Source of the DNA: Rhodocyclaceae bacterium
GTDB taxonomy: Bacteria; Pseudomonadota; Gammaproteobacteria; Burkholderiales; Rhodocyclaceae
Direction of reading: 5' to 3'
Length of the DNA stretch: 64,000 bases
Assembly: GCA_018883265.1 (NCBI GenBank)
Contig: VEQK01000003.1
Location: forward strand, 1-64,000
The number at the start of each line of letters is the position of its first letter. The first letter of the stretch is position 1. Of the stretch, positions 1 to 64,000 are shown piece after piece. Under the pieces are notes generated by a model. That model was not told the DNA's origin, did not search any database, and worked only from the letters and a program-made list of their open reading frames with translations. Made by a program: the position numbers and the translations under genes.

Positions 1-270
1 CTGGCTGCCGCCAAGGGTAAGGAGTTGTTTGCATCTTCCGGTTGCGCCGGCTGTCACGGTGCTGATGGCAAGGGTAATCAGGCCATTGGCGCCCCGAATC
101 TGACAGACAATGTCTGGTTGTATGGCAGCTCTGAAAGGACCATCACTGAAACGATTGTTAATGGCCGCCAGAACATGATGCCCGCCTTTGGTGATCGTCT
201 GAACGAAGGCAAGTTGAAGCTGTTGTCCGCCTACGTTTACAGCCTGTCGCAAAAGCCTGCAGCCAAGTAA
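1..270 (+). CDS. ccoP: cbb3 oxidase subunit CcoP, C-terminal cytochrome c domain (partial)
   Basis: This is the end of the membrane-anchored c-type cytochrome subunit of cbb3 oxidase, which passes electrons to the catalytic subunit. The frame is open from base 1, so the N-terminus lies outside the window. One heme-c site, CAGCH, is at residues 15-19 of the fragment, and the NMMPAF segment probably supplies the distal Met ligand. CcoP normally has two such domains and only the last is seen here. The name rests on the following ccoG, FixH and Cu-ATPase genes, all cbb3 assembly functions; another small cytochrome c is the alternative. Confidence 0.82.
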   Translation: MAAAKGKELFASSGCAGCHGADGKGNQAIGAPNLTDNVWLYGSSERTITETIVNGRQNMMPAFGDRLNEGKLKLLSAYVYSLSQKPAAK

Positions 271-283
271 CCCTGTCGGGTTG

Positions 284-322
284 AAAAAAACGCCCCTCGG
301 CATTCCGTGGGGCGTTTTTATT
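284..322 (+). terminator. Rho-independent terminator after ccoP
   Basis: The arms AACGCCCC and GGGGCGTT flank a 12-base loop, with A-rich sequence before and a T-rich tract after. It separates the oxidase structural operon from ccoG. Confidence 0.85.
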
Positions 323-388
323 TTGTGTTGCCTACGTTATACGGAAGCGTAAAATGTTGCTATCGCAACGTGTACACGGAACTGAGTC

Positions 389-1813
389 ATGAGTGAGCCA
401 GAACAACAGACACCACCCAAAGCCAAGGTCGAGGTCATCGAGCAGGAGCTCTACGCCAAGCACAAGAAGGTTTATGCCCGAGAAACGCCGGGTAAGTTTA
501 ATTCCTTGCGCTGGTTTTTCGTATTTCTGACTCAGGTCATCTTCTATTTCGGTCCCTGGCTGCAATGGAACGGTCGTCAGGCGCTCCTGTTTGACCTGGC
601 CGAGCGCAAGTTCTACCTATTCGGCCTCGTGCTGTGGCCGCAGGACGTGATCTATCTTTCGGTCCTGCTGCTACTTTCGGCCTTTGGCCTCTTCCTGTTT
701 ACAGCCGTTGCCGGACGTCTGTTCTGTGGTTATGCCTGTCCGCAGACCGTGTACACCGAAATCTTCATGTGGATCGAAAATCGCATTGAAGGTGACCGCA
801 ATGCGCGTGTCAAACTGGATCAGTCGCCGATGTCCGGGCGCAAACTCCGGATCAAGACGACCAAGTTTTTAATCTGGGGTGTTCTTTCGCTCTGGACGGG
901 GATTACCTTTACCGGTTTCTTCATGCCGATGCATGACCTCATGCACGAGCTAGTGACACTGACTATCAGCGGCTGGTCAGCGTTCTGGGTTTTCTTTTAC
1001 AGCGCCTTCTGTTTCCTGCAGGCCGGCTTTATGCGCGAGCAGGTTTGCAAATACATGTGTCCGTATGCCCGCTTCCAGGGGGTTATGTTCGATCCTGATA
1101 CGCTGATTGTGACTTATGACGAAGCCCGTGGCGAGCCGCGCGGTCCGCGTCGTAAGACCGACGATCTGAAGGACAAGGGGCTCGGTGACTGCGTTGATTG
1201 CAAGGTTTGTGTCCAGGTTTGCCCGACCGGCATTGATATCCGCAAGGGGTTGCAGTATGAGTGCATCGGTTGCGGGCTTTGTATTGATGCCTGTAACGAA
1301 ATCATGGCAAAGATGGATTATCCACCCGGCCTGATTCGTTATGCGACGGAAAATTCTGTCTCGAAACATTACACCAGCAGTGAAATGTTGCGCCACGTCT
1401 TCCGCCCGCGGATTATGCTCTACACAGGAATATTGTTATTGATTTTTGCGGCATTTGTTTACTCGCTCAGCACCCGTATCCCCCTGCGGGTTGATGTGTT
1501 GCGTGATCGGGGCGTCATGTCGCGTGAAGTTGGCGACGGACTGACCGAAAACGTGTACCTGCTGCACGTCATGAACATGCAGGATTCCGCTCGCACCTAT
1601 ACTGTGACACCGGAAGGTTTGCCAGGTATTCGCATGGACGGCCAGAGCTCGTTTACGGTACAGCCGCTGGAGAATCTAACGCAGCCGATCAACGTCCGCG
1701 TCCCGGCCGGTGAAGGTAAGCCGGGCGCCAATCCGATCAGTTTCATCATTGTCGACGATCAAAATCCTGATGTGCGACGTGATGAAAAGTCGACCTTTAT
1801 TCAACCGAATTAA
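389..1813 (+). CDS. ccoG: cbb3 oxidase accessory protein CcoG (FixG/RdxA family)
   Basis: This inner-membrane iron-sulfur protein is needed for cbb3 oxidase maturation; the family has been linked to reduction of Cu(II) before insertion. The 474 residues show several membrane segments in the first half, a CGYACPQ motif near residue 110, a CKYMCPYARFQ motif, and two ferredoxin clusters (CVDCKVCVQVCP and CIGCGLCIDAC) at about residues 267-300. A final membrane helix precedes a periplasmic Ig-like C-terminal domain (FixG_C). Length and motif order match the family. The FixH gene follows after 5 bases, so the two are probably co-transcribed. Confidence 0.95.
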   Translation: MSEPEQQTPPKAKVEVIEQELYAKHKKVYARETPGKFNSLRWFFVFLTQVIFYFGPWLQWNGRQALLFDLAERKFYLFGLVLWPQDVIYLSVLLLLSAFGLFLFTAVAGRLFCGYACPQTVYTEIFMWIENRIEGDRNARVKLDQSPMSGRKLRIKTTKFLIWGVLSLWTGITFTGFFMPMHDLMHELVTLTISGWSAFWVFFYSAFCFLQAGFMREQVCKYMCPYARFQGVMFDPDTLIVTYDEARGEPRGPRRKTDDLKDKGLGDCVDCKVCVQVCPTGIDIRKGLQYECIGCGLCIDACNEIMAKMDYPPGLIRYATENSVSKHYTSSEMLRHVFRPRIMLYTGILLLIFAAFVYSLSTRIPLRVDVLRDRGVMSREVGDGLTENVYLLHVMNMQDSARTYTVTPEGLPGIRMDGQSSFTVQPLENLTQPINVRVPAGEGKPGANPISFIIVDDQNPDVRRDEKSTFIQPN

Positions 1814-1818
1814 GTGAC

Positions 1819-2337
1819 ATGAGCGAATTACGGCAAAGTTCATCGGCCCCCTGGTATCGCCATCGCTGGCCCTGGATCCTGATGGCGGGTCCGGCCATCG
1901 TGATTGTGGCCGGTTTTATCACGGCTTGGCTCGCTATCAAGAGCAACGATGGGCTGGTGGAAGACAACTATTACAAAGTTGGTCTGGCGGTCAACCAGCA
2001 ATTGCAGCAGAAAAAGCTGGCTGCAGAGCTGGGTCTGGGCGCCAAGTTGGCTTACGTCGAAACGACTCAAGAGATACGTATTTCGTTATCGGGGCTGCAG
2101 CCGGGGGCGTTGCCCGATACCCTTCAGCTCAAGCTGGTTCATCCAACGCGCAAGGGAGAAGATCAGCTGATTAATCTGCGTCGTGAGGGCGCCCAGTATG
2201 TCGCGCAGTTACCGGCCGCACCCAGCGTGGGTCGCTGGAATGTCGTTCTGGAAGATTCTGTCGCCGGATGGCGCATGGATACGGTCTGGGATCTGCGTGC
2301 AGATCGGCAAGTCATGTTTTCAGCAAAACCCCAATAG
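1819..2337 (+). CDS. FixH family protein (CcoH-like)
   Basis: FixH proteins are single-pass membrane proteins with a periplasmic domain that assist cbb3 oxidase assembly. The 172 residues start with a polar stretch containing WYRHRWPW, then one membrane helix at about residues 18-38, followed by the conserved LVEDNYYKVGLAVNQ segment typical of FixH and a beta-rich periplasmic domain. The gene starts 5 bases after ccoG and is most likely translated from the same message. Confidence 0.88.
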   Translation: MSELRQSSSAPWYRHRWPWILMAGPAIVIVAGFITAWLAIKSNDGLVEDNYYKVGLAVNQQLQQKKLAAELGLGAKLAYVETTQEIRISLSGLQPGALPDTLQLKLVHPTRKGEDQLINLRREGAQYVAQLPAAPSVGRWNVVLEDSVAGWRMDTVWDLRADRQVMFSAKPQ

Positions 2338-2366
2338 TTTTTATTTCAATAGAAAGGAGTGCCATC

Positions 2367-2501
2367 ATGGCCTGGAAAGAACTGTTCACCACCGATGTCG
2401 GCCTTGGTAGCCTGGCCGTTATCGTTTTCGTGATTGGCATGTCGATCTACTTCGGTCGCATGTTCAATAAGAAAATGAACGAAAAGCCCAACGACGAATA
2501 A
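2367..2501 (+). CDS. DUF3149 small membrane protein
   Basis: This 44-residue protein begins MAWKELFTTDVGLGSLAV, the usual opening of the DUF3149 family found next to FixH genes in proteobacteria. It has one membrane helix (about residues 12-32) and a short charged tail. The ATG at 2367 is chosen because AAAGGAG lies at 2353-2359 with good spacing; the open frame extends further upstream inside the FixH gene, but that part is a shadow. Its function is unknown; the position suggests a small accessory role in oxidase assembly. Confidence 0.82.
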   Translation: MAWKELFTTDVGLGSLAVIVFVIGMSIYFGRMFNKKMNEKPNDE

Positions 2502-2521
2502 TCCCGTTTGTGGCAAAGCAC

Positions 2522-2560
2522 AAAGCCCGGTTCAGCATCTCCGCTGGCCGGGCTTTTTGC
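2522..2560. terminator. Bidirectional terminator between DUF3149 and the stress protein gene
   Basis: The stem AAGCCCGG / CCGGGCTT is followed by a T tract on the plus strand and preceded by A-rich sequence, so it can end transcription from both convergent genes. Confidence 0.78.
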
Positions 2561-2576
2561 CTTGTTAATTGAAGTC

Positions 2577-3020
2577 TTAGCGATAGACCAGAACGGGCAC
2601 TTTGGAGTGAGTCAGTACCTTTTGCGTTTCGCTGCCCAGTAACAGCCCACTGATCCCGCGGCGTCCGTGTGATGCCATAAAAATCAGATCGCAAGACTTG
2701 TCCTGCGCCGTTTGAACGATAACCTCGTAGGGAACGTCGCTAGTCTCGGTGACCGTGGTCGTCGTGACGCCGGCAGCGGCGCAAATCTCTTCGGCGGCTT
2801 TGAGGTTGCGATGGGCAATCGTGGAAGTGAGTTTGCCGAATTCCTCAGGCGGCGTCGGATCGATCATTGCGCCATCGCCATAGTAGCTTACGGGGTACTC
2901 GGGTTTGACATACAGAATCGTGATTTGCGCACCGGTCTCGCTGGCAAATTCAGCCGCCTTGCGAGTGGCCATTAATGAAAGATCGGATCCATCGATCGGA
3001 AGTAGCAGGTGCTTGAACAT
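2577..3020 (-). CDS. Universal stress protein (UspA family)
   Basis: This 147-residue cytoplasmic protein is a single UspA domain. It begins MFKHLLLPIDGSDLS, the classic first beta strand with the Asp of the nucleotide site. Near the C-terminus is ASHGRRGISGLLLGSETQKV, which carries the G-2x-G-9x-G-S/T type ATP-binding motif. The ATG at 3020 is used although the frame stays open further upstream into the fnr gene. It lies 11 bases downstream of fnr on the same strand, so it may be co-transcribed with that regulator. Confidence 0.9.
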   Translation of the reverse strand: MFKHLLLPIDGSDLSLMATRKAAEFASETGAQITILYVKPEYPVSYYGDGAMIDPTPPEEFGKLTSTIAHRNLKAAEEICAAAGVTTTTVTETSDVPYEVIVQTAQDKSCDLIFMASHGRRGISGLLLGSETQKVLTHSKVPVLVYR

Positions 3021-3031
3021 GGGCAGGCCTT

Positions 3032-3817
3032 TCAGTGGGCAGGGCGGCCGCCGGCGATTTCCGCCAGACCGTCCGGGTTGGTAATCTGCAGATGGCGGGT
3101 CTGTACATCGACGAGGCCATCCTCCTGGAAGCGCGAGAAAAGACGCGACACTGTTTCCAGCGACAGGCCAAGATAGCTGCCGATTTCTTCGCGGGTCATG
3201 CGCAGGACGAAGGTGTTGGATGAGTAGCCCAGATGGGCGAAGCGTTTGCCAAGATCCAGGATAAATGCGGCCAGTCGGGCCTCTGATCGCATGTTCGCCA
3301 GAATCTTGAAGGCAGCCTGATCCTGAACGATTCTCTGGCTCATCAGGCGATTGAGATGGGCGTGCAGGTTGGGGAACGAAGCTTCGATCTGATCCACATT
3401 CCCGTAGGGCATGATGCACACCTCACTGACTTCGAGGGCGACAGCCCGGCAGGCGTGCTGACCGCTGCTGATTCCGTCCATCCCGATAATTTCCCCGGTC
3501 ATCAGGAAGCCGGTAACCTGATCCCGTTGATCCCGGTTCGGCAGCAGGGTCTTGAAGAAGCCACTCCGCACGGCATAGAGGGCATTGAAGGTTTCGCCCA
3601 GATCGTAGAGTGTCTCGCCACGTTGCAGTCGGCGACGTGTCGGGAACCACTGATCCAGGGAATCCAGCTCGGCTACATTCAGCGACGGGGGGTGGCATAC
3701 AGGATTCATATCGCAGTGGAGGCACTGTGCCTTCAGCTCTGCGACATCAATACTGCGGTTTTTCTGACCATGCAGATCCGCGCAGCGGGAATCCTGAATT
3801 TCGGTCTTGCTGGACAT
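3032..3817 (-). CDS. fnr: FNR-type oxygen-sensing transcriptional regulator (CRP/FNR family)
   Basis: This 261-residue protein is predicted to bind a [4Fe-4S] cluster and to switch anaerobic or microaerobic genes. Cysteines 32, 35 and 41 (CLHC then C) and Cys134 have exactly the spacing of the four E. coli FNR cluster ligands. A cyclic-nucleotide-binding-like beta barrel follows the cluster segment. The C-terminal helix-turn-helix contains EETVSR-like recognition sequence (LSLETVSRLFSRF), with the Glu, Ser and Arg used by FNR to read TTGAT half-sites. It is divergent from hemN with only about 11 bases between start codons. The surrounding respiratory genes fit its usual targets. Confidence 0.93.
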   Translation of the reverse strand: MSSKTEIQDSRCADLHGQKNRSIDVAELKAQCLHCDMNPVCHPPSLNVAELDSLDQWFPTRRRLQRGETLYDLGETFNALYAVRSGFFKTLLPNRDQRDQVTGFLMTGEIIGMDGISSGQHACRAVALEVSEVCIMPYGNVDQIEASFPNLHAHLNRLMSQRIVQDQAAFKILANMRSEARLAAFILDLGKRFAHLGYSSNTFVLRMTREEIGSYLGLSLETVSRLFSRFQEDGLVDVQTRHLQITNPDGLAEIAGGRPAH

Positions 3818-3828
3818 ATAATTCGTCT

Positions 3829-5238
3829 ATGAACTGTGTATCTATGGATCAATCGTCACTCGTAGATCGGGATTTGTGCCGACGTTTTGACATCAGCGGA
3901 CCCCGTTATACATCTTACCCGACTGCGGACCGGTTTCAATCCGATCCGGGTCCGCAGCTACTGGTGGATGCTTTACAGACCCGTTTGACGACCGGACAAC
4001 CCCTTTCATTGTATGTGCATCTGCCGTTTTGCAGTACGGTCTGCTATTACTGTGGCTGTAACAAGGTTATTACCAAGGATCACAACAAATCCTCACGTTA
4101 CCTGGATTACCTGGAACGGGAAGTGGATATGCAGGTTGCCGCGCTCAAGGGCCCCCGTACCGTTGCGCAGTTGCATTGGGGCGGTGGGACGCCGACCTTT
4201 CTGTCCGACGGGGAAATCATGCGGCTCATGGGAATACTGCGTAGCCGATTCGATTTTCTGCCGGAAGGCGAGTATTCGATCGAGATTGACCCCCGTTCGG
4301 TTGACCCGAAGCGGGCGCACCTGCTGGCCGAGCTGGGATTCAACCGCATGAGTCTGGGGATTCAGGATTTTGATCCGATGGTGCAGATGGCCGTCAATCG
4401 CATCCAGACCTTCGAGCAGACAAGGGATGTGATGCAGGCAGCACGTGAGGCCGGTTTCAAATCGGTTTCGGTGGATCTGATTTATGGTTTACCACGTCAA
4501 ACGCTGGAGGGTTTCCGGGCCACGCTCGAAAAAACACTCAGTCTGCAACCGGACCGTATCGCGCTTTACAGCTATGCGCACCTGCCGCAGATCTTTATGC
4601 CGCAACGCCGTATACACGATACCGAATTACCCAAGGCCGAGGAGAAACTCTCACTCATGGCCATGGCCATCGATACGCTGATGAAGGCGGGATTCGTATT
4701 TATCGGCATGGATCACTTTGCGCGACCGGATGACGAACTGGCTCTGGCGCAAAAGGCCGGCAAGCTGCATCGCAACTTCCAGGGCTACTCGACCCATGCC
4801 GAGCTGGATCTGCTGGCCTTTGGTGTGTCGGGGATTGCCAAGGTCGGCCCAGTCTATGCCCAGAATGCCAAATCCCTGGACGAGTACTACCACGACATTG
4901 ATGCCGGCCATCTGCCGGTGCGCCGTGGTTACCGCATGGATCAGGACGACGCATTGCGTCGCGCCGTGATTCAGGAGCTGATGTGTCACTTCGGACTGGA
5001 TTTTGCCGCCGTTTCTAAAACCTGGGGCATTGATTTCCTCGCCTACTTTGCCGACGCACTCGAGCAGCTGCACCCGCTGGCCGAGGCCGGCCTGTTGCAG
5101 ATGGATGCACAAGGGATTGCCGTGATGCCCAAGGGCCGGCTACTCGTTCGCATCATCGCCATGGCTTTTGATCGTTATCTGCAGGCAGATCGACAGAACG
5201 CGCCGGAAGGCCGTCAGCGTTACTCACGGGTCATCTGA
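3829..5238 (+). CDS. hemN: Oxygen-independent coproporphyrinogen III oxidase
   Basis: HemN is the radical-SAM enzyme that decarboxylates coproporphyrinogen III to protoporphyrinogen IX without oxygen in heme synthesis. The family signature GPRYTSYPTA is near residue 25, and the radical-SAM cluster motif CSTVCYYCGC (Cx3Cx2CxC) near residue 67. The length of 469 residues is normal. Neither ATG at 3829 nor ATG at 3844 has a clear ribosome binding site. The upstream part of the frame overlaps fnr and is not used here. The promoter must lie largely inside the fnr coding region. FNR control is likely from context, but I see no convincing FNR box. Confidence 0.93.
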   Translation: MNCVSMDQSSLVDRDLCRRFDISGPRYTSYPTADRFQSDPGPQLLVDALQTRLTTGQPLSLYVHLPFCSTVCYYCGCNKVITKDHNKSSRYLDYLEREVDMQVAALKGPRTVAQLHWGGGTPTFLSDGEIMRLMGILRSRFDFLPEGEYSIEIDPRSVDPKRAHLLAELGFNRMSLGIQDFDPMVQMAVNRIQTFEQTRDVMQAAREAGFKSVSVDLIYGLPRQTLEGFRATLEKTLSLQPDRIALYSYAHLPQIFMPQRRIHDTELPKAEEKLSLMAMAIDTLMKAGFVFIGMDHFARPDDELALAQKAGKLHRNFQGYSTHAELDLLAFGVSGIAKVGPVYAQNAKSLDEYYHDIDAGHLPVRRGYRMDQDDALRRAVIQELMCHFGLDFAAVSKTWGIDFLAYFADALEQLHPLAEAGLLQMDAQGIAVMPKGRLLVRIIAMAFDRYLQADRQNAPEGRQRYSRVI

Positions 5239-5258
5239 GATCCGACAGACAATCAGCG

Positions 5259-5930
5259 ATGTCCGAACTATCTCTCCTTTCAGCCGTGCTCATCGGGTGG
5301 TTAGGCGGGGTGCACTGTCTGGGCATGTGCGGCGGTATCGTCAGTGCGTTGGCGCTTTCGGCGCCTGAAGCGGACCGGACCAGAATCCTGCTGGCCTATA
5401 ACCTCGGACGTTGTCTGACCTATGTGATGCTGGGTCTGACGGCCGGTACGCTGGGCCTGTTGGGCATGCGCGGATTGGGCATTGCACCGGGTCTGTTGTA
5501 TGCCCTCGCCAATATTCTGCTCATCGGCATGGGGCTGTATTTGCTGGGGTTCCCCTGGCTGGTGCACCCGCTTGAACAAGCCGGGCAGGGGCTCTGGCGC
5601 CGCGTTGAACCCTTGAGCCGCCGCTTTTTTCCGATCAATACGGTCGCGCGGGCATTGGGAGTCGGTTTGCTCTGGGGTTTTTTGCCCTGCGGGCTTGTGT
5701 ATAGCGCGCTGGCGACGGCATTTGCGCTGGGCTCTGCCGCCCAGGGGGGGGTGTGGATGGCGGCCTTCGCGTTAGGCACCCTGCCCAATCTTTTGCTGGC
5801 CGGTTGGGTCGGCGCCGGTACCTTGCAGCGTTTACGCCAATCCCCCTTACGTTGGGTGGGTGGACTGCTGGTCGCTGCCTGGGGCGTTTACGGCCTGTTT
5901 CGTCTGGCCCTCTCATGGAGCCATGGTTGA
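5259..5930 (+). CDS. SafE/DsbD-type membrane protein of the cbb3 assembly cluster
   Basis: This 223-residue protein is almost entirely membrane-embedded, with about six helices. It opens with GWLGGVHCLGMCGGIV, the HCxGMCGG motif of the subgroup annotated as sulfite exporter TauE/SafE (DsbD_2-like) that regularly accompanies ccoI. A second copy-like segment, LLWGFLPCGLVYSAL, carries another conserved Cys. Its stop codon overlaps the start of the Cu-ATPase (TGATG). The adjacent genes suggest a role in copper or thiol handling during oxidase maturation rather than sulfite export; this is inference. Confidence 0.82.
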   Translation: MSELSLLSAVLIGWLGGVHCLGMCGGIVSALALSAPEADRTRILLAYNLGRCLTYVMLGLTAGTLGLLGMRGLGIAPGLLYALANILLIGMGLYLLGFPWLVHPLEQAGQGLWRRVEPLSRRFFPINTVARALGVGLLWGFLPCGLVYSALATAFALGSAAQGGVWMAAFALGTLPNLLLAGWVGAGTLQRLRQSPLRWVGGLLVAAWGVYGLFRLALSWSHG

Positions 5931-8128
5931 TGGGCAACGCCAACGAACATCTGCTGAAACTGTCAGGTTTGCGTTGTACCAATTGCGCGAACACGGCACG
6001 AAAGGCGCTGGAACGGATTCCGGGCGTGCATGCCGAGGTGAATTTTGCTACCGAAGAAGCCGTTGTGCAGGCGCCAGCCTCGGTCACGGTCGACGCACTC
6101 ATTCAATCCATTGAAGCTGCTGGTTACGGTGCGACCCAAATCGACGATGCGCCCGAAAGCGCTGTTACGGTAGCGGATTCAATGGCGCGGTTGCGCTTCT
6201 GGGTGGCAGCACTCTGTGCCTTGCCGATGATCCTGCAGATGCCGCTGGATATGCTGGGTATGCTCGACTCGCACGGCCATCTATCGAACAGCTGGCAGTT
6301 TGTTCTGGCAACACCCGTACAACTCTGGGTAGCCTGGCCGTTCTACCGCGGCGCCTGGCATGCGTTGAAGCTGGGTACCTCCAATATGGATGTGCTGGTG
6401 AGTCTTGGTACGTTGTCAGCATATCTCTATTCCACCGCGCTCTGGTGGTTCGGCCTGCCGGGCGATGTCTATTTCGAGGCATCGGTGGTAGTGATTACGC
6501 TGGTTATGGCAGGCAAAACTCTGGAGCATCGCGCCAAGCAGTCCAGCGCCTCGGCGATTACCCGGCTGATGCATCTGGCGCCAAAGACTGCGTGGAAAGC
6601 CATCGATTCCGGGCAGTTTGCCAGCGTGCCGTTAACCGATGTGCGCCCAGGCGATAAAGTCAGGGTCATGAGTGGCGAATCGGTGCCGGTTGACGGCGTG
6701 GTCATCGACGGCCGATCGGCCGTCAGCGAAGCCATGCTGACCGGTGAACCCGCACCCGTGGAGAAGCAGGTCGATGACAAGGTTTACGCGGGAACGCTGA
6801 ATGGCGATGGGCAGCTGGTTTGTCGCGTCACCGGCGTCGGCCGGACGACCGTACTGGCCGGTATCGCCCGTCTGGTCGCCAAGGCTCAGGGGTCGCGGGC
6901 GCCGGTGCAGGCGTTAGTCGATCGTGTTTCGGCCTGGTTTGTGCCGGTCGTGGTCTTGCTGGCGTTGTTGACACTGCTCTACGGTGGCTGGTTGCTCGGC
7001 GATTGGCAAACCGGGCTGGTGCGTGCCGTTGCCGTGCTGGTGATTTCCTGTCCATGCGCCCTGGGGCTGGCCACGCCGACCGCCATCATGGTCGGCATTG
7101 GCGAGGCGGCGCGTCAGGGCATCCTGGTGCGTGATGCCGATGCGCTGCAGCGCGCCGCATCGGCCGCTGCCGTAGTCTTCGACAAGACGGGTACGCTGAC
7201 GCAGGGTCAGGTGCGTCTGACCGATCTGTTGACCAGCCAGGTCGAAGCGATGGATCGGACCACCGCGCTTGGTTTGGCTGCAAGTCTGGAGGGCGGTTCG
7301 TCGCACCCGATTGCGCACGCCATCCGAGTAGCGACGCAAAATGAATTGCCCGATTTTGTGCCACCTGCCGTCAGTGATTTTCGAACCGAACCCGGCGTTG
7401 GTGTTTTAGCGACGATGGATGGTCAGGTCTATGGCGTTGTGCGCTGGTCTGATCAATTCGCGCAAGCCGATGAGGGGTTCTGGTACAAGGCGGCTAGGCA
7501 ACTCATGGCCGAGGCCAAGAGCGTGTCGGTGCTGACGCGGAACGGTATGCCCGTTGCGCTGCTGGCCTTCGCAGACACCTTGCGACCGGATGCCGCCGAG
7601 GCTATTCGCCTGCTCGGGGATCTGGGTCTCAAACCCGTCATGCTGACGGGCGATCAGCCGGAAGCGGCAAGGGTGGTTGCCGGTCAGCTCGGCATTTCTG
7701 AAGTGCACGCCGGTGTAATGCCGGCCGGCAAAGCAGGTCAGGTCAGGGAGCTGATGGGCGCCTTACCCGCCGGCGTTATCATGGTCGGAGACGGTATCAA
7801 TGACGCGCCTGCACTGGCCGCCGCCTCGGTGGGCGTAGCGATGGGCGGCGGGGTGGATATTGCCATGGAAAGCGCCGGCATTGTGCTCATGCATAATCGG
7901 CTGACCGGGGTGCCCGAGGCTGTGCACCTATCTCGCCGTACATTGTCAAAAATCCGGCAAAATTTATTTTTAGCCTTTGTTTACAATGTGTTGGCGATCC
8001 CACTGGCCATGGTTGGCGCACTAAATCCGATGGTCGCCGGCGCGGCCATGGCCTGTTCCTCAATCTCGGTCGTGGGAAACTCACTCTTATTACGCCGCCC
8101 GTCTTTGCGAACGCATGACAAATCCTGA
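5930..8128 (+). CDS. Cu(+) P1B-type ATPase (CcoI/CopA family)
   Basis: This 732-residue pump moves Cu(+) across the inner membrane. It has one N-terminal HMA domain with CTNC at residues 16-19, the membrane CPC metal site at 374-376, the phosphorylated Asp in DKTGTLTQ at 418, and the hinge GDGINDAPAL. The last helices carry YN and MxxSS residues, the Cu(+)-specific P1B-1 signature. The start at 5930 overlaps the preceding stop as TGATG; ATG 5915 would add five residues. A single HMA domain and the ccoG/FixH neighbourhood favour the CcoI role (delivery for cbb3 oxidase) over bulk copper resistance. Confidence 0.92.
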   Translation: MGNANEHLLKLSGLRCTNCANTARKALERIPGVHAEVNFATEEAVVQAPASVTVDALIQSIEAAGYGATQIDDAPESAVTVADSMARLRFWVAALCALPMILQMPLDMLGMLDSHGHLSNSWQFVLATPVQLWVAWPFYRGAWHALKLGTSNMDVLVSLGTLSAYLYSTALWWFGLPGDVYFEASVVVITLVMAGKTLEHRAKQSSASAITRLMHLAPKTAWKAIDSGQFASVPLTDVRPGDKVRVMSGESVPVDGVVIDGRSAVSEAMLTGEPAPVEKQVDDKVYAGTLNGDGQLVCRVTGVGRTTVLAGIARLVAKAQGSRAPVQALVDRVSAWFVPVVVLLALLTLLYGGWLLGDWQTGLVRAVAVLVISCPCALGLATPTAIMVGIGEAARQGILVRDADALQRAASAAAVVFDKTGTLTQGQVRLTDLLTSQVEAMDRTTALGLAASLEGGSSHPIAHAIRVATQNELPDFVPPAVSDFRTEPGVGVLATMDGQVYGVVRWSDQFAQADEGFWYKAARQLMAEAKSVSVLTRNGMPVALLAFADTLRPDAAEAIRLLGDLGLKPVMLTGDQPEAARVVAGQLGISEVHAGVMPAGKAGQVRELMGALPAGVIMVGDGINDAPALAAASVGVAMGGGVDIAMESAGIVLMHNRLTGVPEAVHLSRRTLSKIRQNLFLAFVYNVLAIPLAMVGALNPMVAGAAMACSSISVVGNSLLLRRPSLRTHDKS

Positions 8129-8142
8129 TCAGCGGCTATAAT
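8115..8142 (+). promoter_or_regulatory. Probable sigma-70 promoter of ppa
   Basis: ATGACA at 8115-8120 and a perfect TATAAT at 8137-8142 are separated by 16 bases. The ppa start codon is about 70 bases downstream. Confidence 0.6.
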
Positions 8143-8210
8143 TTTCCTGTTTTAAGAATCTCGGACGTGTCTATCGCGCGTTCACATAACCACACAACAA
8201 GGGAGCAGAC

Positions 8211-8744
8211 ATGGACATTGACAATATTGCCATCGGTAAGGATGTGCCGAACGATTTTAACGTCGTCATCGAAATTTCGGCCAACGCACCGGGTATCAAG
8301 TACGAACTCGATAAGGATTCGGGTGCCGTTTTCGTTGATCGCTTCATCGCGACCCCGATGCACTATCCCTGTAACTACGGTTTCATTCCGTCGACCCTCT
8401 CGGAAGATGGCGATCCGGTTGATGTGCTCGTGGTCTCACCGTATCCGCTGCCCCCGGGCGTAGTTGTTCGTTGCCGCACGCTGGGTATGCTGGCGATGGA
8501 AGATGAAGCCGGGGAGGACGCAAAGCTGGTCGCTGTACCGGTGCAAAAGCTGACATCGAACTACGACAAGGTCAACACGATTGAAGATTTGCCGGAAATC
8601 CTGATCAAGCAGATCACCCACTTCTTCGAGCACTACAAGGATCTGGAACCGGGCAAATGGGTCAAGGTCAAGGGCTGGAAAGATGCCGCAGCCGCCAAGG
8701 CCGAAATCACCTCGGGCGTGGCACGTGCCAAGGCCGGCAAGTAA
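8211..8744 (+). CDS. ppa: Inorganic pyrophosphatase
   Basis: This soluble family I enzyme hydrolyses pyrophosphate to phosphate, pulling biosynthetic reactions forward. The 177 residues match the family length. The metal-binding signature DGDPVDVLV is at about residues 66-74, and YELDKDSG and [10 protein letters not shown] lie where expected. A good AAGGGAG ribosome site precedes the ATG. The gene stands alone between its own promoter and a strong terminator. Its presence matters for the phosphofructokinase at 26051, which has one residue typical of PPi-using enzymes. Confidence 0.96.
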
Positions 8745-8764
8745 TTCCGCAACTAAAGCCGTAC

Positions 8765-8798
8765 AATGGCCCTGACTTGAGTCAGGGCCATTTTTTTG
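8765..8798 (+). terminator. Terminator of ppa
   Basis: A 12-base perfect stem (AATGGCCCTGAC and its complement) with a TTGA loop is followed by a run of seven T. Confidence 0.93.
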
Positions 8799-8837
8799 TG
8801 GAATGATCCAGCTGAAATGAAATAACGGGAGAGTTGG

Positions 8838-10451
8838 GTGCTGGTTGCAATTGCTCAGATGAATGTGGTGCTCGGTGATTTGCCGGGCAACCGAAACCGC
8901 ATTGTCGAAGCGGCGCACAAGGCGGTATCGATGCGCGTTGATATTCTCCTAACGCCGGAGTTGAGCCTGTGCGGCTATCCGCCCGAAGATCTGCTCCTGC
9001 GGCCGGATTTTTATCGTTCAACCGAGCATACGTTGCAAACGCTGGCGCAGGCGACGCGTGAACTGGATGTAGCCATCGTCGTCGGGCATCCCCTGGCGGA
9101 AGGGGGGCGCCATTACAATGCCGCTACCGTTTTTTTGCGCGGCGAACGGCTATGCACATATCGTAAACAGCATTTGCCGCAGTACGAAGTGTTTGACGAG
9201 TGCCGTTATTTTTCTGCGGGACATGACACGGTCGTTTTCGAACATGCGGGGGTGCGTTTCGGCCTGGCGATCTGTGAGGACGTTTGGTACGCTGGCCCGA
9301 CAATGAATGCGAAAACCGCCGGGGCTGAGGTGTTGCTGGTGCTGAATGCATCGCCGTATCACCTCGATAAGGCAGTCGACCGTCAAGGCGTGTTGCAACA
9401 GCGCGTTGCCGAGACCGGTTTGTCGATGGTGTACTGTAACCTGGTCGGCGGCCAGGATGAACTCGTGTTTGATGGTGCTTCTTGCATCCTCACGGGTGAA
9501 GGTAAGCCGTTGTTGCAACTACCGCAGTTTCGCGAGACCTTTGGTACGGCGGAATACAGTGCGGGTCAATGGACGACGACAGACGCTTCGATGCCACCGT
9601 CATCGCTGGACAGCCAGATTTACGAGGCACTGGTGCTTGGCGTACGCGATTATTTCGCCAAGAATGGTTTTGCAGGCGCTTATCTCGGTTTGTCCGGCGG
9701 CATTGATTCTGCACTTACGTTGTGCGTGGCAGTCGATGCCTTAGGTCCGGATCGGGTGCGCCCCATCATCATGCCGTCGCCTTATACGGCGCAGATGAGT
9801 ATTGATGACTCGCTGACGCTGAGCGCCAACCTGGGTGTGAGCTCCGAAATTGTGAACATTCAGCCGGCTATGGAAACCTACGAATCCATTTTAGCCCCGT
9901 ATTTTGCTGGCTTACCGGCCGATACGACCGAAGAGAACCTGCAGGCGCGAATTCGCGGCAATCTGCTCATGGCGCTTTCGAACAAGAGTGGTTGGCTGGT
10001 GCTAACCACCGGCAACAAATCCGAAATGGCGGTAGGCTACTGTACGTTGTACGGGGATATGGCCGGTGGTTTCGCCGTGCTTAAGGATCTGTTCAAGACC
10101 AAGGTCTACGAGGTTTGCCGCTGGATCAACCGCGAGCGAGAAATCATCCCCTGGCGCATTATTGATCGTCCGCCTTCGGCGGAATTACGTCCAGATCAGA
10201 CGGACCAGGATTCGCTGCCACCCTATGAGGTGCTTGATGCGATTGTCGCGGCCTATATGGAACAGGATCTGAGTCCGCGCGAGATCATGGCGCGGGGGTT
10301 TACCGAGGCCGATGTGCAGCGCGTGGTTCGGCTATTGAGGATATCCGAGCACAAAAGGCGTCAGTCGCCTGTCGGTATTCGCCTGACTCGCCGGGGCTTC
10401 GGCAAGGATTGGCGCTATCCGATTACCAACCGTTATGTCGATGAATGGTAA
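8838..10451 (+). CDS. nadE: Glutamine-hydrolysing NAD(+) synthase
   Basis: This enzyme converts nicotinate adenine dinucleotide to NAD with glutamine as ammonia donor. The N-terminal half is a nitrilase-type glutaminase with the Glu of TPELSLCGYPPEDLL, the Lys of YRKQHLP and the Cys of AICEDVW. The C-terminal synthase has the ATP-pyrophosphatase loop LSGGIDSAL near residue 288. The length is 537 residues, as for the two-domain class. GTG at 8838 follows a GGGAGAG ribosome site. A PII gene follows 44 bases later, an arrangement that couples NAD synthesis with nitrogen status. Confidence 0.95.
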   Translation: MLVAIAQMNVVLGDLPGNRNRIVEAAHKAVSMRVDILLTPELSLCGYPPEDLLLRPDFYRSTEHTLQTLAQATRELDVAIVVGHPLAEGGRHYNAATVFLRGERLCTYRKQHLPQYEVFDECRYFSAGHDTVVFEHAGVRFGLAICEDVWYAGPTMNAKTAGAEVLLVLNASPYHLDKAVDRQGVLQQRVAETGLSMVYCNLVGGQDELVFDGASCILTGEGKPLLQLPQFRETFGTAEYSAGQWTTTDASMPPSSLDSQIYEALVLGVRDYFAKNGFAGAYLGLSGGIDSALTLCVAVDALGPDRVRPIIMPSPYTAQMSIDDSLTLSANLGVSSEIVNIQPAMETYESILAPYFAGLPADTTEENLQARIRGNLLMALSNKSGWLVLTTGNKSEMAVGYCTLYGDMAGGFAVLKDLFKTKVYEVCRWINREREIIPWRIIDRPPSAELRPDQTDQDSLPPYEVLDAIVAAYMEQDLSPREIMARGFTEADVQRVVRLLRISEHKRRQSPVGIRLTRRGFGKDWRYPITNRYVDEW

Positions 10452-10480
10452 GCTATAGCCTATTCAGTATTCGTATTTGA

Positions 10481-10834
<354 letters not shown>

Positions 10835-10851
10835 TCGGCTAACGACACCGG

Positions 10852-10890
10852 GCCCTGCGCGTTAGTGAGTTAACGCCGCAGGGCTTTTTA
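10852..10890 (+). terminator. Terminator of the PII gene
   Basis: GCCCTGCG pairs with CGCAGGGC, and an additional inner GTTA/TAAC pairing is possible. It is followed by TTTTT. Confidence 0.85.
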
Positions 10891-10915
10891 CATCGGGACT
10901 CCGAACATCCGCCTC

Positions 10916-11503
10916 ATGCCGCTCATTGCCTTCAACAAACCCTATGGCGTCGTGTCGCAGTTCACACCCGAAGGTCGCTGGCAGGGTTTGAGTGATTACC
11001 TCACGCTGCCGGAATACCGTGTCGCCGGCCGACTCGATGCCGACAGTGAAGGGCTGCTTTTGCTGACCGATGACGGCCGCCTGCAGGCACGCATTGCCGA
11101 GCCGCGCCACAAACTCCCCAAATGTTATTGGGCGCAAGTTGAAGGCATTCCCGATGAGATTGCGCTCACACAATTGCGCGCCGGCCCCGTCCTCAACGAT
11201 GGCCCCACACGTTCGTGCCAGGTCGAGGTGTTGCCGGAAGACATCGAAGCCACGCGTCTCTGGCCACGTACCCCGCCGATCCGGTTCCGTAAGGAAATTC
11301 CCACCACTTGGCTGGCCATCACGCTCACCGAAGGGCGTAATCGCCAGGTCAAGCGCATGTGCGCCGCAGTCGGTTTCCCGGTTCTTCGCCTGGTACGGGT
11401 ATCTGTGGGTGGCATTAGCCTGTTTGATGCTAACCAGGGCCATGCCTTATCCTTGGGACAATCTGCCACGATCCCTGTGGCGCAACTCCATCACGTGACA
11501 TGA
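10916..11503 (+). CDS. rluE: 23S rRNA pseudouridine synthase, RluE-like
   Basis: This 195-residue enzyme belongs to the RsuA/RluB/E/F family that isomerises uridine in rRNA. The catalytic motif GRLDADSEGLLLLTDDG is at about residues 38-54 and includes the catalytic Asp. The N-terminus opens directly with the catalytic domain (IAFNKPYGVVSQF), without an S4 RNA-binding domain, which is typical of RluE. EGRNRQVKRMCAAVGFPV near the C-terminus is a further family motif. The stop overlaps the next start (ATGA), suggesting translational coupling with the DUF192 gene. Confidence 0.9.
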   Translation: MPLIAFNKPYGVVSQFTPEGRWQGLSDYLTLPEYRVAGRLDADSEGLLLLTDDGRLQARIAEPRHKLPKCYWAQVEGIPDEIALTQLRAGPVLNDGPTRSCQVEVLPEDIEATRLWPRTPPIRFRKEIPTTWLAITLTEGRNRQVKRMCAAVGFPVLRLVRVSVGGISLFDANQGHALSLGQSATIPVAQLHHVT

Positions 11504-11955
11504 AGACATTCTCAAACACCCTAGTTGCCGCCCTTATTGCAGGGAGTTTGGCATGGTCGTTGTCAGTAAAGGCCGCCCCGGAATTACTCCAGCTCAAACT
11601 TGGTGACGGCGTGCTCGATGTCGAAATCGCCGTCACGCAAAGCCAGCGCTCGCAGGGGCTCATGAATCGCAAGAGCATGGCATCGTCGCGCGGGATGTTG
11701 TTTGCGTACCCGGCACCGGCCTACTTTTGCATGTGGATGAAGAATACTTACATACCGCTATCGGTAGCCTTTATTGACGCGCAAGGGCAGGTGATTAATA
11801 TCGCCGACATGACGCCACACACCGAAACCAATCACTGCACACAACGAAACGCCACTTATGCGCTGGAAGTGAATCAGGGCTGGTTCGCTCAACATGGCGT
11901 TCGCCCCGGCACGCAGGTACTGGGGTTAGAACAAAGCCCCAGGGCCGAGTACTGA
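11500..11955 (+). CDS. DUF192 exported protein
   Basis: This 151-residue protein has a typical signal peptide (about residues 1-25, cleavage after VKAA). The remainder is a DUF192 domain with the motifs QGLMNRKSM, GMLFAYP and FCMWMKNTYIPLSVAFID. DUF192 proteins are small beta-barrel periplasmic or surface proteins of unknown activity. The start at 11500 overlaps the end of rluE by four bases, and ubiC begins 4 bases after the stop, so the three genes probably form one operon. Confidence 0.87.
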   Translation: MKTFSNTLVAALIAGSLAWSLSVKAAPELLQLKLGDGVLDVEIAVTQSQRSQGLMNRKSMASSRGMLFAYPAPAYFCMWMKNTYIPLSVAFIDAQGQVINIADMTPHTETNHCTQRNATYALEVNQGWFAQHGVRPGTQVLGLEQSPRAEY

Positions 11956-11959
11956 GTTC

Positions 11960-12544
11960 ATGGGCGTACGCGAAAGCCGTATCCGATCCGATCGCTTTCA
12001 AGGGCGTAGCCGCGGCAGCCACTGGCACCCGCTCGGCAAAGCGCTCAGCCCGCCCACGCATCTGAGACCCTGGCTCACCGAACCGCGTTCGCTCACTGCA
12101 CGGCTGCAACGCTATTATGGCAAGGTCCATTTGCGCGTCATCGCACAGTCTTTAGGTGAACCTTATAACGACGAAGGTTCCGGTCATCTGCCACTCGCTA
12201 TCTGCCGGGCGGTGGTGTTGTCATCGGACGCAGGAAAACCGCTGGTTGTAGCGCACTCCATTTTGCCGGCTGTACCACGTGGACCGCTCTCAGTGGTGAT
12301 CCGCAAACTGGGGCGCCAGGCCCTGGGTTCCTTGCTGTTTACCCATCCGGGTTTTGTGCGTCGACAGCGTGAATGGGCATTCCTCGATGCGCGCCATCCA
12401 CTGTATCGCCTCACGAGTCAGCAAGACCCTTCAGTGCCGCAACGCCTCTGGGCTCGCCGCGCCGTGTACAGTCTTTCGCGCTATCCGCAGCAATCGGTTC
12501 AGGTGACCGAGGTCTTTTGCATACCACCGCATGAAGAAAATTGA
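11960..12544 (+). CDS. ubiC: Chorismate lyase
   Basis: UbiC converts chorismate to 4-hydroxybenzoate and pyruvate, the first committed step of ubiquinone synthesis. The 194 residues contain LRPWLTEPRSLTARL near the N-terminus, the Arg of AICRAVVL, the VVAHSILP strand, LGRQALGSLLF and the C-terminal catalytic Glu in QVTEVF. These match the family order and length, although overall similarity is moderate. No ubiA follows directly; the UbiA-family gene at 55914 is MenA-like. A ubiquinone-using respiratory chain is implied. Confidence 0.85.
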   Translation: MGVRESRIRSDRFQGRSRGSHWHPLGKALSPPTHLRPWLTEPRSLTARLQRYYGKVHLRVIAQSLGEPYNDEGSGHLPLAICRAVVLSSDAGKPLVVAHSILPAVPRGPLSVVIRKLGRQALGSLLFTHPGFVRRQREWAFLDARHPLYRLTSQQDPSVPQRLWARRAVYSLSRYPQQSVQVTEVFCIPPHEEN

Positions 12545-12626
12545 AACCGATGGCCGGAGTATTCCGTCGTTTATACTGAAATCCATTACCAAAACCTTTA
12601 ACCAGTCGTCCGGAGAGCGATAGAAC

Positions 12627-14087
12627 TTGAGCGGAACTCTTGCACTTTTGATTTCGTTGATCATCGCGATCGAAGTGGCGATCCCGGTGGGGACATACTT
12701 GCTCTTCAAGGGCCGTCACGACGATAAAACCCGATTGTGGTTCATTAGTGTGATTTGTGCGAGTTCATCGATTGTGCTCGTTTCCCTGCGCCCGTTTCTT
12801 CCAGAATACCTGTCGCATCAGATTCCCTGGATCTTCATGGTGGGCGGTTTTCTGCTGATGGTGGAAGCGATATCCCGTGAACTGCGACACGGTGGGTCAT
12901 GGAACGGCTACTGGCTGTTTTTTATCACCTGGATTGTATTGGTTAATATCATTTACATCCTGGATTTGTCGGCTTCTTTGGGTTTCGTTGCCTACAGCCT
13001 TTGTCTTGCGCTGATTTCCTTTATTTTGCTGGCGCAAATCTGGCGAATCAATAAAAAGCATCCCAGTAAAAGTCTGCGGATTCTCCAAATGGGCTTTCTG
13101 TTTTATTCGTTGCCCGCGTTGGCGCGTGTGGTCGCTTTTTTAACAACAGGCTCGGTCGAACAGCTTGATGTATTCAAGTTCAACCCGGTAACCAACGTGC
13201 TTGTCTTTACGTATGTACTGGCTGCCCTTTTTGTGCCCTTTGGCTATTGGGGCTTTACGCTGGAAAAGTCTGAGCGTGAGCGCGAACGGGCAGAGGCCGG
13301 AGAAGATAGGGCAACGCAGGAAGCTGATCGTTTCCGGAAGCTGGTTGAAGAGCGCGATCAATTGCTCGTGATGAATTCGCGCTTTGCTGCCCTCAGTGCT
13401 TTGTCGTCTTTTTCGGCGATGTTGATCCACGACATTACCCAGCCTTTGCAAACTTTGCAGCTCGGTCTGGAGCGTTTGCGTACCCGCCTGAAAAGAGGTG
13501 AGGGTGCCAATGAGGTTCTGTCGGATCTGGTTCGTCTGGAGCGGGTGTCGGATCGGGCCTCGGCGCTGGTTGATTCCTTGCGCAATATGATGCGTAGCGG
13601 CGAAAGTGTCGTGTCACCCGTGCATCTGCAGCCATTATTGGAGCGCATTGCTCTGATCCTGGGTAGCCCTGCGCTGCAAAAAAAAGTAACAATACAAACA
13701 GAATTCAGCGTGTCAGCCGGCTGCCAGGTGATGTGTGAACCAACGATGCTGCAGCGAATTGTATTTAACCTGGTATCTAACGCCATAACGCACTTTGAAC
13801 AGAATCCTGTGATGAACCCAAAGGTGGTGCTCCGGGTATGGCCGGAAATTCGAGGTGATCGGGAGGGGGTCCTGATTGAGGTTAGCGATAACGGCGCGGG
13901 TTTTCCGCCCGCCTTGCTGGAGCGGCTGGGACAGCCGTGGTCTTCCAGAAACGAAGGCAGCATGGGGTTGGCGCTGGTGCTGGTGAAGCAGGTGGCAACC
14001 CTCTGGGGCGGGGCGGTCGAAATGTCTAATCGAACAGACGGCCTGTCAGGTGCGGTCGTGCGTATCTGGCTTCGTCAAAGCGCATGA
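12627..14087 (+). CDS. Membrane sensor histidine kinase
   Basis: This 486-residue protein has about seven hydrophobic segments in residues 1-212, a charged coiled-coil linker (about 213-250), then a kinase core. The phospho-acceptor is probably His268 in MLIHDITQPLQTL. The N box is NLVSNAITHF, and EVSDNGAGFP with GSMGLALVLVKQ forms the ATP lid. The TTG at 12627 is used because GGAGAG lies about ten bases upstream and the frame opens directly into a membrane helix. The N-terminal sensor does not match a domain I recognise. The response regulator at 14193 is its likely partner. Confidence 0.87.
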   Translation: MSGTLALLISLIIAIEVAIPVGTYLLFKGRHDDKTRLWFISVICASSSIVLVSLRPFLPEYLSHQIPWIFMVGGFLLMVEAISRELRHGGSWNGYWLFFITWIVLVNIIYILDLSASLGFVAYSLCLALISFILLAQIWRINKKHPSKSLRILQMGFLFYSLPALARVVAFLTTGSVEQLDVFKFNPVTNVLVFTYVLAALFVPFGYWGFTLEKSERERERAEAGEDRATQEADRFRKLVEERDQLLVMNSRFAALSALSSFSAMLIHDITQPLQTLQLGLERLRTRLKRGEGANEVLSDLVRLERVSDRASALVDSLRNMMRSGESVVSPVHLQPLLERIALILGSPALQKKVTIQTEFSVSAGCQVMCEPTMLQRIVFNLVSNAITHFEQNPVMNPKVVLRVWPEIRGDREGVLIEVSDNGAGFPPALLERLGQPWSSRNEGSMGLALVLVKQVATLWGGAVEMSNRTDGLSGAVVRIWLRQSA

Positions 14088-14100
14088 CCCTAAAGACTTT

Positions 14101-14139
14101 ATGACTATTCCCAAATTTGGGAATAGTCATATTTTTTTT
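14101..14139. promoter_or_regulatory. Palindrome site 1: perfect 30-bp operator upstream of the response regulator, also terminator-like
   Basis: Bases 14101-14130 are a perfect inverted repeat whose core is TATTCCCAAATTTGGGAATA. A run of eight T follows, so the hairpin could also end the histidine kinase transcript. The same core recurs at 15839-15858 and 18358-18377. A -10-like TAAGAT at 14146-14151 begins 30.5 bases from the palindrome centre, placing the site over the -35 region of the response-regulator promoter. This fits an activator site; the binding protein is inferred, not shown. Confidence 0.8.
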
Positions 14140-14192
14140 ACGGGTTAAGATGCCGACATTGGAAATCACCCGTACGGCACCTGATCTGTTTC

Positions 14193-14825
14193 ATGCCTAA
14201 GTCGAAGAAGACCCAATCCCACGTCTATCTGATCGAAGACGATGCCGATCTGCGGCAGGAGTTAGTGTACAGCCTCGAGGGGGCCGGGTTGACAGTGATG
14301 CAGTTTGACACGGCGGAGTCTTTTCTGAAGACAGGCGTGACCCACTCGCCGTCGGTGATTGTCGCGGACATGGTATTGCCCGGGTTGTCGGGGCTCAAAC
14401 TGTTCGAATCGATCCGGGGGCAGGGCATCCAGACGCCATTGGTGTTTATCAGCGGTTATAGCGAACCCAACCAGATTATCGACGGCATGAAACTGGGTGC
14501 GGTTGATTTTCTGTGGAAACCCTTCAAATCAGATGCCTTGATCAAGGTGGTTGTGCAAGCGATGGTGCAGGATATGCAGCGTCACATGCAGGCTGCCAAC
14601 CTGAAGAATATCGAGCTGCGCTGGCATGCGCTGTCGGATCGTGAGCGCGAAGTCTGTCGCCTCATGCTCGCCGGTCGTGGAAATAAGGACATTGCCGAGG
14701 TGTTGCAGATTCAACCGGATACAGTCAATAAACATCGGATGAAGGTGTTGCAGAAGATGCAGGTAAACACCCGGCCGGAATTGATCGACCTGCTCAAAGG
14801 GTGTGAATCGCTCATCGGCGTTTGA
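14193..14825 (+). CDS. FixJ/LuxR-type response regulator
   Basis: This 210-residue protein has a receiver domain (about residues 10-125) with acidic pair EDD at 15-17, phospho-acceptor Asp59 in VADMVLPG and Lys109 in LWKPF. A LuxR-type helix-turn-helix follows (about 145-205) with LSDREREVCRLMLAGRGNKDIAEVL and DTVNKHRMKVLQKM. It follows the histidine kinase gene and is the likely partner. The perfect palindrome upstream suggests autoregulation, and it is the best candidate to bind all three copies of that site. Ligand and pathway are unknown. Confidence 0.92.
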   Translation: MPKSKKTQSHVYLIEDDADLRQELVYSLEGAGLTVMQFDTAESFLKTGVTHSPSVIVADMVLPGLSGLKLFESIRGQGIQTPLVFISGYSEPNQIIDGMKLGAVDFLWKPFKSDALIKVVVQAMVQDMQRHMQAANLKNIELRWHALSDREREVCRLMLAGRGNKDIAEVLQIQPDTVNKHRMKVLQKMQVNTRPELIDLLKGCESLIGV

Positions 14826-14838
14826 GCAGGCGTTTTGA

Positions 14839-15780
14839 TTACTCGCCGAGTTTCCTGATCTGCGGACCGATTAAGCGGGCGACCTGGCTACCAGAGACTA
14901 CGTAGGGGTTGAGGCTCACGTCTCCCTGGCTGCTGACCATTGAAACAGCCTTGGCGTTGCCAATCACCAGAGCTTGCAAATTACCGGGCTCCAGCGTGAG
15001 CAAGTCGCCATCTTTATAGGTTTTTTCCTGGCGGTTGCCATTGATGTCAACAATTTGCACCCAGCTACTGCCGGCAAATTGCAGACGGATGCTGCCTTCC
15101 GGGATATTGTTGGTCTTTTCAGCAGTCGGTTGAGCTGGGGTGGTAGTTGTGGCGGCTGCCGGCGGGGCGATGGTTGGCTTTTCGGGCTCTACCGGTGCCG
15201 TAGCGACGGGGTCTGGCGTGATTGTGGCCGCGGCTGCGGGCTTTTCCTGGAGCTTTGCTGCCTGATTGACACGGGCATTGGCGTTGTTCTTCGGGGTATC
15301 CATCATGCTTTGAATACCGATCCCGGCGAGTACGGTAGCGACTGCCGCCATGGCCCAGCGAGGCAAATGCCGCGTAGATTTTTGTGGGCTTGCCACAGCC
15401 ACTTCTCTATGGGCGTCTGTGTCACCCGGTGTCGCATCAGGTTGAGCTATTTCTGATTCTGTCGGGTTTGGGCCAGAGGGGGGTGCGATGATTTGAACGT
15501 CTTCCGCATTGGCATTAAACAAACGCTGCGATGGACGGTCGTTGAGCCCAAGAAACTGGGCGTACTTATCGGCCGACTGTGCGTACAGTTTCACGCCATA
15601 GAAGTAGGTGACGTCGCCTATTTCCAGACCCAGTACCTGATTTCTGGAGAGCAATAACTTGTCAGCAACATCCTGTGCGGAGAGTTTCTTATCCTGCCGG
15701 CCCGCACGAAACGCCCGCCCGATCTCGGCAGCCATGTCGAGATTGATGGTGCTGTGGATCTGGCCATCGACAAGTTTCAT
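14839..15780 (-). CDS. RodZ-like membrane helix-turn-helix protein
   Basis: This 313-residue protein resembles RodZ in layout. An N-terminal Xre/Cro-type helix-turn-helix (about residues 17-85, AQDVADKLLLSRNQVLGLEIGD) is followed by a linker and one membrane helix (about 141-158). An Ala/Pro/Thr-rich periplasmic stretch (about 165-230) leads to a DUF4115-like beta domain (GSIRLQFAGSSWVQIVDINGN onward). RodZ normally organises MreB, but here there are no cell-shape genes nearby. The promoter carries palindrome site 2, so it probably belongs to the response-regulator regulon. It may be a specialised paralogue rather than the true RodZ. Confidence 0.75.
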   Translation of the reverse strand: MKLVDGQIHSTINLDMAAEIGRAFRAGRQDKKLSAQDVADKLLLSRNQVLGLEIGDVTYFYGVKLYAQSADKYAQFLGLNDRPSQRLFNANAEDVQIIAPPSGPNPTESEIAQPDATPGDTDAHREVAVASPQKSTRHLPRWAMAAVATVLAGIGIQSMMDTPKNNANARVNQAAKLQEKPAAAATITPDPVATAPVEPEKPTIAPPAAATTTTPAQPTAEKTNNIPEGSIRLQFAGSSWVQIVDINGNRQEKTYKDGDLLTLEPGNLQALVIGNAKAVSMVSSQGDVSLNPYVVSGSQVARLIGPQIRKLGE

Positions 15781-15811
15781 GGTTCAATCGCAGTGGTTAG
15801 CTCTGGTTCGC

Positions 15812-15885
15812 ATAATAAATCTCTTTGATTTAATTAGATATTCCCAAATTCGGGAATACACAAAAGAATTCTGATTGGGTAAATT
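15812..15885. promoter_or_regulatory. Palindrome site 2 between divergent promoters
   Basis: Bases 15839-15858 carry TATTCCCAAATTCGGGAATA, matching site 1 at 19 of 20 positions. On each side a -10-like hexamer begins exactly 31.5 bases from the centre: TATTAT on the minus strand (15817 to 15812) for the RodZ-like gene, and TAAATT on the plus strand (15880-15885) for the winged-helix gene. Neither has a recognisable -35 box, which fits activator-dependent promoters. Confidence 0.75.
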
Positions 15886-15891
15886 AACTGC

Positions 15892-16194
15892 ATGAAATCG
15901 ATGCTCACCCAACTCTTGTTCGAACCGGTTCCGGCACCACCCCAGCGAGGGCGCTCAGTGCGTTTTGATGTTGATGAGCCCCAGATCATGGTGGCGACAG
16001 GCCCGCTCGATGAGCGCATCGCCACCTTTATGCGACTGCGTGGTTATCCGATGACGGCGCGAGAGATCTCCGCAGGGATTGGCAGCAACCCCTCGCAGGT
16101 GAACAAAGGGTTGCATACCTTGATTGGTCGAGGGGTGGTCGAAGCGGTCGAGATCCCGGGTAGCGTTAAGGAATACGTGTTGCTGATAGACTGA
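15892..16194 (+). CDS. Small winged-helix protein of unknown function
   Basis: This 100-residue protein is not one I recognise. Residues about 40-95 read as a winged-helix DNA-binding fold: MRLRGYPMTAREISAGIGSNPSQVNKGLHTLIGRGVVEAVE, with helices, a Ser/Asn-rich turn and a closing wing ending in EYVLLID. The first 38 residues are Pro- and Arg-rich and probably unstructured. The likely -10 ends only seven bases before the ATG, so the message may be leaderless. The stop abuts the stop of the alkylsulfatase-like gene with no gap. It may be an auxiliary regulator of this island. Confidence 0.7.
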   Translation: MKSMLTQLLFEPVPAPPQRGRSVRFDVDEPQIMVATGPLDERIATFMRLRGYPMTAREISAGIGSNPSQVNKGLHTLIGRGVVEAVEIPGSVKEYVLLID

Positions 16195-18300
16195 TTACTC
16201 CCCGGCGGTTGCCGCCGGTGGGATCACCTCTAGCGGGTCTTTGGTCACGACCTGGGCTGTCGGTTTGCCGACCCGGGTGCCGGGCACCAGCTCAAAGTCC
16301 GGTGTGAATGTCGTCATCACGCTCTTGAGCTGATCGAACTTGCTCTTGTCGCCATCAAATCGTGCTTTGCCCTGAGCGGCCAGCTGTTCAAAGGTGGTCT
16401 GGCCCCCCATCACGCCATTAAGATCGCTGCGGTTGACAGTGATGGTGAGATCGGGGCTCTTGGCCTGTTCGCCTTTGATATTGGTCAGCGCGCTGTTGCT
16501 CATTTCGATGACAAACTTTTCACCATTGTCCGGCGTGTCCAGGTTGATCACGAACTTCATGCCGGCCGCTTTGATGCTGTCCATGCTGATACCCAGCGAG
16601 TTGAGCCACAGCTCGGTGGTCATCGCCTTGATCATATCCGGACCGGTGGACTTGGGCGCAGAACCCTTTGGGATGCCGTGACGCAGTTCATAGGCGGCGC
16701 CCAGGAAGCTATTGCGCACGCTCGGGCTTTCCTTCTGATAACCAATCTGTTCGTACACGTCGGCGAGTAGATCCTTGGCTTGCGTATTATTGGGTTGGGC
16801 ATAGACCAGCTTGTTCAGGATCTCCATCGCCTGACGGTATTTGCCCTGCTGATAAAGCTGCTTCCCCTTGGCGATGATCTTGGCCGAACCGCCCATCATG
16901 TCCACATAGAGCGGCGCGGAATCGCGCGGTGACAGCGGGATCAGATTAGCCGGGTTGGCATCCCAGTAACCCAGATAGCGGTTGATGACGGCGCGGCTGT
17001 TGTGTTCTTCCGAGCCGTGGTAGCTATGCGCCGCCCACTGATTCTGCAGGCTCTTCGGTTGCTTGTAGACGTTGTGGACTTCGTTGATGGTGACCCCTTC
17101 ATTGGCGAGGTGCATGACTTCGTTGTGCAGGTGGGCGTAGGTGTCGCGCTGGGTGCGCATCACTTCCTGGATCCGACCGTTACCCCAGCGCGGCCAGCTA
17201 TGAGAGGCAAATATGACTTCGGCATTGTTACCATAGCGATACAGGGCATTATTGATGTGCTTGGACCAGGCCAGCGAATCGCGCACCAGTGCGCCGCGCA
17301 GGGTGTAGATGTTGTGAATGGTGGCGGTAATGTTTTCTGCTGCCCAGAACGCGTTTAATTGCGGGAACCAGGTGTTCATTTCCGACGGTGCCTCGGTACC
17401 GGGCGTGTTCTGGAACTCCATCTTCACGCCATCCACCGTCATGGTTTCGAAGTCCTTGCTGACGTAGCGGGTGGGTTCTATTAGCCCCAGGTTGCCCGCC
17501 GCTGTGTTTTTACCGATGGACTGGTCAACATGGCCGAAGGGGCTGCGTGGCAGCAGCACGCCATACTGAAAGTACATACGGCGGTTCATGGCATTGCCGG
17601 CATAGACATTCTCGGCGACGGCATGATCCATGAAGCCTGACGGGGCGATGATTTGCACTTTGCCACTCTTGACGTCGGCCTCATCAACTACGCCGCGCAC
17701 ACCCCCATAGTGGTCTGCGTGGGAGTGGGAGTAGACGACAGCAACGACTGGGCGCTCACCGAGTTTTTCGTTCACGAGTTTGAGCGCGGCGCGGGCCGTT
17801 TCCTTGGCGGTCAGCGGGTCGAACACGATCCAGCCGGTATCCCCTTTGATGAAGCTGATGTTGGCCAGGTCAAAGCCGCGCACCTGGTAGATTTTGCCAG
17901 GCACCACTTCATAGAGGCCGTAGCCCATGTTCAGGATGGCCTGCCGTTGCAGCGAAGGGTGAACGCTGTCGAAGTCTTTGCCTTGCAGCAGAAACTCGTA
18001 GCTACCCATATCCCAGGCCACGTTGCCGGCATCGGCCATGATCTGTTTGTAGTCTGGCGCGGCGATAAAGCCTTTCATCGATTCTTCGAAGTCGCGCTTG
18101 TCTTCGAAGGGCAGGGTTTTGCGGCGTTCGTTTTGCAGGTCAACCGTGTATGTCGAGGGCATTTTTCCCTTAGGGTCAAAGTGCTTGCCCTGCATGGCAC
18201 CCGGATCGGCAAGCACCGCACCGCCACCGGCGGCAAGAGCGCCTGAGCTGGCCGCAACGAGCAGTGGGATCAGAATGACAGAGGGTGTTTTTTTGTACAT
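16195..18300 (-). CDS. Alkylsulfatase-like metallo-beta-lactamase-fold hydrolase, exported
   Basis: This 701-residue protein resembles SdsA1-type alkylsulfatases, which cleave sulfate from alkyl sulfate esters. It has a signal peptide (residues 1-24), the dinuclear zinc motif HSHADHYGG at 192-200, the downstream GTEAPSEMN and FASHSWPRWG zinc and substrate motifs, a dimerisation domain, and a C-terminal SCP2-like lipid-binding domain (from about residue 585). The ATG at 18300 is chosen since it starts the signal peptide; the frame runs further upstream through the operator. Palindrome site 3 lies 58 bases upstream. The true substrate could be another hydrophobic sulfate ester. Confidence 0.87.
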   Translation of the reverse strand: MYKKTPSVILIPLLVAASSGALAAGGGAVLADPGAMQGKHFDPKGKMPSTYTVDLQNERRKTLPFEDKRDFEESMKGFIAAPDYKQIMADAGNVAWDMGSYEFLLQGKDFDSVHPSLQRQAILNMGYGLYEVVPGKIYQVRGFDLANISFIKGDTGWIVFDPLTAKETARAALKLVNEKLGERPVVAVVYSHSHADHYGGVRGVVDEADVKSGKVQIIAPSGFMDHAVAENVYAGNAMNRRMYFQYGVLLPRSPFGHVDQSIGKNTAAGNLGLIEPTRYVSKDFETMTVDGVKMEFQNTPGTEAPSEMNTWFPQLNAFWAAENITATIHNIYTLRGALVRDSLAWSKHINNALYRYGNNAEVIFASHSWPRWGNGRIQEVMRTQRDTYAHLHNEVMHLANEGVTINEVHNVYKQPKSLQNQWAAHSYHGSEEHNSRAVINRYLGYWDANPANLIPLSPRDSAPLYVDMMGGSAKIIAKGKQLYQQGKYRQAMEILNKLVYAQPNNTQAKDLLADVYEQIGYQKESPSVRNSFLGAAYELRHGIPKGSAPKSTGPDMIKAMTTELWLNSLGISMDSIKAAGMKFVINLDTPDNGEKFVIEMSNSALTNIKGEQAKSPDLTITVNRSDLNGVMGGQTTFEQLAAQGKARFDGDKSKFDQLKSVMTTFTPDFELVPGTRVGKPTAQVVTKDPLEVIPPAATAGE

Positions 18301-18330
18301 GATGAATTCCGTTTGGGCGTGATATAACCC

Positions 18331-18404
18331 TGTATACCTTAGGCGCATTTGCATGAACATTCCCGAATCTGGGAATAGATTTTCAGCGAAGTGCCCTGTA
18401 GTGT
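18331..18404. promoter_or_regulatory. Palindrome site 3 between divergent promoters
   Basis: Bases 18358-18377 read CATTCCCGAATCTGGGAATA, an imperfect copy of sites 1 and 2. On the minus strand TATACA (18336 to 18331) starts 31.5 bases from the centre and would serve the alkylsulfatase-like gene. On the plus strand TAGTGT (18399-18404) lies at the same distance and would serve the patatin lipoprotein gene; it is a weaker -10. Confidence 0.72.
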
Positions 18405-18462
18405 TAAGCCGGTTGAGTTCACTTCGACGAAGCCGATATTAATTTTGAGCAGCTTAGTCTTT

Positions 18463-19716
18463 ATGCGACCTATATACCGTTTGATTTCAGTTCTTGTTTT
18501 GGCGCTGTTGGTATCCGCCTGCGGCGCATTGCAGCGTAAAAACGCGGTTCCTGAAAACCAGCACGCGCAGGCGCAGATTGAAGCATCACCCGGCGTGCGT
18601 TACATGATTGCCTCGCCCGAAGGCGTGGCGGCTATGGTGAATGATTTGCGCGAGTCGCAGCAGCGTCTTGGAGTCAAGCGCCTTAAGGGCACGGGTAACT
18701 ATCTGTCCATTTCCGGCGGTGGCGATAATGGCGCCTTTGGTGCAGGTCTGCTAGTGGGCTGGACCGCGCGGGGTGACCGGCCGGACTTTGTCCTGGTGAC
18801 CGGCGTCAGTACTGGCGCGTTGATCGCACCGTTTGCTTATCTGGGCAAGGACTACGACCATGTGTTGACGCACGTGTATACCGAAGTGACCCCGGAGATG
18901 ATTTTCAGAAAGCGTGGGCTGTTAGCCGCAATGACGGAAGATGGTATTGCCGACACTACGCCGTTGTACGAGCTAATCTCGAAATACATCGATGCCGATT
19001 TCATGAAGAAGGTGGCCGATGTGTATCAGAATCAGGGGCGTTGGTTGCTGGTCGGTACAACGAATGTGGATGCCGGTGTGCCGGTGGTCTGGAACATGGG
19101 CAAGATTGCCTCGATCGGTACGCCCGAGGCGTTGAACCTGTTTCGCCGGGTGATGTTGGCCTCGGCATCGATCCCCGGCGCATTTCCACCGGTGATGTTT
19201 GACGCGGTGCTTAATGGTGAGTCATTCCACGAGATGCACGTCGATGGTGGCGCCAGTATGCAGGTCTTCCTATATCCCAGCGCGGCCGCGACCAAGGCCA
19301 AGGAAGAACATGTGGTGCGGCGTAAGGATCTGCAGGCCTACATCATCCGCAATTCACGACTGGATAACGGCTGGCAACAGATCGAACGTAAAACGATGAG
19401 CATCGTCGGCCGCTCGATCTCGCAACTGATTCAGGCGCAAGGCATTGGCGATATCTATCGCATTTACCAAACGACGCAACGTGACAAGGTGGGGTTCAAT
19501 CTGGCGTTTATTGGCCCGGACTTCAATGCACCGCATAAGGAGGAGTTCGACACCGAGTACATGCGTGCCTTGTACAAGTACGCCTATGACCGCGCAGTGG
19601 TCGGTTATCCCTGGTCGAAGCAACCGCCGGGGTTGGTGCATACCATTGATGAGGATGTGCGGGCGACAAGCAATGGCGCCAGCAAACCCGGTGGCGCCTC
19701 AAACCAGACGCGCTAA
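18463..19716 (+). CDS. Patatin-like phospholipase lipoprotein
   Basis: This 417-residue protein has a lipoprotein signal ending VSAC, with Cys20 as the lipidation site, so it is anchored in the cell envelope. The patatin fold shows the oxyanion motif SGGGDNGAFGAG at about residues 84-95, the nucleophile elbow GVSTG (Ser116) and the dyad Asp in VDGGAS. Patatins hydrolyse acyl chains of lipids. The ATG at 18463 is preferred over an earlier in-frame start because it opens the signal peptide. It is divergent from the alkylsulfatase-like gene and shares palindrome site 3. Confidence 0.87.
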   Translation: MRPIYRLISVLVLALLVSACGALQRKNAVPENQHAQAQIEASPGVRYMIASPEGVAAMVNDLRESQQRLGVKRLKGTGNYLSISGGGDNGAFGAGLLVGWTARGDRPDFVLVTGVSTGALIAPFAYLGKDYDHVLTHVYTEVTPEMIFRKRGLLAAMTEDGIADTTPLYELISKYIDADFMKKVADVYQNQGRWLLVGTTNVDAGVPVVWNMGKIASIGTPEALNLFRRVMLASASIPGAFPPVMFDAVLNGESFHEMHVDGGASMQVFLYPSAAATKAKEEHVVRRKDLQAYIIRNSRLDNGWQQIERKTMSIVGRSISQLIQAQGIGDIYRIYQTTQRDKVGFNLAFIGPDFNAPHKEEFDTEYMRALYKYAYDRAVVGYPWSKQPPGLVHTIDEDVRATSNGASKPGGASNQTR

Positions 19717-19770
19717 CTCAAATACGCTGCGATGACTGCAACCGAGAAGTCGTTCGCAATAGGTATCAAT

Positions 19771-19800
19771 AAAAACCCGGCAAGCTGCCGGGTTTTTATT
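19771..19800. terminator. Bidirectional terminator between the patatin gene and sodB
   Basis: AAAAACCCGGCA and TGCCGGGTTTTT form a nearly perfect hairpin with poly-A and poly-T flanks, able to stop transcription from both convergent genes. Confidence 0.9.
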
Positions 19801-19817
19801 GGTTTGATTCCGGAGGG

Positions 19818-20402
19818 TTAAGCGAAGTTGGCTTCGGCAAATTTCCAGTTGGCGAGTTTGTCGAGGAAGGTTTCGACAAACTTCGGGCGCAGGTTGCGGT
19901 AATCGATGTAGTAAGCGTGTTCCCACACGTCAACCGTCAGCAGGGCTTTGTCGCCGGTGGTCAGCGGGGTGCCGGCGGCGCCCATGTTGACGATGTCGAC
20001 GCTGCCGTCGGCCTTCTTGACCAGCCAGGTCCAGCCCGAACCGAAGTTGCCGACGGCCGAAGTCTGGAAGGCTTTCTTGAACTCGTCGAACGAGCCCCAT
20101 TTTTTGTTGATGGCATCGGCCAGCGCGCCGGTCGGAGCGCCACCGCCGTTGGGCGACAGGCAGTTCCAGAAGAAGGTATGGTTCCAAACCTGGGCGGCAT
20201 TGTTATAGATACCGCCGGCGGGTGCCTTCTTGACGATCTCTTCCAGGCTCAGCTTTTCGTATTCGGTGCCCGGAACCAGATTGTTCAGGTTGGTCACATA
20301 AGCCTGATGGTGCTTGGCGTAGTGGTAGTCGAAGGTTTCTTCCGACATGTGCGGGGCGAGGGCGTTCTTGGCGAACGGCAGTGCGGGCAATTCAAAAGCC
20401 AT
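19818..20402 (-). CDS. sodB: Iron superoxide dismutase
   Basis: SodB converts superoxide to oxygen and peroxide in the cytoplasm. The 194 residues have all four metal ligands: His in YHYAKHHQAYV, His in WNHTFFWNCL, and Asp and His in DVWEHAYYIDY. The FFWNCLSPNGGG segment is typical of the iron rather than the manganese type. ATG 20402 has a GGAG ribosome site; the frame stays open upstream but is not used. It is transcribed away from xseA-side sequence and ends at a shared terminator. Confidence 0.95.
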   Translation of the reverse strand: MAFELPALPFAKNALAPHMSEETFDYHYAKHHQAYVTNLNNLVPGTEYEKLSLEEIVKKAPAGGIYNNAAQVWNHTFFWNCLSPNGGGAPTGALADAINKKWGSFDEFKKAFQTSAVGNFGSGWTWLVKKADGSVDIVNMGAAGTPLTTGDKALLTVDVWEHAYYIDYRNLRPKFVETFLDKLANWKFAEANFA

Positions 20403-20487
20403 GATTTTTCTCCGTGATTTGGGGTGCTGCAAACCCCTGATTCTAGTCAGAGCCGGTGCACCCTGCAAGCAGTGCAAACTTGCGCGG

Positions 20488-21753
20488 TTATGGTCGCGTC
20501 GCTTGGCTCGTTTTGGCGAAATTCGACGTTATGGCGGATTCAACCCTGGCCTTGAGTCGACCATCGGCTAAACGAAGCTCGACCGCCGACTGGGGAGGCG
20601 CCTTGCGGATGCTGTCGATCAAATGACCCTGTTCATCGGTAATCAGCGCGTAGCCGCGCTGTAACGGTTGTTCTGGGTCCAGTGCCTTTAGACGTAAGCC
20701 AAACTCGCTGAGAAGGCGTTTGTCGTGTTCCAGCGACCGTTCCATCCAGAAGCTAAGCCGGGTCCGGGATTGGTTGAGCCGGTCCTGTTGCCGCTCCAGC
20801 AGGGTCATCGGACTGCGTAAACGGGCGCTATAGCCATCCAGACGCATGGCGCTTTCATCCAGTGCGCGGCGGATGCGTTGTTGCAATCGTTGTTCTTGCT
20901 GCCTGATAAGCGCCAGCAGACGTGTGCGATCCGGTGCAACCATTTCGGCGGCGGCAGTCGGGGTTGGCGCACGCATGTCGGCCGCCAGGTCGGCCAGGGT
21001 GGTGTCGGTCTCATGACCGACGCCACAAATGATGGGAAGCGTGCTAGCGGCGATAGCCTGAACGACAGCAGCTTCATTGAAGCACCACAAATCCTCCAGC
21101 GACCCGCCGCCACGGCAGAGAAGCAGCACATCTGCTGTGGCGAGCTGGTTCGCCGATTCAATGGCGTTCACAATCTGTGCGGTCGCTTCCTGCCCCTGGA
21201 CCAGCGTCGGGTACAGAATCAACCGGGCATAAGGTGCGCGACGCGCGAGTGTCGTCATCACATCGTGCAGGGCCGCGGCTTGGGGGCTCGTAATAATGCC
21301 GATGGTTTGAGGGAAGGCCGGCAAAGGTTTTTTTCGTACCGGGTCAAAAAAACCGGCTGTTTCCAGCTGCGCCTTGAGCGCAAGAAAGCGTTCGTACAGT
21401 GTGCCCAGCCCGCCCTTGATCAGGGTTTCGACCGTGAGCTGAAATTCACCCCGGGCTTCATAGAGCGTGACCTGCACCCTGGCCCGGACTTGGTCACCCT
21501 GACGGGGCTGCCAGCCCAGTCGTGCGGCACGGGTCCGGAAGAGAGCGCAGCGAACCTGGGCGCTCGCATCTTTGAGCGTGAAATACATATGTCCCGAACT
21601 GGCGGTGGTGAGCTGGGCAATTTCCCCCTCGACCCAGACCTGCGGGAAGCGCGCTTCAAGTTGATTGCGCACAGCCGAATTCAGCCCCGACACGGTCAGA
21701 ACCGGCAAGTCAGAAGCGTGTGAATCCACAAAAGAAAAGGGATCGGGCAACAT
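20488..21753 (-). CDS. xseA: Exodeoxyribonuclease VII large subunit
   Basis: XseA is the catalytic subunit of exonuclease VII, which degrades single-stranded DNA from both ends. The 421 residues contain the N-terminal OB fold (VWVEGEIAQLTTASSGHMYFTLKD), the catalytic domain with CRGGGSLEDLWCFNEAAV and CGVGHETDTTLADLAADMRAPTPTAAAE, and a coiled-coil C-terminal region that recruits small XseB subunits. The partner xseB is not in the window. The length is slightly short of the E. coli protein (456) but within the family range. Confidence 0.95.
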   Translation of the reverse strand: MLPDPFSFVDSHASDLPVLTVSGLNSAVRNQLEARFPQVWVEGEIAQLTTASSGHMYFTLKDASAQVRCALFRTRAARLGWQPRQGDQVRARVQVTLYEARGEFQLTVETLIKGGLGTLYERFLALKAQLETAGFFDPVRKKPLPAFPQTIGIITSPQAAALHDVMTTLARRAPYARLILYPTLVQGQEATAQIVNAIESANQLATADVLLLCRGGGSLEDLWCFNEAAVVQAIAASTLPIICGVGHETDTTLADLAADMRAPTPTAAAEMVAPDRTRLLALIRQQEQRLQQRIRRALDESAMRLDGYSARLRSPMTLLERQQDRLNQSRTRLSFWMERSLEHDKRLLSEFGLRLKALDPEQPLQRGYALITDEQGHLIDSIRKAPPQSAVELRLADGRLKARVESAITSNFAKTSQATRP

Positions 21754-21842
21754 CTTCGTACTTTAACGCGGGGCACCCGGGCTACAGGTCATAAAGGTGT
21801 AAATATTTCTTTGAAATCGCTTGACAAGGACATAATTCTCCA

Positions 21843-21912
21843 CCAACCCCTGTCTAGCCCTTGATTTAAGGCGGTTGTTGCGACGCAACACCTCCTGGAG
21901 GTGGATGTTTTT
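21843..21912 (+). ncRNA. Candidate small RNA with tandem hairpins
   Basis: A likely start site near 21843 follows CATAAT at 21831-21836. The hairpins GTTG-CGACG-CAAC (21877-21889) and CACCTCC-T-GGAGGTG (21889-21903) stand next to each other and lead into TTTTT at 21908-21912. This has the shape of a short transcript with an intrinsic terminator. The -35 region is weak and no known RNA family is recognised. Confidence 0.25.
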
Positions 21913-22014
21913 CATTAACACATTGAATTAAAAAGAAATATTGCTTTAGCCCCTTTTTTGAGCGGGGTAAGAGAAATACCCGTCTCGGCAGGAGTTAACC
22001 CGTTTTATGACAGG

Positions 22015-22049
22015 CTATCCACAAAGTTATCCACGATTTTTGTGGATAA
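22015..22049. promoter_or_regulatory. Cluster of three DnaA-box-like nonamers
   Basis: CTATCCACA (22015-22023), TTATCCACG (22027-22035) and, on the opposite strand, a perfect TTATCCACA (22049 to 22041) lie within 35 bases. The last two form an inverted repeat. No dnaA, gyrB or gidA is nearby, so this is unlikely to be the origin itself. It lies about 100 bases before the exbB start. Confidence 0.55.
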
Positions 22050-22149
22050 TCCGATGGGCGTCGCTAAGCCCTTGATCCACGGGCTTGCTTGCCCAAAACA
22101 TGGGGGGTAGCTACACTCCCACTTTAACTTTTTAACTCTGATTGCCATC

Positions 22150-22755
22150 GTGTTTGCCATTATTCAAGCTGCCGGTTGGCCCATCTGGCCGTTGCTGATT
22201 GCCTCCATTATTGCCCTGGCATTAATTATCGAGCGTCTCTACAGCCTGCGTCGCCCAAAGATTCTGCCACCGGGTCTGTTGCAGTCCGTGCTAACCGTCC
22301 TGGGTCGGGGGGGCTACGATGCCAATGGCCTGCATCAGCTTGAAGAGGATTCGCCACTCGGACGTGTGCTGGCCGCAGGAATCCGTAATCAGAATGCCAG
22401 TCGCGAGATTATGCGTGAGGCCATCGAAGAGTCAGGGCGTATGGTCTATCACCAGCTGGAACGCTATCTGACCACGCTGGGTACTATTGCCTCGATCGCC
22501 CCTTTGCTTGGCCTACTCGGCACGCTGGTCGGCATGATCGATATTTTCGGCTCGCAATCGCCGGGCACCGGTAATCCGCAGCAACTGGCTTACGGCATTT
22601 CAGTAGCGCTTTACAACACGGCGTTTGGTCTGCTCATTGCGATACCAGCACTGATTTTCTGGCGGCATTTCCGTGCGCTGGTCGATAGTTACGTGGTGGA
22701 CATGGAGCAGCAGGCCATCAAGCTCGTTGAAGTGATTCACGGCGAACGACGCTGA
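22150..22755 (+). CDS. exbB: MotA/TolQ/ExbB proton channel family protein
   Basis: ExbB-type proteins form the proton channel that energises outer-membrane transport together with ExbD and TonB. The 201 residues have three membrane helices: one at about 10-28 and a pair at about 108-135 and 155-178. They also show the conserved ASIAPLLGLLGTLVGMIDIF and GISVALYNTAFGLLIAIPAL blocks. GTG at 22150 opens the protein. It starts a compact run exbB-exbD-lpxK-trm112-kdsB, an order seen in many gammaproteobacteria. No tonB is in the window. Confidence 0.9.
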   Translation: MFAIIQAAGWPIWPLLIASIIALALIIERLYSLRRPKILPPGLLQSVLTVLGRGGYDANGLHQLEEDSPLGRVLAAGIRNQNASREIMREAIEESGRMVYHQLERYLTTLGTIASIAPLLGLLGTLVGMIDIFGSQSPGTGNPQQLAYGISVALYNTAFGLLIAIPALIFWRHFRALVDSYVVDMEQQAIKLVEVIHGERR

Positions 22756-22772
22756 TCGCCGGAGCGGAGCGC

Positions 22773-23195
22773 ATGAATTTCCGACGCGGTGCCGGGCGCG
22801 ACGAGCCCGAAATCAATCTGATCCCGTTTATCGATGTGCTGCTCGTCATCATTATCTTTCTGATGATGACAACAACTTACAGCAAGGTTTCTGGCATCGA
22901 AATCGATCTGCCGACCGCGGCGGCCAGCAACCAGACGCCGCCTGACGAGGTTATGGTGACGGTCACAGCTTCCGGGACGGTGGTGGTTGACGGCCAGAGC
23001 CTGTCGCGCCCCACTGTGGATACCGTGGCCGCCGCACTCAAACAGGCCGCACAGCGCAAGGGTGCCAGTAAGCCGCCGGTGGTGTCTATTAACGCCGATG
23101 CCAAAGCCACTCACCAGAGCGTCATCGATGTGATGCAGGCCGCGCACCAGGCCGATCTATCGCAGATTTCTTTCGCAACGCGCAACGGTTCATGA
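22773..23195 (+). CDS. exbD: ExbD/TolR family biopolymer transport protein
   Basis: This 140-residue protein has a short cytoplasmic head, one membrane helix with the proton-carrying Asp in INLIPFIDVLLVIIIFLMM (about residues 17-35) and a periplasmic domain with the usual VSINADAKATHQSVIDVM motif. It works with the preceding ExbB, from which it is separated by 17 bases. Its stop overlaps the lpxK start by four bases (ATGA), implying coupled translation. Confidence 0.93.
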   Translation: MNFRRGAGRDEPEINLIPFIDVLLVIIIFLMMTTTYSKVSGIEIDLPTAAASNQTPPDEVMVTVTASGTVVVDGQSLSRPTVDTVAAALKQAAQRKGASKPPVVSINADAKATHQSVIDVMQAAHQADLSQISFATRNGS

Positions 23196-24238
23196 TTCTC
23201 AGCCCCAAAGACATTGAGGCCAGCTGGTATGGCCGTGTCCGGCTGGGGGCTCTGCAATGTGGACTGCTGACGGTGCTTTCCTGGCTGTACGCCGTGGTGA
23301 CCGCCATTCGTCGGCGATTCTATGGCTGGGGATTCCTCAGTAAGACCCGTCTGCCGGTACCGGTGGTCGTGGTTGGCAATCTGATCGTGGGAGGCGCCGG
23401 TAAAACCCCCCTCACTCGTGCGCTGGCGGGGCAGTTACGTGATGCCGGCTGGCGGCCGGGCATCATTAGCCGTGGCTATGGCCGGCAGGCCCCGGGGGTG
23501 CGTGCCGTTGGTATCGGGGATAGCCCGCGCCATGTGGGAGATGAACCTTTGCTTTATGCGGCAGATGGTTTCCCCGTGGTGGTGGGGGAAAAGCGTGTTG
23601 ATGCCGCCAGAACGTTGCTGGCAGCGAACCCCTCAGTCGATGTGCTTATTGCCGATGATGGTTTGCAGCACTATGCGCTGGATCGGGATATCGAGATTGT
23701 CGTCTTTGATCGCCGAGGATTTGGCAACGGCCGGTTGTTGCCCGCCGGGCCCTTGCGTGAAGGGGCCGCACGCCTGTGCGACCCGCGCGTCAAAGCGCTG
23801 GTCTGGCAGGGGGGGCTGATCCGGGCACCGGAATGCCCGGGCACTGATGTGCCCTCCTACGCCATGACGCTGGCGACGAGCGAGGTCTATGCCATCAACG
23901 ACCGGGATCGTCGGCAATCGCTGGCCTCGTTTGCCGGGCAGACTGTGCATGCAGTGGCCGGCATCGGGCATCCCGAGCGTTTTTTCCAGATGTTGCGCGA
24001 TCAGGGTATCCGGGTTCATGAATTGCCATTCCCAGATCATCACGACTTCCAGAGGACAGATATCCCGATTTCATCGGTAGCTGTACTGATGACGGAGAAG
24101 GATGCAGTAAAATGCCACGAGTTTTCGGCCGGTCGCGACAACTGGTTTGTCGTACCGGTCATCGCGCAGGTTGCACCGACTTTGCCATTGGATGAATGGT
24201 TGAAGCGTGCCGCAGGCGCCCATGATGGAGCGTGCTGA
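23192..24238 (+). CDS. lpxK: Tetraacyldisaccharide 4'-kinase
   Basis: LpxK phosphorylates the 4-prime position of the lipid A disaccharide precursor at the inner membrane. The 348 residues begin with an amphipathic and hydrophobic N-terminus, then the Walker A loop [18 protein letters not shown] near residue 60, the ISRGYGR motif, [19 protein letters not shown], and GIGHPERFF. All are conserved LpxK blocks and the length is normal. The start overlaps exbD, and trm112 follows within two bases. Confidence 0.95.
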
Positions 24239-24239
24239 A

Positions 24240-24416
24240 ATGGATCCCCGTTTACTGGAAATTCTGGTTTGCCCCGTGTGCAAGGGCAAACTCGTCTATG
24301 ACAAGACTGCCCAGGAATTGACCTGTAGCCCATGTCAGTTGGCCTATCCGGTGCGCGATGGAATCCCCATCATGATGCAGGACGAAGCGCGTTGTCTTGC
24401 AGGCAACCCGGGTTGA
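24240..24416 (+). CDS. Trm112-family small zinc-ribbon protein (YcaR)
   Basis: This 58-residue protein begins [21 protein letters not shown] and has a second Cys pair-like [17 protein letters not shown], the standard Trm112/YcaR pattern. It is regularly found between lpxK and kdsB in proteobacteria. Bacterial members have no firmly established role; eukaryotic Trm112 activates methyltransferases. ATG 24240 is used; the frame extends into lpxK but that part is a shadow. No ribosome site stands out, so coupling with the lpxK stop two bases upstream is likely. Confidence 0.88.
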
Positions 24417-24428
24417 TCAGGGTCGGTC

Positions 24429-25247
24429 GTGAGTTACGTGACCTTTCGAGTCGTCATTCCGGCCCGGCTCAAGTCGACACGGCTGCCCAATAAACCTTTG
24501 CTCGATCTGGGTGGCAAGCCAATGGTGGTTCGTGTTTGTGAACGTGCCCAGCGTTCAGGCGCCGATACGATTGTGGTTGCCACCGATAGCCGTGACGTGC
24601 GCGATGCCGTTCGTGCTGCCGGCTTTGATGTCTGTATGACCCGTGAGGACCATCCAAGCGGTACCGACCGCATCGCCGAGGTTTGTGATCATTTTGGCTG
24701 GGCCGATGAAACCGTTGTGGTCAATGTGCAGGGCGATGAACCCTTCCTGCCACCGGCGTTGATCGATCAGGCCGCCCATCAACTGGTCGATTCGGGTGCC
24801 GACATGGCTACCCTGGCGCATGCGATCCATGACCCAGCCGAGTTTTTCAATCCGAATGTTTGCAAGGTGGTCATGAAGGCGAATGCCGATGCCCTGTATT
24901 TTTCCCGGGCGCCGATTCCTTTTGCCCGTGATGATTTTGCTGCCGACTGGCAGCAGGGGCGCTTTCCGAATGCGCTGGCCGGAGGCGAGTTTGCCTGTTA
25001 CCGTCACATTGGGCTCTATGCCTATCGGCGCCGTTTTTTGCGCGACTACGCCAGCCTCACGGCCAGCCCGCTGGAATCGGTCGAAGCGCTGGAACAGCTG
25101 CGGGCGTTGTGGCACGGGTACCGCGTCAGTGTGGCCGTGACCGAGACGCTGCCGCCGGCCGGCGTCGATACGCCTGAGGATGCGGCAAGGGCGCAGCAGG
25201 TCTTTGCCGAGAGCTTCGCTGCACTGCGCATTGACCCGGCTTTGTAA
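24429..25247 (+). CDS. kdsB: 3-deoxy-manno-octulosonate cytidylyltransferase
   Basis: KdsB activates Kdo as CMP-Kdo for attachment to lipid A. The 272 residues start with the nucleotide-binding segment [29 protein letters not shown] and continue with [12 protein letters not shown] and [13 protein letters not shown], all diagnostic of the family. GTG at 24429 is the start that gives the normal N-terminus. Together with lpxK it indicates a Gram-negative cell with LPS core synthesis. Confidence 0.95.
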
Positions 25248-25313
25248 TTACCGTAAGTTTTTTGCAAGCTGGGTGTTTCACACTACCCACATACAATTCC
25301 ATTCCATTTCTGA

Positions 25314-25979
<666 letters not shown>

Positions 25980-25997
25980 TCCGTCAGTCGTACATCG

Positions 25998-26042
25998 TCG
26001 GGCGCCTCGTTGGCTCTGCCAATCAGGCGCCCGATCTGTTTT
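25998..26042 (+). terminator. Terminator of adk
   Basis: TCGGGCGCCT pairs perfectly with AGGCGCCCGA around a 17-base loop and is followed by TCTGTTTT. Confidence 0.78.
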
Positions 26043-26050
26043 AATGTGGT

Positions 26051-27283
26051 ATGAATAACGCACTGTATTTCCAGTCGGGTGGTGTGACCGCCGTTATTGG
26101 GGCGACTGCTGCGGCCCTGATTCAAGCCCATCGCCAAAATGGCTCAGGTAGGTTATTGGCCGCCGAGCACGGCTTGTCAGGGGTAATCAACGAGCGACTG
26201 GTGGATGCGTCTGCATTGCCGGAACCGATGCGTTGTGTGCTGAGTCAGATTCCCGGTGGTGGCTTGGGGTCGGGTAGAACGCTGCTGGCGCCTCATGATG
26301 AAAATCCTGAACAGTGGTTACGGGTCAGGGATGTCCTGGTTAAACATCAGATCGGCACGGTCTACGTGAATGGCGGCAACGGTTCTATGGATACGGCTGC
26401 CAAACTGGTCGAACTCGGAGAACGGTTCAAACTGGATCTGCGGGTCATCGGTTTGCCAAAAACAATCGATAACGATCTGGAAGGTACCGACGCCTCGCCG
26501 GGTTTTGGTTCGGCCTTGAAATATCTGTCAGTGTCGTTGATGGAAGCCGCGCGCGATCATTGCGCGATGGCGACTAAACCGAGTGTCTTCATCATGGAAG
26601 TGATGGGCCGGCACACGGGTTGGCTTGCCAGCTGCGGTGCTGTCGCCCGGTTGCCGTCGGCGATCGCTGCACCGCTCATCCTGCTTCCCGAAGCCGTCTT
26701 CGATCCGGCACATTTTGTCGCAACGGTTCGCCAGCGGTTTGATAACGGCAACGCCGTGGTGTGCGTGGTGTCCGAAGGCATTCGCACCCAGGACGGACGA
26801 TTCTACGCACTGCAGAATGCAGCAAGCCAATATGGCCATGAGCAACTTGGCGGAGCCGGGTTTGCCATTGGCGAACTGTTGAGGACCCAGCTTGGGGTCA
26901 AGGTGCATGTGGCGATTCCTGATTACATGCAACGGGCGGCACGGCATCTGGCCAGTGCCACCGATATCGCGCAAGCAGAGGCTGTTGCGCGTCATGCCGT
27001 GGTGTTGAGTCAATCTGGTCAGACTGGGCTGATGGTTACCGTGGTCCGTGAGTCCGACAGCCCCTATCGCTGGCATTGCGGTGCGGTGGTTTTGCAGGAT
27101 ATCGCCAACTGCGAGCGTCGATTGCCGCTGGACTGGATTGACACCGAAAACTTCACCCTGCGCTCGGATGCCCTTGCTTATCTGCGGCCGCTAATCGTCG
27201 GTGAAATCAGTTTGTCATGGACCGATGGTCTGCCTGACTATCCCTGGGTCGAATGGCCAAAGGTCGCGCCGCTATTGTCATGA
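26051..27283 (+). CDS. 6-phosphofructokinase, PPi- or ATP-dependent
   Basis: This 410-residue enzyme phosphorylates fructose 6-phosphate; PPi-using members run reversibly and can replace fructose bisphosphatase in autotrophs. The phosphoryl-donor motif is VNGGNGSMDT (residues 107-114) and the substrate loop is LPKTIDND (135-142), with MEVMGRHTGWLA later. Lys137 is typical of PPi enzymes, where bacterial ATP enzymes have Gly. However, the residue that is Asp in PPi enzymes is Gly111 here, as in ATP enzymes; trypanosomatid ATP-PFKs share this mix. The donor therefore cannot be decided from sequence. No ribosome site is obvious. Confidence 0.88.
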   Translation: MNNALYFQSGGVTAVIGATAAALIQAHRQNGSGRLLAAEHGLSGVINERLVDASALPEPMRCVLSQIPGGGLGSGRTLLAPHDENPEQWLRVRDVLVKHQIGTVYVNGGNGSMDTAAKLVELGERFKLDLRVIGLPKTIDNDLEGTDASPGFGSALKYLSVSLMEAARDHCAMATKPSVFIMEVMGRHTGWLASCGAVARLPSAIAAPLILLPEAVFDPAHFVATVRQRFDNGNAVVCVVSEGIRTQDGRFYALQNAASQYGHEQLGGAGFAIGELLRTQLGVKVHVAIPDYMQRAARHLASATDIAQAEAVARHAVVLSQSGQTGLMVTVVRESDSPYRWHCGAVVLQDIANCERRLPLDWIDTENFTLRSDALAYLRPLIVGEISLSWTDGLPDYPWVEWPKVAPLLS

Positions 27284-27394
27284 ACGCCTTATAAGCGTTG
27301 GCGGTATAAGCTAAGAAGATTTATTTCGTTCACAGCATAAACTGTTGTGCTGCAACATGGCTCCATCAAAACAACTTCTGATGGAGAACTCATC

Positions 27395-28405
27395 ATGGCA
27401 TCTGCCCGTAAATCACTGCGTTTGGCCGTTCTCGGCTTTGCAGTCGCGATCATTAGCTTTGGCGTTAAAGCCGATACTGATTTTCTGAACGTCTCATATG
27501 ATCCGACCCGCGAACTCTATAAAGACTTCAATGCGGTTTTTGCCAACCACTGGAAGAAGCAGACTGGCGAGACGCTGAACATTAAGGCCTCCCATGGTGG
27601 CTCTGGTAAACAGGCTCGTGCCGTCATTGATGGCCTCCAAGCCGATGTGGTGACCTTGGCGCTTGCTTATGATGTGGACGCCATCGCCCAGAAGGGGTTG
27701 ATTGCACCGGATTGGATCAAGCGTTTGCCGGACAACTCCGCTCCTTACACGTCGACCATTGTCTTCCTGGTGCGTAAAGGTAATCCGAAGAACATCAAGG
27801 ATTGGAATGATCTGGCCAAGCCCGGTATCGAAGTCGTGACGCCCAACCCAAAAACTTCTGGTGGCGCACGTTGGAACTTTCTGGCAGCTTGGGGATACGC
27901 CCTCAAGCAGCCGGGCGGTAACGACCAGAAGGCTCGTGAGCTGGTGACCAATATCTACAAAAACGTCAAGGTTCTGGACTCGGGTGCCCGCGGCTCACTG
28001 ACGACCTTTACGGAACGCGCGATTGGTGATGTTCTGATCTCATGGGAAAACGAGGCTTATCTGTCGATTAAGGAGTTGGGTCCTGATAAGTTCGATATCG
28101 TGACGCCTTCATTATCCATTCTTGCGGAACCGTCAGTAGCGGTGGTCGACAAGGTCGTCGAAAAGCGCGGTACGCGAAAGGTCGCTCAGGCCTATCTGGA
28201 GTATCTATATACACCCATCGGTCAGGAAATTGCGGCGCGGCATTATTACCGCCCTCGTAATAAGGAAATTGCCGCTAAATACAGCGGGAATTTCGCCAAG
28301 GTCAAACTCTTCACGATTGACCAGGTTTTTGGCGGTTGGGATAAAGCCCAGAAGACCTATTTTGGCGATGGCGGTGTCTTTGACCAGATCATTGCCAAGA
28401 AATAA
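27395..28405 (+). CDS. Sulfate ABC transporter substrate-binding protein (first copy)
   Basis: This 336-residue periplasmic protein binds sulfate (or thiosulfate) for the CysTWA transporter. It has a signal peptide ending near VKADTD, then the family motifs [25 protein letters not shown] and the [12 protein letters not shown] binding loop. ATG 27395 has a GGAG ribosome site; the 16 codons upstream are not used. A terminator after the gene probably makes it more abundant than the transporter genes. A close paralogue follows at 28553. Confidence 0.93.
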
Positions 28406-28420
28406 CTGGCCTTATGAACC

Positions 28421-28448
28421 ACCGGGCAGGCGGCTGCCCGGTTTTTTT
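28421..28448 (+). terminator. Intra-operon terminator after the first binding protein gene
   Basis: ACCGGGCA-GGCGGC-TGCCCGGT forms a strong hairpin followed by TTTTTTT. It lies between two paralogous binding-protein genes and could attenuate readthrough to the permease genes. Confidence 0.88.
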
Positions 28449-28456
28449 ACGCCGAT

Positions 28457-28480
28457 CTATATATCGAATCCGGTATATAG
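28457..28480. promoter_or_regulatory. A+T-rich inverted repeat upstream of the second binding protein gene
   Basis: CTATATA and TATATAG flank a 10-base spacer about 75 bases before the next start codon. The repeat may be an operator or part of a promoter for the second binding protein and cysTWA. CysB is the natural candidate regulator since its gene ends the operon, but the sequence is not a recognisable CysB site. Confidence 0.35.
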
Positions 28481-28552
28481 AATTCAAATTTACGTCTATA
28501 AGCAACATAAAGATTGCCCTAAACTGCGATTTCCAACATTAGGAGTTTGATC

Positions 28553-29563
28553 ATGGCCGCTCAAAAAATCCGTTATATCGTTAGCGTTGCGTTTGCTGTT
28601 TTGGCCGTTGGCGCCTCAACGGGCGCGTCCGCTCAAACCTCAATTCTCAATGTCTCCTATGACGTTTCACGTGAGTTGTACAAGGACATCAACCCGGCGT
28701 TCGTTGCCAACTGGCAGGCCAAGGGTAATCCGGCGGTAACCATCAACCAGTCGCATGGTGGATCAAGCAAGCAGGTCGGTGCCGTGATCGCAGGCCTAGA
28801 AGCCGATGTTGTCACCATGAACCAGGTGCCAGATATCCAGAAGCTCGTTCAAAGCGGGCTGGTTAAGGCAGATTGGGAAAAGCGCTTGCCCAACGATGCT
28901 GCGCCCTATACAACCACCAGTGTCTTTCTTGTCCGTAAAGGTAATCCGAAAAACATCAAGGATTGGCCGGATCTTGTTCGCCAGGGCGTTGAAGTGATCG
29001 TTCCGAATCCAAAGACATCAGGTAATGGTCGGTATACCTATCTGGCAGCCTGGGGTTTTGCCATCAAGAATTACAAATCGGAAGATAGCGCGAAAGAATT
29101 CGTCAAGGCGCTCTTCAAGAACGTACCTGTTCTGGATGGCGGCGGTCGAGGTGCGACCACCACCTTTACGCAACGTAATGTGGGTGACGTACTCGTGACC
29201 TTCGAAAACGAGGCGATTTTGCTGGATAAAGAAGTGGGTGGCGATCAGTTCGATATCGTTTATCCCAGTCTGTCAATTGACGCGCCGGCGCCTGTAACGG
29301 TTGTTGATAAGGTCGTCGACAAGAAGGGGACGCGAAAGGTTGCAACGGCTTATCTGGAGTACCTGTGGACACCGGAAGGCCAGGAGATTATCGCCAAACA
29401 CTACCTGCGCCCGCGTAATGCCGCGGTACTGAAGAAGTATGCCAAGACCTTCCCTAAAGTGAACACATTCTCGGTTGAGAAGTTGCTTGGAGGCTGGGAA
29501 AAGGTTCAGAAAGAACAGTTTGCTGATGGCGGTATCTATGATCAGATTGTGGTGAAGAAATGA
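28553..29563 (+). CDS. Sulfate ABC transporter substrate-binding protein (second copy)
   Basis: This is a 336-residue paralogue of the preceding gene with the same layout: signal peptide ending at ASAQ, then SYDVSRELYKDI, QSHGGSSKQVGAV and PNPKTSGNGRYT. The two copies are similar along their whole length, including the C-terminal YLEYLWTPEGQEI region, so they arose by tandem duplication. AGGAG at 28541-28545 sets the ATG at 28553. The stop overlaps the cysT start by four bases, so this copy is the one translationally coupled to the transporter. Confidence 0.93.
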   Translation: MAAQKIRYIVSVAFAVLAVGASTGASAQTSILNVSYDVSRELYKDINPAFVANWQAKGNPAVTINQSHGGSSKQVGAVIAGLEADVVTMNQVPDIQKLVQSGLVKADWEKRLPNDAAPYTTTSVFLVRKGNPKNIKDWPDLVRQGVEVIVPNPKTSGNGRYTYLAAWGFAIKNYKSEDSAKEFVKALFKNVPVLDGGGRGATTTFTQRNVGDVLVTFENEAILLDKEVGGDQFDIVYPSLSIDAPAPVTVVDKVVDKKGTRKVATAYLEYLWTPEGQEIIAKHYLRPRNAAVLKKYAKTFPKVNTFSVEKLLGGWEKVQKEQFADGGIYDQIVVKK

Positions 29564-30399
29564 CAAGACCTCTGGTCAAACAAAGTGTCATCCCAGGGTT
29601 CGGCGTAACCCTGGGTTTTACGCTGGCTTATCTGGGTCTGATTGTTCTGATTCCGCTCTCGGCGGTTGTCTGGAAGACGACAGACTTGAGCTTTGCTCAA
29701 TTCTGGGCGGTGATTTCTGAGCCGCGCGTGGTTGCATCACTTAAACTAAGCTTCGGCGCATCATTGATTGCTGCAAGCGTCAATGGATTTTTTGGCCTCA
29801 TTCTCGCTTGGGCTCTTGTGCGTTATGAGTTTCCGGGAAAGAAGATTGTCGATACGCTAGTCGATCTGCCATTTGCGCTACCAACAGCGGTCGCCGGCAT
29901 TGCACTTACGGCGATTTACGCAAAAAACGGCTGGATTGGTCAGTATCTCGAACCTCTGGGTTTGAAGATTGCATTCACCCCAACAGGGATCATGATTGCA
30001 CTGATCTTTATTGGTTTGCCGTTTGTTGTTCGCACCGTTCAACCGGTACTAGAAGATCTCGATAAGGAAATTGAAGAGGCGGCGGCCAGCCTGGGAGCTA
30101 ACCGAGCACAGGCCGTTTTCAAAGTTGTCCTGCCAATCATTCTGCCGGCATTGCTTACCGGGTTTGCATTGGCATTTGCCCGTGCGGTTGGTGAATATGG
30201 TTCGGTCATCTTTATCGCTGGCAATCTGCCTATGGTATCTGAGATAGCACCGCTCATGATTATTACCAAGCTCGAGCAGTACGACTACTCGGGAGCAACA
30301 TCAATTGCGGTCGTTATGCTATTCCTGTCATTCATCCTGTTACTGATTGTTAACAGTCTACAGGCGTGGACCGCCAAGCGAACCGGGAGGGAAATCTAA
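29560..30399 (+). CDS. cysT: Sulfate ABC transporter permease CysT
   Basis: This 279-residue inner-membrane subunit has about six helices. The inner-loop EAA motif reads [29 protein letters not shown], which docks the ATPase. It pairs with CysW to form the sulfate channel. The start overlaps the binding-protein stop (ATGA) and the stop overlaps cysW (TAATG), a tightly coupled operon. Confidence 0.95.
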
Positions 30400-31295
30400 T
30401 GGCCGGGGGAATTGCTACAGCGCTGGGCGCTAAATCAATTCGGGGTAATCAGCGCATTAATAACGCAACGACTGAATCACCCTGGGTACGCCGGCTGATC
30501 ATTGGAACCGGACTGTTCTATTTCACAATCTTCCTGTTGCTGCCGCTGGGGGCTGTATTTGTCGAAGCATTCCGTAAGGGGGTTGATGCCTACCTGGCAG
30601 CCTTGGTTGAGCCAGATGCAATGTCGGCAATCAAATTGACGCTTATTACGGCGCTGGTCTCAGTCCCGCTGAATCTGGTATTTGGCGTCTCTGCCGCCTG
30701 GGCGATCACAAAATTCAATTTCCCTGGCAAGCGCTTTCTGATCACGCTAATTGATCTACCGTTCTCGGTTTCCCCCGTGATTGCTGGCCTGATCTTTGTA
30801 TTGGTCTTCGGCGCTCAGGGTTGGTTCGGGTCCTGGTTTCTGGATAACGACATAAAAATCATTTTTGCAGTTCCTGGCATTCTTCTGGCGACGATATTTG
30901 TTACTTTCCCTTTTGTCGCACGCGAACTGATTCCTCTAATGGAAGCACAGGGCAAAGAGGAAGAGGAGGCCGCTATCGTACTGGGTGCTCGTGGGTGGCA
31001 GGTTTTTCGCTACGTCACGCTACCTAACATTCTGTGGGGTGTTATTTACGGCGTTGTACTCTGTAACGCCCGAGCCATGGGTGAGTTTGGGGCAGTATCT
31101 GTCGTCTCTGGGCATATCCGCGGTGAAACCAACAGTCTCCCCCTCCATGTCGAGATTCTCTACAACGAATACAACTTTGCAGCCGCTTTCGCCGTGGCGT
31201 CGCTTCTGGCAGTACTAGCACTTTTAACGCTGCTAATTAAGACCTATGTCGAGTGGAAGGCCGCTCAGGTCAATGCACAACATAAGGAAGACTGA
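30399..31295 (+). CDS. cysW: Sulfate ABC transporter permease CysW
   Basis: This 298-residue permease is the second channel subunit. It has six membrane helices and the EAA-type loop [29 protein letters not shown]. The ATG at 30399 shares bases with the cysT stop and is preceded by GGGAGGGAAA; the open frame upstream belongs to cysT. The cysA start is 3 bases after its stop. Confidence 0.95.
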
Positions 31296-31297
31296 TT

Positions 31298-32383
31298 ATG
31301 GGTATCGAAGTCAAAAACATTAACAAGCTCTTTGGTGAATTCAAGGCGCTTGATGATGTCAGTCTGAACTTTCCGACAGGCAAGCTGGTTGCCTTATTGG
31401 GACCCTCAGGTTGCGGTAAGACCACATTGCTGCGAATTATTGCCGGTCTGGAATCGGCGGATTCCGGTCAGGTAATTCTCGAGGGTCAAGATGCATCCAA
31501 TAGTCATGTGAGAGAGCGGCAGGTCGGGTTTGTATTCCAGCACTACGCACTCTTCAAACATATGACGGTCTTCGAAAATGTGGCATTTGGACTGCGTGTT
31601 AAACCACGCCGGGAACGTCCAGGCGAGGCCCAAATCAAGGAAAAAGTTCTAAACCTTCTAAAGCTCGTGCAACTAGATTGGCTGGCTGACCGTTTCCCTT
31701 CTCAGTTGTCGGGTGGTCAGAGACAGCGAATCGCCTTGGCGCGTGCCCTTGCGGTAGAACCCAAAGTCTTACTGCTTGACGAGCCTTTTGGAGCGCTTGA
31801 TGCCAAGGTACGTAAGGAGCTCCGTCGCTGGCTACGTCGTTTGCATGACGAGATTCATGTGACGTCGATCTTCGTAACACATGATCAAGAAGAAGCATTG
31901 GAAGTGGCCGACGAGGTTGTTTTAATGAATCAGGGGCACGTAGAACAGGTAGGTACGCCCGACGAGGTTTATGACCGACCAGCAACACCTTTTGTGTACA
32001 GCTTCCTTGGATCCGTTAATCTGTTCCATGGTCGTGTTGAAGGGGATGTTGTGCATGTTGGGCCGCATCAACTGGAGCATGGTGGCTCGTCTGTAGCCAA
32101 TGGTTCTTCTGTTGTTGCCTTTGCGCGACCGCATGAGCTATCGATTTCTAAGAGTCCGGATGCAAAAGGTGTCCATGCCGTTATCGAGCGGGTTCTGAAG
32201 TTTGGTGCAACGGCGCGGGTTGAACTGATCGGCGTCGATATTAATGATCATAAAAAGCAACAAAACTATGAGGTCGAGTTAACTAGAGCCGAAGTGGCCG
32301 GCCTCAATGTGAAGGAGGGTGAGCATGTTATTCTGGTACCCAAACGGCTTAGTGTCTTTGAGCATGAGGAAGAAGTTGCATGA
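31298..32383 (+). CDS. cysA: Sulfate ABC transporter ATP-binding protein CysA
   Basis: CysA powers sulfate import. In 361 residues the Walker [10 protein letters not shown] is at about 35-43, the signature [15 protein letters not shown] near 135, Walker [17 protein letters not shown] follows, and the switch His is in [14 protein letters not shown]. The C-terminal third is a TOBE-type regulatory domain. The stop overlaps the cysB start by four bases. Confidence 0.95.
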
Positions 32384-33309
32384 ACTTTCAGCAGCTCCGA
32401 ATTGTCAGGGAAACTGTTAGACAAAATTTTAATCTGACAGAGGTTGCTGAAGCCTTGTTTACGTCGCAGCCTGGTGTCAGTAAGCACATCAAGGATCTGG
32501 AGGACGAGCTCGGTGTCGAGCTGTTCAATCGCAAAGGTAAACGCCTGACCGGATTGACCGAGCCCGGTAAGGAGTTGATTGGCATCGTCGAGCGTCTGTT
32601 GCTGGATGCGCAGAATATCAAGCAACTCGCCGACCAGTTTACGCAAAAGGACGTAGGGCAGCTGGTTGTGGCGACCACCCACACGCAAGCGCGCTATGTG
32701 TTACCGCAGGTCGTAAAGCAGTTCAAGGATGCGTTCCCGAAAGTGCATCTGGTGCTGCATCAGGGAAGCCCGGAAGAGATTGTAACGTTCTTGCAAACCG
32801 GGCAGGCTGACATCGGTATCGCCACCGAAGCGCTTGAAGGCGCCGATCAGATAGTGACCTTTCCCTACTATCAGTGGCAACACGCCGTCATCGTGCCGAA
32901 GGGTCATCCACTTGAGCACCAGAAGAATCTGACACTGGCTCAGATCGCCGATTATCCGATCATCACCTATCACGAAGGGTTTACCGGTCGGGGTCAGATC
33001 GACAAGTCGTTCGCCAACGATGGTCTGACACCCGATATCATCATGTCGGCACTGGACGCCGATGTGATCAAGGCTTATGTTGAACTTGGGCTTGGTATTG
33101 GCATTATCGCTTCAATGGCCTACTCAGCAGTTCGTGACAATGGGTTAGTGCTTCTTGAAGCAGCTAACTTGTTTAATGTGAACACAACTGTAATTGGTGT
33201 ACGCAAGGGCCATTATCTTCGAGGCTTTACACATCGTTTTATAGAGTTGTGCTCCCCCAAATATTCCGAGGCTGAAATCAAGGCTCTAACGAACAATAAA
33301 CTACTGTAA
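32380..33309 (+). CDS. cysB: CysB-type LysR regulator of sulfur assimilation
   Basis: This 309-residue LysR protein has an N-terminal winged helix ([40 protein letters not shown]) and the effector domain with [20 protein letters not shown] and [13 protein letters not shown]. These match CysB, which activates sulfate uptake and reduction in response to N-acetylserine. It overlaps cysA, so regulator and transporter are made together. N-acetylserine would come from the serine acetyltransferase, whose local gene at 35300 is truncated. Confidence 0.92.
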
Positions 33310-33456
33310 TTAATACCATCCAAGCCAGGTAGACAGCAGTACCAAAAAGCCTAGAAAAGCGAAAACAACAGCGAGAATGTTGAGAAACTTCTGTTCTCGG
33401 TCTGATAAAGGGTAATCGTACCCTTCGTACCCTTTTTCCTCGAAATTTTCTAACAT
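33310..33456 (-). CDS. 48-residue single-helix membrane protein
   Basis: This short frame begins MLENFEEKGYEGYDYPLSD and ends with a hydrophobic helix (about residues 24-43) closing WLGWY. The N-terminal half is acidic and Tyr-rich. The start has GGGGAT a few bases upstream and lies 3 bases after the stop of the hydrolase gene, and its stop abuts the cysB stop. Codon structure and layout argue for a real gene. I do not recognise a family. A role with the hydrolase is possible. Confidence 0.6.
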   Translation of the reverse strand: MLENFEEKGYEGYDYPLSDREQKFLNILAVVFAFLGFLVLLSTWLGWY

Positions 33457-33459
33457 TTT

Positions 33460-34047
33460 TTATCCCCAGTTAAAGCTATTTGATTGTGGTAACCGGTCTT
33501 GATTAGCTGTCTCAATCAACTCTTGATGTAACTTTTCACCCTCCGGCCAATCACCATAGCCGGAGTTGGGGTTGACATGACCTGCGAAGCCGAGAGAAAT
33601 AAATCGGGATTGCCATTTTGTTGCCCACCATGCCGCACGTTTGAATGCCATATAAGGGTCATCCTGACTTGCCGCGACAATCGCAGGATATCCAAGTCGA
33701 TCTTTGGGGACTAGGTTATAGAGTCCGGTGTCCCAGTTCTGCGCCGCTTCACTTAGGATTTGACCTGCGGAGGTAAATTTAACAGGATCTGCAGGGGCAA
33801 CATAAAGGGCACCTGCAACTTTGTCCGTAATGCGGCTTGCACCTATTACACAAGCTAAAACTCCAAAACTGTGAGCGATCAAAATGACTGGCGATTCTGC
33901 CTCGAGGATTGCGTTTTGAACATTCCTTGCCCAAGGAATTATCTTTGGGCTATCCCAATCGGTCTGGTTGACTCGACGCGCGTTCGATAGCTTTTCTTCA
34001 AGAAGCGTTTGCCAGTGGTCTTGTAGTCTCCCCCTGAAGTAAGGCAC
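33460..34047 (-). CDS. RBBP9/YdeN-type alpha/beta hydrolase, 5-prime end lost to the IS element
   Basis: This serine hydrolase keeps the family core: GRLQDHWQTLLEEKL, the nucleophile elbow LIAHSFGVLA, the Asp in ASQDDPY and the His in GFAGHVNPNSGYG. The normal N-terminus (a VPG-type first strand after the start) is missing. Native sequence can be read back to 34073, where the IS element begins, and a stop appears within the IS. GTG 34047 is the only candidate start and lacks a ribosome site. Only a few residues may be lost, so activity is uncertain rather than excluded. Physiological substrates of this family are unclear. Confidence 0.72.
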   Translation of the reverse strand: MPYFRGRLQDHWQTLLEEKLSNARRVNQTDWDSPKIIPWARNVQNAILEAESPVILIAHSFGVLACVIGASRITDKVAGALYVAPADPVKFTSAGQILSEAAQNWDTGLYNLVPKDRLGYPAIVAASQDDPYMAFKRAAWWATKWQSRFISLGFAGHVNPNSGYGDWPEGEKLHQELIETANQDRLPQSNSFNWG

Positions 34048-34154
34048 GAATGAGTGGAATTTTCTGAATCGACTGACCCCCTCCCAATAAATGAATACAG
34101 ATCAAAACTAGAGTAATGTTGCTTTTGGCTCTTTTACAAAGAGGAGCAAAAGCG

Positions 34155-34421
34155 ATGAAGAAGTCGAAGTACACGGAAGAACAGATTGCCTACGTTTTGA
34201 GGCAGGCTGAAGCAGGAACCCCCGTTGAGGATGTATGCCGCGGCACGGGAATCAGCGTAGCTACCTTTTACATCTGGAAGAAGAAGTATGGGGAGCTTAG
34301 CGCTAGCGAGGTAAGGCGACTGCGCCAACTCGAAGATGAGAATGCCCGACTGAAGCGCTTGGTAGCTGACCTGACTCTGGACAAGAATATTCTCCAGGAA
34401 GTTATCCGAAAAAAAGTTTAA
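34155..34421 (+). CDS. IS3-family transposase OrfA
   Basis: This 88-residue protein is the DNA-binding part of the transposase. It has the helix-turn-helix KYTEEQIAYVLRQAEAGTPVEDVCRGTGISVATFYIWKKKYG in two blocks and a leucine-zipper-like coiled coil LEDENARLKRLVADLTLDKNIL. ATG 34155 follows AGAGGAGC. The end of the gene contains A_AAA_AAA_G at 34409-34416, the slip site for making the OrfAB fusion. Confidence 0.92.
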   Translation: MKKSKYTEEQIAYVLRQAEAGTPVEDVCRGTGISVATFYIWKKKYGELSASEVRRLRQLEDENARLKRLVADLTLDKNILQEVIRKKV

Positions 34422-34462
34422 AGCCGGCGCGCCGCCGGGAAATAGCCCATTGGATCAAGGAT

Positions 34463-35269
34463 ATGTTCCAAGTAGGCGTTGATCGGGCGTGTCGGCTGGC
34501 CAACTTTGCAAGAAGCAACTGGTACCGAAAGAGCACAGCAGAGGACCAAACGGCACTCAGGATGCGCATTCGGGAGATTGCCCAGAGCCGCCCAAGATTT
34601 GGCTGTCAGAGGATCCATATCATGCTGCGGCGAGAAGGTTGGAAGATCAATCATAAGCGGGTGTATCGTCTTTATCGCCTGGAAGGCTTGCAGGTCAGAA
34701 TGCGGCCACGCAGGAAGAAGCGTCTGAGCTTGCATCGTGGTCCGGCACCGATTCCGACCAGTAACGGGCAGCGGTGGAGCATGGACTTTGTACATGATCA
34801 GCTGAGCAACGGACAGGCCTTTAGGATACTGACCGTCATTGATAACTGGAGTCGTCAGAGTGTGTTGTTAGAGGTAGGCTTTCGCCTTAACGGTCACAGC
34901 GTTGTTGAAGCCTTGAATCGTGTTGCCAGCAAGGAAAGATTACCCCTGTCCATTACCATGGATCACGGTACCGAATTCACCTCTCGGGCACTAGACGAAT
35001 GGGCTTGGCAGAACAAGGTGCAATTGGACTTCACCCGACCGGGAAAGCCCACAGACAATGGGTTGTGCGAGTCTTTCAATGGTCGTTTGCGAGACGAATG
35101 TTTGAACGTCAATGAATTTCAAAACATGGCTGAAGCCAAAAGGATTATCGAAGCATGGAGAGTGGATTACAATGAGCACAGACCACACAGTTCACTCGGC
35201 AATCTGAAACCCAAGGAGTTCATGTCATTGCATCACAATCATGCCGATAGCAGCAGGATTCCAGTTTAG
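34463..35269 (+). CDS. IS3-family transposase OrfB (rve/DDE domain)
   Basis: This is the catalytic part of the transposase, 268 residues from the first ATG. Its frame is open from the slip site near 34412 (reading SLKPARRREIAHW), so it is made as an OrfAB fusion by -1 slippage. The catalytic triad is Asp108 in WSMDFVHD, Asp167 in TMDHGTEF and Glu203 in GLCESFNGRLRDE, with 35 residues between the last two. All motifs are intact, so the element may still be mobile. Confidence 0.93.
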   Translation: MFQVGVDRACRLANFARSNWYRKSTAEDQTALRMRIREIAQSRPRFGCQRIHIMLRREGWKINHKRVYRLYRLEGLQVRMRPRRKKRLSLHRGPAPIPTSNGQRWSMDFVHDQLSNGQAFRILTVIDNWSRQSVLLEVGFRLNGHSVVEALNRVASKERLPLSITMDHGTEFTSRALDEWAWQNKVQLDFTRPGKPTDNGLCESFNGRLRDECLNVNEFQNMAEAKRIIEAWRVDYNEHRPHSSLGNLKPKEFMSLHHNHADSSRIPV

Positions 35270-35299
35270 AAATGTCTCGAAATTGGGCGTAGGTCACCA

Positions 35300-36058
35300 T
35301 TGCGACTTGGCCCGGCAGATCTTCGTGAAGAAAGTGAGGACTTCTATGTGGGCCATACCCTGGATGCGGCTCTTAACGCATTAATTACCCAGGTAAGGCT
35401 CGAACTAACTCACCGAGCAAGCCAGACAGGTGAGGCCTCATCAAATTTAGAAGGCTTAGCGTACGACATTGTCCAAGGATTTGCTGACGAATTACCCAGA
35501 CTAAGACGTATTTTGGATAGCGACATCATTGCCGCATACCAGGGAGATCCAGCAGCTCGCAGCGTTGATGAAGTACTGCTCTGTTACCCGGGAATTTTGG
35601 CAATTATTCACCACCGAATAGCAAACCTACTTTATACGCTCGGAGCCCCTTTGCTCGCTCGCGTGATTGCTGAAATTGCTCATGGCGAGACAGGTATCGA
35701 CATACACCCTGGAGCAGCCATTGATGAGAGCTTCTTCATCGATCATGGAAGCGGTGTTGTTATCGGGGAAACATCAGTAATCGGTAAGCGTGTTCGGATT
35801 TATCAAAACGTTACATTAGGCGCAAAGCGTTTCCCTAAAGGGGTTGATGGTGCCCTAGAAAAAGGTCAACCACGTCACCCATTTGTAGAAGATGACGTCG
35901 TTATCTATGCAGGTGCAACCATTCTTGGCCGAGTAACTATTGGGCGAGGCTCGGTAATTGGCGGCAACGTTTGGTTAACCCACAGTGTTCCACCCGGCAG
36001 CAATATTGCGCAGGCTCAAATTCGTGCATCTGGAGATTCAGATGGTCCAAGTATCTAG
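35300..36058 (+). CDS. EpsC-type serine O-acetyltransferase, N-terminus removed by the IS element
   Basis: This enzyme class makes O-acetylserine from serine and acetyl-CoA for cysteine synthesis. The retained 252 residues include the left-handed beta-helix with DIHPGAAIDESFFIDHGSGVVIGET and the acetyl-CoA loop GAKRFPKG. Full-length EpsC proteins run to about 310 residues; here native sequence starts right after the IS end with PLRLGPADLREESEDFYVGH, so about 60 N-terminal residues are gone. TTG 35300 or GTG 35348 could start it, both without ribosome sites. It precedes the encapsulin gene by 22 bases, as serine acetyltransferases commonly do in family 2A loci. Activity is doubtful. Confidence 0.82.
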   Translation: MRLGPADLREESEDFYVGHTLDAALNALITQVRLELTHRASQTGEASSNLEGLAYDIVQGFADELPRLRRILDSDIIAAYQGDPAARSVDEVLLCYPGILAIIHHRIANLLYTLGAPLLARVIAEIAHGETGIDIHPGAAIDESFFIDHGSGVVIGETSVIGKRVRIYQNVTLGAKRFPKGVDGALEKGQPRHPFVEDDVVIYAGATILGRVTIGRGSVIGGNVWLTHSVPPGSNIAQAQIRASGDSDGPSI

Positions 36059-36080
36059 TTTTTAACAAGGAGCTATTGAA

Positions 36081-37010
36081 ATGACCGTAACTCATGAACC
36101 ACAACTGGCTTTGAATGACGCCGCCGCACGGCAGCTCGCGAATGCCACAAAAACACCGGCACAACTACCCATCATCACACCGCGCTGGCTGGTACATTTC
36201 CTGCAATGGTTGCCGGTTGAAGCGGGTATCTATCGCCTGAACCAGGTTAAAAACCCGGGTAACGTCAACGTTACCTGCGCCAAGCGCGATGAATCCGAGC
36301 TACCGCAGACCTTCGTTGACTATGAAGAGCAGCCGCGAGAGTACTTCCTAAATGCGGTGACGACCGTTCTGGATGTTCACACTCGTGTTTCTGATCTGTA
36401 CAGCAGCCCATATGACCAGATCAAGGAACAGCTTCGATTGACGATCGAAACCATTAAAGAGCGTCAAGAAAGTGAACTGATCAATAACGCCGACTATGGA
36501 TTGCTGTCCAGTGTCGCCGATGAGCAGCGTATTTCCACGCTGACAGGCGCACCCACCCCGGATGATCTGGACGATCTGCTGGCCAAGGTTTGGAAAGAGC
36601 CCGCATTCTTCCTGACGCACCCGCTGGCGATTGCCGCCTTCGGCCGTGAGTGCACACGCCGTGGCGTGCCACCGCCCACCGTCAGTCTGTTTGGTTCGCA
36701 GTTCCTTACCTGGCGAGGCATTCCGCTGGTGCCGTCGGACAAGGTCCCGCTCGAAGATGGTAAGACCAAGATCCTGCTGCTGCGGGTTGGTGATAAGCGG
36801 CAGGGTGTCGTCGGTCTCTATCAGCCGGGGGTTGCCGGTGAGCAAAGCCCGGGCCTGTCGGTGCGCTTTATGGGGATCAGCCGCAATGCGATCGCCTCGT
36901 ACCTGATTTCGCTGTATTGCTCGCTGGCGGTGCATACGCCGGATGCCCTGGCTGTTCTGGAAGACGTGGAGGTCGACAAGTACCATGAGTACCCTAACAC
37001 CTACAAGTGA
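36081..37010 (+). CDS. srpI: Family 2A encapsulin shell protein (SrpI-like)
   Basis: This 309-residue protein is predicted to self-assemble into an icosahedral shell with the HK97 capsid fold. It matches the SrpI type: TPRWLVHFLQWLPVEAGIYRLNQVKN near the N-terminus, then DYEEQPREYFLNAVTTVLDVHTRVSDLYSSPYDQIKEQL (E-loop and spine region) and SVRFMGISRNAIASYLISLYCSLAVHTPDALAVLEDV in the core. AAGGAG precedes the ATG. The last 26 bases overlap the cargo gene in another frame. Known SrpI shells enclose a cysteine desulfurase, exactly the next gene. Confidence 0.92.
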   Translation: MTVTHEPQLALNDAAARQLANATKTPAQLPIITPRWLVHFLQWLPVEAGIYRLNQVKNPGNVNVTCAKRDESELPQTFVDYEEQPREYFLNAVTTVLDVHTRVSDLYSSPYDQIKEQLRLTIETIKERQESELINNADYGLLSSVADEQRISTLTGAPTPDDLDDLLAKVWKEPAFFLTHPLAIAAFGRECTRRGVPPPTVSLFGSQFLTWRGIPLVPSDKVPLEDGKTKILLLRVGDKRQGVVGLYQPGVAGEQSPGLSVRFMGISRNAIASYLISLYCSLAVHTPDALAVLEDVEVDKYHEYPNTYK

Positions 37011-38907
37011 TCCATTTGTTGCTTTGAGTGGCGATCTTCCGGGTGTGACAGCGATTGCACCTGAGATCTCCACCCAGCCGCAACTTGTAGACATCACTAA
37101 ACTCGGCGATTTGGCCAATGCGTTCTTTCGAAGTCTACCCGGTGAAGATGTGCCTATTCCGCATGATCCAGTGATTAATCTTGGATCGGGTAGGACGCCA
37201 GTCCTTGAACCGGACTTGAAGATTGCTGCGACCACGCCTCAGCCCAAAGGATCGGGGGCGCCCATCACGGAACTTACTCAACCGCATGAACCCTCTTTAG
37301 CTTTGCCGCAGGGATACTCGGCATCTTTACCGAAGGTAGGTGCAACGGATCCGAGAAATTCCATTGCTAATGGAGCTGTGGCTAGAACGCCGTTCTATTT
37401 CTTTGGTCATGCGACGGAGTTTCCAGATGCGCCAGGCGGTGTAAAGCCGGTGCCTCTTGAGAATCTGGTGACCTCCCAGTCTCAGACCTTTCCGGGGCAG
37501 GCCCAGGTCACAGCGCTTCTGAAGGAGATCGCTAATACCGGTCGTCAACCCGAAGCGCAAGAAGCTAATGCATCGGGACAGACCTTTTATTTTTTGGATA
37601 GCTCAGCAGCGCCAGTCGAGTTCACCCAATCGGAAACGCTTGCTTATAAGGAGATTGCACCGTCGGCGCATCCGCAGTTTGATGTCAATGCCGTCCGGCG
37701 CGACTTTCCGATTCTTCAGGAGCGGGTCAATGGCAATCAACTGGTCTGGTTCGACAATGGCGCGACCACCCAGAAGCCCAATCAGGTGATTGACCGGATC
37801 TCTTACTTCTATAAGCACGAGAACTCCAACATTCACCGGGCGGCTCATGAATTGGCGGCACGTTCGACGGATGCCTACGAAGGGGCACGTGATAAGGTCG
37901 CCAAGTTCCTCGGTGCGCAATCCAAGGATGAAATCATTTTCGTGCGAGGGGCGACAGAGGGCATTAATTTGATCGCTAATACCTTTGGCCGGCAGTTCAT
38001 CGGCGAGGGGGATGAAATCGTGGTGTCGCTGCTGGAGCACCATGCCAACATCGTTCCCTGGCAGATGCTGGCGCGTTCGGTTGGTGCCAAGATTCGCGTG
38101 ATTCCAGTCGATGATAGCGGCCAGATTATTTTGGACGAATATCAGAAGCTGGTGAATGACCGGACCAAGCTCGTCGCGGTGACGCAGGTCTCCAATGCCT
38201 TAGGTACCGTAACGCCCATCCCAGAAATCATTGATATCGCACATCGTCGCGGAGCGAAAGTCCTAGTGGATGGCGCACAATCCGTCGCCCACCTGCGTGC
38301 CAACGTGCAGCCGATCGATGCCGATTTCTTTGTCTTCTCCGGGCACAAGGTCTTCGGCCCAACCGGTATTGGTGCCGTTTACGGCAAGCTCGATCTGTTG
38401 AACCAGCTTCCCCCTTGGCAGGGTGGTGGCAACATGATCAGCGATGTGACCTTTGAGCGCACGCTGTATCACGATGCACCAACTCGTTTCGAGGCAGGTA
38501 CCGGCAATATTGCCGATGCGGTGGGCCTGGGGGCAGCGCTGGATTATGTGCAACGACTGGGTATTGAAAACATCGCCAAGTACGAACATGATCTATTGGG
38601 CTATGCCACGCAGGAACTCCTTCGTGTGCCGGGTCTGAAGTTGATTGGTACGGCCAAAGAGAAGGCCAGCGTGCTCTCTCTAACGCTGGCTGGCTACAGC
38701 AATCAGGACGTGGGTGTGGCGCTCAACCGCGAGGGTATTGCCGTCCGTACGGGGCACCATTGTGCACAGCCGATTCTGCGACGGTTTGGCCTGGAGAGTA
38801 CTGTACGACCAACCCTTGCTTTGTATAACACCTGCGAGGAAGTTGATCGTTTAGTTGCTGCGCTGAATCGGATTGCTCGCGGTCAGTCTGAAATACGCGG
38901 TCGATAA
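36985..38907 (+). CDS. Encapsulin cargo cysteine desulfurase (SufS-like with N-terminal loading domain)
   Basis: This 640-residue PLP enzyme releases sulfur from cysteine as an enzyme-bound persulfide. Residues 1-230 are Pro/Ala/Gly-rich and probably disordered, the part that binds the inside of the shell in related systems; it includes LGDLANAFFRSLPGED and two similar motifs, TPFYFFGHATEF (135-146) and QTFYFLDSSAAPVEF (199-213). The SufS core starts near 231, with PLP Lys455 in FSGHK and catalytic Cys593 in TGHHCAQP. ATG 36985 lies inside the shell gene with GGAGG about 12 bases upstream. Adjacent cysteine genes fit a sulfur-storage or sulfur-delivery role. Confidence 0.92.
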   Translation: MSTLTPTSDPFVALSGDLPGVTAIAPEISTQPQLVDITKLGDLANAFFRSLPGEDVPIPHDPVINLGSGRTPVLEPDLKIAATTPQPKGSGAPITELTQPHEPSLALPQGYSASLPKVGATDPRNSIANGAVARTPFYFFGHATEFPDAPGGVKPVPLENLVTSQSQTFPGQAQVTALLKEIANTGRQPEAQEANASGQTFYFLDSSAAPVEFTQSETLAYKEIAPSAHPQFDVNAVRRDFPILQERVNGNQLVWFDNGATTQKPNQVIDRISYFYKHENSNIHRAAHELAARSTDAYEGARDKVAKFLGAQSKDEIIFVRGATEGINLIANTFGRQFIGEGDEIVVSLLEHHANIVPWQMLARSVGAKIRVIPVDDSGQIILDEYQKLVNDRTKLVAVTQVSNALGTVTPIPEIIDIAHRRGAKVLVDGAQSVAHLRANVQPIDADFFVFSGHKVFGPTGIGAVYGKLDLLNQLPPWQGGGNMISDVTFERTLYHDAPTRFEAGTGNIADAVGLGAALDYVQRLGIENIAKYEHDLLGYATQELLRVPGLKLIGTAKEKASVLSLTLAGYSNQDVGVALNREGIAVRTGHHCAQPILRRFGLESTVRPTLALYNTCEEVDRLVAALNRIARGQSEIRGR

Positions 38908-39069
38908 TTTGCAACCCGGACGGACACAATCTTAAATGATGTATCCGTCCAATCGGCTTAAAATTTTGATTGAAGGGTTGTAGCAATTCATTAAAGAGTC
39001 TACCGTTAACACGTCCCCGCAGTCAGATCACTTAACTCAGAAGGGGTTCCTCACCTTGATTTCTCAAAA

Positions 39070-39507
39070 CTACATCGTGCCACTGGACTGAACCTTGAGC
39101 AGGTAGGTCGTCATATCGGTCAGTTCCGGCGAACCCCATTCCAGGGGAACGCTACGCATCGGGCCTTTCATGCAGACCTGGATCACTTCATCCAGATTCA
39201 TCGTGTCAACCCCGAACCGTGCTTTACTATTCATCGCTGCATGGGGGTAGGGCTGTTTGAACCCTGCGCCAAAGCTACTCGCATCTACATGACAGGAAGC
39301 ACAGGCACGGCCATTGGTGGAAAGCTGGGTGTCATTGAAAAGCTGTCTGCCGCGATCAATGGCTGGCTTGCTCGCAGGGTAACGGGCTTTGTAGCCGGCG
39401 GGGCGCAGCACAGACGGTTCATCCATACGGGGCGCATTGCTCTGGGCATGAATTGAAAGGGGTATGGCGAGCATGGCGATGCAAAATGTTGTGCGTACCA
39501 GATTCAT
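39070..39507 (-). CDS. Exported monoheme cytochrome c
   Basis: This 145-residue protein has a cleavable signal peptide (ending IHAQ) and one heme-c site, CASCH, near residue 69. A downstream Met-rich stretch (KGPMRSVPLEWGSPELTDMTTYL) probably provides the distal ligand and has the look of SoxX-type cytochromes, though it is not a clear SoxX. AGGAGG lies just before the ATG. It could carry electrons from a periplasmic sulfur dehydrogenase to the oxidase; no partner is adjacent. Function is inferred only from the fold and region. Confidence 0.8.
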   Translation of the reverse strand: MNLVRTTFCIAMLAIPLSIHAQSNAPRMDEPSVLRPAGYKARYPASKPAIDRGRQLFNDTQLSTNGRACASCHVDASSFGAGFKQPYPHAAMNSKARFGVDTMNLDEVIQVCMKGPMRSVPLEWGSPELTDMTTYLLKVQSSGTM

Positions 39508-39657
39508 ATCCGACCTCCTTGTTATTCGTACTCTACCGCAATAATCGCTAGGTGCACTATTCGATTCGCAAAGGTTTTGCGGTGTGATACGGCCTGCAGA
39601 TAGGTGCTGCTGTGGATGCTATACAATACTCTATAATATTGCCGCAAAAGTCCCCGA

Positions 39658-40401
39658 ATGCAAGAAATTTCCCTTTACATCGTGCTTCCACTCCTGTTTG
39701 CGGCAGCGCTGCTGTATTCATCGGTGGGCCATGCGGGTGCCTCGGGCTATCTCGCCGTGATGGCTCTGCTTCAGGTAGCTCCCGAACAGATGCGGCCGGC
39801 CGCCTTGACGCTCAATGTGCTGGTGGCAACCCTCGCGACCTACAAATTCCTCAAGGCCGGAGCTTTTGATAAGCGTCTATTCCTTATTGCGAGTGCCGCC
39901 TCGATACCTGCAGCCTATCTGGGCGGCTCGTTAACGATGCCGGCATCTGTTTTCAAGCCGGTTATCGGCATGGTGCTCGTAATTTCGGCCATCAAGATCT
40001 GGTTTGATGCCCGACAGAAACGTGACTACGAGGTGGTGCCGGTGAAAGCCCCTGTGCTCTTGATGACGGGCGGGCTACTGGGATTCTTGTCAGGGATAAC
40101 GGGTGTTGGCGGCGGTATTTTTCTTAGTCCACTTCTGCTGTTTTTTAAATGGGCGCAGGTCAGAGTGATCTCTGGCATTTCTGCGGCATTCATTCTCGTT
40201 AATTCGATGGCAGGTCTGGCCGGCGTGATGCGGACGAATCAGACATTGCCGCAGTATTTCTATCTCTGGGGCATCGCTGTGTTGGCAGGGGGCTATATCG
40301 GATCGGAGCTAGGGAGTCGAAGACTCGGCTACCACCTGATCCGGCAGATTCTGTCAATTGTTCTGCTACTTGCCGGCACCAAGATGATTGCTACGGCTTA
40401 G
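39658..40401 (+). CDS. TauE/SafE family sulfite exporter-like protein
   Basis: This 247-residue protein is a typical TauE/SafE permease with about eight helices. It contains the paired repeat motifs SSVGHAGASGYLAVMALLQVAPEQMRPAALTLNV and GGLLGFLSGITGVGGGIFLSPLLLFF. Such proteins export sulfite or other sulfur anions or organosulfonates; the direction here is not known. A TATAAT at 39632-39637 could be its -10. It lies alone between a cytochrome gene and the molybdenum cofactor genes, near the sox cluster, so export of sulfite formed during sulfur oxidation is plausible. Confidence 0.88.
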   Translation: MQEISLYIVLPLLFAAALLYSSVGHAGASGYLAVMALLQVAPEQMRPAALTLNVLVATLATYKFLKAGAFDKRLFLIASAASIPAAYLGGSLTMPASVFKPVIGMVLVISAIKIWFDARQKRDYEVVPVKAPVLLMTGGLLGFLSGITGVGGGIFLSPLLLFFKWAQVRVISGISAAFILVNSMAGLAGVMRTNQTLPQYFYLWGIAVLAGGYIGSELGSRRLGYHLIRQILSIVLLLAGTKMIATA

Positions 40402-40432
40402 TTTGGCAAAGCGGTTTTGTGGCGCGCCTGTA

Positions 40433-41665
40433 TCAGCGCAAAAGGTCGTTAGGGTAATACATGACTGCCTGACCTTTGTTATATGAACGTGGGGTTTCGT
40501 CAAGTATCGCCCATGCATTGGTGTTGAGGAATGGCGAGATCTTGAATGATTCCTGTCCCTGTAACAGGTCAATTACTGATCGACCGGTCGGGTCTGTGGT
40601 GACGTGCGATTTCAAGAAAAGGCGTAGGTCACCGGTCTTGTCGTAGGGCGCAGCCAGTTGTGCCCATTCGGGCGTTTCTTCAGACATTCCCAGGATCTGG
40701 CGCAATAATGGCATCAGGAAAAATCTGAGACCAATGACGGTGGATATGGGGTTGCCCGGCAGACCAAAGAAATAGCGATTATTTGGCAGTCGGGCGAAGA
40801 GAACCGGCTTTCCGGGTTTGATCGAAACCCGGTGAAACAGAATTTCCGCGCCAATATCCCGGAGCACTGAAGGGATGAAATCCCATTTGCCCTTGGAAAC
40901 AGCCCCGGAGCTGACGAGGATCTGTGCCGGAGCGGCCTCGGTCAGTAAAGTTCGGAATCGTGCTTCATCATCGCCGACGTGACCGGCATAAGACGACGGA
41001 ATGCCGGCGGTGCCGAGTGCGGATATCAGATAGGGAGTGTTGGAATCGTAAACCTGCGTTGAGCCCAGAGGTTTCTGGTAAGTGTCGGAAACTTCCTTGC
41101 CGGTCGTCAGAATGCTGACCATCGGTGGGGCAATGACCTTGATCCGGATGGTGCCAGTTGCGTAAAGAATCGCGATATGGGCAGGTTGCAAACGGGTGCC
41201 GCCTTTGATCAGGCATTGACCGTCAGCGAAGTCGTCTCCGGCAAAACGAATAGAGTCATGAATGGGCACAGGGCTCGTAAGTCGGATGTGCGTGACATTA
41301 CCGCTTGCATCAATGGTTGTTGTCACGGATTCGATCGGAACCACGCTGTCCATGCCGTCGGGAATTGCGCCCCCGGTCATGATTTGAACAGCATTCCCGG
41401 CAACCCCTTTGCCGGCTGGATCGCCAGCTGCTTGTGCGCGCAGCACCGGCAAACTGACCGGAGTGGATATTGACGCACTGATCGTATCTACGGCACGTAG
41501 CGCAAAACCATCCATACCGGAATTATTGAAGCGCGGCAGTCCGAAGGGCGCGTGGAAATCGTCGGCCATGATACGGTTAACAGCATTGCATGTGTCAATC
41601 AGCTCGGTCGGGCCGGTGCTTGCCGAAGCACGAAGAATGCAGATTGCCTCAGCATAGGAAATCAT
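40433..41665 (-). CDS. moeA: Molybdopterin molybdenumtransferase MoeA
   Basis: MoeA inserts molybdate into adenylylated molybdopterin. The 410 residues have the family blocks LPRFNNSGMDGFAL, IMTGGAIPDGMDSVVPIE, ILTTGKEV, VSSGAVSKGKWDF and FGLPGNPIST. It is the last gene of a moaA-moaCB-moeA run and overlaps moaCB by four bases. The cofactor is required by SoxC, encoded upstream in the same direction. Confidence 0.94.
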   Translation of the reverse strand: MISYAEAICILRASASTGPTELIDTCNAVNRIMADDFHAPFGLPRFNNSGMDGFALRAVDTISASISTPVSLPVLRAQAAGDPAGKGVAGNAVQIMTGGAIPDGMDSVVPIESVTTTIDASGNVTHIRLTSPVPIHDSIRFAGDDFADGQCLIKGGTRLQPAHIAILYATGTIRIKVIAPPMVSILTTGKEVSDTYQKPLGSTQVYDSNTPYLISALGTAGIPSSYAGHVGDDEARFRTLLTEAAPAQILVSSGAVSKGKWDFIPSVLRDIGAEILFHRVSIKPGKPVLFARLPNNRYFFGLPGNPISTVIGLRFFLMPLLRQILGMSEETPEWAQLAAPYDKTGDLRLFLKSHVTTDPTGRSVIDLLQGQESFKISPFLNTNAWAILDETPRSYNKGQAVMYYPNDLLR

Positions 41666-42654
41666 GATTCGATCCCTTGCATAATGGTCAGCAAATGCTT
41701 GATCAATGGCAGCAGTACATCAATCCCCTCTTTAACGGCTTTCGGGTTGCCTGGTAACGTAATAATCAGGATATTGCCGAGCGTCGCGCCAATCGAGCGA
41801 CTGCTCCAGCTCAAGGGAGTAAACGCTGCTCCAGAGCTGCGCAGCAACTCACCAATTCCCGGGATCAGCCTGTCGGCGATTTCGGCGACACTCTCCGGCG
41901 TGCTGTCACGGCCTGAGACGCCGGTGCCACCGGAGGTGATGATGAGGCGAGTTTTCCCTTCGCTCTTGATAGACCGTATTTTTGCCTGGAGCAGGGCAGG
42001 TTCGTCAGGGATGACCGATACGGCATTGACTCTGGCACCAACGGCCTCGAGTAGTTGGCGAGCCACAGGCCCGGACTTGTCTTCGTAAACACCCGTTGAA
42101 GCTCGGTCGCTCAGTACAATGACTTCAACTCCGATGTCCGCTAGTAAGGGGACGGCGGGAGGCAGTACCAGCGATCGAACCCATTCAGGCACCAGCGCTG
42201 AATCAGGGTTGATCCAGCAACCTGATTTACCGCCTACTTTGGCCAGCAGCCTTATATCGCTGATGCGAAGATCGGCTTCGACCATTTTGGTCAGATCCCA
42301 TATCGTGAGTAGGGCAGCATTGACGCCCGCTAGGGCTTCCATTTCAACGCCCGTTTTTGCTGTTGTTCTGGTGGTGCAATAGACACGGATGCTGAAATCA
42401 TTTTCGTTCAGCTCGGTGATTACGCGAACGTGATCCAGCCCCATCGGATGACACAGGGGCATCAGCTGACTGGCGCCCTTGGCCCCTTGGATTCCTGCGA
42501 TCTCGGCAAGCATTAGCACATCCCCCTTGGGAAGCTGGCGGTCACGGATCAGGGTAAAGGCAGATGGGCCAACGTATATGAGGCCTGTGGCAACGGCAAT
42601 ACGGTTAGTGGCGGGCTTGTTGCCCACGTCGATCATTGAAAACGCCTGGGTCAT
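41662..42654 (-). CDS. moaCB: Bifunctional MoaC-MoaB fusion for molybdenum cofactor synthesis
   Basis: This 330-residue protein joins two enzymes. Residues about 1-155 are MoaC (cyclic pyranopterin monophosphate synthase) with GAKGASQLMPLCHPM and GVEMEALAGVNAALLTIWDLTKM. Residues about 170-325 are MoaB/MogA-like (molybdopterin adenylylation) with VIVLSDRASTGVYEDKSGP, IITSGGTGVSGRDSTPE and ITLPGNPKAVKEG. ATG 42654 gives the normal MoaC start; the frame runs on into moaA, but that part is rejected. The moaA stop is 5 bases upstream. Confidence 0.92.
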   Translation of the reverse strand: MTQAFSMIDVGNKPATNRIAVATGLIYVGPSAFTLIRDRQLPKGDVLMLAEIAGIQGAKGASQLMPLCHPMGLDHVRVITELNENDFSIRVYCTTRTTAKTGVEMEALAGVNAALLTIWDLTKMVEADLRISDIRLLAKVGGKSGCWINPDSALVPEWVRSLVLPPAVPLLADIGVEVIVLSDRASTGVYEDKSGPVARQLLEAVGARVNAVSVIPDEPALLQAKIRSIKSEGKTRLIITSGGTGVSGRDSTPESVAEIADRLIPGIGELLRSSGAAFTPLSWSSRSIGATLGNILIITLPGNPKAVKEGIDVLLPLIKHLLTIMQGIES

Positions 42655-42659
42655 AGAAA

Positions 42660-43634
42660 TCAACCACCCAGCGCTGACAGATTTTTCGTGGCGCCGGATT
42701 TGTGAAAGTGGAGAAGATGCGTTGCAGATTTCTGCTGGAGCAGAGATGTGATGGTGTGTTGCAGCTCGGGGATTTGATCCGGTGATTGCAGCAGTGATCT
42801 GAGATTGTGGCCGCTTTCGCCAAACAGACATAGTCGCAGATCGCCCCGGGCCGTGACCCGCAGGCGGTTGCAGCTGGTGCAGAAATCTTTTGCGTAAGGT
42901 GCAATGATCCCGATCTTCCCGGCATGGTTAGGATGCGAGAAAACCTGGGCCGGTCCGGCGCCCGGAGCTCGCGGCATTGGCGACCAGCCTAGAGATTGCA
43001 AAGCATCGATAACGACATTTGCGCTGAGATGGTGTTTCTTGAAATAGGCCTGGTTATCGCCGGTCTCCATGAGTTCAATAAAGCGTAGCGAGATGTTGCG
43101 ATTGCGGACAAAGGCCAGAAAATCGCCGAGCTCATGATCATTGAGCCCCTTCAGGAGAACGGTGTTGATTTTGATGTCGTTGAAACCGGCGCGCTCTGCA
43201 GCGTCGATACCGGCAAGCACACGGGGAAGGTGGTCCATACCCGTGATGCGATGGAAGTTGGCCCGGTTCAGTGAGTCGATGCTGACGTTGATAGCGTCTA
43301 TCCCGGCATCACGCCAGAGCTGCGCTTGCTTTTCAAGCTGGTACCCATTGGTCGTTGTGGCGACTTTACGTATGCCCGGTATGGCTGAAATCGTTGCGGC
43401 GATCCGGGAAAAATCCTTACGCACGGTAGGTTCGCCGCCGGTCAGACGAACTTTCCACAAGCCGAGGCCGGCAAAACCTGTGACCAGATTCCGAATTTCA
43501 TCCGGCGTCAGGAATTGTCTGGGCGCTTCTTCAACGTACCCATTAGGCAGGCAGTAGCTGCAGCGGTAATTGCAGACGTCCGTGATGGAAAGTCGCAAAT
43601 ACTGGAAAGAGCGGCCGTTGGGGTCGAGGAACAT
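42660..43634 (-). CDS. moaA: GTP 3',8-cyclase MoaA
   Basis: MoaA is the radical-SAM enzyme that starts molybdenum cofactor synthesis from GTP. In 324 residues the N-terminal cluster motif CNYRCSYC is at about 17-24 and LTGGEPTVRKD follows. The C-terminal GTP-side cluster uses CTSCNR and a third Cys in LRLCLFG. The protein ends in Gly-Gly, the conserved C-terminal tail needed for catalysis in the family. It begins the three-gene cofactor set downstream of the sox cluster. Confidence 0.95.
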   Translation of the reverse strand: MFLDPNGRSFQYLRLSITDVCNYRCSYCLPNGYVEEAPRQFLTPDEIRNLVTGFAGLGLWKVRLTGGEPTVRKDFSRIAATISAIPGIRKVATTTNGYQLEKQAQLWRDAGIDAINVSIDSLNRANFHRITGMDHLPRVLAGIDAAERAGFNDIKINTVLLKGLNDHELGDFLAFVRNRNISLRFIELMETGDNQAYFKKHHLSANVVIDALQSLGWSPMPRAPGAGPAQVFSHPNHAGKIGIIAPYAKDFCTSCNRLRVTARGDLRLCLFGESGHNLRSLLQSPDQIPELQHTITSLLQQKSATHLLHFHKSGATKNLSALGG

Positions 43635-43672
43635 GGTGGGTCGGCGTTATCAGGCGCGAAACTGAGGCAGGT

Positions 43673-44521
43673 CTAGACGCCCGGCATACCGTGCTTGCGG
43701 AACCAGGCCAAGCCGAGTGCCCAGGCTTTATCGGCGGCAGCCTTGTTGTAGTTGGCGCGGTAGTCCGCATTAAAGGCATGGCCGACCCCGGGCAGAACAA
43801 CAATCTCGGAGCCGCTGCTGGATTTTTTGAGTTCTGCCTGCATCCGGGCAACGGACTCCAGGCTGATGCCGGTATCTTTTTCTGCATAGAGACCCAGCAC
43901 GGGCACTTTAAGCTCGGAGCCGAAATCAACGGGGTCGAGCGGGCGCTCATCTGAGACCATGCCCTCGACGCGGCCGTAGTAGGCCAAACCGGCAGTCAGC
44001 TTGGGATTATGGTACGCATACTCCCAGACAGCACGGCCACCCCAGCAATAGCCCACGGCACCGGCCAGCGTCTTATGACCATTTAGCTGTTTACGGGCAT
44101 AGGTCAGGGTGGCATCCAGATCCTGGTTGACCTGTTCATCCGAAACCCTGGAGATGATGTTCTGAAAGATCTGGTTCACATCGGTATAGCCTGCGGTGTT
44201 ACCGTGGCGCACAAAGAGCTCGGGCGCAACAGCAACATAACCGGCATGGGCGTAACGGCGGCAGACATCCTGAATGTGTTCATGCACACCAAAAGCTTCG
44301 TGAATGACCAGAATAACGGGGTAACGTCCCGGCTTGGCCGGCCGGGCGAAATAGGCGGGAATCTTGCCGTCGCGAACCGGGATTTCGACCTGGCCCGTGG
44401 TCAGACCATTGCTGCCGGTGCGAACGATGTTATCGGCAACCGGGTCGGCCGCCAGCGCATAGCCTGTTGAAAGCATGCCGAGAAGAAAGGTGCGCCGGGT
44501 CAGGCGAGACTTCTTTTCCAT
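43673..44521 (-). CDS. Tat-exported dienelactone-hydrolase-family protein
   Basis: This 282-residue alpha/beta hydrolase has a twin-arginine signal (SRLTRRTFLLGML) for export in a folded state. The core shows VILVIHEAFGVHEHIQDVCRRYA, the Cys nucleophile in VGYCWGGRAVW, the Asp near YAEKDTGIS and the His in PGVGHAFN, as in dienelactone hydrolases. It lies between the YeeE gene and moaA in the sox-linked run. Its substrate is unknown; periplasmic location beside sulfur-oxidation genes is the only clue. Confidence 0.85.
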   Translation of the reverse strand: MEKKSRLTRRTFLLGMLSTGYALAADPVADNIVRTGSNGLTTGQVEIPVRDGKIPAYFARPAKPGRYPVILVIHEAFGVHEHIQDVCRRYAHAGYVAVAPELFVRHGNTAGYTDVNQIFQNIISRVSDEQVNQDLDATLTYARKQLNGHKTLAGAVGYCWGGRAVWEYAYHNPKLTAGLAYYGRVEGMVSDERPLDPVDFGSELKVPVLGLYAEKDTGISLESVARMQAELKKSSSGSEIVVLPGVGHAFNADYRANYNKAAADKAWALGLAWFRKHGMPGV

Positions 44522-44531
44522 GGACTCATCC

Positions 44532-45596
44532 TCAGTTGATGGGGGTCTTGAAGAGCCAGCGATCGACGATCAGATCCGTCAGCACCGCGCCGATCCAGAT
44601 TGACCAGAGCGTCAGCCAGGCAGTAATGGCAAAAACCGATGCGCCAGAAACCCCGGCGCCGATGGCACAACCCCCTGCCAGAATCGCGCCAAAGCCCATG
44701 AAGCAACCACCAATCATGTAGCGGATCATGGTGCGCGGTTCGTGAAATCCTTCAAGCTTGAACGTGCGACTGCTGATGGCGGCAGTCATGGCACCCAGAA
44801 GCACCCCCGGAATCAGGCCCAGATCAAAAGACAGGGCGCCACCGGGGGGGCTCATGAAGTACATAAGCGTATCCGAGGTCGGTGAGGCAAAACTCAGCGA
44901 GTGGACAGGAATGACTTCAAAGGAGTTGCTGGCGACACCAAAATTGAACCACCAGGCGGCGGCGATCATGGTGCCGACGATGCAGCCAAGAATGACGGTA
45001 TAGGCACTCACGGCATGTTTACGCACCATGTAGATGCCAAGTGCGAGCCAGGCAAAGCTGAAGAGCAGGGCGCCCTCGTGGCCCATACCGGTCAGGCCGA
45101 TCAGATTGCGGGATGGCCCATCGATGGTCCACCAGCTGCCGATCTCATTGCGAAGCGGCGACAGCAACCCTTCCAGTGAGGCTTGTGCTGCAACAGCAAA
45201 GACGAGCCCCGTCATCAGGGCGCGCAAATTGCCACTGCCGGAAAGCACCAAGATACGCCCGGAACAGGCGCGGCTCAGCGCCATGCCGATGCCAAAGATC
45301 AAACCACCGATAATGGCACCGGAAAGCGAACCACGATTGTTGAACTGGCGTAGTCCGGCGGTTTCGAAATATCCACCTAGTGCCAGGAGTTGGGTGCCAA
45401 TCAGGGCAATTGAAAATGTCACGAGCCAGATGGCCAGCCGGTCAGCCGGTTTGCCATGAGCAACTTCCATGGTGGCGGCACGGAGGCAGAAACGTGACTG
45501 TTGTGCCGCAAAGCCAAAAATGAAGCCGATGGTCAGGCCACCCAACAGCAACACATACTCTTCGCCGAATTGGGTCAACAATGCTTCGAAATTCAT
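44532..45596 (-). CDS. YeeE/YedE (TsuA-like) sulfur-compound transporter
   Basis: This 354-residue membrane protein has about nine helices in a pseudo-duplicated arrangement. Three conserved cysteines occur in QQSRFCLRAATMEV, ALSRACSGRILV and GGCAIGAGVSGA, the positions that pass thiosulfate through TsuA-type transporters. Thiosulfate or polysulfide import is the most likely function. The start overlaps the dsrE stop by four bases, so the two are co-translated and linked to soxB. Confidence 0.87.
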   Translation of the reverse strand: MNFEALLTQFGEEYVLLLGGLTIGFIFGFAAQQSRFCLRAATMEVAHGKPADRLAIWLVTFSIALIGTQLLALGGYFETAGLRQFNNRGSLSGAIIGGLIFGIGMALSRACSGRILVLSGSGNLRALMTGLVFAVAAQASLEGLLSPLRNEIGSWWTIDGPSRNLIGLTGMGHEGALLFSFAWLALGIYMVRKHAVSAYTVILGCIVGTMIAAAWWFNFGVASNSFEVIPVHSLSFASPTSDTLMYFMSPPGGALSFDLGLIPGVLLGAMTAAISSRTFKLEGFHEPRTMIRYMIGGCFMGFGAILAGGCAIGAGVSGASVFAITAWLTLWSIWIGAVLTDLIVDRWLFKTPIN

Positions 45597-46027
45597 GGCT
45601 TGATGTAGGCGTATCGTTTCTGGTTCTGCAGCTCGGTAATGCGGACCACGCCCGACTTAGTGAATGTCGCTTCAAGGACGAACTTGGACTTGTCGATATT
45701 CTTTTTTTCAATCGTCAGCTCACACACCTCGAAATTGACGCCTCGGGTTTTTAGATCCGAGATGAGTGATGCGTATTCCAGATTGTTTTTGGTATCGCTT
45801 GCGCCATCCATCAGAAACTCGACACCATCGCCGAGCGCCACAACCGTGATCTGCGTCTTCGGTGCAACATCCAGATGGTTTCTGAGGCTGCGCAGCGTGC
45901 GCGTCGCCTGCAAGGCGCTGTCATCTATGTGGTAGACAACCTTGTCGGCAGCCAGCGCCAGAGACGTGAGCGAAGCCATGATCAGGGCAACAGCCAGCTG
46001 TCTGGCCCGGGTGAGCGTAAAAGACAT
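45593..46027 (-). CDS. Periplasmic DsrE-family protein
   Basis: This 144-residue protein has a signal peptide (residues 1-26, ending ALAAD) and a DsrE/DsrF-like domain. A single Cys in NFEVCELTIEKKNI lies where related proteins bind sulfur as a persulfide. It is encoded between soxB and a YeeE transporter, with a four-base overlap to the latter. It may carry sulfane sulfur in the periplasm for oxidation or uptake; this is inference. Confidence 0.85.
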   Translation of the reverse strand: MSFTLTRARQLAVALIMASLTSLALAADKVVYHIDDSALQATRTLRSLRNHLDVAPKTQITVVALGDGVEFLMDGASDTKNNLEYASLISDLKTRGVNFEVCELTIEKKNIDKSKFVLEATFTKSGVVRITELQNQKRYAYIKP

Positions 46028-46045
46028 AGGAGGTTCTCCGGAAAA

Positions 46046-47779
46046 TCAGAACTTATTATAGTCCTCGACCCCGGGATTGCCGGCAATACCCTTAAGCTGT
46101 GGCTGGTTAATCTGGACAGGCTTGATGATCTTCTTGTTGCGGAGGTTACGGGCAACGACATCCCAGATCGGTTCGCCGGCCATACCGCGTGATTCTTCTG
46201 CGACAGGCGCCCAGCCGGCGACCTTGTATTTTCTGCCGGCATCAATCAGCTTGCCGTTCAGTCGCATATTGGTGATGCGCTTGCCGGCCTTGGCGGTCGG
46301 ATCGCAGGTGTACTGCATGCCGCCAACGCGCACCATATCGCCGCCCTGCTGGTAATACGGATCCGGGTTGAAGAGGTTGTCACAGACGTCCTCCATGATT
46401 TCCTTGATCTGTGCCCCGGTCAGATTCGATACCGTGACGTAGGGGTAGGTAATGGCGGTCTGATCGAGCACGTTTTCCATGGTGACGGATTCACCGGGGA
46501 GCACGGTCGTTCCCCAGCGGAAGCCGGGGGAGAAGGCCATCTCGGCGTTCTTCTCCTGCATCAGTGCGTTGAGGATAAGTTGGTCAAAGCTGCCGTTGAA
46601 ATTGCCGCGGCGGTAGAGTAGGCCTTCGGAAACCGCCAGCTTTTCATCCAGCTTCTCGATGTACGGCGCGCGCACCTTTTTGATGAGCGCATCCATCGCC
46701 GGATCTGCTGGGAGCAGATTGGAGAAGATCGGCATCAGGCGATAGCGGTAGTCGGCGATGCGGCCGTCGCGAACGTCCAGGTCCAGAACACCCAGGTACT
46801 TGCCGTTGGATCCGGCGTTCATGACCAGGGTCTTGCCGCCGGGATTATCGACCAGAGTTGGCTTGGGCACACCGTCGTGGGTGTGACCGCCAAAGATGGC
46901 GTCAATGCCGCGGACGCGGGAGGCCATCTTGAGATCTACGTCCATGCCGTTGTGCGAAATCACTACAACGACCTTGGCGCCCTTGCCACGGGCTTCGTCG
47001 ACCATGGCCTGCATGTTTTCTTCCTGGATGCCGAAGGTCCAGTCGGGGACGAAATAACGCGGGTTGGCAATCGGGGTATACGGAAAGGCCTGGCCAATCA
47101 CGGCGACCTTGGTGCCGTTAACGTCACGGATCACATAGGGTTTGAAAACCTGGTCACCGAAATCGGCAGTCTTGATATTCTGGGCGACGATATCGATGTG
47201 GCCGACGAAATCCTTGTTAGAAATTTCCATGACCCGATCCGCGCCATAGGTACATTCCCAGTGCAGCGTCATGATGTCGACACCGAGTAGCTTGGCGGCG
47301 TCCACCATATCCTGGGCGTCGGTCCACAGCGATGTACCAGAGCCTTGCCAGGTATCGCCGCCATCAAGGAGCAGGGCGCCCGGACGATTGGCGCGAATTT
47401 TTTTAACCAGGGTGGCAAGGTGTGCAAAGCCGCCTACCTTGCCATAAACCTTAGCCAGTTTCTCGAAATCCAGATACGTGAAGGCATGGGCATCCAGCGT
47501 ATTGGCTTTGAAGTTGAAATGGCTGAGCAAATGATCACCGACCAGATGTGGAACCTGACCGCGCATGCTGCCGATACCGAGATTGACATTCGGTTCACGG
47601 AAATAGATCGGGTTCAACTGGGCATGGCAGTCGGTAATGTGCAGAAAAGACACATTGCCGAAGGCCGGCGCCTCGTAATAGCTGGCCGCAGCACTCTGGG
47701 CCTGGGCTTCACGGGTTGGCAGTGCCATGCCCGATGCAGCGGCTGCAGCCAGCAGCTGCAGGAAAGAACGACGATCCAT
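46046..47779 (-). CDS. soxB: SoxB thiosulfohydrolase
   Basis: SoxB is the dimanganese hydrolase that releases sulfate from the sulfur chain carried on SoxYZ. The 577 residues open with a signal (MDRRSFLQLLAAAAASGMALP, Tat-like), then the metal ligands in HITDCHAQL, LLDGGDTWQGSG, VISHNGMDVDL and FGGHTHDG. The 5-prime-nucleotidase-like C-terminal domain follows (FSPGFRWGT onward). It is the last sox structural gene in the cluster and lies 30 bases after soxX. Confidence 0.96.
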   Translation of the reverse strand: MDRRSFLQLLAAAAASGMALPTREAQAQSAAASYYEAPAFGNVSFLHITDCHAQLNPIYFREPNVNLGIGSMRGQVPHLVGDHLLSHFNFKANTLDAHAFTYLDFEKLAKVYGKVGGFAHLATLVKKIRANRPGALLLDGGDTWQGSGTSLWTDAQDMVDAAKLLGVDIMTLHWECTYGADRVMEISNKDFVGHIDIVAQNIKTADFGDQVFKPYVIRDVNGTKVAVIGQAFPYTPIANPRYFVPDWTFGIQEENMQAMVDEARGKGAKVVVVISHNGMDVDLKMASRVRGIDAIFGGHTHDGVPKPTLVDNPGGKTLVMNAGSNGKYLGVLDLDVRDGRIADYRYRLMPIFSNLLPADPAMDALIKKVRAPYIEKLDEKLAVSEGLLYRRGNFNGSFDQLILNALMQEKNAEMAFSPGFRWGTTVLPGESVTMENVLDQTAITYPYVTVSNLTGAQIKEIMEDVCDNLFNPDPYYQQGGDMVRVGGMQYTCDPTAKAGKRITNMRLNGKLIDAGRKYKVAGWAPVAEESRGMAGEPIWDVVARNLRNKKIIKPVQINQPQLKGIAGNPGVEDYNKF

Positions 47780-47809
47780 GAGGGTGATCTCCGCGTTTCT
47801 GGATTGAGA

Positions 47810-48478
47810 TTACTTGTTGACCGGAGATTCCGGATCCAGCAGCAGCGCAACAAGATCCCGGATCTGGGCTTCGGTCAGGATGCCCATAGAACCGGCACGT
47901 GGCATCAGCGAGCAGAGATTGGTGGCCTTGGCGTTATATATTTTGCCCCAGGTGTATTTCACAATCTCTTCCGAGTTGCCACGGAGCTTGCCGTAGTTAT
48001 ACAGGCTGGGTCCGATCGTGCCATAAGACAGCTCCTCTTTGGTAATCTGGTGGCAGTTGTAGCAGTTGCCCCCATTGGCTTCACCCGCCTTGTCGGACCA
48101 AGTCAGGCCCTTGCCGCTCTGGGCAATCTTCTCGCCATTCTTCCAGTCACCCATCATCTTGCCGTCAGCCGGATATTTGATGCTTGCTTCATTTTCCGCC
48201 CGTAGCTTTTCGCGCAGCGCCGCATTCTTTTCACTCTGCGCCGCGACCGGATTCGAACAAAGCTTCTGGGTAGGGTCCTGCTTCAGACGGTCTATGTTGG
48301 CGATCCCCTTGGTCTGGTAACCGCTTTGCATCATGGCGTCAAAATTGGCATCGCCGGCACCCGGGCCCCAGGAGCCATCTTTGGGGAGGGCCGGCGGCGC
48401 TGCAAAAGCGGCGCCAGAAACCATCGTTGCCGTGGCCAGGGAGAGAGCGACGGTTGTCTTCTTGTTGAAAGTCATCAT
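47810..48478 (-). CDS. soxX: SoxX cytochrome c subunit
   Basis: SoxX is the c-type cytochrome partner of SoxA; together they attach thiosulfate to SoxY and pass electrons on. The 222 residues have a signal peptide ending AAFAAP and one heme-c motif, CYNCH, near residue 137, with a distal Met later in LCSLMPRAG. AAGGAG is six bases before the first of two adjacent ATG codons, so ATG 48478 is chosen; 48475 is equally possible. The upstream open frame overlaps soxA and is not used. Confidence 0.92.
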   Translation of the reverse strand: MMTFNKKTTVALSLATATMVSGAAFAAPPALPKDGSWGPGAGDANFDAMMQSGYQTKGIANIDRLKQDPTQKLCSNPVAAQSEKNAALREKLRAENEASIKYPADGKMMGDWKNGEKIAQSGKGLTWSDKAGEANGGNCYNCHQITKEELSYGTIGPSLYNYGKLRGNSEEIVKYTWGKIYNAKATNLCSLMPRAGSMGILTEAQIRDLVALLLDPESPVNK

Positions 48479-48488
48479 CTCGGTCTCC

Positions 48489-49298
48489 TTAGCGCTTGAT
48501 ACCGGGGGTTTGCATCGGGTAGCCATTCGAATTGCCTGCCATGAACGACGAAATCGCCACGGTGACGTCCGAGGCATAGATCGGCTCGGGGAAGCGCTGC
48601 TGGCGGAAGCAGTCATTGATTCGCCACTGCATGCTCCACATCTGGCCTGAGCTCACGCGATAGGCGGGCCAGGTCGTCCAACCCTTGGCAGCGCCCTCGG
48701 CGCTGGGGATGTAAGGCAGATCCTGCAGGCGGATCCGCTTGCCTTCCTGACCGTGGCAGGTGGCACAGGCAAAGTCATACGGGCCAGCCTGATAGTAGAA
48801 GAGGCGACGGCCCATATCGTACATCTCTTTTTCTTTTGGGTGCGACATCGATACCTTGACCTTCATACCCTTCGACTCGGAGGACACGTAGGCCGACAAG
48901 GCCACCAGATCCGCTTTCTTGGGCGACGTGAAAGAAGCCTTCACGATCTCGCTGGTATCCACGCCCTGCAACTTTTCCATGCAGGTGAGCAGGCGGGACT
49001 CCAGATCCTGGACCTTGTTGGTGTCCTTGAAGTAGCGGGGGAGCTGGGCATAGGCACCCTTGACCTTGCCGGCGCCCAGGCCCAGATCACATTTTTCCAG
49101 AGAGGCGTTCTTGGGACCGGCCTTCTTCTTCCAGATTTCGGCGCCCGAATCGACGTACAGGTCGGCGGGGTTGCCGTCCTGTAACGCTTCACGATAAGCC
49201 TCAATACCGGCGGTCGTGCTGTCTTGTTGTGCCAGGGCACTGGCAGCAAAGACAGACGCTGCGGCAAGCAGCGTGGCCTTCATATGCTTGGGTTGCAT
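48489..49298 (-). CDS. soxA: SoxA L-cysteine S-thiosulfotransferase subunit
   Basis: SoxA catalyses oxidative attachment of thiosulfate to the SoxY cysteine. The 269 residues carry one CxxCH heme site, CATCHG, and the active-site Cys in NDCFRQQRFPEP. The N-terminal domain has lost its heme motif and keeps two isolated cysteines (EKCDLG and LLTCMEK) that may form a disulfide, so this is the monoheme type. ATG 49298 starts the signal peptide; the longer open frame overlaps soxZ and is rejected. Confidence 0.93.
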   Translation of the reverse strand: MQPKHMKATLLAAASVFAASALAQQDSTTAGIEAYREALQDGNPADLYVDSGAEIWKKKAGPKNASLEKCDLGLGAGKVKGAYAQLPRYFKDTNKVQDLESRLLTCMEKLQGVDTSEIVKASFTSPKKADLVALSAYVSSESKGMKVKVSMSHPKEKEMYDMGRRLFYYQAGPYDFACATCHGQEGKRIRLQDLPYIPSAEGAAKGWTTWPAYRVSSGQMWSMQWRINDCFRQQRFPEPIYASDVTVAISSFMAGNSNGYPMQTPGIKR

Positions 49299-49356
49299 GA
49301 TTTGTCCCCTCGTTGTTTTTTGTGATCCGGGTATGCGGTCGAGTTGATAACGCGGC

Positions 49357-49668
49357 TTACGAAATGGTTGCTTCGTCCGACCGTTTGTCACCCTTGTTGT
49401 CGGTCCAGCTGCAGACAACCTTGTCGCCGGCCTTGCCACCCTTGACCTTGAAAGCCAGATACGGGTTCTTCGAGACCGAGGGGCCCCATTCGGCGGTCAG
49501 CACAGTCTTGCCGGCCAGCTCAACCTTGACTTCATTGATAAACCAGGCAGGAATCACGGCGCCGGACGAATCCTTGCGCTGACCGGTTTCCATTTCGTGG
49601 TTCATCAGTACCTTGATTTCAGTCACGCCATCTTTGCTCGCGGCGCGGATCTTCATCGGATTTGCCAT
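49357..49668 (-). CDS. soxZ: SoxZ sulfur carrier partner
   Basis: SoxZ is the small immunoglobulin-like partner that holds SoxY. The 103 residues match the family length and contain RAASKDGVTEIKVLMNHEMETG, AWFINEVKVEL and SKNPYLAFKVKGGKAGDKV. It has no signal peptide and is exported with SoxY, which has one. It lies 47 bases after soxY. Confidence 0.95.
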   Translation of the reverse strand: MANPMKIRAASKDGVTEIKVLMNHEMETGQRKDSSGAVIPAWFINEVKVELAGKTVLTAEWGPSVSKNPYLAFKVKGGKAGDKVVCSWTDNKGDKRSDEATIS

Positions 49669-49715
49669 GTCTAATCTCCAGTAATTTTAAGTGTTCGGAA
49701 TGGGTCGCGGGACGT

Positions 49716-50186
49716 TTAGCCGCCGCAGCCGCCGAGCGTGACCTTGATTTCCTTGGTGGCGGTGAAGTACTTGCCACCGGCCTTGACGAGTACCGTCACG
49801 TTCGAGGTCTGACCCATCTTGATACGGGTCGTCACTTCCGGCAGGGTGTCCGAGGTCAGATTGAACAGGGCGGCGAGGGCGCTCGGGTTCTTTTCAACCA
49901 GGATCGAGATCTGTTCGGTGTTGGCTAGTTTGCTGACGGCCTGGATCGGCACCACCGCGCCGTTTTCGGCGATATCCGATGCCATGATCTGGACATCACT
50001 GCTGTTGCTCGGCGAACCTGCGCCCAGGGCGCTATAGACATCACTCATGGCCTTGGCTTCGAAAGCTGCTTTATTCCATGCAGCGAAGGCCATCGGCGAC
50101 ACGGATGCGCCAAAGGCCATCAGGCCGAAACCGCCAGCCGCTTTCAGAATCTGACGACGGTCAAAACGTTGGGTGTTGCTGTTCAT
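49716..50186 (-). CDS. soxY: SoxY sulfur carrier protein
   Basis: SoxY carries the sulfur intermediate on a swinging C-terminal arm. The 156 residues begin with a Tat signal (FDRRQILKAAGGFGLMAFG) and end in GGCGG, with the substrate-binding Cys two residues before the end. The body is an immunoglobulin-like domain. Tat export of SoxY brings SoxZ along. Confidence 0.97.
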   Translation of the reverse strand: MNSNTQRFDRRQILKAAGGFGLMAFGASVSPMAFAAWNKAAFEAKAMSDVYSALGAGSPSNSSDVQIMASDIAENGAVVPIQAVSKLANTEQISILVEKNPSALAALFNLTSDTLPEVTTRIKMGQTSNVTVLVKAGGKYFTATKEIKVTLGGCGG

Positions 50187-50220
50187 TCCAATCTCCTATG
50201 GGTTACTGCGGATAAAAAAG

Positions 50221-51270
50221 TTACTGCGTCGGCGCACCGGACAGGATCCACTTGACCAGTGTCTGTGCGTCCGAATCTTTCAGGTCTGTTTGCGCGGGCA
50301 TGGGTATGGAACCCCAGACGCCGACGCCACCATTCTTGACCTTGGTGGCAAGCTTGGCAGCGGCGTCCTGGCCTTTGTACTTGTCGGCCACTTCGTTGAA
50401 ACCGGGCCCGACAATCTTCTGATTGATGCCGTGGCAGGCCAGGCAGCCCGACTTCTCAGCCAGAGCATAGTCCGGGTTATGGGCCGGTTTGGCAGAAGAT
50501 CCTGCTGCAGCACCCTGGCCACGCGTCTGACCAAACGGTCGGGTCTGGGGAGCCAGCTCGCCGTGCGAGGTTTTCGCATAATCCGGCAGGGTCGAACTCA
50601 CCTTGGCGGCAGGCTTGCAATTGCTCATGCACGCCGTATTCTTCGTGTCGGGCGGGGTTGCCGTGACCAGGCCGGATTTGCCGGGCCACATCGCGTGCTT
50701 AAGCGACATGCCATTGCGGTTCGGCATCAGCTTCTGCACCTCCCTGATGTTGCTGTCGCTGAGCGTGAAGTCGTCCGGAACGATCTCGGACAGATTGAGC
50801 AGATAGGCAACGACCGCATAGACCTCGTCATCGCTCAGCGTTTTGGGGGCGTTCCAGGGCATGGCGCGGTGGATGTAGTCCCACAGTGTCGATAGCGAAG
50901 CCACCTTCATCATGGTGGTGCGGCCCGGGTAGTCGGCGCGCTTGAGATTGGCGACGTTGCCGGTCTTGACATCATCCTTGGTGGTGCCGCCGACCAGCGG
51001 CGTGAAAACCGTATTGCTTTCGCCAAAGGTACCGTGACAGCTGGCACATTTGTTTTCCCAGATCACCTGGCCCTGTTCGACACTGCCCGATCCCTTGGGA
51101 AGGCCCTTGAAGTCAGGGCGAACGTCGATATCCCACGCCTGAATTTCAGCCGGTGTGGCCGCACGACCAACACCCGTGTACTTATCGGCAGCAATCGATG
51201 GGGTGGTGGTAGCAAACGGTAGAAGTGCCAACGTAATCGCAGGCATGAACGATTTAGAGAACTTGAACAT
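50221..51270 (-). CDS. soxD: SoxD diheme cytochrome c of sulfane dehydrogenase
   Basis: SoxD receives electrons from the molybdenum subunit SoxC when the sulfane sulfur on SoxY is oxidised. The 349 residues have a signal peptide, a first heme site CASCH at 75-79 and a second, CLACH, at 276-280. Between them is an unusual CMSNC pair at 214-218, which is not a heme motif and may form a disulfide. The start overlaps the soxC stop by 17 bases. Confidence 0.93.
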   Translation of the reverse strand: MFKFSKSFMPAITLALLPFATTTPSIAADKYTGVGRAATPAEIQAWDIDVRPDFKGLPKGSGSVEQGQVIWENKCASCHGTFGESNTVFTPLVGGTTKDDVKTGNVANLKRADYPGRTTMMKVASLSTLWDYIHRAMPWNAPKTLSDDEVYAVVAYLLNLSEIVPDDFTLSDSNIREVQKLMPNRNGMSLKHAMWPGKSGLVTATPPDTKNTACMSNCKPAAKVSSTLPDYAKTSHGELAPQTRPFGQTRGQGAAAGSSAKPAHNPDYALAEKSGCLACHGINQKIVGPGFNEVADKYKGQDAAAKLATKVKNGGVGVWGSIPMPAQTDLKDSDAQTLVKWILSGAPTQ

Positions 51271-52651
51271 TGCTCACATCTCCGTTTTCTGCAACGCCCC
51301 ACGACTGGATGGCGTTGTTGTGATAGATCGAACGGGTACCACGAACGGCACGCAGCTGGCCATACGTCGGCTGGACATAGCCGGTGTCATCAACGGCACG
51401 TGACTGCAGAATCACCGCCTTGCCATCCCAGTTCCAGGGCAGGCTGAAGCGGGTAAGCGCCTTGGATTGGACCGGCGTTTCCAGCTTGGCGCGTTTCCAG
51501 TTGATGCCGCCGTCGGTAGAAACGTCGACCTGCCTGACTTTGCCGCGGCCCGACCAGGCAAGCCCCGAAATCGTGTAGTAACCTTTTTCGAGCAACTTCT
51601 GGCCACCCGATGGGGTACAGATCACCGACTTGCATTCCTGGACCGAGGTGTACTGGCGGTGCTGGCCATCCGGCATCAGATCGATGTAGTGAACCGCTTC
51701 ATCCTTGGTGCCGTAGGGTTGATCACCCACTTCGATACGGCGCAGCCATTTGACCCACGACACCCCCTGAACACCGGGCACAACGAGGCGAAGCGGGTAA
51801 CCGTTTTCCGGTCGCATCATTTCGCCGTTCATGCCGTAGGCGACGAGCACCTCGTCGTTCAATACCATTTCCATGGGTATGGTGCGGGTCATGGCCGAAC
51901 CATCGGCGCCTTCGGCCAGCACGAACTTCTTGCTCATATTGGCGCCACAGTCTTCCAGAATTAGGCGGAGCGGCACACCGGTGAATTCGCTACACGACAG
52001 CATGCCGTGGGTGTACTGAACGGTTGGAACGGCGACGTTACCCCATTCCATCCCGGTGTTAGCGCCACACTCGATGAAGTGAATGCGCGAAACGAACGGC
52101 ATGCGCATGATGTCGTCCATCGTGTAAACCTTGGGTTTCTTCACGAACTCGGGGCTTGAGCCGTTGACCATCAGGCGGTGCTGCGTCGGGTCAATGTCGT
52201 ACCAGCCCTGGTGGTGGCGTTCGAAGTGCAGGCCCGAAGCGGTGATGATGCCGAACATGCTTTGTAGCGGCGAGAACGACACGCTGGATTGCGTGGTCTG
52301 CGTCAGGCCCGGGCTTTGGCGGCGGATAACGTCTGCCTCGTACTTGGAGGGCAGGCCATAGGGCGCGGTGGCAACGCCTTTACCCAGCGTGGTCGCCCAG
52401 GTTTGCGGTTGCAGAATGTACGGGTCACCGCTGGCGGCATTGACGGCATCGCTGCCCTGAGCGAAGGCATGGCGACCGGTCATTGCTGCGACCGCTGCAA
52501 ATAGCGATCCTCGAAGAAAGTTGCGGCGTCCTTGAGTGACAGACTCAATCTCGGTCGGTGTCAAAAAGTTTTCGGGCGCTTTCTGAATTCGACCCGGCTG
52601 CTTCAAGCCTTCCGGTGTTTCAACCGGGGTCAGTTCCTCATGTTCAGCCAT
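51254..52651 (-). CDS. soxC: SoxC molybdenum subunit of sulfane dehydrogenase
   Basis: SoxC is a sulfite-oxidase-family enzyme that oxidises the sulfane sulfur bound to SoxY. The 465 residues contain a Tat signal set back from the start (QGRRNFLRGSLFAAVAAMTG), the molybdenum-ligand Cys in IHFIECGANTGMEWG and the C-terminal dimer domain. Presence of SoxCD implies thiosulfate can be oxidised fully to sulfate without sulfur globules. It is the first gene of the cluster and divergent from a thioredoxin-fold gene. Confidence 0.96.
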   Translation of the reverse strand: MAEHEELTPVETPEGLKQPGRIQKAPENFLTPTEIESVTQGRRNFLRGSLFAAVAAMTGRHAFAQGSDAVNAASGDPYILQPQTWATTLGKGVATAPYGLPSKYEADVIRRQSPGLTQTTQSSVSFSPLQSMFGIITASGLHFERHHQGWYDIDPTQHRLMVNGSSPEFVKKPKVYTMDDIMRMPFVSRIHFIECGANTGMEWGNVAVPTVQYTHGMLSCSEFTGVPLRLILEDCGANMSKKFVLAEGADGSAMTRTIPMEMVLNDEVLVAYGMNGEMMRPENGYPLRLVVPGVQGVSWVKWLRRIEVGDQPYGTKDEAVHYIDLMPDGQHRQYTSVQECKSVICTPSGGQKLLEKGYYTISGLAWSGRGKVRQVDVSTDGGINWKRAKLETPVQSKALTRFSLPWNWDGKAVILQSRAVDDTGYVQPTYGQLRAVRGTRSIYHNNAIQSWGVAENGDVSNVQVL

Positions 52652-52690
52652 TGCAACTCCTTGTAACCACGTAAATTTGTTTAAGTGGGA

Positions 52691-52711
52691 TATAGTTTAT
52701 GTGGAACTATA
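52691..52711. promoter_or_regulatory. Inverted repeat in the soxC/thioredoxin intergenic region
   Basis: TATAGTT and AACTATA flank a seven-base spacer, 40 bases before the soxC start (minus strand) and 46 bases before the divergent thioredoxin-fold gene. It has the size of an operator for a small dimeric repressor of the ArsR type that often controls sox genes. No such regulator gene is in the window. Confidence 0.45.
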
Positions 52712-52756
52712 CTGAATCGGCTACTTGCGGGCATCGTGCGGTGCAATAATTCGTTT

Positions 52757-53314
52757 ATGAACTCACTTTTACATTTCTGCAGATTGGTCGTGTTGATGCT
52801 CGTCTTGTCGCAGCACACGACGGTGTTGGCCGTAACCGCTGAGGACAAGGGCTTTGATAGTCTTCATTTCAACTGGAGCGCCTTACGGCTCGCTGACGCG
52901 ATCAAAGAGGTCCGTGGCGACGGATCCCGAGTGATTGCCGTGTTTACGGAGCCCGAATGCGGGTACTGCCGGAAGTACGAGAAAACGCTGGCGCAGGTCG
53001 AAAACGTCACGATCTATCGATTCCTGATTCCGCTGGATCCGAACCGGAGCAGGGCATCGGTCGCTGTCTGGTGCGCCGGGGATACGGATGAACAACGGCT
53101 TGAAGCACTGACGGCGACCATGCAGAACCGGGAGCGTAATATCGCATCTGTTCGCTGTGCCAATCCGGTTTCGGCCAATGTCCGGTTTGCAAAACAGCAG
53201 GATATCTACCTCACGCCAACGACCATCGGTGCTGATGGCCGGATCGTGCAGGGCTACCTGCCGTTGGCAAATCTTGAAAAATGGTTATCCGGCAAAGGCG
53301 CATTCGCGCCCTGA
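52757..53314 (+). CDS. Exported thioredoxin-fold protein
   Basis: This 185-residue protein has a signal peptide (residues 1-25) and a DsbC-like thioredoxin fold with active site CGYC in FTEPECGYCRKYEKTL. Two further cysteines (VWCAGDTD and VRCANP) lie where DsbC/DsbG proteins have a structural disulfide. ATG 52757 is used because it opens the signal peptide. Sox clusters often include a thioredoxin (SoxW or SoxS) that keeps SoxY reduced; this gene is a likely equivalent, divergent from soxC. Confidence 0.85.
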   Translation: MNSLLHFCRLVVLMLVLSQHTTVLAVTAEDKGFDSLHFNWSALRLADAIKEVRGDGSRVIAVFTEPECGYCRKYEKTLAQVENVTIYRFLIPLDPNRSRASVAVWCAGDTDEQRLEALTATMQNRERNIASVRCANPVSANVRFAKQQDIYLTPTTIGADGRIVQGYLPLANLEKWLSGKGAFAP

Positions 53315-53318
53315 CAAT

Positions 53319-53346
53319 AAAAAAGCGAGCCGAAGCCCGCTTTTGT
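53319..53346. terminator. Bidirectional terminator between the thioredoxin and rhodanese genes
   Basis: AAAAGCG and CGCTTTT pair around a GC-rich loop with A and T flanks, suiting convergent genes on both sides. Confidence 0.7.
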
Positions 53347-53362
53347 CGGTAAACCCGGCTGA

Positions 53363-53932
53363 TCAGAAGTCGCCTTCGACAATCGGGAAACCCAGGGCGG
53401 CCCAGTCAAGCATCCCGCCACGGTAGTAATAGATCTTGTTGACCGGGAAGCCATCGCGCGTCATCGCAGCGATCGCTGTCGGGCTTTGCGGGCAGACAGG
53501 GCCATTACAGAACGCATAGACTTTCTTGGCCTTGCTGCAATCCCATTTGACGCCCTTTTTGACGCAACCCAGTTCATCCATGCGGTTGGCGACTTCAGTG
53601 TAAGGGATATGGTAGGAGTTCGGGATGGTGCCCTTGACGCGGTCGTTTGGCTCGCGCATGTCAACGATCAGCACATCCTTGTCATTCATGCCTTCGAGCA
53701 TTTCGATTTCGGTAATCGGGGTAACGCCCTTCTGCGGGATCAGCGGCTGGAGCCAGCCGGCGTTTTTGGCGCAAGAGGTCATCGTTCGGGTAATGGTGTA
53801 AGGACCATTTTTGGTCTGGATCACGAATTCCTTACTTTCGCCAATGATGCGCAGTTTTTCGGGCGCCGCATTCTGGGCGTAAGCAGCGAAGGCAAGGGCG
53901 GCAAGAATAATGCTGGTGACGATCTTTTTCAT
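53363..53932 (-). CDS. Exported rhodanese-like sulfurtransferase
   Basis: This 189-residue protein has a signal peptide (residues 1-20, ending AYAQ) and one rhodanese domain. The catalytic loop is FCNGPVCPQS, with the second Cys as the probable persulfide carrier, preceded by the structural VDMREPNDRVKGTIPNSYHIPY. It also has two other cysteines. It probably moves sulfane sulfur in the periplasm. Neighbours are a TauE exporter and a persulfide-dioxygenase-like enzyme. Confidence 0.88.
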   Translation of the reverse strand: MKKIVTSIILAALAFAAYAQNAAPEKLRIIGESKEFVIQTKNGPYTITRTMTSCAKNAGWLQPLIPQKGVTPITEIEMLEGMNDKDVLIVDMREPNDRVKGTIPNSYHIPYTEVANRMDELGCVKKGVKWDCSKAKKVYAFCNGPVCPQSPTAIAAMTRDGFPVNKIYYYRGGMLDWAALGFPIVEGDF

Positions 53933-54171
53933 GGCTGTCTCCTCATGTTTTTTGTGCTGGTTCTTTTACGGAACCATCCAAAATATTTTATAACACTTAA
54001 AACCATTATCTGTGAAAGTGTATTCGGACTTTTCTGGTAGTGCCATCTCTTGGCCCTCGGCCTCTGGATGATTTTCCTAAAACCGGTTGCGCATCGCCAT
54101 ATTGGCCCCGCAGCGATCGCTACAGAATAAGGCGTTATCAATGGCGGAATAGCCCACGCCCTTGACAGGTG

Positions 54172-54990
54172 TCAGAAGTAATGAAACGCGTTGAGCATCA
54201 TGCTGAGCGCCACGCCAAACGCAAAGACCGCAAAAGTCTGTTGCAGGCGGGGACCACGGATCTTTTCACCCAGCCTTCTTAACAATAGGAGTCCTGTCAC
54301 TGTACCCAGGGCGAATGGCCATGCGATCTCCCAGGCCAGTTCTCTCTCGAGGCTGACCGCCGCTACGCTACCGAGCGCGACAATCGTCATGACGCCAAGC
54401 GACGTTGTGACAATCGAATTCATTGGGAGGTCAGTGAACTTCTTGAGTGCAGGGACGATGATGAAGCCGCCGCCCACACCCAGCAGCCCGGACATAAAAC
54501 CGGCAAGCATGCCGGAAAAAACCATGGCTTTGAAACAGGGCAGTGTCCAGTTGAGTTTTCCCCGTGTCTGATCCAGCATGCACGGCGAAGCACTGGCATC
54601 GTCTGGTAATAAACCATGCATCTCTCGGTGTGCCTGTCTGAAAAGATTGATCGACACATAGAGCAGGACAAGTGAAAAAATCCCGGTCAACGGCGCATTG
54701 GGAATGTGCTGGGCCAGAAAAATGCCCGCAGGGGATAAACAAAGACCGAAGGTGGACATCACCAGGGCCGCCTTATAGCGCAGGATTCCCTGGCGATATC
54801 CCATCGATGCACCAATGCCTGCGGAAATGGCGACAGCAATCAGCGCGATCGGCGATGCCTGAGCCAGGGGAAGTCCCAAGCCAAAGACCAGTGCCGGAAC
54901 GGCAATAATGGCACCCCCGGCACCTGTCAGGCCGAGGATGCTTCCGGATATCAGTCCGAGTGCAATCGGTATCAGTTGAATGGAATCCAT
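54172..54990 (-). CDS. TauE/SafE family permease
   Basis: This 272-residue membrane protein has eight or so helices and two family motifs, GSILGLTGAGGAIIAVPALVFGLGLPLAQASPIAL and GFMSGLLGVGGGFIIVPALKKF. It is the third SafE-like gene in the window and is most like the TauE partner of Blh genes. Sulfite made by persulfide oxidation would be its natural cargo. The start faces the divergent metallo-hydrolase gene. Confidence 0.88.
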   Translation of the reverse strand: MDSIQLIPIALGLISGSILGLTGAGGAIIAVPALVFGLGLPLAQASPIALIAVAISAGIGASMGYRQGILRYKAALVMSTFGLCLSPAGIFLAQHIPNAPLTGIFSLVLLYVSINLFRQAHREMHGLLPDDASASPCMLDQTRGKLNWTLPCFKAMVFSGMLAGFMSGLLGVGGGFIIVPALKKFTDLPMNSIVTTSLGVMTIVALGSVAAVSLERELAWEIAWPFALGTVTGLLLLRRLGEKIRGPRLQQTFAVFAFGVALSMMLNAFHYF

Positions 54991-55003
54991 GGCGGCTACA
55001 GAT

Positions 55004-55009
55004 TATAAT
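55004..55009 (+). promoter_or_regulatory. -10 box of the persulfide-dioxygenase-like gene
   Basis: A perfect TATAAT lies 30 bases before the ATG at 55040. No good -35 is present at the usual distance, so an activator may assist. Confidence 0.45.
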
Positions 55010-55039
55010 GTTGTAAATCGTAACCCACGGGTGACCGCC

Positions 55040-55912
55040 ATGGCAACCACGCAGACGCCAATTGTTGTTCCCTTCTTTGATCAAGCTACCTGGACCGTAA
55101 CCTATGTTGTGCACCAGGGCCAGGGCACAGCCTGCGCGATTGTTGATCCGGTGCTTGATTATGACCCGAAGTCGGGCCGCACAGCCACGCGCTCTGCCGA
55201 TCAGGTGATCGAATATGTGACCTCGTTGGGTCTCAAGCTGGCATGGATTCTTGAAACGCATGCCCACGCAGATCACCTGACCGCGGCCCAGTATCTACGC
55301 ACGAAGTTGGGCGGAAAAGTCGGTATTGGTGAACATATCCGGACAGTTCAGGAGGTCTTCAAAAAGATCTTTAATCTTGAGCCGGAATTTGCAACCGATG
55401 GCTCACAGTTTGATCATTTGTTTGCGGATCGGGAATCGTTTAATTTCGGCGACCTGGAAGCAGAAGTGATGTATTTGCCGGGGCATACGCCAGCCTGTGT
55501 TGGTTACAAAATCGGTGATGCCGTCTTTGTGGGTGATACGATTGCCATGCCCGACGTGGGAACGGCCCGCTGTGATTTTCCGGGAGGCGATGCCTCGATG
55601 CTCTACAGGTCCATCAGGAAGTTACTGAGCCTGCCGCCGGAGACGCGGCTTTTTATGTGCCATGACTATCCGCCCCCGGGCCGTGACCCGATCTTCGAAA
55701 CCACGGTTGCGGCAGAGCGGCAGAGAAATATCCATGTCCACGATGGCATTGATGAAGCCACTTACGTCGAAATGCGTCAGAAACGTGACAGTAAGCTGGA
55801 GATGCCGGTACTGATTATTCCGTCAGTCCAGGTCAATATTCGCGCAGGACATCTGCCGCCATCCGAAGCTAACGGCGTGTCCTATCTCAAGGTGCCGCTG
55901 AATCTTCTCTGA
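55040..55912 (+). CDS. MBL-fold persulfide dioxygenase-like protein (Blh/ETHE1 family)
   Basis: This 290-residue metallo-beta-lactamase-fold protein resembles the Blh/ETHE1 group, which oxidises glutathione persulfide to sulfite with a mononuclear iron. It has the metal motif ETHAHADHLTAAQYL, LPGHTPACVGYKIGDAVFVGDTI and MCHDYPPPGRD. ATG 55040 gives the usual N-terminus VPFFDQATWTVTYVV; an in-frame ATG at 54989 would add 17 residues. Divergence from tauE and closeness to a rhodanese match the sulfide and persulfide detoxification modules of other bacteria. Confidence 0.88.
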   Translation: MATTQTPIVVPFFDQATWTVTYVVHQGQGTACAIVDPVLDYDPKSGRTATRSADQVIEYVTSLGLKLAWILETHAHADHLTAAQYLRTKLGGKVGIGEHIRTVQEVFKKIFNLEPEFATDGSQFDHLFADRESFNFGDLEAEVMYLPGHTPACVGYKIGDAVFVGDTIAMPDVGTARCDFPGGDASMLYRSIRKLLSLPPETRLFMCHDYPPPGRDPIFETTVAAERQRNIHVHDGIDEATYVEMRQKRDSKLEMPVLIIPSVQVNIRAGHLPPSEANGVSYLKVPLNLL

Positions 55913-55913
55913 T

Positions 55914-56816
55914 TTACAGGAGCAGCCCCAGGGTCAATGCGGATCCGAAGAGGAGGCAGCTCAGGATGGCCATTGGAATGGCCGCCCTGAGCATCATCGG
56001 GTCCGTGGGGGATTGGTACATGGCGCGCAGGGACCGGATTGCGGGAATGGCGGCAATGCCGGCGAATAAACAGGCGCCAGGCAGGTAGCCTTGAACAACC
56101 CCGATGGCCAGTATGCCTACAGAACCGAGATAAAGCAGCAGGCTGCCGCTCAAAGCAATCGATGCCCCGTGTCGAACGATCAATGTTTTCTTGCCGGCAT
56201 AAGCATCGGCGTTTCGATCCGGGATCTGATTGACGAAGAGTACGTTGGCCACGAGGGGCGCGTAGGCGAGTGCCGCAACAATCGTTGTCGTGGATAGGTT
56301 GTGGCTTTGTACGAATGCGCTGCCAAGGGTCACCATCACCCAGGCGAACATGATTGCAATTTCGCCCAATCCCCGGCTTTGCAACTTGAGCGGTGGGGCA
56401 GAGTATGCCCAACCGCTCATCAGACCGGCGAGCCCGATCCACAGAAGATCTAAACCACTCTGGGTCAGTAGAAAGAATCCGGCAGGGATAACGCTGGCTA
56501 ACAGACCATAGCCGAAAAGCTTTGTCTGGTGTTGGGTCAATAGCCCGTCTTGAATAAATCGACTGCCACCGGTGAAGGGGGTGATACGTTCAGTGTTGGT
56601 GTCATCGCAGCCGCTTAATGCGTCGTAATAATCATTGATGACATTTGCGCCGGCGTGGGCAATCAGCGCAAAGAACAGAGCCACCATCGCTAGCGGTATC
56701 GACCTGAATGTCTGGTCATGAATGGTGCTGGCGATCCCAAGAAGTACGCCGACAAACGTGACGGAAAGGAAAGCCGGGCGCGTGGCTGCGAACCAGACGC
56801 CTAAACCTGGATACAT
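55914..56816 (-). CDS. UbiA-family prenyltransferase, MenA-like
   Basis: This 300-residue membrane protein has about nine helices and the two Asp-rich prenyl-diphosphate motifs, NDYYDALSGCDD and NQIPDRNADAYAGKKT. The sequence is closest in pattern to MenA-type enzymes, which prenylate dihydroxynaphthoate, but no other menaquinone genes are present and ubiC suggests ubiquinone. The real acceptor is uncertain. ATG 56816 is used; the longer frame overlaps the PII-like gene. It starts 13 bases after that gene and appears to be the last gene of the RND operon. Confidence 0.82.
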   Translation of the reverse strand: MYPGLGVWFAATRPAFLSVTFVGVLLGIASTIHDQTFRSIPLAMVALFFALIAHAGANVINDYYDALSGCDDTNTERITPFTGGSRFIQDGLLTQHQTKLFGYGLLASVIPAGFFLLTQSGLDLLWIGLAGLMSGWAYSAPPLKLQSRGLGEIAIMFAWVMVTLGSAFVQSHNLSTTTIVAALAYAPLVANVLFVNQIPDRNADAYAGKKTLIVRHGASIALSGSLLLYLGSVGILAIGVVQGYLPGACLFAGIAAIPAIRSLRAMYQSPTDPMMLRAAIPMAILSCLLFGSALTLGLLL

Positions 56817-56829
56817 GGGTGGTGGTCTG

Positions 56830-57183
56830 TTATGGGCGTCTTGGCTCTGACACGCCACCGGGCGTGGTTTTGTGGACGAATACTGCCCGTTGAACCTCGG
56901 TGACCCATACGATGCCATCACCCAGGTGGCCTGTTTGTGCAATATCCGTAATACAGGCCACAATCAGATCGGAAATTTCGTCGGGGCACACGATTTCGAG
57001 ACGTACTTTTTTGGTGAAATCGGTCAACTCATCTTTGATGGAAGTCACTGGTCCATGCCGTGACGGTGCTGTGCAGCCTTCCGCTTGACTGATTGTCATC
57101 CCCGGAAAACCGTCCAGGCTCATCAGGGCCTTGCGTATCTGGGCCAATTTGTTGGGCCGAACGATTGCTTTGATTTCTTTCAT
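56830..57183 (-). CDS. PII-like signalling protein linked to the RND efflux operon
   Basis: This 117-residue protein has the PII fold (MKEIKAIVRPNKLAQIRKAL, TGHLGDGIVWVTEVQRAV with the B-loop) but a divergent T-loop, CTAPSRHGPVTSIKDELTDF, without the uridylylated Tyr51. It is thus probably not part of the GlnD cascade. The gene sits 14 bases after the RND pump gene. PII-family proteins occur near heavy-metal RND pumps in other genomes, with a role not well defined. It may sense nucleotides or metal and modulate the pump. Confidence 0.87.
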   Translation of the reverse strand: MKEIKAIVRPNKLAQIRKALMSLDGFPGMTISQAEGCTAPSRHGPVTSIKDELTDFTKKVRLEIVCPDEISDLIVACITDIAQTGHLGDGIVWVTEVQRAVFVHKTTPGGVSEPRRP

Positions 57184-57197
57184 GGTCTGGGCATGTC

Positions 57198-60100
57198 TCA
57201 GGCTTCTACCGTTTTGTCTTCGAAGTAAGGATACAACACCGGCAGGACAAGTAGGGTCAGCGCCGTCGACGACAGCAAACCGGAAATCACAACGACGGCC
57301 AGAGGTCGGGTGACTTCGGAACCTGGTCCGGTCGAAAAAATCATTGGCACCAGCGCCAGGAGGGCAACACTCGCAGTCATCATCACGGGGCGGAATCGAT
57401 GTTCGCACCCCTCAAATACAGCATCCTGGGTCGCCCAACCTTCATCCCGCAATTGTCGAATGAACGAGACGAGTACGACCCCATTAAGGACAGCGATCCC
57501 CCAGAGGTTGATAAAGCCAACGGCGGCGGGAACGGAAAGGTATTCGCCGGATATCAGCAGTCCGAATATGCCCCCAATTGAGGCGAACGGCAGTACGAGG
57601 ATGATGAGTGCGGCCATCCGGATAGAGTTAAACAGGATAAACAAAAGAAAGAAAATAGCCGCAATGGTCAGAGGTACGATGATCATTAGCCGTGCCATGG
57701 CCCGTTCCATGTTTTCGAACTGACCACCCCATTCCAGGGTATAGCCCTGGGGAATGTTGACCTGTTGCGCAATGCGGCGTTGTGCCTCACTGACGAAGCC
57801 GCCAAGATCCCGACCTTGTACATTAACCCCTACGACCAGTCGGCGTTTTCCGGATTCCCGGGATATTTGAGAGGGACCATCAATGACCTCGACCTTGGCG
57901 ATATCATTGAGCGGTATGAGTGCCCCTCCCGGGCCTTTGAGAATGATGTTTTCAAAGGCTTCCGGATGGTCCCGATAGACCTTCGGATAGCGAAGCACGA
58001 GCGGGAACCGGCGTTCTCCGTCATAGACCTGCGTGGCTTCACGCCCCCCATTGGCGATCTCGATCACATTGTTAACATCCTCGACGTTCAGTCCATAGCG
58101 CGCAATGGCCTCGCGGTCGATATAGAACGTGAGGTAATTCTGGCCGGTCACCTGTTCGATACGCAGATCTGTTGAACCCTCGATCCCTGACAGAACGCGT
58201 CCGATCTGGTTTCCCAGTTTCCTCAGTTCCTGAATGTCATTACCAAATATCTTGATCGCCACCTGCGATCGCACTCCGGAGACCATTTCATCCACACGTG
58301 CTGCAATCGGCTGTGAGATCGCCGTCTCGACCCCGGGCAGTATTTTGAGTGCATCTCGAACCTGATCTTCGATCTGTGACTGATCAAGATCCCGCTGGTT
58401 ACTGGGCTTGAGCGACACAATCGGGTCAGACTCGTTAGGTTGCCCCGGATCGGCTGGCGACTCGCCGCGACCAAGCCGGGAAACGGCAGACTTCACGCCC
58501 GGTATTGCAGCAATCCGTTTCATTGCCTCGAACTCCATCCGGATGGATTCGTCGAGCGAGATATTAGCTGCTCTCACGATCACCGGCGTAATGGCGCCCT
58601 CTTTCATGATAGGAATGAAAGATTTTCCCAGGAAGGGGAAAGAGAGAAGGCTGAGCAACAGGGCGATTCCCGCATAGAAGAGTACCCGCTGCGGGTTTTT
58701 TACCGACCAGGCCAGCGCTTTTAGATAAGGCGCCTTGATCTTCGCGACAAATGCCGTGTCATGATCTGCCCCGCCTTTGAGGATGTAGGAGCACAGTGCC
58801 GGCGACAGGGTAAACGAAAGAATCAGCGACAAGGTGAGTGCGATCGCGATGGTGATCGCCAGCGGGCCGAACATCTTGCCTTCCATCCCTTCTAGGGAAA
58901 GGAGCGGCATAAAAACCAGGATGATGATGCCTACGCCAAATAAAACCGGTTTGCCGACTTCGGATGTGGCATCGAGGATGATACGTAGACGGGAGACGCC
59001 TTCATCCACTCTCTGCCCGAGTCGTGCAAAGGTATTTTCGACCACCACCACCGAGCCATCAACCATGATGCCTATCGCAATGGCCAGACCGCCCAGAGAC
59101 ATCAGATTAGCCGAAAGCCCGTAATGGTTCATCACCATAAACGTCAGCAGCGGTGTTAGCAGTAGGGTGCCCGCCACAATGACCGATGACCGGACGTCCC
59201 CAAGATAGACGTAGAGCACGATGATGACGAGTAGTATGCCCTCCAGTAGCACTTTGGCGATGTTGAAAAGCGCGGCGTCCACCAGGTCGGTACGATCATA
59301 GAAAGGGACGATCTGTAGCCCTTCAGGAAGAAGTCGACGCTGGTTGATGTCTGCTACTTTGGTTTTAATGGCACTCACGACGCGTCGCGCGTTTTCGCCG
59401 CGCTGCATCTGGATGATGCCAGCGACCGACTCAGTCACGCCATTTTTGATCACAGCGCCTTGTCGTACCTCGGTGCCCATCCGAACCGAGGCAATATTTC
59501 GAACGAAGACGGGGGTGCCACTCACCTCCTTGAGTACGATATTACCGATGTCTTCGATGTCCCGGATGAGACCGACGCCGCGGATGAGATAACGCTCCTC
59601 GTACACGGGCATCTGACCGCCACCGGTATTTGCATTGTTTCTGGCAAGCGCGTTGTAGACATCCTGTACGCTCAGGTTGTAGTGATGCAGTCGTTCCGGA
59701 TTGGCCAAAACCTGATACTCACGCGCATAGCCCCCCTGAGTGTTAATTTCGGCAACCCCCGGAACGCTGCGCAACATGGGCCGTACAATCCAGTCCTGAA
59801 CAATGCGACGCTCTGTTAACTCTTCGACACTCAGTGTGCGCTTGCCATCTGCCGGGTGCTCGATGGTGTACTGGTAGACTTCCCCAAGGCCGGTGGATAC
59901 AGGGCCAAGTACCGGCGTGACCCCGGGGGGCATGCGTCCCATGACCTCGATCAGTCTCTCAAGGACCATCTGCCTGGCGAAATAGATATCCGTTTTGTCG
60001 GTGAACACGAGCGTGATCACGGCAATCCCATTCCGGTTGAGCGAGCGCATTTCGGTCAAACCGGGAAGGCCCGTCATGGCAATTTCTATCGGTACTGTGA

Positions 60101-60293
60101 CAAAGCGCTCGACTTCTTCGGGGGAACGACCCGGAACTTCGGCAGCAACCTGCACCTGGACATTGGTGACATCTGGAAATGCGTCAACGGATAGCCGGTT
60201 GATCGCCAGAAGCCCGGCAATAAACAGCGCCACAGCCAAGACCACAACGACGATACGCTGGGCGAGTGCAGCGCGAACGATCGGTTGAATCAT
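57198..60293 (-). CDS. Heavy-metal RND efflux pump (CzcA/CusA family)
   Basis: This 1031-residue inner-membrane pump uses the proton gradient to export metal ions through a tripartite channel. It has twelve helices, two large periplasmic loops and, in helix 4, AIAIGIMVDGSVVVVEN. That motif lacks the DFG of the Zn/Co/Cd group and differs from the Cu/Ag type, so the metal cannot be named. The adaptor gene ends 3 bases upstream. With TolC and adaptor genes it forms a complete CBA efflux system. Confidence 0.92.
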   Translation of the reverse strand: MIQPIVRAALAQRIVVVVLAVALFIAGLLAINRLSVDAFPDVTNVQVQVAAEVPGRSPEEVERFVTVPIEIAMTGLPGLTEMRSLNRNGIAVITLVFTDKTDIYFARQMVLERLIEVMGRMPPGVTPVLGPVSTGLGEVYQYTIEHPADGKRTLSVEELTERRIVQDWIVRPMLRSVPGVAEINTQGGYAREYQVLANPERLHHYNLSVQDVYNALARNNANTGGGQMPVYEERYLIRGVGLIRDIEDIGNIVLKEVSGTPVFVRNIASVRMGTEVRQGAVIKNGVTESVAGIIQMQRGENARRVVSAIKTKVADINQRRLLPEGLQIVPFYDRTDLVDAALFNIAKVLLEGILLVIIVLYVYLGDVRSSVIVAGTLLLTPLLTFMVMNHYGLSANLMSLGGLAIAIGIMVDGSVVVVENTFARLGQRVDEGVSRLRIILDATSEVGKPVLFGVGIIILVFMPLLSLEGMEGKMFGPLAITIAIALTLSLILSFTLSPALCSYILKGGADHDTAFVAKIKAPYLKALAWSVKNPQRVLFYAGIALLLSLLSFPFLGKSFIPIMKEGAITPVIVRAANISLDESIRMEFEAMKRIAAIPGVKSAVSRLGRGESPADPGQPNESDPIVSLKPSNQRDLDQSQIEDQVRDALKILPGVETAISQPIAARVDEMVSGVRSQVAIKIFGNDIQELRKLGNQIGRVLSGIEGSTDLRIEQVTGQNYLTFYIDREAIARYGLNVEDVNNVIEIANGGREATQVYDGERRFPLVLRYPKVYRDHPEAFENIILKGPGGALIPLNDIAKVEVIDGPSQISRESGKRRLVVGVNVQGRDLGGFVSEAQRRIAQQVNIPQGYTLEWGGQFENMERAMARLMIIVPLTIAAIFFLLFILFNSIRMAALIILVLPFASIGGIFGLLISGEYLSVPAAVGFINLWGIAVLNGVVLVSFIRQLRDEGWATQDAVFEGCEHRFRPVMMTASVALLALVPMIFSTGPGSEVTRPLAVVVISGLLSSTALTLLVLPVLYPYFEDKTVEA

Positions 60294-60296
60294 GCT

Positions 60297-61799
60297 TTAA
60301 CCACCCGATAGCCGCTTTTTACGTTCGGTATTCAGATGATAGGCCTGCTGCGTAACGATGAGTGTTCCGGGATCCAGCCCGGACAGCACCGGTCTGACGC
60401 CATTGCTTTCAGGACCGAGTTTTACGACAGTCAGTTTGTACTGGTTGTCTCCCAGTGCAATAAATACGTGATCGTAGCCATCTTCACGGACAACGGCGGC
60501 GGCAGGAATCACAGGCACCTCTGCCGGTTTGCCGGATATCAGCAAGGTGGCCAGCATTCCGGGTTTGATCATCCGGTCCGGGTTGGTCAGCACGGTGCGA
60601 GCCGGCACGGTTCTGGTTTCATTGCTGACCAGCTCACCGACATAGACCAACTGCCCTTCAAATTTCTGATGGGCGAGGGCCGGGATCTCAATCTGCATGG
60701 GTTGCCCGACGGCGAGGAGCGAGGCCTCCTGCTCAGGTACCTGGGCGGTAACCCAGACTTCCGATAAGTCAGCAACCGTGAATAGTGCGTCTGCAGGTTG
60801 TACCACCTGGCCAAGAACAATCTTGCGTTCAACGACCGTGCCGGAAACACTGGAGGTCACTGCCGAGATAGAGTTAACGTTGCCGGTTTTGCCGAGTCCT
60901 TCGATCTGTTCCGGGAGCATACCCAGCACTCTTAGTTGATCAGCCATCGCTTGGCGTTCGGCGGCCGTTGTCTCCGCTTCGCTCTGACGACGTTGCAGAT
61001 CTGCCTTGGCGATCACATCTTCTTTGTAGAGGATCTTGGCGCGATCAAAAGCGCGGGCGGCCAGTTCATTTGCGGCTCTGGCCTTCAGGAACGCCAGTTG
61101 TGCTTGTCCCAATTCCGTCGAGTTGATCCGTCCTAGTACCGTTCCCTGGTCGACCTCTTGACCGGGCATGGCCAGGATTTCGGTGACGCGGCCGGTGACG
61201 GTCGCACCGATTCTGGCCACACGTTGTTCGTCAAACCCAACTTTGCCGCTGACACGAAGGGTTTCTGAAAATGGCAACACCTGCACGGGGAGTACATTGA
61301 GCGCCCAGTGAGGATTGTCTAGATCGGTCGGATCCGTGGTTAATTGAATAATATCCGGATCGTTGACCGCTTGATCCTCTGAGGTCTTGTGGCTATCCGG
61401 CATGATGATGACCAGTAAAATTGTCATAGCCACAGCCGAACTCAATATCCTACGTCGTTTGGCTTGGGGAAGCGCCTGCCACTTCGCAACCTGAGTTGGG
61501 GCAACGCGCTCTACGCCAGCAGTCAGCGGGCGCAAAATCCAGTCTCTGGTTCTCGTCCACAGAAAAGTGACGATCGGTATTATGAGTGGGCGGAGATTGT
61601 TCCAGAGCGGGTCGATCCACTTGGCACGCTGGGGTGCGAGGATTTGCGCAAGATGGATCTTCTCCTGATGATAAATTCGCTTGATTTCATCGAACAGCGG
61701 TTTTGCAGCGGTCATTGACAGCTGGATCAGTCGATCGAGCTGTCGAACCAGGTCGCTGAGTCGCGAAGCAAACTTTTTCGGGATTTCTGGAGACGTCAT
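60297..61799 (-). CDS. RND periplasmic adaptor with long N-terminal extension
   Basis: This 500-residue membrane-fusion protein links the pump to the outer-membrane channel. The adaptor core starts near residue 165 (VLPFSETLRVSGKVGFDEQRVARIGATVTGRVTEIL), followed by a coiled-coil hairpin, a lipoyl half-motif (SGTVVERKIVLGQVVQPAD) and beta-barrel domains. Ahead of it are about 115 extra cytoplasmic residues rich in Arg, Lys and Trp, then one membrane helix (about 122-137). Most adaptors have only a signal peptide or a short anchor there. Confidence 0.88.
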   Translation of the reverse strand: MTSPEIPKKFASRLSDLVRQLDRLIQLSMTAAKPLFDEIKRIYHQEKIHLAQILAPQRAKWIDPLWNNLRPLIIPIVTFLWTRTRDWILRPLTAGVERVAPTQVAKWQALPQAKRRRILSSAVAMTILLVIIMPDSHKTSEDQAVNDPDIIQLTTDPTDLDNPHWALNVLPVQVLPFSETLRVSGKVGFDEQRVARIGATVTGRVTEILAMPGQEVDQGTVLGRINSTELGQAQLAFLKARAANELAARAFDRAKILYKEDVIAKADLQRRQSEAETTAAERQAMADQLRVLGMLPEQIEGLGKTGNVNSISAVTSSVSGTVVERKIVLGQVVQPADALFTVADLSEVWVTAQVPEQEASLLAVGQPMQIEIPALAHQKFEGQLVYVGELVSNETRTVPARTVLTNPDRMIKPGMLATLLISGKPAEVPVIPAAAVVREDGYDHVFIALGDNQYKLTVVKLGPESNGVRPVLSGLDPGTLIVTQQAYHLNTERKKRLSGG

Positions 61800-61811
61800 G
61801 CGCGTGAACTT

Positions 61812-63152
61812 TTAGAGATCGGGAAGTTGCGGATTCTGTCCGGTAGGTGTGACTGGCTGATTCTGGTTCGAGATTGATCTAAGCCGGTCAATCTCGACAG
61901 CCACCGTCGCCAGATCAAAGCGCGCCGCAATCAGTTCATTACGCGCAGCGCGATAGGTTCTCTGCGCATCCAGCCACTCCAGAATGCCGCGTTCTCCGTA
62001 GCGATAGGCTGATTCGGCGATACGTTGCGCTGCCGCGGCCTGCGAGAGCAATTCGGACTCCAGGACCCGAACCTGGTTGCTCGCAATCTGATACAGCTGG
62101 TAAGTGGCTTCCAATGATTCAGAGAAGCTCAGGCGTTGCGCGTTCAGCTGATATCGTGCGCTGCTGGCCTCAGCTCTCGCCTTGGAAATCTGCCCGCTGC
62201 GCAGATCCCAGATCGGGATGGTCATGACCAGACCACCGCGCGCGTATTGTTGTGTCGGGTCGACTTCCCGTTCGGCAATCAGTGAGATCTTCGGTAACCG
62301 CATGGATTTTTCCATGCTCAGCCTGTGCTCTGCAGCCCGCTGCTCGGCCTCGGTTTTCATCAGCACCGGATTGCGCGCCAGCAGCTCGGCTTTGAGCTTT
62401 TCCTTGGGCGGCAGGGTGATCTTGTTGGGAAGACTTCCTTTGACAGACCAACCCTCCGGAAGTGGGTGACCAACGGCGAGTCTGAGATTGGCCCGGGACT
62501 GTTCGACCCGCAATCTGGCCGCGTCAGAATTTTTCCGGGCGTTCAGCATTTCTGTGTCCGCCCGGATCAGGTCAAACCGAGGCGATTCCCCGACCTGATG
62601 ACGCAAGGCAATTCTGTCCCGAATTTGCAGGGTGAGCGTCAGGTCCTCTTCCGCTGCTGCCGATTCGGCTTCACGGCGCAGCAATTCATAGTAAGCAAGT
62701 TTGATACGTGCCACCGTGTCGTCTTCGAAGCTCTGACGATTGGCTTCCGTCGCCTTGACGATTTCATCGGCAGCATCGATTCTTGACGAGCGAACCATCG
62801 GGATTTCGATGGGTTGTGCGAGCGCGATGTTGTAGACCTGGCCCGAGGCCGGAGTCAGGGTGTTTCTCTCCTTGCTTCGTCCGAGCTGCCCACCGACTTC
62901 AGGGTTCGGATAGGCGCGCGCGGTTGTTGCATCGCCCTTGGCGGCGACCACCTGTTCTCTGGAGGCCAGCACATAGGCGTTCTCATTGAGGCCGATGTTG
63001 ATCAGCTCATCAAGATTGAGCGACGGCCCGGCCTGAACACTCGAAGAGACCCACAACACCAACACCGCCATCCACGCGGCATGAAACCCACGTTTTGCCG
63101 TGTGCCGTGCCATCAGCAGGCGTGCCGAAAGAATCAGGTCGTTAGTGAACAT
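61812..63152 (-). CDS. TolC-family outer membrane channel (CzcC-like)
   Basis: This 446-residue protein is the outer-membrane component of the efflux system. A signal peptide ends near SVQAGP. Two repeats of the outer membrane efflux domain follow (about 45-235 and 260-425) with long helical segments such as RREAESAAAEEDLTLTLQIRDRIALRHQVGE and AYRYGERGILEWLDAQRTYRAARNELI. It is the first gene of the operon, 12 bases before the adaptor gene. Confidence 0.9.
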   Translation of the reverse strand: MFTNDLILSARLLMARHTAKRGFHAAWMAVLVLWVSSSVQAGPSLNLDELINIGLNENAYVLASREQVVAAKGDATTARAYPNPEVGGQLGRSKERNTLTPASGQVYNIALAQPIEIPMVRSSRIDAADEIVKATEANRQSFEDDTVARIKLAYYELLRREAESAAAEEDLTLTLQIRDRIALRHQVGESPRFDLIRADTEMLNARKNSDAARLRVEQSRANLRLAVGHPLPEGWSVKGSLPNKITLPPKEKLKAELLARNPVLMKTEAEQRAAEHRLSMEKSMRLPKISLIAEREVDPTQQYARGGLVMTIPIWDLRSGQISKARAEASSARYQLNAQRLSFSESLEATYQLYQIASNQVRVLESELLSQAAAAQRIAESAYRYGERGILEWLDAQRTYRAARNELIAARFDLATVAVEIDRLRSISNQNQPVTPTGQNPQLPDL

Positions 63153-63222
63153 GTTTGCAGCTTAAAGCACAAGGCTTAAGTCCAAATTAATAAACACGCC
63201 CATCATGCAGTAATGACTGTGC

Positions 63223-64000
63223 CTAAGAGTCGGATGATACGGGGATTGATGCCAGGTCTTGTTGAGAAGCGAGGACTTTGTCGATACGCTTGCCATCCAT
63301 ATCAACAATTTCAAAGCGCCAGTTTTCCCACTCCACACGTTCTCCGGCCCTGGGGATACGCCCCATCAGCAGCATCAGCATGCCCGAGAGCGTGTTGTAG
63401 CGGCCCTTGTCTTCCTCGGGCACGGTGTCCAGTCCCAGGGTATCCTTGAGCTCGGGCACGGGAATGATGCCGTCTAGCAGCCAGGTGCCGTCTTGACGCT
63501 GGATCGCCCAGGCGTCCTCATGGTCATCCGGCTTGAATTCACCGGCAATCGCTTCGATCAGGTCTTGCAGCGTGATCAGGCCCTGAATCTCACCGTATTC
63601 ATCGATGACAAAAGCCATTTGCACTCCGGAAGATTTGAAGTGCTCCAGAAGTTCCATGCCGGTCAGCGATTCAGGGACAAAGACGGCGGGTTGCAGATCG
63701 GTCTTGAAATCGGGTGTTTCGCCGCGCAATGTCTGGGCCAGTAGCACTTTGGCGTTGATGATGCCAACGACCTCATCGAATCCGCCGATGCAGACCGGAA
63801 AGCGCGAATGTTCGGATGCCTGGATACGTTGCAGGTTTTCGTTGAGAGGCTCTTCAAGATCAAGACTGATGATGTCGCCACGCGGCACCATGAGTGAAGT
63901 GATCTGGCGATCATCCAGCCGGAAGACGTTGCGCACCATCTGGCGTTCGTTCTCTTCGATGATACCGGCATCCGAGCCTTCTTCGAGGAGCGCATGGATC
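63223..64000 (-). CDS. CBS-domain/CorC_HlyC (CNNM-type) protein, partial
   Basis: This is the C-terminal part of a membrane-associated transporter or hemolysin-family protein; the frame is open to the end of the window, so the N-terminal membrane domain is outside. The visible part includes GIIEENERQMVRNVFRLDDRQITSLMVPR, a CBS pair with ASEHSRFPVCIGGFDEVVGIINAKVLL and VIDEYGEIQGLITLQDLIEAIAGEF, and a CorC_HlyC domain ending near residue IDKVLASQQ. Family members affect Mg or Co transport. Confidence 0.88.
   Translation of the reverse strand, partial: IHALLEEGSDAGIIEENERQMVRNVFRLDDRQITSLMVPRGDIISLDLEEPLNENLQRIQASEHSRFPVCIGGFDEVVGIINAKVLLAQTLRGETPDFKTDLQPAVFVPESLTGMELLEHFKSSGVQMAFVIDEYGEIQGLITLQDLIEAIAGEFKPDDHEDAWAIQRQDGTWLLDGIIPVPELKDTLGLDTVPEEDKGRYNTLSGMLMLLMGRIPRAGERVEWENWRFEIVDMDGKRIDKVLASQQDLASIPVSSDS

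Follow-up and report, generated by a model that had tools for sequence, protein, structure and literature searches.

A 7.3-kb block between ubiC and sodB in a Rhodocyclaceae bacterium probably encodes a sensor-regulator pair that switches on the genes of an SDS-degrading enzyme, a lipase and two further proteins. The window analyzed here is a stretch of 64,000 nucleotides, and the block within it consists of genes for a kinase, a FixJ-type regulator, a RodZ-like protein, a putative winged-helix protein, an SdsA1-type alkylsulfatase and a patatin lipoprotein, together with all three copies of a palindrome with the 20-bp consensus TATTCCC-N6-GGGAATA. We consider it likely that the island's own pair activates its genes by binding of the regulator to these palindromes, centred at about -43 in a class II-type arrangement; sensor, regulator and every strong copy of the proposed binding site sit together on the cassette in this explanation. 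We infer both that the promoters are activated and not repressed, and that the regulator is the protein that binds. The features are as follows.

12627..14087, plus strand: sensor histidine kinase (His268; HATPase_c, Pfam PF02518, 7.1e-18)
14100..14131, no strand: site 1 repeat, a perfect 32-bp inverted repeat around the core 14106-14125, followed by T8 (14132-14139)
14106-14125, no strand: site 1 (20-bp core), TATTCCCAAATTTGGGAATA
14146..14151, plus strand: -10-like TAAGAT of the regulator gene, starting 30.5 bases from the site 1 centre
14193..14825, plus strand: FixJ/NarL-type response regulator (receiver PF00072, 3.2e-22; GerE/LuxR HTH PF00196, 3e-16)
14839..15780, minus strand: RodZ-like membrane protein (HTH_25, one TM, RodZ_C)
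15812..15817, minus strand: -10-like TATTAT of the RodZ-like gene, 31.5 bases from the site 2 centre
15839-15858, no strand: site 2, TATTCCCAAATTCGGGAATA, common to two divergent promoters
15880..15885, plus strand: -10-like TAAATT of the small gene, 31.5 bases from the site 2 centre
15892..16194, plus strand: 100-aa putative winged-helix protein, supported as a real gene by codon statistics
16195..18300, minus strand: alkylsulfatase of the SdsA1 type (signal peptide; inferred start)
18331..18336, minus strand: -10-like TATACA of the sulfatase gene, 31.5 bases from the site 3 centre
18358-18377, no strand: site 3, CATTCCCGAATCTGGGAATA, common to two divergent promoters
18399..18404, plus strand: TAGTGT, a weak -10-like hexamer before the patatin gene, 31.5 bases from the site 3 centre
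18463..19716, plus strand: patatin-like lipoprotein (PF01734, 3.1e-18; start inferred from the lipoprotein signal)

The initial annotation described site 1 as a perfect 30-bp palindrome at 14101-14130; perfect it is, but the inverted repeat extends over 32 bp, 14100-14131. Site 2, described as a near-perfect copy at 15839-15858, matches the pattern at all 14 fixed bases. Site 3 is indeed an imperfect copy at 18358-18377, with one mismatch, but GAATCT, its spacer, departs from the RAATTY given for all three. The sites are all intergenic, as had been claimed, when the inferred starts of the sulfatase (ATG 18300) and the patatin (ATG 18463) are used; of the mechanically longest open reading frames, the minus one reaches into site 3 (18360) and the plus one starts 14 bases away (18391). 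We placed the sulfatase start at 18300 because of the signal peptide and because an 86% orthologue in a congener begins MLKKTTS, compared with MYKKTPS here.

Within the window, six matches with at most three mismatches were found against 1.73 expected, and six or more occurred in 3 of 100 shuffles. The three sites have 0, 0 and 1 mismatch and the remaining three matches have 3 each. In the whole 1.86-Mb genome of this bacterium, matches with at most one mismatch were confined to sites 1-3 on the island, three in 4.3 kb, in agreement with the local regulon that had been proposed. Assuming a GC content of 0.56, 0.22 such matches are expected by composition in 1.86 Mb (P of at least three ~0.0015), and the clustering of all three within 4.3 kb comes on top of these figures. 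Three additional places had two mismatches (on C12, C41 and C56), and a reversed control pattern gave two places at two mismatches or fewer.

The five -10 hexamers were located where the initial annotation placed them, and the common distance that it noted was recovered, at an offset of 31-32 in all five gene-facing directions. The fifth of its promoters, with TAGTGT before the patatin gene, is weak. The summed -10 score over the five flanks was 26.8 at offset 31-32 and 12.5 at the next clearly separate offset. This common offset was reached in none of 2000 shuffles, likewise in 0/2000 when four or all six flanks were used, and in 0/5000 control sets of real AT-rich segments. In the sixth direction, from site 1 towards the kinase gene, ATGCGC stands at the offset; this side has no -10 there and serves as an internal control. 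Of AT-rich control segments, 10.6% score as high as TAGTGT at the common offset, and TAGTGT is non-significant alone, higher-scoring hexamers being present on the patatin side of site 3 at offsets 68-73. The score of TAAGAT at site 1 is slightly exceeded by that of TATTTT at offset 15. A weaker genomic site, C12:11815, is intergenic and lies before a fumarase-like gene, without a -10 at the common offset.

The best -35 hexamers at spacings of 15-19 matched TTGACA at 4, 4, 2, 3 and 3 of 6 bases, so two of the five regions still reach 4/6 and none is better, and a generic promoter scan gave no pair coinciding with the five proposed promoters. Because the candidate -10 elements share one distance and no -35 exceeds 4/6, the geometry, judged from the sequence, is that of class II activators, as had been suggested: sites at about -43 over the -35 position, a fixed -10 distance and no strong -35. 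An operator at -43 may also act in repression. With TAAATT as its -10, transcription of the small gene would begin on the annotated ATG or right next to it; the transcript would be leaderless, or a later ATG would be used.

The kinase has seven N-terminal membrane helices predicted by hydropathy, and an N box and G boxes in a motif scan; an upstream scan revealed no palindrome before its gene. The gene (12627-14087) adjoins that of the regulator, the pairing seen with NarL/FixJ-type regulators, and the regulator belongs to this family by its receiver with a phospho-acceptor Asp and its C-terminal GerE HTH. Its residues for phosphorylation are Asp59 and Lys109. It matched FixJ 5xso (3.1e-35) and 1yio (3.3e-29), which we take to be StyR, and scored 151.7 bits against the FixJ equivalog NCBIfam NF006900, below the cut-off of 255. 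Sensor type and site sequence of StyS/StyR differ from those here. The recognition-helix region reads TVNKHR; in 40 relatives the same region is TVEVHR (32), a close TVE variant (5) or TVQ (3), and the helix of NarL differs from it as well. None of these 40 relatives had the palindrome in the ~330 bp upstream, as expected if a private site is read by a changed helix. The regulator at 14193 is proposed as binder and autoregulator.

The alkylsulfatase matched SdsA1 2cfu at 5.8e-218 (query 16195-18306, two codons longer) and has the MBL, dimerisation and C-terminal SCP2-like domains of the SdsA1 type. The RodZ-like gene is the second RodZ_C gene of the genome. In spite of its domains we call it RodZ-like only, since it scored 27.6 bits against the RodZ equivalog NF008109 (cut-off 208) and a stronger RodZ_C match is found at C56. 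No Rfam families were detected on 12400-20400. A defence island was rejected, the matches being to generic HTH and phospholipase-effector families only.

The block was missing at the corresponding place in all four congeners examined and is a species-specific and probably acquired cassette, presumably gained by transfer. In the congener with the 86% sulfatase orthologue (G004), that gene lies on a contig of 4.8 kb that has neither kinase nor regulator, and no palindrome site was found at it. Among 60 relatives the best other match to the regulator had 36% identity (E 8e-38), and among 335 other genomes of the family, with the nine best candidates per genome scored, 12 had E<=1e-37, the best at 38%; none of the regulators found in the sampled genomes exceeded about 39% identity. 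A scan of genome contigs with the regulator returned one irrelevant receiver-domain match. Matches listed for the full-length kinase in the 60 relatives covered the kinase core at 20-35% identity, and its sensor half gave two weak matches, both with internal stops, in 368 further genomes from the class. The 100-aa protein had one match (30%) in 398 further genomes from the order and one (38% over 50 residues) in 353 others of the phylum, samples that overlap. Plasmids gave no match to the sensor half or to the 100-aa protein. As no orthologous kinase/regulator pair turned up among the genomes sampled, there is no phylogenetic footprint. The palindrome with at most one mismatch occurred in 10 of 60 other relatives and the reversed control in 2 of 61 genomes, so lone palindromes of such form are not very rare; with a narrower pattern and at most two mismatches the counts were 7/335 other genomes and 6/336 for the control. 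Three sites in one other genome were found in neither relative set (60; 335). One genome, G021, had two palindromes 31 bp apart.

Two other HTH-like proteins, the RodZ-like and the 100-aa one, start at site 2, which speaks against the regulator as the sole candidate. The palindromes might instead be bound by the 100-aa protein, which would then probably repress the five promoters, its own included, with the pair acting elsewhere or via other sites. Its gene starts at site 2, so that autoregulation fits equally; it has weak winged-helix family matches (TrmB 0.0019, IclR 0.003, LexA 0.0054), codon statistics that favour a real gene, and a distribution about as restricted as that of the sites. 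We nevertheless regard this reading as rather unlikely: the wHTH stays below every Pfam cut-off, the model is poor (pLDDT 49.6, order H-H-H-E-E), the sites lie at about -43 and not over the -10, and the lack of strong -35 elements is less expected under repressor control.

A terminator-like character of site 1 behind the kinase gene, absent from the initial annotation, was also observed. The repeat begins 12 bases 3' of the kinase stop codon and forms a hairpin with a 14-pair stem and a 4-base loop (-22.9 kcal/mol, z -8.0); its outer arms and the T8 are explained by a terminator, not by an operator. If site 1 did no more than end kinase transcription as a rho-independent terminator, leaving sites 2 and 3 as the only operators, this would account for the perfect 32-bp repeat and the T8 just past the stop codon, but its 20-bp core is found again at sites 2 and 3, between divergent genes and without such T tracts, and TAAGAT stands at the common offset. 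The two roles are compatible in one element, and we think it quite improbable that site 1 is a terminator only. The acquired look of the block might suggest remnants of mobile repeats (MITE or REP-like) without regulatory role; this was rejected as extremely improbable, as there are only three genomic copies at one mismatch or fewer, the likeness is limited to ~20 bp, and the palindromes keep a fixed distance to the -10 elements.

The proposed activation by the regulator resembles known systems in part. The Lux box is a 20-bp dyad centred at -42.5 and bound by the GerE-type HTH of LuxR; LuxR, unlike the protein here, is ligand-dependent and no response regulator is involved. Genes for sdsA have a LysR-type regulator, whereas the cassette sulfatase, a relative of SdsA1, shares its block with a two-component system. 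An engineered 7-2-7 site of NarL, TACCCCTAAAGGGGTA, also has the form CCC-N6-GGG, and NarL acts from single sites at yeaR (-38 to -47, near -42.5) and at ogt (-44.5) (PMC4549865, PMC7419079). To that extent NarX/NarL of E. coli is similar in its receiver and GerE regulator, its dyad and a single site near -43; the half-sites differ (TACCC vs. TATTCCC here), and sensor and targets are unrelated. StyR, a related regulator from the styrene system of Pseudomonas, activates from the STY2 site at about -40 (PMC2442086), a likeness in position only, and it serves a catabolic operon. BarA-UvrY/SirA likewise has a FixJ-family regulator and an N6-spaced dyad, the 18-bp inverted repeat TGTAAG-N6-CTTACA, a likeness in geometry only; UvrY has its sites far upstream, joined by IHF at csrB, and its targets are small RNAs (PMC4682653). 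The palindrome geometry appears to fit the GerE-type operators of NarL and UvrY (18-20 bp dyad). Literature searches did not find a response regulator, an alkyl sulfatase, a patatin and a two-component system together, and a text search with pieces of the palindrome gave unrelated matches only. The mechanism is of a well-known kind; the gene content is new.

In the proposed mechanism, the seven-helix membrane kinase would phosphorylate the FixJ/NarL-type regulator, which would then bind as a dimer to the 20-bp palindrome and, at about -43, replace the -35 element and recruit RNA polymerase. Site 1 would provide positive autoregulation of the regulator gene, the symmetric site 2 would serve the divergent RodZ-like and small putative winged-helix genes, and the symmetric site 3 the divergent SdsA1-type alkylsulfatase and patatin lipoprotein genes. 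The signal, guessed from the target genes, is perhaps an alkyl-sulfate surfactant or envelope-lipid stress. More tentatively, and with some doubt, the cassette may be a transferable self-contained regulon in which an orphan seven-helix kinase and a private-helix FixJ-type regulator drive all other cassette genes through the three palindromes, sites 2 and 3 acting in both directions and site 1 being terminator of the kinase gene and operator of the regulator gene at once and coupling binding to kinase-regulator read-through.

The regulator and its whole predicted regulon are present together in one species of the genus. The prediction is unusually clean and fully testable, since one 7-kb cassette contains the regulator, the site and the five promoters with their spacing, and the cassette offers a reporter system for a seven-helix sensor. 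If true, a transferable regulon would place an SDS hydrolase, a lipoprotein lipase and a shape protein of the RodZ-like type under the sensing of surfactants or envelope lipids.

Candidate operators of the form TATTCCC-N6-GGGAATA are present in the window as the initial annotation had described them:

14106-14125, site 1
15839-15858, site 2
18358-18377, site 3

Site 1 is a perfect palindrome as claimed, with its length corrected from 30 bp to a perfect 32-bp inverted repeat (14100-14131). The whole-genome search that the annotation had proposed recovered only these three copies in 1.86 Mb at no more than one mismatch in the 14 fixed bases, all of them inside 4.3 kb of the window, against 0.22 copies expected from composition at the same threshold. 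Two palindromes of the same form, 31 bp apart, were also seen in another genus of the family (G021:C42:4838-4888, loci L011 / L016).

The sites lie in a 7.3-kb block between ubiC and sodB, ordered kinase (forward), site 1, regulator (forward), RodZ-like gene (reverse), site 2, small protein gene (forward), sulfatase (reverse), site 3, patatin (forward), and all block genes except the kinase begin at a palindrome. Flanks were aligned on the palindrome centres and -10 likeness was scored with a two-base tolerance over offsets 13 to 70; the frequency tables were approximate and were applied identically to real and control data. The five gene-facing flanks gave a joint peak at offset 31-32 with a summed score of 26.8, compared with 18.6 and 12.8 in overlapping windows and 12.5 in the best clearly separate one (offset 15). 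This peak was reached by 0/2000 dinucleotide shuffles, likewise 0/2000 with four or all six flanks, and by 0/5000 control sets of five real 90-base window segments (GC up to 0.48; maximum 23.4), in support of the common palindrome-to--10 distance proposed earlier for five candidate promoters. Taken individually, the promoters were equalled by fractions of 0.0116, 0.0052, 0.0013, 0.031, and 0.106 of 2319 control segments; the last belongs to patatin, whose -10 is not significant singly. The sixth flank, toward the kinase gene end, reads ATGCGC at the common offset. The best -35 hexamers (TAGTCA, TACACA, ATATCT, TTCATG, and TAGATT) match TTGACA at 4, 4, 2, 3, and 3 of 6 bases, as raw counts. A generic sigma-70 scan of 12400-20400 yielded 3 pairs vs. 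4.6 in shuffles, and the proposed promoters were not among them.

The 32-bp repeat, followed by T8, forms a terminator-like element directly 3' of the kinase stop codon and contains the candidate operator core. Its predicted RNA fold (14088-14142) has an energy of -22.9 kcal/mol (z -8.0). Sites 2 and 3 fold more weakly (-8.5, z -3.3 and -10.5, z -2.4) and lack such a T tract. A generic terminator scan gave 7 sites overall vs. 9.6 in shuffles, with 14 pairs at site 1 only. Site 1 is therefore probably terminator and operator at once. Patatin and sodB converge, and the inverted repeat that separates them (19767-19801), flanked by A and T tracts, is probably a shared bidirectional terminator.

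Two block products were considered as binders, the regulator and the 100-aa putative winged-helix small protein (15892-16194, forward). An engineered NarL 7-2-7 site, TACCCCTAAAGGGGTA, has the CCC-N6-GGG dyad of the window palindrome (PMC4549865), and a UvrY site shares its N6 spacing (PMC4682653). NarL is placed at -38 to -47 at yeaR (PMC4549865) and at -44.5 at ogt (PMC7419079), and StyR activates from about -40 (PMC2442086). These geometries and positions match those in the window and therefore favour the regulator as the predicted binder; binding by the small protein, the main rival, appears unlikely. At ogt NarL lies on the face opposite alpha-CTD (PMC7419079), so 'class II' is for the candidate window promoters a position label implying no mechanism. 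NarL can act as a repressor as well, as it does at frdA from start-proximal sites (PMC4549865).

The regulator is of FixJ/NarL type but no FixJ orthologue, scoring under the equivalog cut-off. Its recognition-helix region reads TVNKHR, compared with TVEVHR in 32/40 relatives, a close TVE variant in 5/40, and TVQ in 3/40. Scanning about 330 bp upstream of the 40 relatives' regulator genes (7-base arms with at least 6 positions paired, 6-base spacer) did not find the window palindrome; three palindromes had CCC or GGG in the relevant arm positions. The kinase (from 12627) has a complete set of catalytic boxes. Its N-terminal half shows seven peaks of hydropathy, and an eighth lies inside the catalytic domain. 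Searches of genomes of the class and plasmids gave no convincing relative of the sensor half, and an orthologous kinase/regulator pair was not found in the genomes sampled. The signal for this pair is only guessed at, from the predicted target genes.

The sulfatase is SdsA1-like, and its orthologue in congener G004 (86%) lies at another place without a palindrome site. In region L110 383-4770 that orthologue is near a contig end; its neighbours, as read from translations, are type IV pilin-like genes and a gene for a putative lipoprotein. The patatin lipoprotein (18463-19716) has DNA-level matches in 4/4 congeners. Its paralogues in the window genome, on contigs C6, C58, and C21 (L115, L116, and L117), are 67, 59, and 48% identical, and in the portions of these contigs covered, the palindrome was absent at up to 2 mismatches.

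Across the genus, the interval between ubiC and sodB varies:

window, 12545-19817
L111, 4883-5815
L112, 7560-8474
L113, 5537-6400
L114, 4974-5076

None of the 4 available congeners has the block at this locus; three of them carry a lipid A acyltransferase-like gene there, and G001 has only about 100 bp. One congener acyltransferase-like gene and ubiC were identified with Pfam. Four acyltransferase homologues occur elsewhere in the window genome. Further along the window, ARAGORN called a 93-base tRNA-Asn within the lpxK reading frame (23704-23796), probably a false positive. Codon statistics, with eight genes nearby as the training set, favoured the annotated frame for 6/6 block genes. With this result and a GC content near that of neighbouring genes (slightly lower at the kinase), it is solely presence and absence among the congeners that suggests that the block was acquired.
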